From Agelas oroides (Eukaryota > Porifera > Demospongiae > Agelasida > Agelasidae), in NCBI GenBank assembly GCA_949130485.1, contig OX422194.1, positions 4,352,699 to 4,416,698 on the forward strand: a stretch of DNA of 64,000 nucleotides. Reading direction: 5' to 3'. The notes beneath the pieces are model-generated. The model searched no databases and was not told the DNA's origin. It was given only the letters and a program-made list of their open reading frames with translations. Each line of letters begins with the position of its first letter. The first letter of the stretch is position 1. Made by a program: the position numbers and the translations under genes. Shown piece after piece: positions 1 to 64,000 of the stretch.

Positions 1-77
1 CCCCTTCAGAAATGGTATTGTTGTGAATACATTTTTGTGATATGTAGATCTGATGCTTGCTTTATGTTTCTTTCCAG

Positions 78-2830
78 CGAAGTCCCTTTGCTACTCCTGG
101 ACTTGCTTTTGTCAAAACCATGACAGCAGACTTTGACTTTGATGCAATATTTCGCCTAAGTGATGATGAAGATGAAATTGCATATGTGGGAGCCTCCTAC
201 TTCATGTGGATTGTATTTGTGATCATCATGGTGACTCTCTTTCAGAACCTGCTTGTAAGTCTCCCTCTCTTCTGATTAGATTAATGGAGGGTTACTACAT
301 ACGTAGGCCACTGTTGAACTTGGCAGGTGTGAAGGGGTATGCACTACCTTAGCTTTGTTCACAGGCTAACTTGTAACTTGCAAATCTTCCTGTTTTTGGT
401 GACCCAAACCACTATTGTTTGGGACTGCAAATGAGAAAGCAAAAGAAATCTAACAGTTTAACATGCATGAGTATAACGTATACATTATACAATAATTTCG
501 TGCCAACTTGGCACTTATGGACTAGGCACTTTCTAGCTAGTATTATGTATGATACCTGCTTGATAAGAATCATCCATCATGCATTGGAAGGGGTGTATTT
601 TAGGTATATAAGTTTATCATTTAGCTATCAATGACATCACCTTTTACAGACTAGTGTGGCTGTTGGTGACATCCAAGAAATTCGAGAAAATGCTCTACTC
701 AAGCAACGCGAACTTCATGTGAGTTTGGTTTTGGCTAGCCCATACCAGGATGTTGTTTTGATTTAGAGCAGCACTGATGTACTGCTTTAGCTGTGCATTT
801 ACTTGTGAGACAATCTCTAACATTATTCATGACTAGGACTATGCACCTAAGTTGAAATGTAGATTTTCTTCGCTTTCTGACTTGTCCATCATTGTTCTTA
901 CTTATGCTAATAGCACTATAACCTTACTAAAACTCCATTGCAACACCATGATAGTTATAACTCTGGATTTGATGCCTGCTCTGGTAGGTGTAGTTTTGTC
1001 TAACTACACGTTCCCAGTTTATACACACTTACATTCTTTTGTAACTGGGCACAGTTTTGGACAGCTGGTTTTGCAATTGTTACCTCATGCTATTGAACAA
1101 GAGTTTAGGTCTAGTAGACTTGTGTAACATCAACATGTAAGACTCTTTACTCACTCTCACTTCATGCTGACACAATGGAGCCATAAGCGAATGGCTAATA
1201 TGCTACTGACACGCTGAATCAGTGTCAACCATCACCGCAAGAAAGGGAAAGGAGTTCTTAGCACTTGGCCACACAACGCTTCGATGACTAATGTATACCA
1301 CACTGATGATAATTATTGACACTAACTGTGATTGGTGTCAATAGCCTGTATGTGGCAACTATTGATACCAATTCAGTTACCACTGTAAGCTCTGGCACTT
1401 ATATGACCCCTTGAAGCAAACACTTCCCCCCTCTTCATTTCGTTAATATTTTCACTCGTTTACAAGTACCCTGTGGTGAGCTTTTTCTGGGTTTGCTTTT
1501 AGTGAGCTTTTTCATCAAGTGCTTCCATCAACATGTACAGACTGAACCACTAACCTCATTTGTAGGGGTTTTTTTGCTCGTAGCATGAGCTTACATAGGT
1601 CGTCTCATCACCACTGACAATGCAAGTCCCTTCACTTGGATGCCTCTTGTTTAGTATCAATGCAAGCACGGCTGATTTTCTGTAGTACATGACACGCAAT
1701 GCTGTCGTTCTTCCCGAAAGCCACGGCAGTCATCATGAATGCATGTATTATTGACCTCATGTGTAATATCATGTTGAACCAGGGGGGCATATGGTCAGTA
1801 CTAATTGCCTTCTTCTCACTCTACAGTCCAAAATAGTAGGAGGGGTGTATCATCACGAGCATACAGTAAACACACACAATATGGCATAGTACCTATAGTG
1901 TTCAAAACTAATTGCTAATGGCTGCAGGTGGAGCTGCTGCTGAACCTTGAGGAGCTGTTCCCACAAACAGTGGGTAATCTAAATGAACAACAGAAATCTC
2001 ACAAGACATTCAAAATGTTGGAGTGGGTGTGGAAACTTGCTAGTGGTGCTAGTGAAGTGGTAAGTTTAACCCTTTAGCCTTGACATGCATGTACATGCAT
2101 GACAGCATGTTGCACATGCATATCGCATGTTGGCATACTGTGTATGCATGTTGGCATACTACAAGTACACATTTGCATGTTGTGTGTGCAAATGGCATGT
2201 TGGCATATTGTGCATGCATGTTGGCATGGTCTGTCCACTAAATGCTGTATACATGTTAGAAATGTTGTGCATATTAGATTTGACAGATCACCCCCCATAA
2301 TGCTAAACCAACAGCATGTACTTGCTAAAGGCGACTAACACTGCCCACTCATTGCACCTAATGACGTGCTAGTTCTTCTCACTTGGCACTGCAGCTAACC
2401 TGCAGCCTTCTCCCCAGGACTCAGAGCTAGCAATCTGCAGTGGACAGTGACTTTCACATACCATATGGGGAGCAATGTTTGTACACTTAAGTGGCTCATG
2501 CTTAGTTTCCTCCAATAAATAACCCTACATTTTTCTCACTTGGCACTGTAATTTCTCTCCACATACTATTAGGAGGAAGTGCACCCACTTGAGCACAAAC
2601 TTGAGCAGACACTTAGTGAGATTGACAATATCAAGCAAATACTGAGGGATCACTCCAGAAAACTAGAGGAGACAGAGAGCACTGTCAAGCAGGTGGAAGG
2701 ACACCACGAGGTGCAAGAAAATCTTGCTCAGCGAACCTCTGAGAAACTCGACATCATGAAAGACCAGCTTCTGGAAAAGATCGAACAACTTAATCTCAAA
2801 CTCCAACAACCTTCTGCTGCTGCTCATTAA
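78..2830 (+). CDS. TRPA-like cation channel, copy A: last four coding exons (5' part outside window)
   Basis: Exons 78-254, 650-718, 1928-2059 and 2573-2830, all with GT-AG borders and phase 0 junctions; TAA stop at 2828-2830. The first exon encodes the end of the pore region (FATPGLAFVKTM) and transmembrane helix 6 (FMWIVFVIIMVTLFQNLL). The next encodes the TRP-helix region with the TRPA-type motif VAVGDIQEIRENALLKQREL. The last two give a charged coiled-coil tail (LEHKLEQTLSEIDNIKQIL). Known for the family: TRPA channels are tetrameric, non-selective cation channels of the plasma membrane, opened by irritants or temperature. The four exon lengths (177, 69, 132, 258) equal those of the complete copy at 13.8-29.96 kb, so this is a tandem paralogue that appears intact in the part visible here. 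Ligand or temperature sensitivity cannot be inferred. Confidence 0.85.
2095..2235. repeat. degenerate tandem repeat, TGCATGTTGGCATA-type
   Basis: Several imperfect copies of TGCATGTTGGCATA lie in the last intron of TRPA copy A. They create short open frames on both strands with no coding character. The matching intron of copy B lacks this array, so it arose after the duplication. Confidence 0.7.
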
Positions 2831-3634
2831 AGCAGAAGGCAATCCTTTTAGTTGTTTTGCTCCTATGGAAGCATTTTTAATGTACAACGTAGGCAATATT
2901 TAGATTGGAACCATTCATTGTAGCCAACCTTGTTTACTAGCATAATAGTTGTGTTTTTCACAAAAGATGACCTTGTAATTTTGTTTAGCTCCCATAGAAG
3001 CTTTTTTTTTGTTGTTTTGAATGTATGACTTCTAGAAGATGGTTTGATTTGGATTGAAACTATGCTATTGTATTGTTAGACAAACTTAATTGTTTAGTAG
3101 CTTGATCACATAGTTCTCTGTATTGTTGTCATGCTTTTAATAACATTAGATTATGTTTTCATCACGAGATGATGGTCTTAAAGAACACCTACTTGTCATG
3201 TTCCTGGTCTTGTTCCCCCACCACCACAAAATGATCAAGGGGCTGGATCTGAACATACATGCAGAAAAATTCAATTCTTTATAATGTTAGCTAAGTCCAT
3301 TAATTTTGCTCAATCTGAATGAGCAGAACAAGGTTGCATGGTCCCAAGGCTTTATGACCATGCTAATAGCATACGAGTAAACGTATTATTTGGACTTAAC
3401 TTATTTTGGGACAAAAGTACACTTGAGTGTTCTATAAATCAAGTTCACAGCAACAACAAAATTAATGAAAACAGATCACATAAAATTACTCGATTGTGTA
3501 CTTCAGCTGCATTTCCACATTTGAAGTACTGTATATAGCATTGAACTATGGCTTATAAAGTGATCTGAAAATGGACATCATAATAATTATTTTCATACAC
3601 AGAACAAATTTAACTTGGCCATTGCATGGGTAAG
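2831..3634 (+). other. 3' flank of TRPA copy A, duplicated intergenic block
   Basis: Non-coding. Segments match 29958-30482, for example the shared phrases around 'cctatggaag', 'gatgaccttgta' and 'ggttgcatggtcccaaggct'. It is the 3' UTR and intergenic part of the segmental duplication. No clear AATAAA was found. Confidence 0.6.
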
Positions 3635-3915
3635 CTAGGTACTAAGGGTGCTGAAATTTGAGGCTGGTAAGTAACACTGGTATGGATCATTCTGGGGGAG
3701 CAGCTGGCTTCCAGTGTAGCCATTGAGACTGCTAGGGAATGGAGAAGAGTTCGTGTGTTGTGTACCGAAGGTGCTGGTGGCATCACTCCCACCATAGATG
3801 TGTGACCCAGTGCTATGGTCGAATTCGTGGTTCCGCAAGGGCTGATGTACTGATGGTCTCGATTGTAAGCTGGGGAGGAGGTCTTACATTTCTTGAGCAT
3901 GGTTCACAATGGACT
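3635..3915 (-). pseudogene. decayed copy of the last exon of the receptor tyrosine phosphatase
   Basis: On the minus strand this matches the Ser-rich cytoplasmic tail encoded at 30483-30875: the motifs [20 protein letters not shown] and [13 protein letters not shown] are shared, and the stop falls at the equivalent place (3637-3635). About 10 bases are missing just before the shared GAGACCATCAG stretch, and further small gaps lie upstream, so the frame is broken. The phosphatase D2 part is absent; beyond about 3915 the match degrades and then resumes with intron sequence near 31105. No phosphatase exons lie further upstream, so it cannot make a receptor. It marks the far end of the segmental duplication. 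Confidence 0.8.
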
Positions 3916-5096
3916 TTGTACATTTGCGACGCATACAGATCTACTGTCCACATATTCATCACAGCAAGCTTGTTTCAACTGATACAGCAATGAAAACGAG
4001 GGACAACCTACGTAAAAACACAACTTGGGTTTTCATTCACCTAACCCTGTTCGCCCTTTCCCTAGAGCTCTGTTTTTCATTGTACATTACTTCATCTATT
4101 AGTTGTTGAATGATAAAGTATGAGTGTATTTATGAGACTTCTATGCACCAATGTTACACATTCAGTCCAGCCAGAACTGGAGTTCACACAACATGCAGTT
4201 ACTGTTACATAGCCTCATCCCCATGCAGGCCCAGCTCAGCTTTCTGTCGCTTGCAATAAGAAAGCCTGCATGGAAACAGGCAACTCTTCAACCAGATTTA
4301 TGTAATATGGCTTCACTGTTTCGGAAACAAGGTAGGGCACATGGGTCAGGCAGGGGAATGTTACCAAAGCAGTGCACGGGAGGCTATTGTCTGGGGTATA
4401 CTACCTACCTCACACTAGTTGCTAGAATGAGGCTCCACTAAGTATCTACATTTAATACTGCAAGGTTGCCATATCAGTGTTACTAACTAATACTAAGCAT
4501 AAATAAACTAAAGCAATGCAAGGATAGTTGTGTTTGTCCATGTTCACTAGTACTGTTGCAGTGATACTGCAGTGAGTTGGTGAAGAGAGACGGCATCCTT
4601 GCAGGCATATTCAGTAACTGCATGAGAGCACGTCACTTGCATTCAATGCAATTTGCAGACTCCTGGCCGGACCACAGATCTCTCCTGGCTGGCTGCGAGG
4701 TTAAAAAGTGGATGGTATGCCACGGGGATTTTCGTTTTACAATGCGCCGAAAACCGAGTCCAGCCCTCATGACTCGAAGGGACAAGCCCACGGGAATCCC
4801 CTTACCTGTAGGTATAAAAGCGATATCATATTGACTCGTAGCTGTTCAGTAACGACTGCGTTGTAAACTCCTGGTGTGCGTACCAGTTGGGCCATTTGTT
4901 GGGCAAGGTGCAGTTGCTCATTGCAGAGCAAGATGAATCTTGAAGTACAGTACGATAGCCTGTTAAGCTATCTGCGCACTGGCAATTGGAAACCTGTGAG
5001 CGACAAGAAACAGAACCTGAAAAAAGGGTGAGATTAATCACATAAATCGTGTGGTGTCTGCAAGTAGCTTCAAGTGCAAATAGTACTGCAACCTTT
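3916..5096. other. intergenic, no gene recognised
   Basis: Only short open frames are present, with no recognisable domain. 4640-4830 is richer in GC and ends in a TATAAAAG string, but I recognise no promoter or RNA there. Confidence 0.4.
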
Positions 5097-5675
5097 TGTT
5101 GTCGTTTTCTACATGTAAACAGTGCAAAGGTGTAATAGCTCACTGATTGGCTGAGCAAGTGTGCAAGTGTGTTACCTGTATGTCGCTGATTGGTCAGTAT
5201 ACATAAGATAAATCATAAGGAAACAGCGATTTGCTGTAAACTATAAAATTGTACTATAAACTTGTAAGTACCAACAACATGCTGTAGACTATACCAATTA
5301 CCATAAAACATGCCACTAAAAAGTAAATGTACATGATCATGTCTATGCAATTGTGAAGAGTCTGGTAGCTTTAGTGGGCCAATTCTCAACAGCATCTCTT
5401 GTTGTCATTGTTTTCTACATGTAAAACATGTGTTACCTGTACCTCGCTGATTGGTTAAGTGCATAAGATAAAACTCATAAAGAAACTGCTGTAAACTGTA
5501 CTATAAGCATGTAAAAGTACCAACAACATGCTGTAAACTATACCAATTACTGTAAAACCTGGAAAACATGTCACTATGCTACCTTGGAGGCATATGTACG
5601 TGATCATGCCTATGTTTGTGAAGAGTCTGGTAGCTTTAGTGGACCAATTCTCAACAGCGTCTCTTCCTATTTGCT
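5097..5675. repeat. two-copy tandem duplication, unit about 290 bp
   Basis: About 5097-5400 and 5401-5675 share a long colinear set of phrases: a tttctacatgtaaa start, a gctgattgg motif, ccaacaacatgctgta, ctataccaattac, tgatcatg, and gaagagtctggtagcttt near the end. Divergence is moderate, with small indels. No coding content. Confidence 0.8.
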
Positions 5676-6224
5676 CACTCCATATTTACGTAATTTCCCC
5701 CTCCCCCCCTCCATATTTGCTTTCCCCAACGTTTACTTCACCCTCATGTTTAATGCCATTCCCATCTTTTTCCTGGAGCAAGAAAAAGCGCTAATGAAAA
5801 AAGCTCCCCTGTGAACATACTCATTAGTGCATTCATGCAGGGTGTTAGTAAATCAAGAAACGAAACAGAAGCCGCACCCACAAAATTTGCAAACCTGTGC
5901 ATCTCGGCACACGTCTGACCTTTGTAGTAGCTATATATAAGCTACCTGGGGCTCATTTTTATCTTCCAGTATTATTAATCAGGTAAGTAAAACTCACACA
6001 TTGCTGTTTATGTGCTTTTATTGTTGTGATACTGGGAGAGGCTATAAGAGCTGGTTTGTTTAGCCCCATACCCGATGCAATCTGTTTGCTGGCAAACTTC
6101 AGCCTATGGTTTATGCTCCTTCTCATACACAAAATGACCTATAATAACTGAGGAGTTAGCTTAGCTAACAGATGACCCCTGGCGTTGTTAGCTACTGGTG
6201 TCAGACAGCTCCCATACCTAGCAT

Positions 6225-7040
6225 TCTAATTAAAGTGCTATTGAAAAATACGATACTTATGACACAACCTGCACAACCAGGCTACCAATGTATTCTACTC
6301 AAAGGTAGCTAAATGTTCATTGTATGTATAGAAAGGGAGACGAGCGCCCAATACTGAACTGAAGATGTCAACTGTCAGCATGCAGCTAAATGACAAGAGC
6401 TACATAAGAAAGTAGCAGCCACAGCAAGGAATACACAGAGAACAACAATAGCCTTACCTCACTAACAATGCTGATGATGGGAGCGAGCCATAGCACAGTA
6501 GAAAATATGCATGCTGTGATGCACTTGCGCGGAACTTGTATTTTGTGTGTGTGGCTTCCATTTTTTTCTTTTCGTTTTGCCATTTCGTTTCATGATTTAC
6601 TAACACCACATTCATGGCAAGGTGTTGCTGTGGTAGCCTTGGTCCCAGGCTCTCAAGAACCTGGGAATGAGGCTGTTGATGCAACATAGATGATACTCAC
6701 ACTGTTACAAGATTTGTTAGTTTTACTTCTAAACTTTGACAGGATATAACAGAAAATACCCCAGATCTGCTATGAATACATACACATACCCAATAAAGAT
6801 AAGATATTTGAAACCACTTAGCAAAAGTGAAATTTGGCAATTTGCAGATCAATTGGATTACAAGTTCAAATTTGGATGCACAATATTAAAGTGCCATTGA
6901 AAAATACGATGCTTATGACACAACCTGCACAACCAGGCTGCAAGTACATGCTCTGCAAGTATATGCTCTGCAACCAGGCTGCAAGTAGAAAGGGAGACGA
7001 GCACCCAATACTGAAAACTAGATGTCAACTGTCAGCATGC
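6225..7040. repeat. dispersed direct repeat pair (6225-6375 and 6885-7040)
   Basis: Both copies carry 'aaagtgc.attgaaaaatacgat', 'cacaacctgcacaaccaggct', 'agaaagggagacgagc.ccc' and 'gatgtcaactgtcagcatgc' in the same order. In the second copy the spacing is altered by a triplication of a 'caagta.atgctctg' motif. Confidence 0.75.
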
Positions 7041-8492
7041 TAATTCTTAATAATTTCAGGTCTCCACTCAGCTTTCCATCGTTTGCAATAGTATGTTACC
7101 AGGTAACTTACACCACACATCCCATGTTTACTCCCCCCCCGTCTCCCATGTTTGCTCACCCCCCCCCCCCCCCCCCTCCCTCCCATGTTTGCTCACCCCC
7201 CACACATCCCGTGTTTGCTCACCCCCCCCCCCCCCTCCCTCCCATGTTTGCTCACCCCCCACACATCCCGTGTTTGCTCACCCCCCCCCCCCCCCCCCCC
7301 CACACACATCCCATGTTTGCTCACCCCCTTGTTTACTCCTCAATCTTTACCTCACTCTCATGTTTTCCATTTCCATCTCTTTCCTGGAGCAGAAAGCACT
7401 AATGAGTGTGTTCGTGGGCCTTCTTTAAAACCTGGACCGGACCGACCGGATGTGCACCAGAAGTGGTTGTTATTGCGTGCATAGCACAGTATCCGAGTCA
7501 GAGAAGAGCCAGTGGCTAACTGAGCAGTAGCAGGACCATGTGATGGTTCTTTCTTACTCAGATGTCAAGCAAGGCATCTCAAAAGCAAGCAGCTAGGCGA
7601 GCTATTTCACTCAATCATATTTCTAGAAAGATTTCACTGATTCTTGGATGTGTTTTACTGAGAGGCCTTAGCTACACAGGTATTTAATATTTATCCAATG
7701 TCTACAGCTTACTTGTAGCTGGAGATTAATACATGCATCGAAAGACGACACACACGCATAAAATTAATGGCGCCGCTATCGTCGTTTCCGACAGCGACTG
7801 CAAAGAGGAGGAAGCGCAGTCAGCCACTGGCTAGCTCGTTCACGTTAACACTCGACTTTCGAAGTCAGTGAACCTTTTGAACGTAGCTCAAGTCATTCCC
7901 GTTTGGTTACAATGCACAAGTACCAGTCATCCAGTTGCAACTTACTTGCCTTATATTTTAATATCAAAAGCAACACTCACAGTTCATGTACACAAGATAG
8001 GAATCACCTGAGGTAAAGCTGAGTGCTCAGAAAACTATTACTACTTGACTCTCCTATCCAGTTAGCATACTGTGCACGCAATAACAACTACTTACGGTAT
8101 ACTTCCAGTCGGTCTGGTCCAGTTCCAGATTTCAAAGAAGGCCGTGTTCATGGGGAACTTTGCTTTGAGCAATCATGAAAAATTATCTTTGTGCATCCTG
8201 ATCTACAGATTGTCAAATTTCACTTTTGCTAAGTGGTTTCAGAGTGTTTGCATTGTTAATGGGCATGTGTAGTAGTAGGGTATTTCTGTGGTTGTAATAT
8301 CCTGTCAAAGTGCAACTCTTAAGAAAATTGGAAGTGAAACTAACAAGTCTTGTAATAACCTACCCATGTGATAGTGTTCACACAGTCTCATTAAGTGGTT
8401 ACAGTGTGACTATCTATGTTGCGTCATCAACAACCTCATTCCCAGGCTCTTGAAAGCCTAGGAATGAGGCTACCACAGTGACACCTTTGCAC
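6615..8492. mobile_element. large inverted repeat, probable non-autonomous DNA transposon
   Basis: The left arm (6615-6885) is the reverse complement of the right arm (8140-8492). Both outer ends read ggtgt..ctgtggtagcct followed by a 'cccaggct' hairpin, then a shared stretch around 'aacaagtcttgtaa', and the inner match 'tttcacttttgctaagtggt'. The interior holds the C-rich minisatellite and a second inverted pair (7420-7490 against 8060-8125). No transposase frame is seen, so it is best read as a fold-back or MITE-like element, possibly composite. Confidence 0.7.
7130..7325. repeat. C-rich minisatellite
   Basis: Tandem units of poly-C plus 'tcccatgtttgctcac' and 'acacatcccgtgtttgctcac'. It gives proline-rich open frames in all three plus frames, which I treat as artefacts of composition. 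Confidence 0.85.
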
Positions 8493-8594
8493 TAATGCAC
8501 TAATGAGTGTGTTCACAAGGGAGCTTTTCTTACAGCAATCATTAGTTTTTTGCTCCAGAAAAAGGTGGAAAACGTTGCTGACTACTTGAAGGTA

Positions 8595-8707
8595 ATTGCA
8601 TTCTTGGCACAATAATTATGTGTTTGCCGGACATGCCTTCGTGACAAGAAATTCTTGTCACGAAGGCATGTCCGGCGAACACATAACTATTGTGCCAAGA
8701 ATGCAAT
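8595..8707. repeat. near-perfect 113-base hairpin
   Basis: Two arms of 56 bases around a single central base (8651) are complementary except for about two positions, one of which is a G:T wobble. The sequence has no homopolymer or simple-repeat character. It could be a very short fold-back element or a transcribed hairpin (small-RNA precursor). No promoter was identified. Confidence 0.8.
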
Positions 8708-10654
8708 TATCAGACCTATTCTCTATTTGCTGCTCGATTTGTTGTGTAGCCTTACCTTCAACGTTCCCTAACCATCAAAGCATCAGTCGCTAGTGAAAGG
8801 ACCGGCAAACTTCCTGATTTCAGTCATCAACCTTGAGCTAAAACAGAAACTCGAAAACCACCTGAGTTTGTTCGTAAGTAGGTTTGTTGTAGTTCAGTCC
8901 TTACAAGAACAAAGCGCTGATGCACAGAGTTCTCTCTTCCGCACAAAAATTACAAACTAAAATTGAGCGGCTATTTTGCACTTCGATGATGTAACGACTT
9001 TTAATTGTGTACTCTGCGATTTGATTGCTCATCTCACATTTGGAATTTGTGCTTTGTGCTACGTATACACAACTCAAAGTGGAAACGTTATACCATCATT
9101 ATGCATGTAACAATAAGTACTCAACAAAGTGCCAATTGAGTGAGAAATAGATCTACCAGGATCCAGTTGAGATTTGATTCCAAGATATTCTGAAAACGTG
9201 CAAAATGCTCTTACCACTGTCATTGGGATCCTTGGCCAGTTGAGCAGAAGGCAAGCTACATCGTCAGCACTGTCTAAAATCCTTAGTCTAAAATACTCAG
9301 TACAGTATATAGCTTTCATTTGCTGTGCAAATTAAGTGCATCAGAATGTAAACAACAAGCAAGCACTATTGTGTAATGGGGGATTTTTACATTTCACTGA
9401 AGTGACATTCTACTTGGTATTTCACTACAGACCAGCAAAGACCAGTCCTTCAAGAGAACTGACTGAAGATGCAATGACGCATGATAAATTGGAAACTACT
9501 CCACCATTGTCTTCAACACCTTTGGAGGTAAGCACCAGTGCATGATATTGTTCCAGCTGAGGTATAACTCACTAGTGTGGGTGGGGCTTGCTCATGCTCC
9601 CCCCCCATTAGCCAATACCTGGGCAGAACCATGTATGCATTGCATACATCATTCTTTCTCTTCAACAATAATAATTTTTGGTACAGTATTGTCTGCACAC
9701 TGCACATGCACACTAGCTTCGAACCCAGGCTTTCCATTCCAGACTTTGTCATACAGCTTTGGAGAAAAATCAGAAAGAAAGCCTGGAAGGGTTTCGTACG
9801 TAATACGGTGGTACCATGACGTCAAGTCTACAGGACACAAAGGTAACACGTCACACAAAATGTTCATGTTATTCGGCCAACAATCTGAGGGAAAGAAGAT
9901 GCAAGACCAAGTGTAAGGAGTGGTTTTGACCTCTGGAGCTCTTACACACTCTGGTAAGGAATGGCATGTGGCTTCCCAGAAGCCACAGTTCTGCTGTGCG
10001 TGGGCCTGTTTTCTTACAGCAATAGCCTGGCTTCTCCCAGCACTGGCAATTTTCTGTGACAGTCCACTTTCCAACAGTGTCAGCAGTGTTTAGTGTCTGA
10101 GCCTCCTGCTTCCATGCGTTAGGCTATCTCAAGGACCGTGCGAGTGTAGGTTCCAGCTCTGATTATGGTTAACTTCGCTCCACTGGTCACAAACCAGCTA
10201 TCTCGAATTACCTCATCAAGGTAGGCTCCAAAGTTACATTTAGAGGCCAGGCATCTAGGTTCTGAAAGCTGCTAATGCAGTGAAGGAGGTGATGAAGCTA
10301 CAGTGGTCTAGTTTGATGAAAGAGGTCAAGGTTAAACTTACTGGCTGTGAGGAACTGTCTTCTGCTGTAGTTGTGAAGTATTATTACACTTCAAAGCTGT
10401 CTTTTGACTGCTTGAAGCTATTACTATGCAACTGCAAAGGCTGATGTCAGGTTACATGGTTAGAAATGTACTAGAGAATTTCAATTCCAGGACTTGATTT
10501 ATAACTAGCTCTTTCTCTGGATTCCTAAACCTCTTTAGTTGAATGTATATCTCTTACTCCATCTATCCACTGGTGTGTTATACATTTTAAATGGGGGTAC
10601 ATTGCATGCAGCAAACCTCGCTCAAAGCAGAGCCTGGCCACTATTTTCGATTGG
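8708..10654. other. intergenic, no gene recognised
   Basis: Open frames near 9542-10074 overlap a repeat-like segment (9722-9800) that resembles the hairpin element at 63440-63564, with shared 'tttccattccaga.tttgtc'. I see no supported exon. Confidence 0.4.
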
Positions 10655-10862
10655 GGCAGTGTCTGTCCCAAGTGTTGTAACTTTTAACCCCGGTTCTAAC
10701 ACCCATCATAGAGTGTTTATAACTCTAGTGATGTGAGAAGTGCAAGGAACCACTGTGTCTGTCCCAAGTGTTATAACTTTTAACCCCGGTTCTAACACCC
10801 ATCATAGAGTGTTTATAACTCTAAGACTTTGAGCGATGTGAAAAGTGCAAGGAACCACTGTT
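10655..10862. repeat. tandem duplication, unit about 100 bp
   Basis: Two adjacent copies contain 'gtgtctgtcccaagtgtt', 'ttaaccccggttctaacacc', 'catcatagagtgtttataac' and 'aagtgcaaggaaccactg'. The second copy has a few extra bases (agactttgagc). Confidence 0.85.
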
Positions 10863-11654
10863 CGACCACTTACTCAGCAGCAATGGAGATCACTTGTGCC
10901 TGTAGCTTGTGGGGGGGCTGGGGGCCAAAAAGCATGACATACATTTGACATCACAGGACCGAGACTGCAAACAGCCATACAAACATTACGCCTACGTCAC
11001 GATTACCAAGCCTCGCTGCGCTCGGCAATAATATTAATATACCACCTATAGTACTAGTGGATATGTAGAACATTGTGGGGGCAAGCCTGAGTGAGCAATG
11101 TAGAACAGCCTACAGACCATGCATGTCTGTGAATGCGTAAGTCCTCACATAGCATGGCATACGGTAGTACACCATATATAGGGCTGGCCCCGAAAAAAAT
11201 GGCAGCCACATTAACAAAAACCTTGGATGTGGCCAGCGAATGAGACTATAGTAATTTTGTATGTACGTGTGTTTGTGAACAAAATCGATGACAGAGTTAA
11301 ACCTGAAGGCATGCCCAGAAGATGCTCAATACAGAGCATTTACACAAGGGAAAAATACCTTTGTAAGAACTTGGGGGTTAAAGAGGGGGGAGGGCATTTC
11401 TTTGAAGGGGGCGTATTTTTGGGAACTTACAGTATTGCATCACAGTTGTGACTGAATTTCAATTGAGCTATACTATGAATTGTTTGCCTGTGTTACTGTG
11501 GTATTACCACGTCTATTAAATTATTGGAAAGTCTAAGGGGTGGGAGGGGCACCCCAGCTATCTTAGGCTTCCTTCAACTTCCTATTTCACATAATAACTC
11601 TAAATATGAGTAAGCTACTAGCTGCATTCACCTGATTAGAACCATAGTCACATG
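10863..11654. other. intergenic, no gene recognised
   Basis: No domain or splice-supported exon. A short alternating AT/GC stretch lies near 11030. Nothing else stands out. Confidence 0.4.
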
Positions 11655-13665
11655 TTGTTAAGGTGGCGGTGGAAGTCACTCGGCAGAGGTTAACGAAAAC
11701 ATAAAGCTGGGTTACAGTCAGGACCAGTGTTAGTTTCAGGGTTAGGGTTTGGTTTAGGGCAATCTTGCTTTGCTTAATTTTTAAAAAAGGGTTTTAGTAG
11801 CTTATTAATATATTCATGACCCAAAATTGCCACTCGATGGATGCATCTACATGCTCACTGTAGGTAGCGTCCTAACCACCAATGTATCTCAAATCAGTCT
11901 GTGCCAGCTTTTGTTCAGAACTACTCTCAAAGTCAGGCTAGACTCATGTTTGTCACTACTCTTGGAATGGACAACTTTGACTGCACCAAAATGAATGCAC
12001 ATTTCAAAAAATTTATAAGTTGTCTACGGGAGGGGCTCATTCATGAGTGGAAGCAAGCATTACTAGCCCCACCTCTCCCCTTATGTCGCTAAACAACTCA
12101 CGGCTCTGTTCCACACACAACCACTCTTCAGCTTTCTTGTCTACAGCAACATTGTATCAACGATATATTGCGCATTCTAGTTAAAGCCCAGCCCAGCACT
12201 CGAAGCACCAGGCCACAGTCACCTACTAGGCTTGGCATACGATCGCAAGACCTGGGCCTGCCCAATGAGTACAGTCTTGGCCACTGTGGCGTTTCTGCTG
12301 CTTCTAGACACAAGCTTGCTTTCACAAGCAGGCACTACGCACTACTCACAGCTACTGACACTACAGCACTCTACTAAACTCCTTCTTTTCGATCTAAGCT
12401 TATCTTCAAAGTTCTGACCACCACATGAGGGGTTCTGCCAGGCCACATCTTAATTATAAACTGATTATTGGATGCCAATGCCGACAGGAAATGGGGAAAA
12501 TCCCCAATTTTACGGACAGTGAACGGATGAAGACTCCCAAAACTGACTATTCGCTACAATTTTAACAAGACAAAGAAGTCTATCAGCTTGGATTCCAGGT
12601 TTGTCGACCTTGAAAGTAACAGGGTTCTCTGCCACCTTAAGGTGGCAGGGAACCCTGTGTTTTCAAGGTCAACAAACCTGGAATCCAAGCTGATAGATTT
12701 CTTTGTCTTTGTAAACTTTTAGCGCACAGTCCGTTTTGGGAGACTTCATCCGTTCACTGTCCGTAAAATTGGGGATTTTCCCCATTTCCTGTCGGCATTG
12801 ACATCCAATAATCAGTTTATAATTAGGTAAGTTAAGATGTGGCCTGGCGGAACCCCTCATGTGGTGGTTGGAACTTTGAAGATAAGCTTAGATCGACTTT
12901 AAAAAAAAAAAATTTTAAAAAAAGAAGAAGGAGTTTAGTAGAGTGCTGTAGTGTCAGTAGCTGTGAGTAGTGTAGTGTGAAGTGCCTGCTTGTGAAAGCA
13001 AGCTTGTGTCTAGAAGCAGCAGAAAGGCCACAGTGGCCAAGACTGTACTCATTGGGCAGGCCCAGGTCTTGCGATCGTATGCCAAGCCTAGTAGGTGATC
13101 GTGGCCCGGTGCTTCGAGTGCTGGGCTGGGCTTTAACTAGAATGCGCAATATATCGTTGGTACTACGTTGCCATTGACAGGAAAGCTGAACGGTGTTTGT
13201 GTGTGGAACAGAGCCGTGAGTTGTTTAGCGACATAAGGGGGAGAGGTGTGGCTAGTAATGCTTGCTTTCACTCGTGAATGAGCCCCTCCCATAGACAAGC
13301 TGTGAATTTTTTGAAATGTGCATTCATTTTGGTGCAGTCAAAGTTGTCCATTCCAGGAGTAGTGACAAACATGAGTCTAGCCTGACTTTGGGAGTAGCTC
13401 TGAACAAAAGCTGGCACAGAATGATTTGAGATACATTGGTGGTTAGGACGCTACCTACAGTGAGCATGTAGATGCATCCATCGAGTGGCAATTTTGGCTC
13501 ATGAATATATTAATAAGCTACTAAAACCCATTTTTAAAATTAGGCAACGCAAGATTGCCCTAAACCAAACCCTAACCCTGAAACTAGGAGCAACACTGGT
13601 CCTGACTGTAACCCAGGTTTATGTTTTTGTAACCTCCGCCGAGTGACTTCCCCCGCCACGTTAAG
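11655..13665. mobile_element. 2-kb palindrome: two TTAA-bounded elements in inverted orientation
   Basis: 11655-12637 and 12641-13665 are near-complete reverse complements. The outer ends read TTAAGGTGGCGGTGGAAGTC (left) and, reversed, TTAACGTGGCGGGGGAAGTC (right). The exact centre reads CTGCCACCTTAAGGTGGCAG. So the inner ends also start TTAAGGTGGC, and each arm looks like a unit of about 980 bp with short inverted ends. TTAA targets are typical of piggyBac-like elements, hence a piggyBac-type MITE pair is inferred. The arms differ by scattered substitutions and an A/T-rich insertion near 12900. No transposase is encoded; open frames in the arms are mirror images. Confidence 0.75.
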
Positions 13666-13808
13666 TGCATACACTTATATCTCCACAGGAAGGAAATGAG
13701 CACCTATACGTAACAGCAAAATGCACCTAACAGCGAGGTGCATTCAGTGTGTGCTACCTTTAGAAATATTATGCACTGACCGCACCAAACCAGCACTTAG
13801 TAGCAAAT

Positions 13809-16800
13809 ATGCACTTAACAACACGTGAGTATGGTATTTTGCTTGTGAACTGTTGCCATTCTGTTTGTACTTCCTCTGTTTCTGCACCAAAGGCTCCTTC
13901 TACCATGCAAAGCAAAGCTGAGTGTCTTTCATGTACTGATGGCTCTGGCAACACTCTCTTGCACATTGCTGCTAAACGAAACAATGTTGATGATGTAAGC
14001 CTCTTGTTAGAAAAAGGAGCTGACCGTAACCATAAAAATCATGCAGGAAAAACTCCTCTTCACCTTGCTTCAGCAAGTGGACGCATTGAGTAAGTAACTC
14101 TGTTGTGATTATAAACTATTTATTTTTGATTAGAACTGTTATTATAATTAGAAAATGACTCCACTACTATGGCTGCTAAACAAAACATCATGGATGCTCT
14201 GAAACTTTTAGTGAAGAAGGATGTTGATTGATAACGTTAGAAGAAGCAGCAAGATCATTAAGCATATTTTACTTTTCTCCTCTTCCCTTGTGTTCAGGAA
14301 TGTCCAAGCGTTACTGGGGAAGGACACCTGCAACGTTTCACCTGAAGACAATGATGGAATGACTCCCCTGCACAGTGCTTGTCAAAATGGACACACAAGA
14401 ATAGCAGAACTGTTACTTAATAGGGGAGCTGATATTGACCACAAGAATCCTCAGAGAAGCGCATGTACACCACTTAATGCTGCCATCAGAGAGAAGCGCG
14501 ATGAAATTGTTAAGCTGTTACACTCAAAGTAAGTCAACCATGCAATAACTGAGGTTTTTGATTTGGCTTGTGAGTTTGTAGTCTAATTTTAGAGGTACAA
14601 TTTTTATTTTTCCTTTTTCTACACCAGGGGTGCCAGCTTCCTTAGCTCCTTCATTAATGCAAAAACACAAGAAGAAGCAACAGCAATGATTAAAACCTTT
14701 GGTGGTGATGCAATAAAGAACGTTGTATCTGAAGCGGCTAAAGTTGGAGGACAGAAATCTCTGAAATTTCTAAAAGTGAGTTTCTGAACATAGATATTTA
14801 GGCATATAAGGAGGTAATTAAGGAGTTTTGAAATTCTTGGCAGATGTAAAATTCCGAGTCTTGACTATGGACTTCATTTGCCTCCATTTAGTCACACACA
14901 AAAGTCCATTAGCATATGTGAACATCCCGTGTAGAAATCGAAGATTATTCCATCGCGAATTTCGATCGCATCACTGCATTCAAAGCGCCGTATTCCTGAA
15001 CTTCCGTCAAGGCCGGGACACATACGCACTTCATATACTCATTAGATATTCATACATCTATGAAGCACGTATGAGCCCTGCCCTTAACGGAAGTTCAGCG
15101 ATACGGCGCAATACACAACGGAATAATCTTTGATTTCTACACAGGACTGTCATTTTCTACCTCACCCAAATTGTTATCAGTAGATGTAAAGAGAGACAAC
15201 CGATTGTCTTTTCAGACTCGAGTCGTGAGTCCAGCGTTTCAACTTTCTAAAGTTTTGTCTATTCTACCAGATATTAGCTGACTGTACAGGAACCAAGTAC
15301 CTCGTCGACCCTGTTGATTCTGACAACAACACTCCACTCCATCTTGCTGCCATGCATGGACACCATGAGGTCGTCAAGATTCTTACTGGAGCAAAACCTA
15401 AGGTGAATGCTTGCCACTTCTGTTTTGTACCATAATGGTCCAACTGTTATAATGTGAATGTCAGTAAACAAACTCCCATTCTTACCTCACTAGAGAGACG
15501 GAATCCTATCGCACTTGTGGGGAGACCAAGAGATCCAAGTTGATGCTAAGAACAGACATTCTGAAACTCCCCTACACCTGGCTGCTGGGAAAGGACATTT
15601 ACGGTAAGCACTAAATTGTTACTACACAATTCAGTTGAGCAAGCATTGTAGTTATACATTAATGTGAATCAATGCAAAATGGTTTAGTATCTTTGAGCTA
15701 GAATGCCATAGCACTTTACACCTATTGGAGTTTTGAGAAGCACAGAAGGATAAAGTAGTTTTGCATAAATAGAAGAAGCTAATGCAGTCCATACTCACTA
15801 GCTACACCACAGTCATGGTAGTGAGTGCCGTTCCAAGTGTTGTGTGGCATCAGAAATTGACTTCAAAGGCTGGCAGCTCAATAGAATGTTGCTGTCAACA
15901 CCACCATGGTCATGGATTAGAGGGCATTGTGCAGCTGTCAACATACATGGGCACTCTTTCATGGTTAATAGTAGAAACACGTTAATAGTAGAAACACTTG
16001 AAAGAGTGCCCACCCTCCTCTTTGGCAAACTTGTAAGGTGCTCCACCTTATTGACGAAACTAAAGGTTGCAAAGTTCAGCCAGGTTTCCAGTTCAGTCCA
16101 GCTCTGAGAGAGTGAGAATCAGTTGGAATTTGGCTGAGGCCTCTAGGCAATGCTGCTTATGTACCTTGTCTTCCGCTCCTCTGCCAGGGTCCAAGTGGCT
16201 TAATGAATGGTAAGAGCGTCTGACTAGTATTCAGAAGGTCTTGGGTTCGAATCCCAGATGTATCCCGGATTTTTTTCCGCGGATGTATTTCTCCCTCTCT
16301 CAGCAAAAACATCAGTATACATGAATGATGATGTAGCAGAAGTAAGCGACTTCGACCCCTGAGCATTACTGTAGTCTCAATTAATAATTGAAAGTACTTT
16401 GTATGGGTATTTATACAATGCTTTGAGCTCGCAAAGCAGCTATTTTCTTCAGTCAGTGGTGAGGAACAGTAGGCCAATTAGAATTTAGGGTTACTGGTAG
16501 TGGAAGTTTACTTCACTCTTCAAAGAGAGCTTTATCCTATATTGTGTGCTCTTTTTACTTACCACCACTTTATGAAACTTGCAATAGCAGCATAAAACCA
16601 TAGGTCAAAGCTTCCACAATCAGCTGATTCACTTTATAATTCATATTCTCTTTTCATCTCAGTGTTGTGCAGCATTTGGTTAGCCACAATCCTAAACTGA
16701 TGAAATGTCAAGATAGTGAAGGAAGAACACCACTGCACACTGCTTGTCAACATGGGCAAATGGAAGTTGTGAGGATTTATATCCAGAATTTGAAATCGGT

Positions 16801-19800
16801 TGCTAATACAAATTTACTCGAAGTCACTGATGCAAATGGGAACACCCCTCTACACCTTGCCCCTGAGGGAGAAAGCAAAGCTGTGGTGAAACTGTTGGTT
16901 GATCATCGCGCTAGTATTATTGCAACGAACAGTAAAGGAGAGACTCCTGTACACACTGCTGCTCAACACGAGTCAGTTGAGATTATGGAACTGCTTCTGG
17001 ACAAAGGTGGCAACACAGTGATTGAACTGAAGGATCACCGTGGATGTACACCACTTCACCATGCCGCAGAAAACAACCAGTCAGAGATGATCACATTTCT
17101 GCATCAGCGGTGAGCTTAGTATATATATACCTCTGATTTATGCAGTGTAGTCACATTAAATAAAAATCTTACACTTGCACAAGTGTGTTTCTTAACTCAG
17201 GTCGATTTAGGCAGTTCCGAAAATGTATTATTCAAAGTGTTGCCATAGTTTGCAAAAGTAAGCTTCTTAGCTTTGCTAGTGTTATTCTGGCTGTTAGTCC
17301 GAATTATTTAATTAGCACTTTAAATACTAAATTATATCCCCTAAAGGTCTTGTTCAGACTAGTCCCACCTTCTTTCACCTGTATTTCCACTTCTGCCAGG
17401 AGTTAGCCCAAGAAACTTGATCCACAGTTAAAATTAAACAACGGATAACTATTTTGCCGCCTCCTCCAAAAACGAAAGACTAAAGTTCTTGCCTTTCCAT
17501 TCTCCTTGCCTACGAGCCCATACCATTCTGCAGCAGTAGCCAAACTTGACTAGCGACGCGATATAATACATGATTATCATAATTGTCCGCTAGTAGAATC
17601 TTTTTTTTCCGAGGATAGGTGCTTGAACAGATGTAGTATTTCGCTTGCTAAATCCCGGGTAGAAGACTGTTTGGAGTTGAATTTCAAGTATGTTGATTAT
17701 CAAACGTTAGCCCACCTATCCTACAGTTCTGATATCTGCTGGACCTCTGCACACACAACAAGAGCACAATGTTTCTTAAGTGTCCAAGCATCAATTAGTG
17801 ACTATACATCAGTAAGCACTTGGCATCCTTTTGTATAGAGTAGACCTTTCTTGGGAGTTATTCATCCACTGGTCAGAGCAAAAGGTGTTTTCTTGTAGCT
17901 TAAAAGGTATGCAGTACTGGTAAAAACGCATGTGCTAAATACTTCTGCATAGGGGCATTTCCACAGTTGTTTATCATTCCACGTGCAACAGGGCCATACA
18001 TAATTTTTTTCCATGTGGGGGGGCATTGTCATTAGCTGAAGTAGAGAACATGGCCACCTTGGAGTCATTCACTCTAGGGGGTTGAAAATTTGGGTAATTT
18101 TAGGTGTTCTGAGGCGCATTCTGGTGCATTCTGAGGCATACACAGAGCTTCTTCAGAAGAGGCTCATCATCAAAATCATCATTGCTTGCTGAGCTATCTC
18201 CATCGGCTAGGGTCTATACTATAGGTCTATTATCTATGCCTATACCATAGCACTGGTATGCATGCACAAGATCAACACATGCACGCACAATGCATGCACG
18301 TATAGCTGACTGGTGATAGTATGCATTATTAGGATTTGAAAGCCACTGCATAGTCACCACTATAGGCTCTCAACAGTCCAGCTAGCTTAGACCCAATAAA
18401 CCACAGCACGGATCGCTTTCAGTATAGCACACGGGGCATACTCGAAGTGATCCGCGCTGGGGTTGGTGGGTCTGGCTTGCGAGACTAGCAAACAGTAACA
18501 CAGCCATCGGTAAGCACGGTCAGCAAGTGCAGGATTGATTAACTCAAATTCTCTGGGGGGGGGAGGGGGGGACTAGTTGCCCCCCCCCCCCCCCCCCTGC
18601 CCCTATGTAGGGTTCACGATCCAAAAAATTTTTGCTTCATATAATGTTCCAAAAGTAACTGCCAGCACTACCCACCAGGTACTGTTTTCAGATCGCACAG
18701 TAACTTTTTCCAAGTCTTCTTCACTTCGCAGTAAACGCACGTGCAATAGTTTGTGAAGATGCCCACTTATTGGGATACGTGTTTCCTGTGATGCACAGTA
18801 CAGAGATGGGTACTTAGTGCTAATTTCTGTGTACTAAGCGAGAAGGAGGACGAGAAAGGTGATAATCCCCGGTTACTCTACACACTACTTTCAAAAAGGT
18901 TTTGTCTTCACAAACTTCCACTCTCCATTGAGTGGATGATACACATATTAGACATGAACAGTGCCTGCATAAATAAATACAATATGTTGATTTAGGCATG
19001 AAAAGTAATTTGAACAGCACATTCAAGATCAGGAAAGAGTGCCTGCTGCAACAGAACTCCAGGAACCAATATTCTTGCTGTAGCCACCTACAAGGTATAA
19101 ATAAGATAGTAAGTCTTATAAACTACATAGTACTCTTACATTTTCTACTACATTCATGCAGTCTAACCAGATGCATGACCAGCCATATACAGTCAGCTAT
19201 TGAGGCGTAAGTTCTACTGAATCCCTCAGTCATGCACTTTACTGGAAACTTGTACAAGCTAGTCCCATCGAACAGGCTGGAATGTCTAGTGACTGGACAT
19301 CTCGTCCATCCATGTACTCAAAGCACTTGAACAATATCCAACCTTTGCTACTGGAAACATACTACAAACATCAAAAGTACATCATTTAGTACTAAAAGTA
19401 CCGTTGAGCGTCACAGAAGTGCATATCATACAAAACAACCCTTCACTGACTTCAGTGAAGGCCATACGCATTCAGGAATCAAAGGTATGAAAATTTAGGT
19501 GACTTTTGTAATAGTAGAGGCATCAAACTACCCTTGTTGTAAAGGTCCCCACGGACTGAAACTGCTGATACCACACGCAAGTGAATCTATGCAGAACTTG
19601 TGTACAAGCGGCGTCCCCGCCCCTTTTCCCATGCATTAAGTACAGAAAATATAGGGTATCTCGTTCAGGTGACTTTTCAAGTGACACACAAAATCAACCA
19701 CGCTCAAAAGTAAGCTTAGGCTTGCTACAGTTTATATCAAAGTAGCGCAGGATCAAACTCACTTGGGATCGGAATCCCGTAGGAACCACCACAGCTCCGG

Positions 19801-22800
19801 AAATTGACGCAGTAGGTCGGCAGTCACTTTTACTCTTGAAAAATCATCACAAATGTTCTCCAAGGTTGACTAAACAACAGCAACTTTCTGCGCTTTGGCT
19901 AGCTATAGCTTAGAGAAACATGTGAGCCTTGAAAAGTTTCGTGACCAAAATTTGACCGGGAACGAAAATTTTTCATTACGTCACTGCCAGCAAACGTACA
20001 GCTCCAGTCAATGCACTGTGCACTGACGATTAGGACTTGAGTACAATGTTTCACCGAGCGCATGAAATCGTTCATTGCAGTGCTTTCGTATTCCAAGTTG
20101 CGAACCCTACCCTATGCTAGGTATGGCACTGTGCAATGAGTATCATATGAGTGGGTGAAGACTCACTTAGCTACAATTTGTGTGGGTTGGGAATTGTCAG
20201 TGAGAGTGGAATGTCTGTATACAAGAGACACATGACATGAAACAGTAATAGATTCTATATATTTCTCCTACAGTGGAGCAAACGTTACCCAGGTTTGAAT
20301 GCTGGGTAGATCTCAATTTTCTTCCTGCACCTAAATTAGCGCTCGAAAGCTGATATGTATGTACTCTTAATGGCACTATAACCAATTTCCTTCTACAGTG
20401 GGGCAAACATTTATGCAGAAGACCAAACTTTGTGCATTCCAGTTCTGACTGCTGCAGCTCATAAGAAAGCTGAAGCCTTCCACTGCCTAATGAAATTAAT
20501 GGATCTCAAAGATGAGCAGAGGAATCCCATATTCAAAGTACTCCATGTGAAAAAGCATCAAGCAGAGACCTTGAAAGTAAGTCTCCATAGTCTCAAGATT
20601 AGCATGATTTGGTCATTGTTATATCTCAATTTTTCTTCCAACAGTTCCTCATTGCTGACAAAAAGTGGGGGTCCACATTGATCAAGTCCACTGACACCCT
20701 TAAGAATAGTGCACTACATGTCGCTGCAAGTGAGAATAACCTATCAGCTGTGACAGTCCTGGTAGAGAAAAAGGTTGAATGTCACGGTAAAAATGTGGCT
20801 GAAAAGACCCCAATGCACCTTGCAGCAGAAAAGGGCCATCAAGAGTGAGTAGCCCTAAAGTTGAGTACTAACTTTTATGCACAGTATAAACACAGCATAT
20901 AGGTGCTTGATTTAAGCCGTCATGAAATTTAAATGTGTTTTATCAATCTATTCTAGAATTGTACAGAAACTGCTTGACTCCAATCCATCATTGTTGAAGG
21001 AAGTAGACAATGAGGGGAAGAGTCCGCTCCATCTGGCTTGCCAACGTGGACACCACATGGTTGTTCAACGTATTCTTCAGTCACACCAGTATTCAAAGGA
21101 TGTATTGGAAGCCGGTGATAAAAAGGGGAACACCCCACTACATCTTGCCTGCATGGGAGGAAAGAAGAGTATTGTGGAAGAGCTCAATATGAAAGGGGCA
21201 AATCCCAAAACTACCAATGTGGACAGGAGAACTCCACTCCACCTTGCTGCCAAAAACAACCGAGTGGATGTAATTGAATACCTTTTCAAGTACGTTGAGC
21301 CTGAAAATAAGCAAGCATTTTCAACTTTTGACGTTTTCATTTGCATTCACACACTCAGGTTAGGTAAGTCTGGGTTCAGTAGAAAGCTGCTGTGTTCCAA
21401 GTTGATTAAATCTTGGACATTTAGCTGCCTTTATAGATACGTAATGATTATAGTATCATTCACTTTATCATCTATAAATCCTTTGCCAATGGAAACACTA
21501 AATGGTTGATATTGCCATGATAGTTTGCTGCTGATAGTCTAGTGAATCTGAAACAAACTGACTTTTCCTTAATACTTAGAAAGTTCTAAAACATCAACAT
21601 ACAGCATAAATACTGTGTATCTTTTTTGTTTTAGTATTGTGGAAGAACCTCAAATGACAAAGGAAATGCCAAGAGACATATGGTGTATGACTCCACTACA
21701 CATTGCCTGTCAGGAAGGGCACCATAAAGTTGTTATGGTACTTCAGCATCATTTGAGTGTAGAGGATATAAGAGCAAAAGACATGGAAGAAAATACTGCA
21801 CTGCATCTTGCTTGTGAGGGTGGTAAAAAGGATATCGTGCAGCTGCTTTTGGATAAGGGAATTGGTGTTGGAGAACTGATGAATGAAAGAAATGTGCGAG
21901 GTGAAGCTCCAATCCACTTTGCTGCCCGTGATGGGTATAAAGATATAGTTGAAGTACTTCTGAGCAAAGATGGTATACTTGACATATTACAAGACAATCG
22001 TGGGTTTACCCCACTTCACCACGCTGCTAGAAATAACCAGGAGAAAGTGATTGAATTTCTTTGTGAGCGGTAAGCTGACATGCTATTGTTATATTTTGAT
22101 TTGTCATTATTGAATGGCTTAATATCTTGACACAGCAACCCAGACCTGATCAACTGCGAGGATTCCAATTCCCACACGCCCATTCTTACAGCAGCAGCAA
22201 GATTAAAAGTGAAAGCTTTCCAGTGCCTGATGAAGTATCATGAGCATTGTAAAGAAAATCCAGTGTTCAAAGCCCTGGAGTCTAAAGAAAACCCAGTTGC
22301 CATTTTAAAGGTACAAGAATTCCCAGTCCCAAAAAGCTAGTCTCCACTTCAAAATTGATGATCTTCATTCTTTTTGTGTAGGTGATGATTGAAGATCCTA
22401 AGTGGGGTTCTAAACTTCGCCGTGATACTGATGATGATGCCAACACTCCACTGCATGTTGCAGCAAAACGTGGCAATCTTGCTGCAGTCAAAGTTTTACT
22501 GGAAGTAGACTTCTTTAGCTCTGAGATGAATCCTGTGAACAAAAGTGGTGAAACTCCCATGCATATGGCTGCAGAAGGAGGACATGTACAGTGAGTAACC
22601 TGACATACAGTTTTCCTGTTGTGATTTTAGGAGTCCGGCAATGTAGACATTGGACTGAATATATCTTCTCTTCTTTTGTAGTGTTGTAAGAGAGCTGATC
22701 AATTACCAGTCAAGGACAAAGGAGTTTAAAGATGAAGGCATGAACACTCCCCTCCACTTGGCCTGCAGGAATGGACACCTTGAAGTTGCCAGAATGCTCC

Positions 22801-25030
22801 TAGCTCCTCACCTACTATCAGAGAAGTATGTTATTATCTCTTCTTCTCCCCCCCCCCCCCCCCCCCAACATTCAAAAATTACACCCCAAGTGGAAAGGGG
22901 AAAAAATGTATAGTAAGCAGTGAATAAAAAGCCACAAAAATGCACTGTGTGCCCAATTTTTTGTGTTTCTTTACCAGCCTGAGAGTACTTACTGAAGTTT
23001 GACACCACAGCTTGAAACATTTTTGATTGAAGTATCTACTGTGAAAGCGCTAAGGTTGAGAGCTAATCCACTACTTGTCGATGCAAAACTGCCATGCCAG
23101 AGTGAATAAGGTGATGGAGTGAATCTATTCGCCATGACTGTGATCAAACAGAGAAGGCCGTCATAGGCCATGTTTCAAAAATTTCATTCACGCTAAAACA
23201 CTGAGGCAGCTCGATAATTCAGAAGGACATTCCAAATCAATAATGTAATGGTACAACTAAGTATCACTGACGTGCAAGATGTGCATTGTACTATAACGGA
23301 AGAAAACTTGCGCAAATTGCTAGAAAGTGGGTTTTCATGGGGAAAAGTTTAGCAAATTGGAGGAACCCGATTAAACACACCTAATGTTGGCGTGTGAATG
23401 TGACTAGTAACTTAGTATGGCCTGCATCACCTATGTGGAATCCGAGGCTACCATGTACGTCTGGAGGAATGTTATTGTTGGTAAATTTTGCCTGACCAGT
23501 GAGAGGGAGAAAACACTCAACAAGGCCCTAGTCTCTCACAAAGTGAAACTACACAATTCCTACATTATGGCAGAAATGGGAGGCAACACTTGCAACAAGT
23601 AAAACCACGGACAGTGGAAATCTGACTTTGGTAGTACAAAATCAGCATACCAAGGCTATGACAAGTGGAGAATAGAATTTATACTATTAAAGCAGAGTTC
23701 ACTGGTGATTCTGGCAGAATTGTGCGGAGAAACTTTTCCCACACAAATTGCACAGATGAAACACAAATGAATCTAAAGAAGTCAACGATGTGGAGCTGAA
23801 GTACATATGTGGCAGTCCCGTGTAGAAATCAAGGGTTATTCTGTCACGTATTTCGATCACATCGCTGTGTTTGAAGCGCCATATCGCAGAACTTCCGTTA
23901 AGGGCGGGGCTCATACGTGCTTCGTAGATGCATGAATATCTAATTCTACATGGGACTGCCACATATGCATAGTGTGATTCATACTTGATAATTTTACAAC
24001 AATATATTTCTATTAGTAATTCAAAATTTTGGCACCTTTATGCAAAACTTCTACATGACTCTTGCATGTACAACCAAAAATTGAGGGAACTCTTCACATA
24101 ACATGCAAATCCCCTCTATGATCTCTGCATGGCCCAACTCAGTTATGCTTTAATAACAAATATTTAGCAATAGTACTCAAACCAGCACTTAACAACACGT
24201 GAGTACAGCATTTTTTTGTTTGTTTGTTTTATGCATGGTCTTCTCCCTCCCTATAGAAGTAGATTTACAGGTTGTACAGTCATCAAGATTAGGTTTAGGC
24301 TTTATCATTGAACACTAAGGGTCCTATAGTCTTGATTGGTGATTCACTATATTGAAGAAGCACTCGAATTGTGCCCTTGGCCTATCTGGAAATAAGTATT
24401 TCAGTCAAGTTAATGATTTTAATGCCTTTGTTATGAAACTAATTTTCAAGAAATGCTTGTTGCCACTTTCTTCAGTGTATAAACCCACGTAAGTGATGAG
24501 AGTTATCTTTTCCTGTATAGAAATGACCAAGGAAACACCCCACTTCACCTGGCCTGCATGAGGAAGGGGAATATTGGAATAGTGAAAGAGCTAATTGCAG
24601 CAGTTGATTCTGATGTTAAAGGCCTCCTGAATGAAAGGTATGTTTTATAATGATAGGCAGATAGTTGCTCTGTGATTTTATGAACATGAATTTAATTCCA
24701 ACCTATTCTATGATGTCTGTGATTTTGATTCCAATTGGAATTTAAGGTGTGATCTACATCTTCCTTTCTTATCTATTTCTTACTTGTATCTACGTTTGAT
24801 ATTGATTTAAGTGATGCATAATGATCAATTTGTATCTGACTCTGATTTAGGAATGCCAAAAACCAGACCCCACTTGATCTGGCTTACCAGGAGGAAGACT
24901 CCGATATCAGTATTGTTCAGTACCTAATTGGAAAAGGAGCAAATGTTGGCTTGAAACCAGTATTTGAGGGATTATCTGAAGCTCGCCCTGACTTTAACTT
25001 CCTTGACTTGGCCATTGAAAGGAAACACAG
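13809..25030 (+). CDS. TRPA copy B, ankyrin-repeat exons (15 exons)
   Basis: The exons encode about 26 ankyrin repeats recognised by TPLH-type turns: NTLLHIAA, KTPLHLAS, MTPLHSAC, ETPLHLAA, RTPLHTAC, ETPVHTAA, CTPLHHAA, NSALHVAA, KTPMHLAA, SPLHLAC, EAPIHFAA, FTPLHHAA, NTPLHVAA, ETPMHMAA, QTPLDLAY and others. In TRPA channels this N-terminal array is cytoplasmic and couples stimuli to the pore. The exons form a repeated cassette: 20399 resembles 22136 (both end in CLMK followed by a charged segment), 15271 resembles 20645 and 22382, and 16663 resembles 20957 and 21635. The cassette keeps the phases 2-0-2-2, so exon blocks could be duplicated without breaking the frame. Confidence 0.88.
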
Positions 25031-28000
25031 GTTAGTTATCCTTTAAGAGTGTAGTATGTTGATGTACATAGCAGCTACACTCCTAAAAGTGTAGACTAAT
25101 ACTAAAGGCACATGTACCTTTGCCACTTGTACTAGGGACATTGCACTGAAGATTGTTGAGAGTGATTACTGGAAAGAGGCCCTGAGAAGCTGTCATGTTG
25201 TGGAAGGGTCTCCTTCTGCAGACAAAAAGCAAGCTCCTACTCCAGTCAGACCACAAGATCCTCCTACAGATATACCAGAAGGTCTTGCTGCAATCAAACC
25301 AGAAGGTCCTCCTGCAGTCATGCTGGAATGTTCTCCTCCTACAATCAAACCAGAAGGTCCTCCTCCTGCAGTCATACCGAAATGTTCCCCTCCCGCAGTC
25401 AATCCAGAGTGTTCTCTTTCTGTAGTCAATACAGAGGGTCATTTTACTGAAACCACTCCCATGAGGGAGCTAATTAAAGAAATGCCAGGTATAGTGTTTC
25501 CAGTGGATCATCTCTATGACTTTGACCTCCTATCTACATGGGCTCTATTGCTTAGGTAGTAATACTTATGATGCACTGGGTTTGTCTGCTAGAGTTGCTT
25601 GCTATTGTTGAAATCACTTTTCCTCGTTAGTTTAATAATGCTTGCCTGTGTATAAAATGTCGTGGTGTTTGTGGTAATTAGCTTGCAAGTGCATTTAACC
25701 CTTTAACTACTAATGACCACTATAGTCATCATTCAACGTTGGCTGCATGTTATCATTTGGTGCAATCCGTTTGTCTGCACTAGCAGAAAGAATGGGACAG
25801 GAGAAGGTGGGTGGGTGACAGCACATGGTGGCTGTTGCAGCTACCGTATTTTTTCAAATAAAACACATGCAATTTAAATAATTTGAGTGGGCATGCGTTA
25901 AGTTAGATCCACCCATAAATTCCAGGAATTGAATTTCTTGCGTTAGATTAGATCATGCGTTGCAAGGGATTCAAACACAAAAATTTTTTGGATCAAACAG
26001 AAATGCAAAGTGTTCCTGGCCTTCAGTTCTCCAGAAGTGAGGTTCTTGATAGACAGCAGCAGCTTCAGCAACAAAAAGTCATATAAACACCAAAGTAGAA
26101 CAGTTATGGGATAGCTCTTTCTCCTGGAAATTGTTCTTGACCGCCCTTTGTTGCCACAAAATAAACTGACTGGGACAACTGAGAGGCTTCATTCCTGGTA
26201 TTGCACTAAATTGGATCAAACCAAAATTAATTAGTGGTGGCTTGCGCTAAGTTTGATCCACCCATAAATTGAATTTCTTGCGCTAGATTGGATCATGCAT
26301 TTTATTTGAATAAATACGATAGCTGTAGAAAAGCCTTGGTTGGCACTAGGTGGGCCATTTTTCTCCTTTCCTGCACAAACGGGCATAGAAAATACTCCTT
26401 TCACCTTGTAGGGGCTTCATTTCTGGCACTGTAGGCAGCTTTCAGTCCAGAGCATTGTTCTCTGATTGGAGAGCCCTGAAAACCGAATGCTCACCAATGA
26501 GTGTGATCAAGGTCATGAGTTTGAAAGATGCTGTGGCTCAAGTTTCCAGTGCTAACTCCCAGCAGAAGTCAAAACACAGATTAAAGAATGTGTCAATTAT
26601 TAGTCTAATAAAAGACAATTCAGTAGTTAATGGGGTATATATATATGTTGAAATTTTTGCAGTGGATAAATTTTGTGTATTTTGTGAGTTAGTCTGGATC
26701 CATGAACAAGTTGTGCATATGTGCCATGCTATGTGCATACTTTTCCACACTTTTGCGCAACATTATTCTCGTAAATGTTTTTCATGTATATACCTATATC
26801 TCAATTGTAGTCAAATCAAAAATGCATTTAAACAAACTTTTTGTTTGCAGATGTTGCTGAGAAAGTCTTGGACAGGTGCACAGAGAGAAAGAAGTATGTT
26901 TACGAATTTCTGGAAGACTTTAAACCACTGTCGTTGTCCTGTTGCCAAGGACGTAAGCATGATGACATTGAAAGCAGACTGCAAAATGAGAATGACCACT
27001 GGGGTCCAAAGCATTTTGAGCGCTTTAACCATCCATTATCCATCATGGTAAGTTGCGATGATAACACATCGTGTATGTTAAGTTTTATCACATCACATGC
27101 ACATCTTGAGAAATGTTACTTTTTAAGTGCTGCTTATGTAATGTTGTAGCACTAATGGTTTTTAATAAGGTAACTATTTGTAATGATACCATGAAGAAGA
27201 ATACATAATGCTTTCGTTCATGCACTCCATCATTCAATCTATACATTGTATATAGTCATTGTACATTCATTCTTTTACAGGTAAAGTACCGGTGCTCTGA
27301 GCTGCTGAAGCATGAGCTAGTTTCCTCATTCTTGAGACAAAAATCGAGATTTGGAGCAGCATTTTACCTTGCTGACTTATTTCTCTATGTCCTCTTCTTG
27401 GTATTTTTGACAGTATATGCTCTCATGGTCCCAACACCCTTGGATGATATCTGTGAGTAAACAGTTTTTTATTCTTTTTGACAAGTACTATGAATATGAC
27501 ATTGATTTTTATTCACAGGTGCAACAAACACTTCTGACCATCCTTCAAATATCACACCGTCCTTGTGTCCAGGTTATTAGTTATTAGCTCCTAGGGCAAT
27601 TGTCAGTATAGGCACTGTTTACTGCTTTATACTATGTGTTTTTTGCAGATTGGAGACAGTATTCTTCAACTTACATTCTTGCCATGCTCACAATCATATT
27701 TGCTACTATTGGACTCTTGTTGCAGTTCTGGAAGTTTTGTACGTTAATGATACGATACTGCAGTCATTTGACAGACTGCAAGTGGCACAACAACTGGAAA
27801 GAATTCCTGTCTCGATCATTTTACGGAACAATCAGATTTCACATGTTTGCGTTTGCTATCGCCTTTGCTGCTGTCTTCCATTTCCCATGCCCTTGTGTTA
27901 CGAATGGCCAATGGCAAGTTGGAGTGCTTGCTGTGTTTCTTGGCTGGATTAACACAATCACCTTTATCAAACTGGTGCCACAGCTTGGAGTCTATGTCCT

Positions 28001-29957
28001 GATGTTCCAGAATGTCATCTATTCCTTTTTCAAAATGTTACTGTTGGGACTTCTCCTGATTGTAGCATTTGGACTGGCTTTCTACATGCTGTTCAGAACC
28101 CCTTCACAAATGGTATGCTTATGAATTGCTTGTCAATGAAAATTGTTCGTAATAAGTACAGTCTGATGCTTGCTTGGTTTATGTTTTCTTGTAGCGCACT
28201 GCTTTCGCTACCCAACGTAGATCTGATGCTTGCTTTATGTTTCTTTCCAGCGAAGTCCCTTTGCTACTCCTGGACTTGCTTTTGTCAAAACTATGACAGC
28301 AGACTTGGACTTTGATGAGATGTTTCGCCTGAGTGACGATGAAGATGAAATTGCATATGTGGGAGCCTCCTACTTGATGTGGATTGCATTTGTGATCATC
28401 CTGGCCATCCTTTTTCAGAACCTACTTGTAAGTCTCTCGATAGCTATAATGGAAATTTACTACATAGGCCACTGTTGAACTTAACAGTTGTAAAGGGGTA
28501 TGTATGCATTACAGGGTAACTTGGAAATGTTCCTGTTTCCGGTGGACCAACTATACTATTGTTTGGAACTCACAATAACTTTGCCCATGATAGATAATCA
28601 AGCAGTTTTACGTACACTCTACTGGGGTATGTATAACGAAATATTTTTATGCTATTGGCACTTGTGGACCTGACCTCTTTCTAGTGATTTTGCAAATAGT
28701 CCAAGACTATGGCTAGTATAGTATAAGGCTAGTGTGCTACTCACTTAAGGACAGTCATCCAGCATGCAAGGAGCATATGTTAGTTATATATTTACCATTT
28801 ATCTACTAATGACATCACCTTTTACAGACTAGTGTGGCTGTTGGTGACATTCAAGAAGTTCGACAAAATGCTCTACTCAGGCAGCGGGAACTTCATGTGA
28901 GTTTGGTTTGCAATCCTCTTGGCTGGCCCATACCAAGCTATAGTTATTATGATTTAACATATCACTGATGCACTAAAGTGAGAATTGACAGTAATCAAAC
29001 AGGCTAGAAACAAGACAAAACAAGAAATGGAAGGGATTTCATTTCCAACACCTTATCAACACCTACTGCAATTGGTGTCAATAGCCTGTTTGTGGCAATT
29101 ATTGACACCAAAACAATCTGGTGACAATCTGGTGTCAATAGATAGGCACAGTGTAAGTGAAAATAGTTGCTATACACTTGGGCATAGCCAAGTTAAGTTA
29201 ATTACTAATATCTGCAGGTGGAACTGCTGCTGAACCTTGAGGAGTTATTGCCACAAACACTTGGTGATATTGATGAACAACAGAAATCTCACAGGACATA
29301 CAGAATCTTTGAATGGTTATGGGAACTTGCTAGTGGTGCAAGTAAAGTGGTAAGTGAACATGCAGGCTATATTCACTGAAGGAAGGCATTCAATTCTGAA
29401 ATGTGACTATATTTTGACTAGAGTTATATGCATAAGTAGTACAAAGTGATTGAACTTCATGAAAGTCGGTGTATAATGGTTAATGACTAAATGAGGAAAA
29501 AACCTAGCTATTACACTACCGAAAACACTCTTACCAGTAATGAAACCACTACATCCAGCCAGAAAAAAATCATATAGATAAACAAGGATTGAGAATGTCC
29601 CATGGTGGCTGTATTTGTGACATGAGTCTGATGATGTTTGTTTGCTGACACATCTCCCAACAAATTATCTTACAATATTTTCCCTCCACATGCCATTAGG
29701 AGCAAGTGCATCCACTGGAACACAAACTTGATCAGGCACTTAGTGAAATTGACAGTATCAAGCAAATACTGAGGGATCACTCCAGAAAACTAGAGGAGAC
29801 AGACAGCACTGTCAAGCAGGTAGAAGGACACCACGAGGTGCATGAGAATCTTGCTCAGCGGACCTCTGAGAAACTTGACATTATGAAAGAACAGTTCCTT
29901 GAGAGGATTGAGAAACTTAGTCGCAAATTTCAACAGTCTTCTGCTGCTGCTTATTAA
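13809..29957 (+). CDS. TRPA-like ankyrin-repeat cation channel, copy B (near complete)
   Basis: 24 coding exons, all GT-AG with matching phases: 13809-14089, 14298-14528, 14628-14775, 15271-15402, 15494-15603, 16663-17109, 20399-20576, 20645-20844, 20957-21289, 21635-22069, 22136-22310, 22382-22590, 22682-22825, 24521-24637, 24851-25030, 25136-25488, 26851-27047, 27281-27452, 27519-27572, 27649-28112, 28251-28427, 28828-28896, 29218-29349, 29700-29957. The sum is 5,196 nt, a multiple of three. The 5' end is uncertain: ATG 13809 gives 1,731 residues and in-frame ATG 13905 gives 1,699; an acceptor-like CAAAG before 13895 leaves room for an upstream exon. Layout: about 26 ankyrin repeats, Pro-rich linker, S1-S6, TRPA-type TRP helix (VAVGDIQEVRQNALLRQREL), coiled coil. 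It is longer than human TRPA1 (about 1,119 residues) mainly through more ankyrin repeats. It would act as a plasma-membrane, non-selective cation channel. It is convergent with the receptor phosphatase. Confidence 0.88.
14142..14229 (+). pseudogene. ankyrin exon remnant in an intron
   Basis: After an AATTAG acceptor-like site the sequence reads, in the phase set by the previous exon, an ankyrin-like stretch (MAAKQNIMDALKLLVKKDVD) and then TGA. No good donor follows. The flanking exons (14089 and 14298) join in phase without it. It is probably a decayed ankyrin exon; if ever included it would terminate the protein. Confidence 0.55.
14922..15151. mobile_element. MITE in TRPA intron, CCCGTGTAGAAATC family
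   Basis: Inverted ends: catcccgtgtagaaatcg on the left and gatttctacacaggactg on the right, with inner arms matching around 'aacttccgt'. It is 230 bp with no coding capacity. The same family is present at 23804-23967 in another intron of this gene. Confidence 0.8.
15604..16662 (+). other. TRPA copy B intron with inverted repeat and tRNA-like sequence
   Basis: Non-coding interval between exons ending 15603 and starting 16663. It holds an inverted repeat at 15949-16012 (gggcactctttca against tgaaagagtgccc) whose loop carries a 17-base direct duplication, and the tRNA-like sequence at 16189-16265. Confidence 0.7.
16189..16265 (+). other. tRNA-derived sequence (tRNA-Thr-like, AGT), probable SINE head or pseudo-tRNA
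   Basis: D arm GCTT/GAGC, anticodon stem TCTGA/TCAGA with loop CTAGTAT (anticodon AGT, U33 present), a 5-base variable loop, and T arm TTGGG-TTCGAAT-CCCAG all fold. The seven bases expected for the acceptor stem do not pair (GTCCAAG against ATGTATC). A run of T's at 16270-16276 could end Pol III transcription. So this is not a working tRNA. It is most likely the head of a tRNA-derived SINE inserted in the channel intron. Confidence 0.6.
17110..20398 (+). other. large TRPA copy B intron
   Basis: 3.3 kb without a supported exon; flanking exons join in phase. It contains a G-run facing a C-run at 18556-18602 and, at 20266-20300, a short degenerate copy of the following acceptor and exon start (ctacagtggagcaaac against ctacagtggggcaaac). 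Confidence 0.65.
18556..18602. repeat. G-run / C-run self-complementary tract
   Basis: About 17 purines, almost all G, are followed by eight bases and then about 20 C. On either strand this could form a G:C hairpin or a quadruplex. Confidence 0.75.
22826..24520 (+). other. TRPA copy B intron with poly-C tract and MITE
   Basis: Contains a poly-C tract (22848-22866) and the MITE at 23804-23967. Near 24178-24215 it carries 'accagcacttaacaacacgtg', which also lies directly upstream of the gene at 13810-13830. Flanking exons (22825 and 24521) join in phase. Confidence 0.65.
23804..23967. mobile_element. MITE, GGCAGTCCCGTGTAGAAATC family
   Basis: The ends catatgtggcagtccc and gggactgccacatatg are perfect inverted repeats. 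The internal sequence matches the element at 14922-15151 (aacttccgt, catacg.gcttc.tag). It is shorter than that copy, so it is an internally altered family member. Confidence 0.8.
25136..25488 (+). CDS. TRPA copy B, Pro-rich linker exon
   Basis: Begins with the end of the ankyrin region (DIALKIVESDYWKEALRSC) and then runs into a low-complexity stretch of repeated KPEGPPAV-type units encoded by imperfect tandem repeats of 33-36 nt (about 25240-25430). It ends with TTPMRELIKEMPG at donor 25488 (phase 1). The linker joins the ankyrin array to the pre-S1 region. Such spacers vary fast, and repeat number may be polymorphic. The reverse strand is also open by composition and is not a gene. Confidence 0.8.
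25489..26850 (+). other. TRPA copy B intron
   Basis: Between the linker exon and the pre-S1 exon. It holds the MITE at 25841-26323. The open frame starting 26455 is intronic except for its overlap with exon 26851-27047. Confidence 0.6.
25841..26323. mobile_element. MITE with CCGTATTTTTTCAAATAAAA ends
   Basis: The left end ctaccgtattttttcaaata and the reverse complement of the right end (near cgtatttattcaaataaaat) match, followed by inverted segments with 'ttaga.c.atgc' and 'cccataaatt.aattt'. About 480 bp, non-coding. Confidence 0.7.
26851..28427 (+). CDS. TRPA copy B, pre-S1 to S6 exons (channel domain)
   Basis: Exon 26851-27047 encodes the pre-S1 linker (WGPKHFERFNHPLSIM). 27281-27452 encodes S1 (LADLFLYVLFLVFLTVYALM). 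27519-27572 encodes an extracellular loop with N-glycosylation sites (NTS, NIT). 27649-28112 encodes S2 to S5 (YILAMLTIIFATIGLLLQF; FAFAIAFAAVFHF; VGVLAVFLGWINTITFIKLV; FKMLLLGLLLIVAFGLAFYM). 28251-28427 encodes the pore end and S6. The W-N-P-GVYV pattern between S3 and S4 is typical of TRPA. The S5-S6 loop is rich in acidic residues (LSDDEDE). Confidence 0.88.
28828..29957 (+). CDS. TRPA copy B, TRP helix and coiled-coil tail exons
   Basis: Exons 28828-28896 (TSVAVGDIQEVRQNALLRQR), 29218-29349 (LLNLEELLPQ) and 29700-29957 (HKLDQALSEIDSIKQILRDH, then a charged heptad-like tail) end at TAA 29955-29957. In TRPA1 the C-terminal coiled coil lies on the tetramer axis. Divergence from copy A is low, mostly single substitutions and no indels in coding sequence, while the introns differ more. 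That suggests purifying selection on both copies. Confidence 0.87.
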
Positions 29958-30270
29958 TTTTTTGCTCCTATGGAAGTCTTAGATAACCCTTGGATTGAAA
30001 CTATGCTATTGTATTCCTTGTTTACTAGCTCTATTGCATAATTTTCAGCATAATTGTGCTTCTCATAGAAGATGACCTTGTATTTAGCTCCCATGGAAGC
30101 TTTTGTCTGGAATGTACAACTCATACATGAAGCTATCTTGATTTGGATTGAAACCATGCTATTAAATTGTTAGCTAACTAGGTTGCATGGTCCCAAGGCT
30201 TAACTATATTTACCGACTCTAGAGTACTAGTAACCTTCTGTGGTATAACCATGATTGCGTAAGTGTTAAT

Positions 30271-30276
30271 TTTATT
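30271..30276 (-). terminator. candidate poly(A) signal AATAAA of the receptor phosphatase
   Basis: AATAAA on the minus strand about 207 bases downstream of the stop. It lies upstream of the candidate channel signal at 30317 as seen on the plus strand, so the two 3' UTRs would overlap. Confidence 0.5.
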
Positions 30277-30316
30277 TGAACTTAACTGGGACAACAAGTG
30301 CACTGAGTGTTCTGTA

Positions 30317-30322
30317 AATAAA
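30317..30322 (+). terminator. candidate poly(A) signal AATAAA of TRPA copy B
   Basis: AATAAA 360 bases after the stop, with a weaker ATTAAA at 30171-30176. The corresponding place in copy A reads ataaatc (about 3435), without a canonical hexamer. Confidence 0.45.
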
Positions 30323-30482
30323 AAGTTAGCAACAACAATACGATAATTATCAAAAAGTGAAAAGCATTATATAAAGGGATCTGAAAATGGACATCATAAT
30401 ATTATTAGGTGTTTGTTTGCATACACAAAACGAAATAAATGACAATAACACCATTACACAACTTGGTCAATGCATGGAGAAG

Positions 30483-30875
30483 CTAGGCTTCTGCACTATG
30501 GGTACTGAAATTTGAGGCTGCTGAATGGCGCTGGTGTGGATCTCTGTGGGGCAGCAGCTGGCTTCCAGTGTAGCCATTGAGACTGCTAGGGTATGGAGAA
30601 GAGTTTGTGTGTTGTGTACCGAAGGTGCTGGTGGCATCACTCCCACCATAGATGTGTGACCCAGTGCTACGGCTGAGTTCGCGGTTCCGCAAGGGCTGAT
30701 GTGCTGATGGTCTCGAGAAGGAATCATTGCGAGTTGGGGAGGAGGTCCTGCTTCTACTTTTTCTTGAGCGAAGTTCACTGGCATTGGAGCCTGTGCTGCG
30801 TTGGCGGAAGTGCAGAAGTATGTCAGATGAACGCACATATTCCGCTGCAGCATCATAGCAGAAATGATATTGCTC
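30483..30875 (-). CDS. receptor phosphatase last exon, end of D2 plus Ser/Arg-rich tail
   Basis: Begins with the last D2 helix ([18 protein letters not shown]) and continues for about 110 residues of low-complexity tail ([31 protein letters not shown]), ending at TAG 30485-30483. LAR receptors normally end close to D2, so this tail is an extension. A decayed duplicate of this exon lies at 3635-3915. Confidence 0.88.
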   Translation of the reverse strand, partial: EQYHFCYDAAAEYVRSSDILLHFRQRSTGSNASELRSRKSRSRTSSPTRNDSFSRPSAHQPLRNRELSRSTGSHIYGGSDATSTFGTQHTNSSPYPSSLNGYTGSQLLPHRDPHQRHSAASNFSTHSAEA

Positions 30876-33800
30876 CTGCAAGGAGAGAAGTAGTTACACA
30901 AGTAATTTAACGCTCTAATAAGCCACACCTAGCCTTATTCCCAGGCCCAAATGGAGAAGAAAAGGTCTGATTTCAAAGTTCAATTTCTATAATCATATCA
31001 CTTCTGGTGAACTCTGTCAACTTCTCATTGCATTTGCACATGCACTCATTGGATTTCAGTACACTTGTGACATCATAGTTAATACCAAATATTATAATGT
31101 CCGATTATTCATCACAGCAAGCTTTTAGAGTGGCCTATATAATACTCTTGATTGTACTCATCAGCCAGATTAATAACAGAAAATGCCTAGGCATAATACA
31201 ACTAGTGTGTACGGTGATCACATCCAGAGCAGGAGGAGTCTATCTATGAAGACACCATTCCAAAGCACAGTATGAACTGCTCCTTAATTTTGGGCCAGCA
31301 CACATAACTATTTGTTCTTCTCACCAGTGTCTGCACTGTTGCAGGTCTCTGTATCCGCAGGTTCTTCACAGTTTGGAACACATCCACCACCCCCTCTGCC
31401 TGCATCCTATCAATAATGATGTGTAGTGCTACAAATACTCCACTTCGACCAATTCCATTGCTGAAGGGAGAAAAAGAAAGTAAACCAATCAAACACACAA
31501 CTTCATTTTAGTTCACCAATACCAATTGGTGTAAGTAAAATTTCGTGCTGTGATATCATGGTATAAGATGTTGATGTTCAGGGCTTGGTTGTGTATATAT
31601 AGCTACACTTCTGCTTGTTATCTAACATGTTTCTTGAATAAACACTGAAAGCATGTAATCGGACAATGCCTTACAAAAATTACAAATGCCACGTGGGCTT
31701 GTCTTTTAGTCGTAGTAGATCATAGCTAGAGTAGATACTGACTCATCCAGTAGTCAACTACTTTCAGCGGGGATAAGGGTGGCCACGAGCGGCACCCAGA
31801 AGGACACCTGGAGTGTGAATACTTTATTGTGTGAGGTCTAAGCTTCGTGTTTTAGTCAACTAGACTGACACTGACATATCCAGCAATCAAGTGCTTGGGT
31901 GTCACTGGGCAAGAACAACAGTCAGGAGGGACACCTTCTGTCGGGCTACTTTACTATGCACTGTCTAAGTTAACAAGCCACTTAACACTGGCAGACAAAG
32001 TGGCATGCGACAAATCCTGCTGCTAAAGCTACACATGCATGGTCAAGCCAGCAGTTTATTGCTCACTCAGACTCCCCTCGAAGCAGCTTCCTAGTTTTGT
32101 GGTTCATAGTAAAACCACAGAGCTTAGTGGGTTTCATTCAAAATTTAATGCTGCAGCACAGAAATGACCAATTCACAAACTGTGCATGCAACCAGTCAAT
32201 CTCACCTGCAGTGGACCATAATGGGGGCCTTAGTATTCAGGGTAATGTGAAGCTTCTGGATCTCTCTGATGAACTCCATCAGGATGAGGGGGGAACCTGG
32301 GACCCCTACCTCTGGCCAGTCATGGAACTGAAAGTGGCGCACCATACGCTTCTGACCAGACTGGGGGGTATAGAGAGGAGGAGGAGAAGGGAGGGAGGAA
32401 GGGAGACAGGAGGGGAGGAGGAAGGAGAAAGAAGGTAGGGAGAAAGGAAGCAAGGAAGGGAGGAAGGAAAGAAAAAAAGAAAGGAAGGGGAAGGGAAGAG
32501 GGAAAAAGGAGGGAGGTTAAAAACCAACTAGTGAGGTACAATACGAGAACAGTAACTTCAAACGTACAGTGTATATGCAGTAAGTCTTACCTCTTTGTTT
32601 GTGACATGCAGTTCTCTGTATGTGTAGTGTTCAGAGTTTCTTTCCACAGCCATCTCCACCATGACTCCACCATGGGTCTCAGCACTGAGGGGCTCCTTTG
32701 GCCAGTACTGCACACAGCGCTCCTGGTTAGAGGAGAAGGAAGGAAGCTGTCATCTGCAACTCACTTGGGATCACATGATTGGAAACTAGCATGCAAGTGG
32801 TTCATCTATATCCCAAATAATAATTGGAGTGAGCCTGAGCAGTCCCACACTGCTTATCAGTTGAATAGCTATGTACAAACCCTGCTAGCTACACAATCTG
32901 TGTGCTATATAATGTGAAGCCTTAGCTGCTCTGCATTGCTCGCTCAGGCTTGTTACACAACATTGCCCTAGTGACACACTGATACTTTCGTCACTTTGTC
33001 ACGTTGTGTAGAGTGCTGTTGGCAGGAGATGCCATGTTGACCAAGCTGACCAAGCATGAGTACCATGGGGTTTGATGCGAGGTGAAGCATGCAGAAGTAC
33101 ACCAATGTATGTGTATACAAGAAGAGCATTACACAGTGATCTTGATTGCAGTGCTAAAATACTCACTGTTCCCTTCTCCATCAGCTGTGTGAGCATGACA
33201 ATGACTGGGGGGTTGTACTGCGCCACCATCCGCCAAAAGTCAACCACTGTGTTGTGCAGGGGGCCCTGTGTCATGATGAACGCCCTGCGACTATGGTAGC
33301 TCTGAGGATGGAAGTGCATTGTGTCATAGTGGGCTTCAGTCATTGTGAGTACACTGGGCTGTCCCAGTTAGAACTATGTGGACACCCTCCTTCCTAATCA
33401 TACTCACAGCAATATGTACTGCCAAGCCATGGACTTAGACAGCTAGGCTTGTTGACTTTCAGTATAAGCTGCACTTTATCAGTAACCTACTAGCATATAC
33501 CATCCGATACCTGACATTGGTGACCTAGTACTTCTATAATGACCCATGTACCACTTAATGCACTCATGCATAGAACCTAGACTATATCATGTGTAGTAAT
33601 CAAAGTGCAATGCTACCTTGGATCATATACAACATTCCACACACAAAATTAGAGAACCTATAAGTGCTACAACCGATTACTAACTATAGAGTAGTATGAC
33701 ATTGAGAGTGAGCACTAATGTGGGATCAAATTAATGTCCCATTTTTTGTGTATTTTGTATAGCTTACATCGATGTGGCTGGCATTGATGTAGTCAGAGCC

Positions 33801-35722
33801 ATCCACTCCTCTGAGATACTCCAAGCACACCCGATTTGTCTCATCTATAGAAAACCAGGACGCAGCAACCAGTGTGCATACAATGTAAGAACACAGTGAA
33901 GCCTCAGTAGGGAAGAATGCTCTACTCTAAGTGAGAAGGGCCATTCTTCTGTTTGAAGCACACTGTTGTGCTACAGTGTGGTTGGACATCATTAAGACTA
34001 CCTCTACTTTCACTACACTCTTTAATGAGAGACTCACAAGGTAGTACGTTGACATATCTGTTTTTGCTCTTGTTGGCATCTCTGTTTGCTGTGGCAAATC
34101 TGTGGGGATCATTCTTGTTAATCACCAAACGCTGTGGATGAGATAAAAGAGATGAAGATACTTGTCATTCAATGTAAACTATCCTCCACTCAACATCTCC
34201 CCTCTCTCCCTCCCCCTCTCTTCCTCCCACCATCATTCCCTTTTCCCTTCCTCCCTCCCCCTCTCTTCCTCCCTCCCTGGCTCCCTTTACTACTGCCTTT
34301 AAAAATGATATTTGTGCATCAAAGCTGACATCCTAAAGTCTTGGTGAAATGATATTATGGTTGCAAACCATGTCTTGAGCTCATAGACCCTCCATGAGTG
34401 ATGAGGGAAGAAAAACCTGATACTATGGTGATGGCTATTAAGTATTGTACTATTGTTGCAATGTACCGTAGATCTGGAAATATTTGTTGGAAAAACTATT
34501 TTCATGGTTTGCGTAAACCACGAAAATAAAACAACGAATAGTCATTCCTGTCAGCACACGGTTTCACAACGCAGCTAGCTAGGTGTTTTGCGCCAGATGG
34601 CTGTTCTCGTTTCACAGCACAGCAAGCAATCGATGGTTATTTCGTGCGAGACGGCCTCTTCTTCGACACCCACAGGTGACTCATGGCAAATGCGTGACAA
34701 CTTTCAACTTTCTCAGTGTCTGATAATCGTCCATCTTTACTGTCACGATATGTGTCTACAGTGTTCTTCGGTACTCTTTCTCATGCCATGAATGCAGCAA
34801 GCTGTTCGTTTCTCGACGTGCGTAGTCTTGTTCCAGATCACTAAACCTGGGAACGTAGAATCAATACCGTTATTGTGGGTGTCCTAGACCACTTACACAA
34901 AATAGTACAACACGAAAAATTTCCAGATCTACGGTGTATCTACTAGTGTATTTCTATTCAAACTAGTACTTAAAAACTGCTAAAAAATGGTTTTGTAATG
35001 AGTAGGGGGAAAAACACCACTTTTTGACCAGTAAGCACAATGGGAGCAGGCGAAATGGCAGTAGGTGAACCGGGAATATCCCTTCCTCCTCTCTCCACCC
35101 TCCCTCCCTTTGTTCCTCTCTTTCTCCCTCCATCCCTCCTTTCCCCGTCTCCCATTCTCTTTCTCCCTCCATCCCTCCCTTCCCAATCTCCCATCCTCAC
35201 CCTCCCATACCTTGAACTGAAGCTCAATGTAGGTGGTGTCCACTTCATCCTGCTGGGGGATCACCTGACACAGTTCACTGACATACTCAGTCAGCTGATC
35301 TAGTGGCACCTCTGTGTTTCCACAGACAATGGCTTCTGCAACTGCCTCATAGATAAAGAAATACTGGTCCTGTGGAGGGGTTAATATACTATAGCTACAA
35401 GTTCACCCGGTAGATTAGTAGATTGAACCTCCTTTGGTGCTACGTACACCATCAGCTAGGTATTTCACACATAAAATTATAGTCATGCAGCAACAAGACC
35501 CACATGTACTTAAACACACGTACTTCAGTTTGGACCATACAGTTTCTCTGTGCTCTGAGCAAGGTGACGTGGGCATAGATATCCATAGTATGGTCTTGAT
35601 GTTTTAGTCGGTGTAGCATAGTGTCTATGACTATGAATGTTCCAGTGCGGCCCACACCTTGTGTGTGAGTGTGTGTGTGAGTGTGAGTGAGTGTGAGTGT
35701 GTGTGTGTGTGTGTGCGTGCGC

Positions 35723-35811
<89 letters not shown>

Positions 35812-37639
35812 TGCGTGTGCAGGGGTGGGGAGATGAGGGGGGAGAAGAGGAGAGGAGGGAGAGGAGAGAGAAGGATGGAGGAAAGAGTTCATAAAGGAAG
35901 GGAAAAACAGGAGGTATGGAGAAGATGTAGGAGACAAATAGGGAGGAGGGGAGGGAGGGAAGAGGGGAGGGAGGGAAGAGGGGAGGGAGGGGGGAGGGAG
36001 GGAGGGAGGGAGGGAGGGAGGGAGGGAGGGAGGGAGGGAGGGAGGGAGGGAGGGAGGGAGGGAGGGAGGGAGGGAGGGAGGGAGGGAGGGAGGGAGGGAG
36101 GGAGGGAGGGAGGGAGGGAGGGAGGGGAGAAAAATGGTGAAAATGGCTCAAGGTGCATCTCTGAACGCACAAGGCTACAGCAGTATACCTGCACTGCAGT
36201 GTACGACCATGGGTCCGAGTCCCTGCTGGTGGTAGGCTCTCACTCTGCGGATCATGGCCAACATGGCTGTGGCATACTGTGGAACCCCATGGTCTGGCCA
36301 GGAGGTGAAGTGGAACTGGCGAATCTCACGGGTGTCCTTACCTGAGCTCCCCTGGAGGAGGAGAAGGACAGAAACAATACTGGTAATAGCCTTAAGTACT
36401 GATGTTGAATAAAATACAACTGCCAAAACACAACCCTTTCTACATGAGGCATCATGTGCATGGCATCATGTGCACCTAGTATGCACCTAGTATGAACATA
36501 CATGACTCAAGAAGGGTTGTAATCCAGATTAGATGACATGACACAACAAGAGCTTATCTCACTATGTGAGGGCAGATCAAGCATACCAGTGGTCACAGTA
36601 AACATGCAACAACAACCATTAGTGCATATATTTGTCTTTGAAGCTAACACAGTCACCAGGGCAGGGCATGTATTTGGTATTCGATGTATGCGTTGGCTGG
36701 TATGCGTGTATAACCTACAAGTGTTTTGCATACTGCAACTGGATGGTGGGAAGGTCTGAAGATCCTTGAAATGGCTGCAATTTCATAATACTGATCCACA
36801 GCAAATGCAAAGCCATAAATACCCATGTGTACAAGTATTGTCTATAGACTACAACACTCTTTATCCTATCTGGACTGGAAGATTTGATCATACAAGATGA
36901 AAAGCACACTGCTAACAGTGAGAGCAAGAAAAGAACACAGCCCAGCCAGCAAACTAGCAAATCAGCCACAAACAGTAACAATTCAGGGACAAACTAGCTA
37001 GAGCTAAGAACAAACACAGCTGCTAATGCACCATAGCTAATAGCTATTGCTTAGGTGCAACAAATACGGTCATGGGCAGCCTGGATTTCACACCAAACAT
37101 GAGAGAAAGCTGACAAGTTCACAATTAGCTACAGCTGTTGCTTTCCTTGACTTCTACTTTCCTTGAGGGTTTCAGCCCCCTAATTCTTTCTGTGGAACAA
37201 GCGCCATCATCTTTGGGATCTCAAAAACACATGCACTCAACACTAATAGTGTGTGATGTAAAATTTCTAAGCGGTTGCCAAAGACACTCCATAAGAATAG
37301 TGATGTCAAACAGCCACAGCCAAAGTGACTTTGCAGACAGGAGACAGATGTATTTGAGTTATACATTCCTGAGAGCAGGTACATACTGTAGCTATAACAA
37401 CATAGTTATGCATGTAACTGCTGCTTCCCACCTGTAAACACATCATCCAATAACAGAGGAGGATTGTTGGCGTACCTTGCGCAGTGTGAAGGATCGTATG
37501 GTGTAGTCTGCTAGCTGTGTCACACTGATGAGAGTCACCTCAAGATGATTGTGTACCATGCTGCTGCCCAACTCCCGGGGCCAGTAGGTCTCACACTTGG
37601 GCTGTGTGTGTGCGCGCGTGTGTGTGTGTGTGTGTGTGT

Positions 37640-37670
<31 letters not shown>

Positions 37671-40600
37671 CGTGTGCGTGCGAACAATACAAAGTAGTTA
37701 GATGTACTACAAACTGTGCAGCCATACGTCATCTTTTTGGTCCAACAAGCCATGTATCCTACCTTTCCCCGCTCGTGTGTGTTGGTAAGCATGACAATGG
37801 TTCTCGAGTTCTCCTCCCACACCATCCGCCAGAAGTCCGACACTGTCTCTGGGATTGGTCCTGGGGAGTGGACAAGGGGGGAATGGATCTGCTTGATACC
37901 AGCACCTATACCCACTAGAGATTCCATTCAGTTTCCTAGGATTGTTGACTCATAAGGTTGGTTCTGTACCTTGAGTAGCAATATAAGCCTTCTGCTTCAT
38001 GTACCCCTGTAAACAGAAATATAGAAATCACTTTGATATTGGTATACCTACTACATATACTGTACATTCATGTTGAAGGAAAAGGGACCAACTAATCACA
38101 CAATATACTCATAAGTTCACAGTACGTGAACAATCACTCATTTCCCTGTACATGGTATCCAGTACACACAAGTCAGCCAATACCGGGCTTTGTCAGCTCC
38201 ATGTTACGTGGAAGCAAAACAGAACAACCAGTCCTAGGTTTCCATTGGTCAATTTACATATCCTACTTCCAGAGGAGAAACTGTTACACACATCAAGAGA
38301 CAGCTGTACAGTACAAGAGGTAGCTGTACAGTGGATCTTCATAGTTGTACCAAACACAGGCCCCAACCCTTGCCCTCTGGAAGTGAAGCCATGAAAACTA
38401 TCTATATACTCATTCGTGTTCCACTCACAGAACAATAGTTGGCATTGATGTAGTCGGAGCCTTGTTGGCCTCGGATGGAACTGAGCTTCACACGGGAGTG
38501 GTCATAGGGCAGAATATTGTTGTAGCGGTTCTTTGTCCGGTTGCAGGGAAGGTTGGCAGTGTCAGTGGGGAACTGAGGGGCCATGTCAATGGAGCCGAAC
38601 TCCTCCAGGAAGAGCTGGTTGTCATTGGTGCGCATCACAATCAGCTTGTTCACAAAACCATTGACTGGGATAGGGGGGTGCTCCTCCAGGGCTGGTAGAG
38701 AGAAGAAAAGGAAGGGGGAAGGAAGAAGAACGGGGGAAGGAGGGGAAAGTGGGGGGGGGGAGGGAATGGAGGGAAAACAGAGGAGAGAAGAGGTGAAAAG
38801 GTGGGGGGGAGGGAGGGAGGGAATGGAGGGAAAACAGAGGAGAGAAGAGGTGAAAAAGGGAGGGGGGGGAATGGAGGGAAGAGAGAAGTGGGGAGAGGTA
38901 AAGAAGAGGGAAAAGAGAGAGGAAAGAGAGAGAAGGGAATCAGGAGAGGTAGAGAACCAAATGATATGAATAATCAGCCCTACATATAAGTGCAGAGATG
39001 AATCACTCAAATTGCCATGGCTTATGATCAAACGATCCTAGAGTAAACAGGTGGGTGGCATAGCAATAGTACACCAAAAATGAATACTCTTCACATTTGT
39101 AGTACCCTGCTATCTAAACAACTACAATACCACCCCTCTCCCTCCCTCACTGATGCATTTGGAGAGTCCTGCTATGAACACGTTGTTCTTACCCTCAGTC
39201 CTATGGTTGGTTCTAAAGTCATCGATGGGGTCCACTCCCTTTCTTCGGGAAGACAGACGGATGGATGCAGTACGCTCCATTGTGTCTTTATCTGTGCCCC
39301 TACACAGAAAGAGAAGAGGGGTTTTCCTGGCTGTCACCACTAAGTAAATTAATGCCATGACAGGGAGAGTCTCATTAGGTCCACTGCACTCAGCACCATG
39401 CTTTAAGGGCTAGTAAAAGTGCTAAACATGGGAACTGGCATGGTATGGCAGAACAAGCTTCCCAGTGACTCATGCAGTCACTGCAGACATATGGTTTGTG
39501 CTAGACAACCAACCATCAGGCTAAGACAGTATCAGAAGTGTTCTATGGACACAGCGAAAAGTTGAGACAGACAGGCTGTGACAGGCCTCAGCCTGTACAC
39601 TGAAGTACGGCCTGCATCTACTGCATGTCACGTTACTCTCTTGCTGTCTATCGGCATCACCCATTAGACTGAGTATAATTTTAATGTGACTAGTCTAGCT
39701 TCTAGCTAGCCTCGTTCCCCGGCCCTCGCCTAGCTTCCCGTCGCTTGCAGCACGGTTTCCGTACTGCTTAACCGTACTGCAAGCGACGGGAAGCTGGGCG
39801 AGGGCCTGGGAACGAGGCTAGCTTCTAACAGCTTCCAGATTGAAGTCACACAATGTAAAGGGAAACTTTCTTCATTACAAGGTCCACTCTATCCTACATA
39901 CCACAGAGTTAAGCCTGGAATGTAAAGTATTGAGTGCCAGGGAATAGCTTTACATACAACACTTTAAGTGCACTATGGGGATCTCCTCGTTTCGCAACAA
40001 GATAAGTAAGTATTGCACAAACTACCTCCCCGACCTTCATGATTACAAGGGGCTCACTCAAGTTGCCCCAATAGTTACTTTTTATTGCAGCAGCAGCACA
40101 AGCAGATGATGATGCTCACAACTATGATGACCAAGAAGAGCGTCCCTGCTGCTGCCGCTGAGGCCACCACTGGGATGAGGGGGAAGGTTGGCTGTGGCTC
40201 TGTCATGACTGTGCTCGTGGGAGAGGTGCCAGAGGGAATCACTAAAGTGATTGTGTGTGTGTGTGTGTGTGGGGGGGGGGGGGGGTATGTTAAGTTATGC
40301 ACACAGGAGCATTATTACAAGGATATTTTGACTCACTGAATGTCTTGTTTCCGACTGCATACACTGGTGTTTCGCTGCCAGCCACGGTGCTCCTCAGCCC
40401 TACATTGTACATCACATCAGAATCTAGTTGATAGTTCCTAAACCCCCCATACTCCATCCCATCTCCAAGCAGAATCCCTCCTTCCAGCTGCCCCTCTGTC
40501 ACATTTGCTGCAATGTATATGGGTCCCTCATTGAGCTGTCTGCGTGGACGTCTGTTTGCATACTTGTTAGTCTCCTGAATCAGTTCCTCTAGAGTGTAGT

Positions 40601-41040
40601 TTGAGATATTTCGTGTTGAAGGCTGCTCTTGCACAACTATCAAAACAAACAATGGCCTGGAGGGAAGAAAAAGGAGATTCCTTGCTTTTCTTTCCACGTC
40701 TCCAACAGCTCTTCTATGCAGAACTTCTGCCTAACTCAAGCAAACCCTGCTGGGTATATCCCTGGTAGACCATTTACCTGATGGAACAGCTTTCTTTCAT
40801 CACTGTCACGTTCACTGACTGCTGGGAAACAGTTACCTGCGGCTGCGAGGCTGCGTGTGTGTGTGTGCATGTGTGTGTGTGTGTGTATGTGTGTGTGTGT
40901 GTGTGTGTGTGCATGTGTGTGTGTGTGCATGTGTGTGTGTGTGTGCATGTGTGTGTGTATGTGTGCACATGTGTGTGTGTGTGTGTGTGTGTGTGCGCAT
41001 GTGGGTTCGAGAAAGTGTATGATTGTGATTGTGAGGTGGT

Positions 41041-41071
<31 letters not shown>

Positions 41072-44000
41072 GAGGGGAAGAGGGGAAAGTGGAGGGGGGT
41101 TGATGCACACTACATGTACAACACTGCAAGTGGCATACCATGAGAGGGTTTAACTGTACTAACTGACTCAATACCTTCACAGGCAGTAGTGCTTGACACA
41201 GTCACCCTCTCCCCTTCCCCTGCACCATTGATAGCAGCAACAGTAATGTTATATGACTCCCGGGGTTGCAGTCTACCACACTCATAGGAGAGACGAGAGG
41301 TGGGAAGAGTGACGACAGCAAAGCCATTGGGGCAGGATACCTGTTGTGCAGTGGATGCATAGATAAGTGGGACATTTACACCTGAGTGTTTGAATACCAC
41401 TGCTCTAATACTTTGGCCTCTACAATAATGCCATTGTGGCTCATCGGTCTCACTGCTCTAAAGTCTAACCAATCTCCCTTCCTGAGCGAGGCTCATTTGC
41501 TGGAGTCAGATCTCACTCTGCTCTGAGCCTCAGACGCTAGTGGCTATCTCTCTCTCTAAGACACTCTTCACCAGACGGCAAACTCTTCATCTTATGCCTC
41601 CTCTGTTCATATCTATGGCTCCCGTTCTCTCTTCTGATTTTGAAACATAGCTAGCCGTTATACATCCTCAGAATATGATCACTAAAACAAGTTTTGATCA
41701 TGTAACAATAGGGTAGAACCTATATACAAAAGGACATTCTGCGATAATACACATAGACAGACTTGTCACACTCCCCCAATTAGATAGTTATCACTGGAAA
41801 TGTAATAGCATTTGTAACCCAATTGTGTAACTGTTTTAGTAGTAGTAGGGGCAAGCAAGCATACCATGGCAGGGCATGACTAGGTTATGAATATTAGGTG
41901 AGGAGGGGCGGCCAGTACACCAGCAGGACGTGAATAATGGCTAGATATAAACTCCAAACATTGGATGTAGTATAGCCATCATCAAATTACACACATTACC
42001 AATTACTGTCAATGCTCATCAATTATCCTAACATCTGTCCGAAAATGATAAGATAGCCTGGTTCTATCAACTATGTATATGTACATGTATGAATTAAAAC
42101 ATTCGCATTATGTGTTATGCATAACTACATCAGCTGGCACTTGCACCAAGGTAGTAGATCAACTATACACTTAACAATACTCTACTACTCTGACACTCCT
42201 CACATTATAACGGGTAATGTTTCCACGTGGCTCAGCTGGAGCCTCCCAGCCGATCACGATACTAGTAGGGAGGAAAGCAATCACAGTCCCACTAGTAGGA
42301 GGTCCAGACCGGGCCTCTCCAGTCCTCTCCACCAGTGGTCCCGAGTAGCTGCCTCGACCACATGTTGTTTCCGCTGCCACACGCACAGAGTACTCTGTGA
42401 AAGGTTTCAGTCCTTCGAGGGTTGCATTAAGCTGCCCAGCTGCTGCTGAGCTCACATTCCACATACTGACATCCAGAGTGGATGCCATTGATGTCTCAAT
42501 GTAGCGTATGGTGTACTTTGGGTTGCCCCTGGGGGCACTGGGAGAAGACCATGTGATTGTTAGGTTATGGGCAGAGCGTGAGTGAACTGTAACGTTTCGT
42601 GGGGCTGATGGGACTGTGTGATATATGTAGCATGTGTGTATGCATGCGTGTGCATAGGAAGGGAATGAGAAGAACAGTGAGCAACAATATAATTGCTATA
42701 ACTCAGAGCAAATGTGTAAAATGCAACAAAAGCACACAGCAGGCATACTACATGGATATGTATTCCACACCATCACTGGTAACATAAGTAACAACACCTA
42801 TGTTGTTTCTGAGGGACTAGAGCACTCAAATACACACACCCACCTCCCTCCACTGGTGTGGAGTTCTGCACAGGCTGCCCAAACGGCCCTATCCCATTCA
42901 TGTACTGCACTGCCACAGACACGTTATATGTTGTGTTGTGCTGCAAACCTTCAAGTGTGGTGTTCTGGGGTGAAAGGAGGGGAGATGTCAATGAGAGATC
43001 TATACGGCCATTCAGTGCCAACTGTGTCAAGCAACACTAATAGTACTCATCAGATAAGGGACACTTGTACATTAACCCCCCCCCCCCTGACATGTTCAAT
43101 ATGCATAAAGTAGCAAGACTGTTTTAAAACTGTTCCAAAATCTGAACTGTTAACGTACACACATGCACAGCACAGATACTGCTCACCACTGTATCATTCT
43201 CCATCACTGTCCTATTCACTGCCCGAGACATCACAGTTCCTGACCCGTCACTCTTCCGGAACTCTACAATGAAGCTGACCTCTCCTGGTGGGGTGAACAA
43301 CCTGCTGAGGTCAGCTGGTACCACCCACACCACCACCAGGGAAGAGGGGCACTCTGGAGTGACAGAGAGGATGTCCACCTCTGGTCCTTCACAGGTACGA
43401 TTCTGAACTGGTTCACTGAAGTTTCCTGTGCCGTTGGTATTGCTCACAGCTATAGACACACTGTAGTTAGTGGAGGGCATCAGATCTTCTATGGTGTAGG
43501 TCTGTGTGATCAACAGAACATCACACAAGCTGAGTGATGGATTAACATACCAAGCATGTTCTCCATCCACTTGGAAGAACCATACCCTTCATTTAAAGAC
43601 TGCCCATATAACCCATGGCAAGAATTTGCTACTGGTCAACTGTTCGAGCTCTAATTGCTAAACTATTTTTCTTTCCCCAAGTTACGATCACTGTCATACC
43701 GTATAACCGGAAGTATTGGCGGTATTAAATTTTAATACATATGAAAAGGTCTATTCCCTCTCCCTCAATGTACACACATACATAGCACAGCTACTGCTCA
43801 CCATTGTACTATTCACTATTGCTGTCATATTCACTGTTCTATTCATCACAGTCCCTGGCTCATCACTCCTCCAGAACTTCACAACAAAGCAGACCTCCTC
43901 TGGAGAGGCGTGAAAATCTCGGTGGTGAGGTACCTCCCACACCACCACCAGGGAGAAAGGGCACTCCGGGGTGACAGAGAGGATGTCCAATAATGCTGAG

Positions 44001-47000
44001 GGAGCTGATGGGAGAGGAGACAGTGTACACTAAAGAAACTCCACTCATGCACTCGTTAGCACATAAGAATTGGCTATACAAATCAGTGACAAACTCTTCA
44101 CACACGGAACAAACCTGCACCATATGTTGTGGCCATAACGAAAGCATCAGTGAAGGGACCAAAGCCTCTACTGGTAGCCCCAGCCACCTTTACACGATAT
44201 TCAGTAAATGGCCTCAACCCATTCAGCACATGAACAGTCCTGAGATAAACAAGTATAGGACATTATCCCATGTATACGTTCACCATAGCTTGTAGGTTAC
44301 CTCTATGTTGAAATGGCATGCTTTTGACAGTTTGCACAAGCCATACCTGTTTGGTTCTATGTGCACAAACTTGGGGCGGTGTCCATGGTGCTTCCGGTGG
44401 TAACGGACGGTGTAATTAACCAACTCTCCATGAACCTCTTCATCAGCCAGTGGTTTCCATGACAACTGAAGAGAGTGGGGACTCAGTGGTACGGCAGTAA
44501 GTTCAACAGGAGCAACAGAGGGCACTGCGGAACAGAAGAAGATTAGTATAAACAACAATACTTCAGACCATGCGGCACATATCATAACACACACATACAC
44601 AGCACATACCTGGTATAATAATACAGCATACGCAACTAACCGCTCATACATGTAGTTATACTGGCACATTAATTTTGTTGTAAACTGTTTGCGCTACCAA
44701 TGTGGTGGTTTCTGCCCACGTAATTATGACATAATGTATGCACATCAAAGCAAAATGCAAGTAAAGAATGAAGCTATACATGTTGATGAGCCCTAGACAT
44801 GTCACGTCACCTCACAGCAACACTTAGCGGCACATTAGCAACATTGGGAGGAAACCCCTGAACAGAGCATTCCATGCAGTTCTCAAGTGTAAGTATGTAT
44901 TTATCCATAGTTACATAATTGCGTTCAAAGGATGAAGAATGCTAAGCATCGTGATCGTCTCCATGGCTAAGTGTGTGTACCTACACATGCAAGCCATACA
45001 CGGCTAAGTAATTAGCACAGAGGAGTGGTGGAGCCATAAAAAATACTGTTTTCTCTACCACATGCCAGCTAAATGGATGCTGCACATGCCAATATGTATA
45101 TCACCCAATTAAGACCACAGGGCTCGGTTATGTTTACAGAAGTAACTCATATGACTGGGAAATACCTGCAGTTAAAGACACTACAACTGAACACTGGGTA
45201 GTGGACTTTAGTCTATTGCATCGAGACTGGATGCCATATGCCACAATGAGACTCCTGTGAGCCAATCACTTTCCCATGAGCTGTTTGGACTAGCAGGTGA
45301 GAACGCACACACTGCAAAGTAAGCCAAAGGACCAACCAATCTCTATTGTGAGTAGTTACACAACTCGTCCTCACATACACCCTCACACTAACGCATTTGT
45401 ACAGTACACTCATCTCTCATGCACATACATATCCCTAAAGCTCTGCACACAGCTCTCATAGGTACAATGTGCACCCTTTATAAATACACTCATCCCTCAT
45501 GCACATAGCCCTAAAAATACAGTACCTACCCCCAACACCCTACATCCCTTCTTTCTTATCCATCATAGTCACTGCTACTGCCTCAACCTACCACTCTCAT
45601 TGGTGCGGATGAATGTCACATCAGGAGGGCTCTCCCCCCCAGATGTATTTGCTGACAGTTCCACAGAGTAGTTAGTGAAGGGCCTCAGTCCTCCCAGCTC
45701 CCACATTCTCCTATCCCCTCCCAACACAGTCTGATTAGCCTCTCCAGGATGATTGACAGGGGTGAAGTGAATTTTGTAGCTCCGGATGATCCCATTAGAC
45801 ACAGTTGGTGGGGTCCATGTCAGGAAGATGTTGCTGGGGTCAGGGGAGGCGATGGAAGTGATATTGGGAGCATCGCCAGGGGCTGCATTCAGGGGAGAGA
45901 AGGGCAAGGAGGAGAGAGAGGGGAAGAGGCGAAAAGGGAGGGAAAGGATGAGCGTCAACAACAGTAGCAACATTACTGCAGTGTTGATGCGATAAAGTCC
46001 AGCGTTGACGCATTGAAACACTCCAATTCACCAGTTATGGTTCTAACTACAACAGCATTAGAATTTTATGAAAAGTAAACGGATGCAGACAGTCAGGGCT
46101 GTATTATAGCGACATCAACCACAGCTGAACTACTCTGTGCACTGCTAATACTCACAAAGTGAAATCTACTTATGCTATCATTTGCAGATGGTTTGTTTGT
46201 ACAGCTTGATAAGAAATAACCCTGGCAAACAAACAGGTTTTGAAAACACACACACGAGAAAACGAAACATCAAAAACAGCCTATGTGCTCACAACATCAA
46301 CAATCCCAGTTTCATTCCGAGGCTCCATTAGCAGTGGTTAGCTAGCATGGGGTATGTTTTCTCAAGTGAGTGATTCCGAACTTTGGACAGAAATACACTT
46401 GATGCCAACATGCAAGCAAAACACTCAATGGAATGGTAACCATTTTTGCTTGAGTCAACTGCAAGCCAAAGTATAGCTCTCGTAATTGCCATATTTGAAT
46501 GGTGAAAATCCATGCTCTTAAGATTTATTTGTCCTGTCACTGCACTTGTCATGTGGGACAACATACCAGACCCTCCCCTTTTTTATACTCTTTGTATGTG
46601 TGATGGGAGTGCCAGTGGTAGGAAGGTACAAGAGTGCACACACAACAAACACAATCTCTTAGGGATAAAGATCATATTACATAAGATAGGTGAGAAATTG
46701 CCTCATCAACTGATCAAAATGAGAATCCCTACTTGTTCGATGGGAATTTAACACAAGAACTCTATTCATGCAAGTGGGGGAGGCCATGACTTTTACAATT
46801 AAAGATTCGCTCAGTCAACACCCTGTCAGCTTTCGGTTCCAAATATGGCAAAAAGATAAAGTATGGCACTTGCTCACATGCAAGGGACTGAAAATGATAA
46901 TGTGAAAAAGAGTGTACCATTTCGAAAAGCACAGCTTACAGCTGCCTATCATACATATGTTAGCAAGATTATACTGCTCTCTCATGGGATATCCTGCACT

Positions 47001-50000
47001 ATTCTGTCATGAGATATCTGGCGGCCAAGTCTCAAATGGTGAACTAAGACCAGAACAGTTGGCACTGCCAGGTATCTCGAGACAGCCAGCCTGGCGAACC
47101 AGTACGCCAAGGTCAACATACCAGACAGTATGTCTGATGCACTAATGAATGCACAATTATTGTCCTCTCAGACACTCGCACATCTCCAGGGAGACAACCA
47201 GGGCGACTCTCAGAGATCATCTGTGAGACGAGCTTTGAGTTCCTTCCTATGCAGATCACAGGATTTTTTAACAGATGGACAACAGATAAACCCTTCATGA
47301 AAAACAGACCTCTGCTTTTTATGGACTAACACTTTTGGGTGGTGTAAGAATACTGCATCACTGGTTTCTAAACAGTTTTAACACTATGTTATTTTGAGTA
47401 GAGCCCTACCATCCTCTCCAGTGGTGGCGATGACCTGGGTGGATGGTCCCACAAACTGCCCAGTGAAGAAGAAGGACAGCTCAATAGTGTAGTTGGTGTA
47501 AGGGAGAAGGAGGTGCACTTGGACTGGGCTGTCCCGACTGATACGTTGTGTGCGCTTTCCAGAAGGATGCACCACCACCACACGCGTCTGGTTGTATGAT
47601 GTGTACAGTAGGACCTAAGGGAAAGAAGGGCCATGTGCATGGAGAGGGAAGGGTGTGTGCACTGACGTTACAAACACATGGTCCAGCAAGTATTGCAAAA
47701 TACATATTGGCACCACAAAGTTTTGACTGTACTCTATTGATAGCCCCAAAGCACAATCACTACCATACTTATTTTGCAAGAATCTATCAAATGTTAGATC
47801 CCAAAAATTAGTGTTCGTTCTCATACCAATATCGCCTCTATTGTGATCTAACGACAGCAGGTATTTGCACAATCTTAGGATTGACCAGCACATTCTCAGA
47901 TCTCTACTAACAGAGACTATGTGCTCTATTTCAACATACATGACCATCAGCACTTCATGCAATAGACTACCTATCATAACACCATTCAAGAAATCAGAAC
48001 TTTGAAGGGTGTAAAGGGGAATTCTTAATTGTACCAAGCACACCTACACTCTTAACTTAATTGCACTAAGTAATGCACGCCTACACCACATTAATTGGTT
48101 TAGCTAAACTAGAATCTAGCTACTACTTATTTGAATATCGTGCTCCTTTATCGGCTCAATATGCTGTAAGTCTGCTATGAAGCTTTCATATTTGTACTAG
48201 TATGAATCAACATCACACTGCGCCCACTACTACAGACAGACAGAATAGAGGCCATTGCAACTTTGAGAGCCTGATTAGTCAGTCACATCCTCAGTCAATA
48301 ATTACATGTAGATTGTACATAGGCGTGGAACCACGTGCATCCCAGAACTATCATTTCATTAGTTAGTGCCATGTGACTTAGATTAAAGTGTGGTGAGGTG
48401 ATAGTTATTTTGGTAGAGCTCCTAATGCCACCACTCACATCGGGAACAGTCCAGTATACGGTGAGGTTTCTGGGGCCAGAGCTTACGGTAATATTCTCAG
48501 GATACCGTAGTAGCGGGGGCTTTGGTACTGTATGGGTGTGTCAGGGAGGGAGATGGATAGGAGGAAGAGGAGAAGAGAGGGGAGGGGAGGGGAGGGGAGG
48601 GGAGGGGAGGGGAGAGGAGAGGAGAGGAGAGGAGAGGAGAGGAGAGGAGAGGAGAGGAGAGGAGAGGAGAGGAGAGGAGAGGAGAGGAGAGGAGAGGAGA
48701 GGAGAGGAGAGGAGAGGAGAGGAGAGGAGAGGAGAGGAGAGGAGAGGAGAGGAGAGGAGAGGAGAGGAGAGGAGAGGAGAGGAGAGGAGAGATAAATCTG
48801 CTTCACACTAAGCAAAGGTTTGTGACCATTAGGTAAAATTTAAGGTGATAAACAACCACTTTCACGCAAACAAACTTTACGGCCAACCGACTGTTGGTTA
48901 CAGTAAGAAATGGTTGTTCTACAAGTACATGTGATGACAAAACAGTACATTACAGTATGGTGAGCATGAAACCAGAATTCATGGCTTCATGCTTCATGCA
49001 CAAGTGCAGCATGAGGACCAATACGTGAATACCCTACAATAACAATAATGCATGAATATGTTGGCCACACATCAGCACAGTTCAAGACATCCCATGGTAG
49101 GTCCTTATAACCACTAGCGCCTATCCCACTGCTAGAGAGCCTCTTGGCAAACGGTAATGGAAAAACCATGCTATCTGCAAACAACAAAGCTAATGCAATA
49201 ATCCAGGAACTTTGCTAGTTGCAGCACAACATGCACACATTGGGTACTGATTCACAGCCCATCCTATTATAATGCGGCAAGCAGCTTGTAACATAAAACA
49301 TACCACACGACATTCTCTAAGGGAACATGACATACCTCCTGGCTCAGTCGACACATTGATTAGACTGCTAGGCTCCCCGAATCCAAAGGGTGATTTGGCT
49401 ACTACCCACACCTGGTAGTGTGCACTGGGATAGAGTCCAGTGATGTTGTAGCGATTTCTCATGGTCAACACACTCTTCTGCCCTTGGCAGTCAAAGCTCA
49501 GACAGTGCCATACAACATAGCCACTAAGAGGTAGGCCAGTTACAAGGCTCTCTAACCACTGTATTTCAAACCATGATGAGCCTGTTTGGTTGACCTTTAA
49601 AGAATGAGGTGGCTCCGGGGGTCCTGGGGGGTGTGGTGTTGGAGGGAGAAGGAGAGGGAGAGGGAGAGGGAGAGGGAGAGGGAGAGATTTGTAATTCACA
49701 TTTGCGTCAAAAAGTTAGGATTTGCATCATATTTGGACAGGGTACAATCCAGTAAGTCAAACTAATCCACAGGCTAGGGCCATGGTGGGAGCTCACTCAA
49801 GCAGTTACCATACACTTTATGAGGTTATTCTCATACAACAACCACAAGGCAATTGCTCCCCACCTCCTATACAGATAATCTACACTCACCATAGACCATC
49901 AGCATGGTTTGTGAGGGGATTGTTCCAGCCTCATTCCGTGCCACACACGTGTAATTTCCTCTGTCGTCCTTTCGTGCTTTGGTAATAGTCAGTGTTCCAT

Positions 50001-53000
50001 TTTCCAAGTCCACTCGTGAGTCTCTCACTATCACAGTTCCATTATGAAGCCAGGTGTAGGTAGGAAGGGGATATCCACGTGCTAAGCAAGTGAGTTCAAT
50101 CTTCTCTCCAATGTCTACTATGGCGTTAGGTGGTGGGTACTCAAGGAAGGATGGGGGCACTGTGTGGGTGTGTGTGTGTGTGTGTGTGTGTATACATGAA
50201 AGGAGATGAAACCCAACCCAGCTCACTAGCATTTCAGAATCGCACTACTGTGTACATGCAGCCAAACTCACTATTTGCCTCCATATCAGCACAAAAATCC
50301 TTAGTGTCAATCAACATGTGGTGTGTAGCACCTTCAAACCTACTCACTGCCGAGCACCTTAGCACAAGGTGTCTCACCTTAGCACAAGGTGTCTCCTCTC
50401 GGTTGGTGTGGAATGGCTACTACAGTGTCTGCTGCGGAGTGGCTTACATGAATGCATGCTAATATCCGTCACACAAAATCTATCGTGCTTACTAAAACAG
50501 GAATGCAAACATCTGCCATGCTTAGAAATACAATTCCTCCTCGGTGCTGCAGTAGTGGAGCTAGCAGTCTCACTGTGGCCAGCAAAGTGCAGTCAGTGCA
50601 TGTCAGTGCATGTCAGTGCCAACAAAGTGAAGGCAGAGAGCTAGACAGAGTGGAGTGACAAAAAAGAAGCCCAAGGAAGTGGAGCCAGAAGAGTTCAGTC
50701 AACGCTTTCCAACACTAAGTGAGCGAAGACAAAGAGGCAAGCAGAGTGAAGCGAAAAGACAGCAACAGTGAAGTTATTACGCCATGCCATTTTGGGACTA
50801 GGCACTGCAGTACCTCGCTAATGTCTGCAAACTCCTCAAAAGTACGCTTTACCACTCTTCGTTCATACCTCGAGCTCTGGTCTTCAACGACAACTATGTA
50901 TGTGCCTTGCATGCGTGAGGCTTATTCTGTGCATGCATACACCTAGTATAAATGTTTATACACACCCTCCAGTGCAGGTGCTGACCCTTGGTGAGATGAC
51001 AAAGGGTTTAAGAAAGATCTAAATGTGGGCTAAAAGTTAACTGCTGGCACAGAAGCTTGTTGACTCAACAAGGCCAGGGAGGAAGCATGCAAGTATATGG
51101 GGCACCTGACCTATGACACATGCTATACTTACGTAGTACTGTAAGATGTGCGTCATACTTACGTAGTACTGTAAGATGTGCGTCGTACTTACGTAGTACT
51201 GTAAGATGTGCGTCATACTTACGTAGTACTGTAAGATGTGCGTCGTACTTACGTAGTACTGTAAGATGTGCGTCGTACTTACGTAGTACTGTAAGATGTG
51301 CGTCATACTTACGTAGTACTGTAAGATGTGCGTCGTACTTACGTAGTACTGTAAGATGTGTGTCATACTTACGTAGTACTGTAAGATGTGCGTCATACTT
51401 ACGTAGTACTGTAAGATGTGCGTCATACTTACGTAGTACTGTAAGATGTGCGTCGTACTTACGTAGTACTGTAAGATGTGCGTCGTACTTGCGTAGTACT
51501 GTAAGAGGTGTGTCATACTTACGTAGTACTGTAAGATGTGTGTCATACTTACGTAGTACTGTAAGAGGTGTGTCATACTTATGTAGTACTGTAAGATGTG
51601 CATCATACTTGCATAGTACTGTAAGATGTGCGTCATACTTACGTAGTACTGTAAGAGGTGTGTCATACTTATGTAGTACTGTAAGATGTGCATCATACTT
51701 GCATAGTACTGTAAGATGTGCGTCATACTTACGTAGTACTGTAAGATGTGCGTCGTACTTACGTAGTACTGTAAGAGGTGTGTCATACTTACGTAGTACT
51801 GTAAGATGTGCATCATACTTGCGTAGTACAGTAAGATGTGTGTCATACTTACGTAGTACTGTAAGATGTGCGTCATACTTACGTAGTACTGTAAGATGTG
51901 CATCATACTTGCGTAGTACTGTAAGATGTGTGTCATACTTACGTAGTACTGTAAGAGGTACTCCATCTGAAAGATAGAAGCCTACTCTGTTGGTGGCATT
52001 ACAGACATAGATGCCATTGTCAGCTAGTGAAACACTGGGGATGACCAGGTTCCCTGAGGGGAGGATCTGCCACCTGCTCCCACTCGTTATGTCCATTCCA
52101 TTGTGGGTCCAGGTGATGGTGGGAGGGGGGTGGCCACGGGCACTACAGTTCAGCATCGCCATGGTGCCATTCTTAACACGTGTTGGTTTAGGGCTTATTG
52201 CAAATGTGGGGCGAACTGTGTGTGTGTGTGTGTGTGTGCATGTGCGTGTGTGCATGCATGTGTGTGTGCGCGTGTGCATGCATGTGTGTGTGTGTGTGTG
52301 TGTGTGCGTGTGTGCATGCATGTGTGTGTGTGTGTGTGTGTGTGCGTGCATGCGTGTGTGTGTGTGTGTGTGTGTGCATGCATGTGTTTCAGTGGCCATG
52401 GTGAATATAAAACTGGTACCTGGTTCAGAGCCCCACTAAGTGCACATACCAATTCAACATACCTCCACCACACCTGATAACAATCCCCACTTGGTACTAT
52501 GTAAATACAGAGCTGAAATTTCTGACCCAATTTGGTGATAAAGGGTAGACTAAATGTTTTGAGTACAACTTCAAGATAAGAGGGACTCTGATAAGGTACA
52601 ATAACAGTAAAACAGTCAGGTCACAGACATCCATAGCCTATAAAATATCCTGTAATGGATGGTCTGTATGCTGTTGTTCAAGCCTTGACAGTCAGGTCAC
52701 AGACATCCATAGCCTATAAAATATCCTGTAATGGATGGTCTGTATGCTGTTGTTCAAGCCTTGAACAGCCCAAAATGTTCTGTTTTCCTAGTTAATAGAC
52801 AGATGCTGTATCATATTCACACACACACACACACACACCCCTAGGGCACATTTTGTTTTTCATTCCTATCCCTGCGTGACAGTTTCGTCCTTGACTATGA
52901 TCAATCAAATCCCAACTGGCCTACTAACTGCAATGAATGTTGGCAGGCCATCTTGGGGGGGAGTAGCACCAGCAAGATCGAATTACACTAACTAAGGTGG

Positions 53001-55332
53001 CCATTAGCACACACTTGGGAATTCCAACTATGACTTTAATCATAATGCATGTCATAGCAAGCAGGTGTGCACAGATACCTGTGTTTATAGCCACCATAAC
53101 TCTAACCAACATACATAACCAGAGACCATTCATTGTGGCATGCATTTGCAAAGTTAAGTTCATTCTAGATATGTACTAAACAAACTAGGGAGTAACAGAA
53201 CAATTGGACACATGGCAACCCCTACATCCGGAGGGTAACGATGGGGAACTAGAAACACCTCCAGTCATTTTCAGAAACCCAGCTGTGCTCTGTTTGTAAT
53301 AAAACAATAGAAACCAGCCATCCGTGTGGAGCACTGTGTACTGTACATGCCACTGGAGGAAGTTGGAAATGACTGCCCACGCCCAAGCCCATCCAAGATG
53401 CAACTTACAAACATTTGCAAACAAGAAGCCAAACGCTTGGCAACTCCAACCCCACATTCCTCCTCTAATGGAAATTAAACTTAGTAAGTAGCATTTTGTC
53501 TCAGCTCCAAAGTTTACAAACTGTAAAAGTCACCCGACTTCAACTCACACCCTGCCTGATAAATGAGGTATGCACTATTATCTATGACTCAACCCAGAGG
53601 AGATTGGAATCGGGCAATGAGGGTTAATGAGATTCATAGCCCTATTCTGTTCGGGTTTGAGTCCATTCAGATTCAGGCCCACAGTGAAATGTGAAATCGA
53701 TTTACACAATGGTACCCTCGCTTGCTCGGAACAAAACTCGCTCAGTGGATACTGCCAGGTGAGCTCTAGATGACCCGCTATGGCATTTTATGATGCGCAG
53801 AATAGTCTGAGCATATTCCCAAGGAACCGCTCAAATGCTTCATTCATAACAAAGGATTATAGCGGGCGATCTAGAGCTCACCTGGCACAGGGTGAGTGTC
53901 ATTTCAAACAAGCGAGGGCGCCGTTGTGTAAATCGATAAATTACTAGCTTCCAACCTCCTCTGGACTCAACCCATGTCAACTATTTTTGACGGAGGTATG
54001 CAGTCAAACATCATACACCCATTTGAGCTGTCCCGGATGTCAATTAACAGGAGACATAACAACTTACTGAGGACCTCCACAGTGGCCGGGGCTGACTGCA
54101 CCATGACCCTGTTAGAGTTGACCACATTGGATGCATTACACCAATACACACCAGCTAGGTCTTCGGTGGCCCTTTCGAATGTGAGTCGGTCACCCATGAC
54201 CTTCGCCCCCTGTGGTAAGAACAGCTTCCCTTTTCTGAACCATTCAACACTGGGAGTTGGTAGGCCACGGGTAACACACAGTAGGAAGAAGCTGTCACCC
54301 TTATTAACGGACGTGTTGGAAGGAGGGATGATAATGGTGGGAGAGCGAGCTGGATGAGTGAAGTGAGGGAAGTAGAGAGAGTGTGTAAGTCTACAGTCCA
54401 TAAACTTGGTTAACAATATGACAGGAGAATGTGTACAAGTATAGGACACAGGGTGAAGACATGAGTAAAGTTTGTACTTCACTTCATGCCAAGTCTGAGG
54501 AAGTCCTACTCAGCAGTGAGTGATGACATGTCTGCCTGACACACTGACTGACAATGCAGTATTTGAGTTGCAAGTACTGTGTGGAGAGCTACTGCCAGGC
54601 TAGGCTTGTTTCCAGACCTCACCTAGCATGTAAAACACTTTCAGTACAACACAATTCCTTCTCTGTGTATGCTACTGAAAGTGATCAGTACTGGGGTTGG
54701 TTTTGGGTCTGGGTCCAGGGCTGAGACTAACACCAGGAAGAGGCAAAGAAGATGAAGTTTCCATCGCTCATTCCATGCTAGTGGTACTACTCGTGCTCTT
54801 ATCAGACACTTCCTCAACATACACACTGTTCTGATTGCTGTGTGTGTGGTATCCTCTGTTCTCTGGAACAATTCACTGTACATTTGTAATAACAGTTCGC
54901 TTAGGCTCGCTCCCACAATGTTTACATTCGCCTAGCAGCATGTAAACTATTTCATTCATATGAGGAAGTGCAGTTACTTAAACACTCCACAATGAAAGAA
55001 GCAGTTGACAAACAAACACAGATCATAATAGCCATTGTCAGCCTCCAGGAAACTCACAGTAAACTGTCAGTGTTGTAGATGCATGCGCCCTTGAGTCTAC
55101 ATGACATGAGATATTTGACCCACTCCAACCAGTAGGGACTGCCATGAGTGTAATACTGCTCCTGTGGCGGGAGCTCTCGATAAACCCAGGCAGTGCTTCT
55201 CCATTTCGCTGCCATGTGATGTTGGCCCCCTGTCCATAATGAGTGCAGTTGAATGTAATATTCTGCCCATCATATATTTCTGCTGGGTCTGGACAGATTG
55301 TAGGTTCTATTATCATAGATACTTGACCTGCA

Positions 55333-55363
<31 letters not shown>

Positions 55364-55375
55364 GTGTGTGTGTGT

Positions 55376-55458
<83 letters not shown>

Positions 55459-55471
55459 TGTGAGAGCATGC

Positions 55472-55502
<31 letters not shown>

Positions 55503-58500
55503 TGTGTGGAGACAAACACACCGACATTTAACACCAATATACAGACCCTTTAATCAACCTATGTATATACTTCGAAGGTAAATTTTAGCATAAATAAAAT
55601 CATTCAATCAGTCAGTTGAATTTTTGCCTGTCAACTAGTCAGTACTGAGTTTTACATGTAATTTCATCACCATGCACTAGTATTGTGGTGACACTATGAT
55701 GGCCAGCCGAGTTGCAAGTGTCATGGAAGGCCAGGTTCAGTCAGGTTCAGTGAGAATTTCAACAAATGAAGGTTGCAGACAATCAATCAGTCATACGTGT
55801 GTTAGTGATTATCCTCTAGTCATTCTGGTCCCAGAACATGCGATGTCGCATAATGTAACCATCACTATATGCAGGAAACATCCTTATACTGTTAAAATAC
55901 ATTGAAAATAAGGAAATTATACCTATGGAATTATTGGATATACGTTTTGGGATATACACAAGCTCAACAAACTGTGAAATGGGCATGAAATGTGTACGTA
56001 TTCAATCATGTCCCTCACTAGGCAACCAACTCCCCAGGTGTAGTAAGCAAGCAGATGTTGGAGGGTGGCTAACAAGTTTCATGGCCCATTTCCCCCATTG
56101 GGATACCTCAATACTGCAATTCATGATGCAAGATGTGATGAATAGCGCTGTCATTCTAACCCCCCTACAAAGGCATTGTCAGTACATCAATCTTGCATGT
56201 TTTCCTACCGTGCAAGGGTAGAGAAACTTTAGGGGAGGGGGAAGCCAGCAGAGATGTTGGTGAGTAAGAGCAGGCAACCGACAACAAGTAGTACTATGAG
56301 GCCATTTGTAACGATAAGGTTTTACTGAAGTACTTCTGACATCACATCAACAAGAAAGTTGCTGGGAATTTGAAGTCAGTGCATCACCCAACTAGTCAAA
56401 CCATACAAGAGCACGATTGAGGCTTTGGGGAGTTCCAGTGACAGGCACATGTACTAATGTCAACACAGTCAACCATTGCCTCAATTACTACACACCACCG
56501 ATACCAGCCACACCCTTTCACATGAGTCAGCACTACGAAACTAGCCTCATTCCCAGGCCCCACCCGAAAATCGGGAAAAGGCCTGGTCACACTTGAAAAA
56601 ATCCCCGTATGTGCTGTATCAGCAGTCTTTGTTTGGATAGACGCATCACATTCGTCCATTACCAGTTACTAAATTCTTGACACATGAAAGTGGTAGACTC
56701 ATTCCAAGACCACTTGAAAATGAGAATGTGGCCAGCATACTTTTCGTAAACCTCAAATTTCAGAAACTTAGAGCGTAGTTACGCTTGCTAGGCTCTCTTG
56801 CCTCACAGGATTTGCCTGTAGTCGCTCCATAGCAAGATCTGTTCATCTATTCTGTAATGCCATCATCAACAGTAGCTGGCTACCACATGATCACGTAAGG
56901 TACGGAAAAATCGGGAAAGGGGCCTGGTCACAGTTGCAAGCTTTCTAGTATGTGCTGAGTCAGCATACTATGTAACTTTTTGGGCGAGGCCTGGGGATGA
57001 GGCTACTACAAAACTACAAAGGGTATGCAAGCATGAAAGCTATTTTTCTATGTACCACTACTAATAGTTCTGTTATGAATAGCAATATTACCAATGGAAA
57101 CCATTACTATCAAGTAATAGCAATATTATTATTATTAGACACACGCCAAGAGAAGGCGCAAAAGATGCTAAATACAATAAATTAAATTAATGATACAAAG
57201 AGACTCAGCTAGCTAAAGGGTGCTAATATAGTTCACAAGTAATAGTTATATCCCTCCCTGGGGAGTGGTCATTTTACTGTGCAAGACCACACCCCAGGGA
57301 GGGATATAACTATTATATAACCTGTTACCTAGGCAACATCACTGTACAAGAGAGATATGGGCAACATTCTTAGATGTTGCCTGGGTAAAGGGTTATATTG
57401 TACTCAAGATCACATTTCTTAAAGCCAGGAATGTAATAGTAGTCACTCCTAATTTCTCTTATTAATTGTGCAATTGTATCATCTAAATGACTGTACAACT
57501 TGATGTGCCTGTGGCCGTAAAGATGGTTATAACCAAGAAAGCACCAGGGTACAGACTCAGCATCATAGAATACTGTTCGTACAAGTGGGGAAGGGCATCT
57601 TTTGGCTGCCTTCATACGATTCTTACACCTCTGATATACTATATTGTAGAGACTCTGCACAGATGCAATATTACCAATGGAAACCATTACTATCAAGTAA
57701 TGGTTAGCATGCACCTGTTACATAAAAGCATGCAAATGTGAACAAAAACATCTCGGTGGGAAAACATTACCTCACTCCTGTAGGGACCTCAAGAGTTAGA
57801 GGAAATATACCTGCTCTGTAACACATTTCTGCAAGGCCCTTTCACACTGTCAGCAGTGACTTGACAGCAGTAGGTACCGTAGGCACTCTAAATATGCGCC
57901 ACTCTAATTTCACATCAAAAATAACAGTACAGAAGCTATATTTTCTAATTTTGTGTCAATTGGCCAAAAAATTGAACAAGGATACATTCTAATGTTGCGT
58001 CGTTGATATTGTTGTTCCACAAGCAGAACGTGCTCACAGTGCGCATTTATCACAAACGCAAGCGAAAAAAGTTGCAACAACAAGGTATCTCTTTAAGTGG
58101 AAAGTTACATTCAAATGCATACCTGGAACCCCGAGCTGGGCGAGGTTGCTATTGCTGTGTGAAAAGGAACGAATTCTCACAACCGCCACGCTGTAGCTAT
58201 TTTTTTTTTGCTGAAAATGGGTGGTGTGATCATAGCCAAAATAACTGAACTACGCTAGCAAAGTGACTTACCGCAGGGTAAGGCAAATCATACACTGGAT
58301 TACAAGAGGAAGTCGAGGGAGTACGGGTTGAAAGCTCAGAGGTACTTGGAAATAACATTCCAGCATGATACTAATTCGGTTACATAACAGATAACTGAAT
58401 TAATTCCAATCATTGAATGCACACTCCCTCTGATATCCTCTATATATGGATTAGCCCATGTTTCACACTTCCAGAATTAAAGTGGGAGAAATCCTGGTAA

Positions 58501-59271
58501 AATTCTTCGTGTGCACCAATACACACAGCTATCGGGAGGCATAGCAACAATCTCAAAGCAGTCTTTCATATGCATGTCGATGTTACGTACTGCAGGAGAT
58601 TTAATGTGCTGCAGTAATCACTTGAGATTTAACTTGACTACTTGCCTTACATGCGGATAGAAAGATGCAATTTCTCTGGAATGTGTCATGCCTCCAGATG
58701 TCCATCTGATACGCATCACTGCACGTGGCAGGCCTTTTCCCACTTTAACAATGCATGCAGGGTTGAAGGCCCAGTATGAGGCTAATACTATCACCATTTA
58801 GTAGCTACTATTATAGTGTCACTTTCACCTAAAAAATGTGAAAATTTGCTCAACACATTCCACGTACTAAGTAGTGACTGAAATTTACACAACACTCTGA
58901 ACATAGTTTACATTGTACCCTAACAGAAACATGACTTCCGCCATGGCACATGCACATGCAGCTGCTCATATCATCTACACAGAGTTTGGTGATAGAGGTC
59001 TTATTTCACAAACAAAAACATACTGTAATGATAACACGTAACTCGCTACGAGTCAGCATCTTTCACAACTTGGAACAAGCGATTGCATAACTAAACACCA
59101 CTAAGGAAAGGACTAGGGCGTTAGCTCAGTCCTGCGTGGTATACAGTCGAGGTTGCGCTACTGCTACAACTCACCGCTGGAAGTAGCTCTCGAAGCTTCA
59201 GATCGCACAGCACTGCTCGCATAGAACACCAGCACTACGGCTAGAACACAGACAATCGAACAGCGCTCCAT
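30483..59271 (-). CDS. receptor-type tyrosine-protein phosphatase, LAR-like (type IIA)
   Basis: 34 coding exons, high to low: 59271-59175, 55327-55058, 54349-54068, 52215-51943, 50159-49890, 49623-49336, 48527-48439, 47614-47410, 45882-45592, 44524-44347, 44239-44115, 43995-43802, 43501-43187, 42964-42844, 42613-42204, 41340-41175, 40850-40778, 40656-40337, 40241-40079, 39299-39193, 38691-38429, 38006-37970, 37860-37763, 37601-37476, 36351-36189, 35657-35524, 35369-35211, 34131-34038, 33844-33768, 33301-33167, 32722-32591, 32360-32206, 31460-31325, 30875-30483. The sum is 6,339 nt (2,112 residues plus stop) and every junction phase matches. Layout: signal peptide, 4 Ig, 8 FN3, membrane-proximal region, TM, D1, D2, Ser-rich tail. 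Vertebrate LAR/PTPRD/PTPRS have 3 Ig and up to 8 FN3. The family removes phosphate from tyrosines in adhesion and cytoskeletal signalling. The 44115 donor is weak (alternative at 44121, same phase). Confidence 0.93.
30876..31324 (-). other. last intron of the receptor phosphatase
   Basis: Non-coding, with a partial 'ctagccttattcccaggccc' MITE end at 30927-30946. The region around 31105 (attcatcacagcaagctt) reappears next to the pseudogene at about 3954-3971. Confidence 0.6.
31325..34131 (-). CDS. receptor phosphatase exons 28-33, membrane-distal domain D2
   Basis: Landmarks: [60 protein letters not shown], and [13 protein letters not shown]. As usual for type IIA receptors, the WPD Asp is replaced by Glu in D2, while Cys and Arg of the CX5R loop are kept. 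D2 is therefore expected to be weak or regulatory. The Tyr of the KNRY motif is retained; vertebrate LAR-family D2 usually has Leu there. Confidence 0.9.
31461..32205 (-). other. receptor phosphatase intron, nothing recognised
   Basis: Non-coding; no repeat or hairpin that I can support. Confidence 0.4.
32361..32520. repeat. purine/pyrimidine-rich tract at an acceptor
   Basis: On the coding (minus) strand this is a long CT-rich tract directly upstream of the acceptor of exon 32360-32206. It acts as a very long polypyrimidine tract. Confidence 0.75.
33302..35210 (-). other. receptor phosphatase introns around exons 33768-33844 and 34038-34131
   Basis: Apart from those two exons this is intronic. 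It contains CT-rich plus-strand tracts (34198-34290, 35080-35205) and the MITE at 34465-34936. Confidence 0.55.
34465..34936. mobile_element. MITE with TACCGTAGATCTGGAAA ends
   Basis: The left end accgtagatctggaaata and right end ttccagatctacggtgta are inverted copies. About 470 bp, non-coding, inside a receptor phosphatase intron. Confidence 0.75.
35211..39299 (-). CDS. receptor phosphatase exons 20-27, juxtamembrane and catalytic domain D1
   Basis: Landmarks in order: [11 protein letters not shown] (pTyr-recognition loop), [42 protein letters not shown] (WPD loop with the catalytic Asp), and [14 protein letters not shown] split across exons 36351 and 35657 (CX5R loop with nucleophile Cys and Arg). 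A Gln-containing QTE segment follows. All catalytic residues are present, so D1 should be active. Confidence 0.93.
35658..36130. repeat. (GT)n followed by (GGGA)n microsatellites
   Basis: 35658-35822 is a (GT)n tract; on the coding strand it is (CA)n ending at the acceptor of exon 35657. 35940-36130 is an almost pure (GGGA)n tract. Long open frames across both are low-complexity artefacts. Confidence 0.95.
36352..37475 (-). other. receptor phosphatase intron, nothing recognised
   Basis: Only short spurious open frames; no repeat of note. Confidence 0.5.
37602..37682. repeat. (GT)n microsatellite at an acceptor
   Basis: On the coding strand it is (CA)n running straight into the AG of exon 37601-37476. 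Confidence 0.9.
38692..38960. repeat. GA-rich (coding strand CT-rich) tract with short tandem units
   Basis: Includes two copies of a 'ggaatggagggaaaacagag' unit. It lies directly upstream of the acceptor of exon 38691 on the coding strand. Confidence 0.85.
39300..40078 (-). other. receptor phosphatase intron with a hairpin MITE
   Basis: Intron between the TM exon and the juxtamembrane exon. It contains the hairpin element at 39706-39824; nothing else recognised. Confidence 0.6.
39706..39824. mobile_element. hairpin MITE, TAGCCTCGTTCCC family
   Basis: The arms agcctcgttccccggccctc and gagggcctgggaacgaggct, continued by tagcttcccgtcgcttgcag and its complement, make a hairpin of about 119 bases with a short loop. 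Related ends (ctcattcccaggc) occur at 6640, 8431, 30927, 56541 and 57000. Confidence 0.8.
40079..40850 (-). CDS. receptor phosphatase exons 17-19, membrane-proximal region and TM helix
   Basis: Exon 40850-40778 and exon 40656-40337 encode an extracellular region with [10 protein letters not shown], a possible basic cleavage site, and [14 protein letters not shown], resembling the LAR-type membrane-proximal segment. Exon 40241-40079 holds the TM helix ([20 protein letters not shown]) followed by CCCC and basic residues. The Cys cluster at the inner face could be palmitoylated (inference). Confidence 0.85.
40851..41062. repeat. (GT)n with GCATGT variants
   Basis: On the coding strand a (CA)n tract ends at the acceptor of exon 40850-40778. 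Long open frames on both strands are artefacts. Confidence 0.92.
41175..49623 (-). CDS. receptor phosphatase exons 6-16, eight FN3 domains
   Basis: FN3 borders are phase 1. FN3-1 is one exon (49623-49336); FN3-2 is two (48527, 47614); FN3-3 is one (45882); FN3-4 is two (44524, 44239); FN3-5 is 43995 plus the first part of 43501; FN3-6 is the rest of 43501 plus 42964; FN3-7 fills most of 42613; FN3-8 is the end of 42613 plus 41340. Typical signatures: [89 protein letters not shown]3-5 and FN3-6 share [16 protein letters not shown], a recent domain duplication. The border introns between 5/6 and 7/8 have been lost, fusing domain halves. Confidence 0.88.
41341..42203 (-). other. receptor phosphatase intron inside FN3-8
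   Basis: Non-coding. The open frame extends upstream of the true acceptor at 41340, but only that acceptor gives phase 0 with the preceding exon. Confidence 0.6.
43697..43742. mobile_element. solo MITE end, CCGTATAACCGGAAG type
   Basis: Resembles the terminal sequence of the element at 62228-62848 (taccatataaccagaaatgt). No second end was found here. Confidence 0.45.
44525..45591 (-). other. receptor phosphatase intron, nothing recognised
   Basis: Contains a short direct repeat (cactcatc.ctcatgcacata near 45407 and 45486). No coding content. Confidence 0.5.
45883..47409 (-). other. receptor phosphatase intron between FN3-2 and FN3-3
   Basis: The 3' end on the coding strand (45883-45960) is CT-rich. 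The rest is unremarkable, and I see no exon in it. Confidence 0.5.
47615..48438 (-). other. receptor phosphatase intron inside FN3-2
   Basis: Splits FN3-2 in phase 0; no recognisable content. Confidence 0.5.
48553..48793. repeat. (GGAGA)n microsatellite, about 45 units
   Basis: Nearly perfect GGAGA/GGGGA pentanucleotide array. On the coding strand it is (TCTCC)n about 25 bases upstream of the acceptor of exon 48527. Confidence 0.95.
49630..49687. repeat. (GGGAGA)n tract at an acceptor
   Basis: On the coding strand (TCTCCC)n lies just upstream of the acceptor of FN3-1. Confidence 0.9.
49890..55327 (-). CDS. receptor phosphatase exons 2-5, four Ig domains
   Basis: Each Ig domain sits on one phase 1-1 exon (55327, 54349, 52215, 50159), the classical shuffled-module layout. 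Cys and Trp landmarks are present in all four: FNCTH with ITWQRNG and SCHVDS; LLCVTRG with VEWFRKG and YWCNASN; LNCSARG with ITWTHNG and YVCNATN; LTCLARG with YTWLHNG and YTCVARN. In LAR receptors these domains bind heparan sulfate and adhesion partners. The 3' end of the third Ig exon is repeated as a 28-unit minisatellite. Confidence 0.92.
50160..51120 (-). other. receptor phosphatase intron after the minisatellite
   Basis: Contains (GT)n at 50161-50192, on the acceptor of the fourth Ig exon, and a 20-base tandem duplication at 50356-50396 (caccttagcacaaggtgtct). The minus-strand open frame 50715-50912 has no recognisable domain. Confidence 0.55.
51121..51960 (-). repeat. 28 x 30-bp minisatellite made of a repeated exon end plus 5' splice site
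   Basis: Period exactly 30. On the coding strand each unit reads CTTACAGTACTAC then GTAAGTATGAC and a short spacer, which is the last exon bases and the donor of the third Ig exon (exon end 51943). 21 units keep the GT donor, five have GC (units starting 51481, 51601, 51691, 51811, 51901) and two have AT (51571, 51661). Read in the exon frame, each unit encodes ten residues of the form [10 protein letters not shown] or a variant, with no stop throughout. Because the period is a multiple of three, use of any unit's donor keeps phase 1 with the next exon. The plus-strand open frame across the array is antisense. Confidence 0.95.
52216..52385. repeat. (GT)n with GCATGCAT variants
   Basis: (CA)n on the coding strand, ending at the acceptor of the third Ig exon. 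That exon is thus flanked by a microsatellite at its acceptor and a minisatellite at its donor. Confidence 0.92.
52613..52764. repeat. 76-bp exact or near-exact tandem duplication
   Basis: Two adjacent copies run from cagtcaggtcacagacatcc to ttgttcaagccttga with no difference that I can see, so it is recent. Confidence 0.9.
53587..53968. mobile_element. MITE with long inverted ends
   Basis: The ends gactcaacccagaggagatt and, reversed, gagtccagaggaggttggaa match. Inner arms: atcgatttacacaa, cctcgcttg and aggtgagctctaga with their complements near 53880-53937. Non-coding. Confidence 0.75.
54350..55057 (-). other. receptor phosphatase intron between Ig1 and Ig2
   Basis: No repeat or exon recognised. 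An open frame at 54641-54916 has a signal-like hydrophobic stretch but no splice fit. Confidence 0.45.
55328..55506. repeat. (GT)n microsatellite with GAGT interruptions
   Basis: (CA)n on the coding strand, ending with ATGCAG at the acceptor of the first Ig exon. Confidence 0.93.
56541..57004. mobile_element. MITE, CTAGCCTCATTCCCAGGC family
   Basis: The left end ctagcctcattcccaggccc and the reversed right end gtagcctcatccccaggcct match. Internal repeats of 'cgggaaa.ggcctggtcaca' lie near both ends. About 460 bp, non-coding. Confidence 0.75.
57241..57396. repeat. two adjacent hairpins
   Basis: The first (57241-57314) pairs aatagttatatccctccctg with its complement plus gtggtc/gaccac. The second (57316-57396) pairs ataacctgttacctaggcaa-type sequence with the strand around 57373-57396. 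Probably nested or abutting MITE ends. Confidence 0.75.
57370..57714 (-). other. unassigned 114-codon open frame in an intron
   Basis: Non-repetitive, balanced composition, one third aromatic or basic ([38 protein letters not shown]). No known family recognised. Its 3' end runs into a hairpin arm, so it may be part of a mobile element or a captured gene fragment. It lies on the same strand as the host gene, but I see no splice fit. Confidence 0.3.
59175..59271 (-). CDS. receptor phosphatase exon 1, signal peptide
   Basis: ATG at 59271 begins a classic signal sequence ([20 protein letters not shown]) followed by a short mature segment; donor after 59175 in phase 1. The next exon is 3.8 kb away. 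The start lies 223 bases downstream of the EDF1 stop, so the promoter region is short or overlaps the EDF1 3' end. Confidence 0.88.
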
Positions 59272-59493
59272 TGTGGTGCCTTGATATCACAAACTACTGA
59301 CCACTTTCGATAATAAATCACAGTCTATTGAACTCTAGTTCTAATCTCCGCCCATACTCCGCCCCCAACAACAATTACCGGTCTACACCGGATGTGAGAA
59401 ATTAATAATAGACTGATCATGAGCAGCATAGCATAAATGATCGCTGTTTGACAGTTTGATGACAGAGTGAAAGAGTGTAGCAGTAAGGTAACA

Positions 59494-62400
59494 TCACACC
59501 GGCCTCCCTCTCCCTCTTCCAAACAACTTGGGCTGTCCAGCCTTCTCTCCCCTCAAGTGCACACCTGCAAATAAAATGCAGACAGATTCATACCAGTACC
59601 TTGGCAAGTTGGCATGACTTACAAAAAGAATGGCTTCCCATCATTTGAGTGACACAATGTCAAGGAGAAAAATCGTCTATGGCTACAACTGTGGCCAGTT
59701 TAGGCTAGTCTCGTCCCCAGACCCCACCCTCTCACGAGGAGAAACGGTCTGGTAAACCAAGTCAAATTTCTTGGGCTAGCACACACTTTTGCGACAATGT
59801 AACCTAGCAACGATCAAAAGATTTTGCAGCCAACCCGCTCAAAAAATACTCAAATGGAGATGAACAAATTTTACTGTTGTAAGGGAAGTGCTATGTAATA
59901 ATTACCGATCTCGCAATCTCATTGGTCCTTACCACTTTGGGAAGTAAGCTCAAGGAATTCGAGTTCGTTCCACCATTTCTTGCCGGGAGGCGTGCATGGG
60001 CTGGGCACAAGACTAAGTTTAGGCTGCCTCTTTTAGGATCTTGCGTTTGGGAGAGGCAGGGCAATGCACCCTACACTAGTAACAATGGGGTACATTTTTC
60101 TCATGCAGTGGAATTCAAGTAACTGACATCCATCGTATGTCATGACATCTATGGTTACCAGCAATTCAAACATTCTTGCGTTTGTGTGACAACTATGAAC
60201 ACAGCTGTCTACTGTTACATTGCATAAGTAGCACCACAGTCTTGCCTATGATGTCATTGTTTACTAAACATTTCTGCCAAATTTAATTTCAACCCTCAGA
60301 GAGTCAATCTGCCAAATCAAATTCCTGGCCAGACGGTCTTGCCTCTAGAGCCTTACAATGAACACATCAGTGTTAAAGAATTTGTTTAGGGAAGTAATGT
60401 CTACTTCCAAGTACTTTAAATTACATCTACGTCAATATGCATACAGATGCGGGAAATACACCCACACATGGAAGGCAAATTGCATAGTATATTAAGTTAA
60501 CCCTTTTAAGTCTTTAAATACTTCTTCAAAGTTCAGCTTGATGATGTCACTCAGTGGAATGTAACTCAGAAGAAAAGCTCAGATCCAGTAGACAGAGTGG
60601 AACATGGCGGCTGTTGAAAGCCTTTGGCCAGTAATGTGTGAGCCAGTTCTCTCCTCTTTTGCACAAATGGACTTTGAAATGCTCCTCTCACCTTGCAAGG
60701 GTTCGAATTCAGGCACTGTGGTCAGTTTTTACTCTAGACAAGCATACTTTTACTGCTTAAAAGTGAGCCTAGGGTTAGCCATAGCTGATACACTGTCACA
60801 GACTCCCCACCCCTTCCTAGTACAAAAACATGAGTAGTATGGAATGGAAATAACTACCCAATACCTATCACCTATCACCTTACTCACCCAATGCTCTTTC
60901 CAACTTGGCCAGGATCTGTTGGTTGGGAATGGCCTTGCCAGACTCATAGTCCACAATCACGCTCTGCTTCTCATTGATGCGCTGAGTAATACAAAACACC
61001 ACCACTTCCAGTAGCTATGGATTACCACAATTTCAATAGCTGCAATTGTATGGTGTAACCTGAAACACCTCAATTAGCTGTGGTTGTATGATAGCCCTAG
61101 ACAAGTAGTATACAACTGAACACATTCTCTTGGAACGAATGTGTACCCAAAAGGAATGCTGCCATATAAATTATAAGGGCTCCATTTAGCAAGGTTAATT
61201 CTGAGGTACTCTTGGAACGTTGTTAGCCTGGAAAAATGCATGTTAAGCATAAACAAATAGCTAGCGAGTGAAAAGATTTGCGTGGCTGTGGCATTAATGG
61301 AGATGCACACTCTGCTAATAGGTAGAGCAATGGCACTATAGTCATAAGCGAAATAGCACTTTTGTGGTCAGATGCCCACAACATAGCTAACCAGGGAAGT
61401 ATAACATTACAATATAATAAGGGTGTGTCAACTTGCAAAGGAAGCAGGGGCTTCAGAATTATTAAATTACTCAATTACTCAGCAAGCCAACTAAGGGAAG
61501 CGAGAAGATGGTATGCACGAACATCAGTATGACCAAAGGCCATCATGCTAGTCCCTTTACTCTTCTTCCCTGTGCAGGAGTTGTTCCCATCCAACAAGCT
61601 AGGATTTGAGAAGCTTACCCCGGCAAGGTCCTTCTGGGACAGTCCTGCCTTCAATCTACTCTGCTGGACCAGCATACCCATGTCCAGACCCACACGCATG
61701 TCTATAAAAGTGAAACAAAAAGTCTACACAAAGTTTCTCAAATGACAGTGTCACAGGTGCACGTATGTAGTACACAACAGCGGCCCTCTGCTCGCATGCT
61801 TTTGTAAATTCCTGGGTTTACACAACATTAAGTCATTTTAACCGCCACATACCTTGTTTAATGTGCCAGACCTCCCCCACAGGCCAACCTTCTACTGCTA
61901 CTGTTAATCATGACACACCAATAGGCCAGATTAGCAACAACTTCTACTACAAAGGCACCTCAATTATCTAAACAAAACAAGGCTTCTACTACTACAGTTG
62001 GTTGTATGGGACTAATCTTGTGTAGTTTTAAGGGGTATCCCACTAGAAATGAATCACCATGTGTTGACGAATCTTGTACACATCTCCTAATGCAAATTAT
62101 CAAACCAGCACAAGGAGTAGAACTACCGCAGATCGGGAAATTTTCGTCGTAAAAATAATTCGCATTTTAAATTTTCGCATAAAAAATATTTCATCACCCA
62201 ACGGTTCCACAATGTAGTGCATATACATACCATATAACCAGAAATGTTGGCAGTCTTTAAATTTGGCGGTTTGGCCCCAAACCAGGCAGAAAAAAATATT
62301 GGTGGAATTTAAATTTGGCGGTGGGCGCCGGGCCCCAGCAGTGTATTATATCATCATTTAGAGTCTAGTCTATATCTATTGTGATTGTGATCGCAACCTG

Positions 62401-63374
62401 TCTTAGTAGGCAAAGCACAGATGATCAGCTGCACTGACCATCAGAGTGAGGATCGCAATGGAGAGGTAGCTACAAAGTGGAGTTGTCGGTGTCTTGCCTT
62501 GGGAGAATCGCATTGTAGGCTGTCTTGCACACATTTGTTCGCTAGTTTGATCTCTTTGTCAGTGATGGGCAGGGTCTGTTTATCAGGGAGCGTTGCCGTC
62601 TCTCGCTCGAGGTACTTGAACACAGCCATACGAAACGCATACTTACACAAAGTAAACTTGGCAGTGTGCTAGTGCCGAGCTAGCTACATGTACAGCTGGC
62701 ATAGAGGGGTGGGACCAAGAGTGCTGCATGCATTACGATGCAGGCACCGGCAAAAATATTATTGGCAGATCTAATTTGGTGGTTTCAACCCCGACTGCCA
62801 AACCGCCAAATTTAATTCCCCGTCAAATTTTCCGGCTATATGGTATTTTAATTTATTGTGCATTTAATTTCGTCACTCCAGCGCCCCAATGAAACTATTT
62901 TAAGAACATAACTTTCCCAATCTACAGTAAAGTACTAAAACAACTTTCACCTCGCACAAGGCCCTACTCCCAGGCTTTTCCTATAGTGCATTGACCATTA
63001 AAAAAAATTAGAAAGGCACTGAATAACATAAAACATCGGACATCACAGACTTGGTGAATGATGTCACATGGATACGACGTGGATGTAGATGAGTATAGCA
63101 TCGTCAGTAATGCGGCTACTCAGTACATACAAGGTTCAGCCTGTGGACCGTATCGTGTTTTCTTGCCAGTGCTATGCCCACCTCACATCAATGTGATTAT
63201 CTTGTTTGCTATTACCAGGAAATACGTATGGACAACATGAAGAGAAAACATTGTAAACCTGGGAGCTGGAACTCCAACTGGAGTGAACAGTAAACGTACG
63301 GTCTAATCTCTCAGTTTCTTTGGACAGCTCATGAGCATTCACTGGAGCAGAGTGTTGCTTGTTCAGCTGTCCTC
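59494..63374 (-). CDS. EDF1: endothelial differentiation-related factor 1 / multiprotein bridging factor 1, last four exons
   Basis: Exons 63374-63300, 61701-61619, 60981-60888 and 59564-59494 join in phase (1, 1, 0, 1) to give about 106 residues and a TGA stop. The order matches EDF1: linker [20 protein letters not shown], then the Cro/C1-type HTH ([49 protein letters not shown]), then a basic tail ([20 protein letters not shown]). EDF1 bridges TBP and bZIP or nuclear-receptor factors in the nucleus, and binds collided ribosomes in the cytoplasm. The N-terminal exon(s) (about 40 residues in the family) are not in view and probably lie beyond the right edge. The divergent tail replaces the usual Lys-rich end. 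Confidence 0.9.
59565..60887 (-). other. last intron of EDF1
   Basis: A degenerate MITE end (gctagtctcgtccccagacc) lies at 59704. The rest is unremarkable; plus-strand open frames near 59922 and 60604 lack domains. Confidence 0.5.
60982..61618 (-). other. EDF1 intron, nothing recognised
   Basis: Separates the two halves of the HTH domain in phase 0. No repeat that I can support. Confidence 0.5.
61702..63299 (-). other. EDF1 intron with MITE
   Basis: Flanking exons join in phase 1. It contains the element at 62228-62848; the remainder shows no exon. Confidence 0.6.
62228..62848. mobile_element. MITE with TACCATATAACC ends
   Basis: The left end taccatataaccagaaatgt and the right end ttttccggctatatggta are inverted, followed by 'aaatttggcggtttgg' and its complement near 62795. 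About 620 bp. A 69-codon minus-strand frame (62441-62650, [20 protein letters not shown]) lies inside and may be a captured or relic coding piece. Confidence 0.75.
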
Positions 63375-64000
63375 CTGGAAACATGAACAAGGAATCAGTA
63401 TTTAGGAGAGCAAGGGTGGTGGATCCACAGGGGTTAGGGCTAGCCTCGAACCTTGGATTTCCATTCCAGATTTTGTCTCACAACTTTGGAGCAAAATCTG
63501 ATTTTTCTACAAAGCAGTGAGACAAAATCCAGAACAGAAAGCCAGTGTTGAAAGCTAGGCTAGGGCCACCATAGAAGCCAGAAAAGACAAAGTCTACCCA
63601 ACAAACACACAACTCCTAACTTGCAGCTGGAGTGTAATAAAATCAACTCATGAGGGAAAAGACAGAATATCCAAAATGAAATAGCCAAAGATTGAGAGAA
63701 TGCATGTGCCGTGTACCAAAAGTAGTTTGATAGTAAATTGAAATACTAGTTCTTTTTTTTTTCTTTATCCAAGTTTTAATGACATTGGGTACAATGTGCA
63801 TTCGGGAATACCAACTAGCCATAGGCGAATAATAAAGGCAGTCCTGTACCAGACAAGACAAAAAAAGCTGAGGTTATACAATACGAAAGGCTGAAGGAAG
63901 GGGGGCAAATACAAAAGCCAGCAACAGCCAGCAACAAACGGAGTAAACATTTATAGGCACACTAAAGGTGTGACTAGTCTAAACAAGACCTCTAGAAAAT
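63375..64000 (-). other. EDF1 5' intron to the window edge
   Basis: The EDF1 N-terminal motif was searched for by eye on the minus strand and not found. Contains the hairpin element at 63440-63564. Confidence 0.55.
63440..63564. mobile_element. hairpin MITE, CTAGCCTCGAACCTTGG type
   Basis: The left arm ctagcctcgaaccttggatt, continuing to gattttgtctcac, is mirrored by gtgagacaaaatccagaaca and gaaagctaggctag. A related single arm lies at 9722-9760. Confidence 0.7.

Follow-up and report, generated by a model that had tools for sequence, protein, structure and literature searches.

A mirage-type minisatellite at a splice donor of a predicted receptor phosphatase gene in the sponge Agelas oroides

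In a receptor tyrosine phosphatase gene of Agelas oroides, the donor junction of the third Ig exon has become a minisatellite: 28 units of 30 bp, each holding the end of the exon and the start of the following intron, continue into the intron without closing the reading frame. The array is a real and striking structure, best filed as a mirage-type, IFI6-like minisatellite. We consider it rather probable that this junction-spanning repeat is neutral and that splicing proceeds mainly from unit 1, with the remainder removed as intron. An earlier sequence-only reading had proposed either neutral satellite growth seeded at a junction or a generator of hinges of variable length. The first fits the evidence better and the second fits it worse.

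The array in its host gene

The window, that is the whole stretch of 64,000 nucleotides that was analysed, carries the host gene on the minus strand at approximately 30480–55560, an extent placed by eye. Its content comprises four Ig and several fn3 domains, a hydrophobic stretch and phosphatase exons; the transmembrane reading of the hydrophobic stretch and the further fn3 and phosphatase exons were also assigned by eye. Pfam searches with ten open reading frames (ORFs) of the gene matched Ig in four, fn3 in two and Y_phosphatase in three, with no match in one, which agrees with the receptor phosphatase named in the sequence-only reading. From their order and strand, we infer that these ORFs form one gene. 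A protein search with the host gene scored 7,983 candidates and found 343 proteins, the best 10 of which include receptor phosphatases named delta, F and Lar. Sequence identity to them is low, at about 25% across half of the query or 46–50% across 12%, and the top local identity among the 120 relatives listed reaches 65%, across 7% of the query, in Geodia barretti. On both its domains and its relatives, the predicted gene is a LAR-like receptor tyrosine phosphatase. Protein searches for an orthologue to compare brought up distant relatives alone, and the search for a recent array-free paralogue found other Ig exons at most 43% identical among the matches listed (126 matches; 150 of 566 candidates scored). 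Next to the phosphatase gene, the plus strand at 13764–29957 carries ORFs that look like an ankyrin-repeat ion channel (TRPA-like by eye), and an in-frame tandem repeat of about 24–27 bp, encoding a PPAVIPKCS-type peptide, lies within an ORF at 25211–25428.

The Ig3 exon (51943–52215, minus strand, 273 nt) begins with TTCGCC after the acceptor cacacacacag and ends in ...DGVPLTVL plus one extra base, C. The Ig4 exon (49890–50159, minus strand, 270 nt) begins with TGCCCC after the acceptor acacccacacag and ends in TATG before the donor GTGAGT. Both exons match Pfam Ig, and their borders are predicted from splice signals together with the Ig domain. With splicing from the unit 1 donor, the intron between them would measure 1,783 nt (50160–51942, minus strand); it is in phase 1 at both sides. 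The preceding Ig2–Ig3 intron holds a perfect 76-bp direct duplication (window 52612–52764) about 0.4 kb upstream of the Ig3 exon in coding order.

TRF places the minisatellite at 51125–51956 on the minus strand (period 30 bp, 27.7 copies, 92% match), and reading it unit by unit in coding order gives 28 units from 51955 down to 51116, so both approaches uphold the earlier view that the Ig3 exon ends in the first of 28 30-bp units. Each unit consists of CTTACAGTACTAC, 13 nt of exon end, followed by GTAAGTATGACGCACAT, 17 nt of intron start. As in a mirage, the unit spans an exon–intron boundary, here placed by splice signals and the Ig domain, and the copies keep splice signals: the donor dinucleotide is GT in 21 units, GC in five (units 2, 5, 9, 12 and 16) and AT in two (units 10 and 13), the same counts as previously given. 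As is also said of IFI6, the repeat resembles the donor consensus and begins at the exon end. Unit 1 (51926–51955, minus strand) contains the presumed exon end, with the last exon base at 51943 and the donor GTAAGT starting at 51942. GTAAGT is present in every one of units 17–28, and unit 28 (51116–51145, minus strand), although degraded past GTAAGTAT, carries the final GT donor of the array. In the genome searched, 259.3 Mb in 141 contigs, an exact 18-mer from the unit occurs 21 times, always inside the array, and a 571-base query of exon plus array, run in a DNA search that skips very common words, matched its own locus alone.

Open frame, unit types and accessibility of the donors

All 28 hypothetical joins to the Ig4 exon leave the frame open and each unit adds ten residues, which bears out the claim that the array multiplies a 5' splice site in frame. 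When the exon is read on unspliced through the whole array, the first in-frame stop is reached at 51065–51067 (minus strand). The sequence-only reading had also stressed that no unit contains a stop. That observation stands, given that all joins are open, but as an argument it is almost worthless: stop-free units are expected because few mutations of the consensus unit could create a stop; 3 of its 90 single-base changes, and none of the 30 transitions, produce one in the exon frame. The open frame as a sign of coding use was rejected on these numbers. A period divisible by three would have a prior chance of about one in three. An antisense reading of the array was also set aside, with one antisense frame open in the consensus and nothing else in support.

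Among the 27 whole units, 8 of the 30 columns are variable, the donor columns −1, +1 and +2 among them. All three would fall among eight random columns with P = 0.014, a value that refers to three columns picked afterwards. Two CpG pairs make up four of the eight variable columns. Given that the three donor columns all vary, the donors show no more conservation than the other parts of the unit, and they decay at least as fast. In coding order, the 27 whole units fall into nine types (ABCADEFCGHCGHAEIFCCAFCFFCFC), with the block C-G-H present twice and units 17–27 built from types A, C and F only, a pattern that ordinary repeat turnover would be expected to give.

Where one consensus unit meets the next, a 14-bp hairpin covering the donor can form, in which AGUACU..GUAAG.AUG faces CAU.CUUAC..AGUACU. 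Its computed energy is −9.8 kcal/mol as RNA and −6.3 kcal/mol as DNA, values equally low in 2 and 1 of 200 simple shuffles, respectively. The GC and AT variants give weaker RNA hairpins (−5.4 and −4.9, equally low in 21 and 11 of 200 shuffles). Over the whole 861-nt stretch, the fold is better than 20 of 20 dinucleotide shuffles (z −2.2).

A local folding model was used to predict the openness of the 9-nt donor footprint. For unit 1 the value is 0.0033, the 45th percentile of 85 other donors in the genome (median 0.0042), and it rises to 0.012 when units 2–28 are left out in silico. The other 20 GT units range from 0.00002 to 0.0011, and the seven GC or AT units, with their stem-weakening changes, from 0.0028 to 0.013. 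Hence, unit 1 is predicted to be more open than each of the other 20 GT donors, with a margin of 3-fold to about 150-fold, which, together with the lack of conservation at columns −1, +1 and +2, speaks against the earlier description of some 20 equivalent donors. The predicted advantage of unit 1 comes from the local ensemble model, and two results count against it: the minimum-energy fold of the whole stretch pairs the unit 1 donor with unit 2, and the hairpin between units 1 and 2 (−9.4) is close to the consensus (−9.8).

A matrix built from 85 donor sites ranks the GT unit at the 15th percentile, compared with the 7th for the Ig2 donor, the 32nd for Ig1, the 53rd for FN1 and the 87th for Ig4, ranks that are biased by the selection of the 85 sites through a consensus rule. 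Computed U1 pairing of the GT unit is −7.6 kcal/mol, equal to the FN1 donor; the values for Ig1, Ig2 and Ig4 are −5.5, −5.6 and −11.1.

Repeated junctions elsewhere in the genome and in other animals

For comparison we collected 98 other Ig/fn3 exons (loci L010–L038 without L016, L043–L072 and L073–L112), a set that excludes the window's own L009 and L016 and that includes paralogues, so that its members are not independent. A rule-conforming donor was present in 85 of the 98 and an acceptor in 95. None of the 85 donor junctions has a tandem copy, which leaves the present array as the single donor-side instance among the Ig/fn3 exons examined. One of the 95 acceptor junctions does: at an Ig exon in L019 (positions 1726–1910 of G000:C18:3306774-3310019), three 61-bp copies, 99% alike, each repeat a pyrimidine tract, CAG and about 40 nt of the exon start. 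A period of 61 bp breaks the frame, so in at least one instance a junction repeat arose in this genome regardless of frame. Two long non-junction minisatellites, L021:1965-2396 (27 bp × 16) and L010:1-1057 (49 bp × 22), lie no more than about 0.5 kb from other Ig exon matches.

Three GTAAGT motifs separated by short gaps gave 936 matches (415 + 521) in the whole genome, compared with 5,997 (2,050 + 3,947) for the reversed control. In the 76 Mb listed, 28 clusters were counted by eye, or about 96 when scaled to the genome; the 28 include one GTAA microsatellite and irregular chance-like groups, and the window's array is not among them. Fifteen of the 28 were inspected by eye from reading frames over the upstream 600 nt (L113–L119) or about 350 nt (L120–L127), distances that some arrays may outreach, and no convincing coding exon was seen there; Pfam searches with four ORFs (L116, L121, L113/L114 and L122) gave no match. 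With GTAAGT groups rarer than the reversed control and the 15 inspected lacking a convincing exon, the idea that such arrays generally mark exon ends was rejected. Donor-bearing arrays are not rare, and, unlike the 15, the window's array starts at a recognisable exon. One array, at G000:C2:2075269-2076052, has units of about 41 bp with repeated GTAAGT, some 19 by length. It shows no coding exon in the 350 nt before the first listed donor, and the repeat seems to begin further up.

The human IFI6 minisatellite (6-16/G1P3) reportedly comprises 26 copies of a 12-bp unit; it is said to start at the exon end, and the protein to grow in frame by a fixed peptide. The present array resembles it as a minisatellite offering multiple splice donors and differs in its size (30 bp × 28), in the hairpin over its internal donors and in being known from genomic sequence alone. 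The IFI6 minisatellite is reported to provide multiple splice donors (Turri et al. 1995), and three mRNA species reportedly arise through the use of two downstream repeat units. In amphioxus, mirages are minisatellite-like repeats across exon–intron borders, described in Adh3 (10–72-bp units) and globins; they are unstable in length, the Adh3 mirage even somatically, and their authors' data suggest no interference with regular splicing (PMC3087553). Mirages are also reported in TnC and, similarly, in PGBD5, and those of Adh and TnC are stated to yield no aberrant mRNAs (PMC3902484). With Adh3, TnC and the globins BflGb6 and BflGb9, the amphioxus examples seen in these sources include donor-side and acceptor-side cases in ordinary protein-coding hosts (PMC3087553, PMC3902484). 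The copy number of 28 in the present array compares with six and three in two BflGb6 haplotypes given there (PMC3087553, PMC3902484). Further differences are that the array occurs in another animal, that its 30-bp unit is fully in frame and that it is read from the genomic sequence of one locus. The statement in the sequence-only reading that no such case had been described is contradicted by these human and amphioxus precedents.

Related phenomena operate on other scales. In human segmental-duplication genes with variable internal tandem repeats, 27 of 80 modifications lie at introns as boundary repeats that alter splicing, and 9 of 10 such cases in coding sequence are in frame (PMC2812944). 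The variable repeats of that study average four 30-bp units and are described as forming novel introns, whereas a single donor is multiplied here (PMC2812944). Tandem donors of the GYNGYN type offer a choice between neighbouring sites (PMC1779574), and in-frame tandem sites of 3, 6 or 9 nt are described (PMC2279118); GYNGYN-type donors differ by a few nucleotides, compared with the 30-bp units of the array. In the open-licence literature searched, IFI6 was the one comparable in-frame donor array, a result that does not imply absence from print.

How the array may have grown and may be spliced

The founding event may have been a tandem duplication across the donor junction of Ig3, taking in 13 nt from the exon and 17 nt from the intron, after which the array would have expanded to about 28 units, perhaps aided by the 14-bp hairpin, which can be drawn in DNA (AGTACT..GTAAG.ATG / CAT.CTTAC..AGTACT) and in RNA. 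Internal GT donors in the pre-mRNA would mostly be paired with CUUAC of the adjacent unit, so the spliceosome would mostly take the unit 1 donor, and the array beyond unit 1 would be removed as intron. With a 30-bp unit, splicing from a later donor would add no more than decapeptides between Ig3 and Ig4, and occasional products of this kind may be tolerated, perhaps as rare isoforms; a selected function would be unnecessary. Most of the additional splice signals in this gene probably go unused, and low-level isoforms longer by 10n residues are possible.

In test genes with competing identical donors, the copy closest to the 3' splice site can win, a rule that would give late units the advantage and weighs against predominant use of unit 1. 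The same holds for the 21 of 28 donors that are intact GTAAGT with every join in frame, for the low matrix rank of the GT unit and for the two downstream donors reported to be used at IFI6. That none of the 85 other donor junctions is repeated also counts against the neutral reading. The neutral reading draws on the frame-breaking junction array in L019 and on mirages reported to leave splicing undisturbed (PMC3087553, PMC3902484).

The main rival, which has a modest but appreciable chance, is multi-donor use as in IFI6, in which few or many units would be used appreciably to give a ladder of +10-residue products with no selected function. It is favoured by the 21 in-frame GTAAGT donors, by computed U1 pairing, in which the unit surpasses the Ig1 and Ig2 donors and equals FN1, and by the two downstream repeat units reportedly employed at IFI6, whereas the folding model gives the internal GT donors a lower openness than unit 1 and, because unit 2 is GC, the nearest GT alternative lies 60 nt on. 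Amphioxus mirages are also reported to splice regularly (PMC3087553, PMC3902484). A protein search that included the array residues (7,995 candidates of limited length scored) found four proteins matching about one-fifth of the query, none encoding the array, which counts lightly against multi-donor use. A bolder form, in which several of the 21 GT donors set linker length stochastically or heritably in ten-residue steps, tuned by array length and by donor openness set through the hairpin, strikes us as unlikely.

Use of a distal unit, up to unit 28, as the main donor would turn the array into exon and give a protein with a long decapeptide repeat. The frame is open through all units and units 17–28 all carry GTAAGT, but their predicted openness (0.00002–0.0011) is below that of unit 1, and the reading would require an exon of about 1.1 kb and place an extended repeat between two compact Ig domains, which makes this outcome very improbable. 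At least as improbable is a selected hinge generator, in which the array would be kept to vary the Ig3–Ig4 linker between molecules, cells or individuals. The frame is kept, every unit supplies LTVL, the end of the Ig exon, anew ahead of the junction, and minisatellites are unstable in length, reportedly even somatically in the Adh3 mirage (PMC3087553). However, the donor columns are not conserved, 7 of 28 units lack GT, and the frame argument is near chance, with a length divisible by three and a unit barely able to gain a stop.

Long tandem arrays are prone to mis-assembly, and the DNA search of the assembly turned up neither another copy nor another haplotype with which to compare the locus, but the ordered pattern of nine types in 27 whole units is unlike a pure assembly loop, and a copy number inflated from a smaller junction duplication is the least likely explanation of all.

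The mirage-type reading, with splicing mainly from unit 1, adds one more animal, besides lancelet and human, in which a splice junction has turned into a minisatellite. Together with the acceptor-side array in L019, it suggests that junction repeats recur in this genome irrespective of frame. The natural series of near-identical donors would offer a direct test of which copy the spliceosome chooses and of the role of RNA hairpins in that choice. If the array did act as a length setter, one gene would give a ladder of Ig3–Ig4 linkers growing by ten residues.
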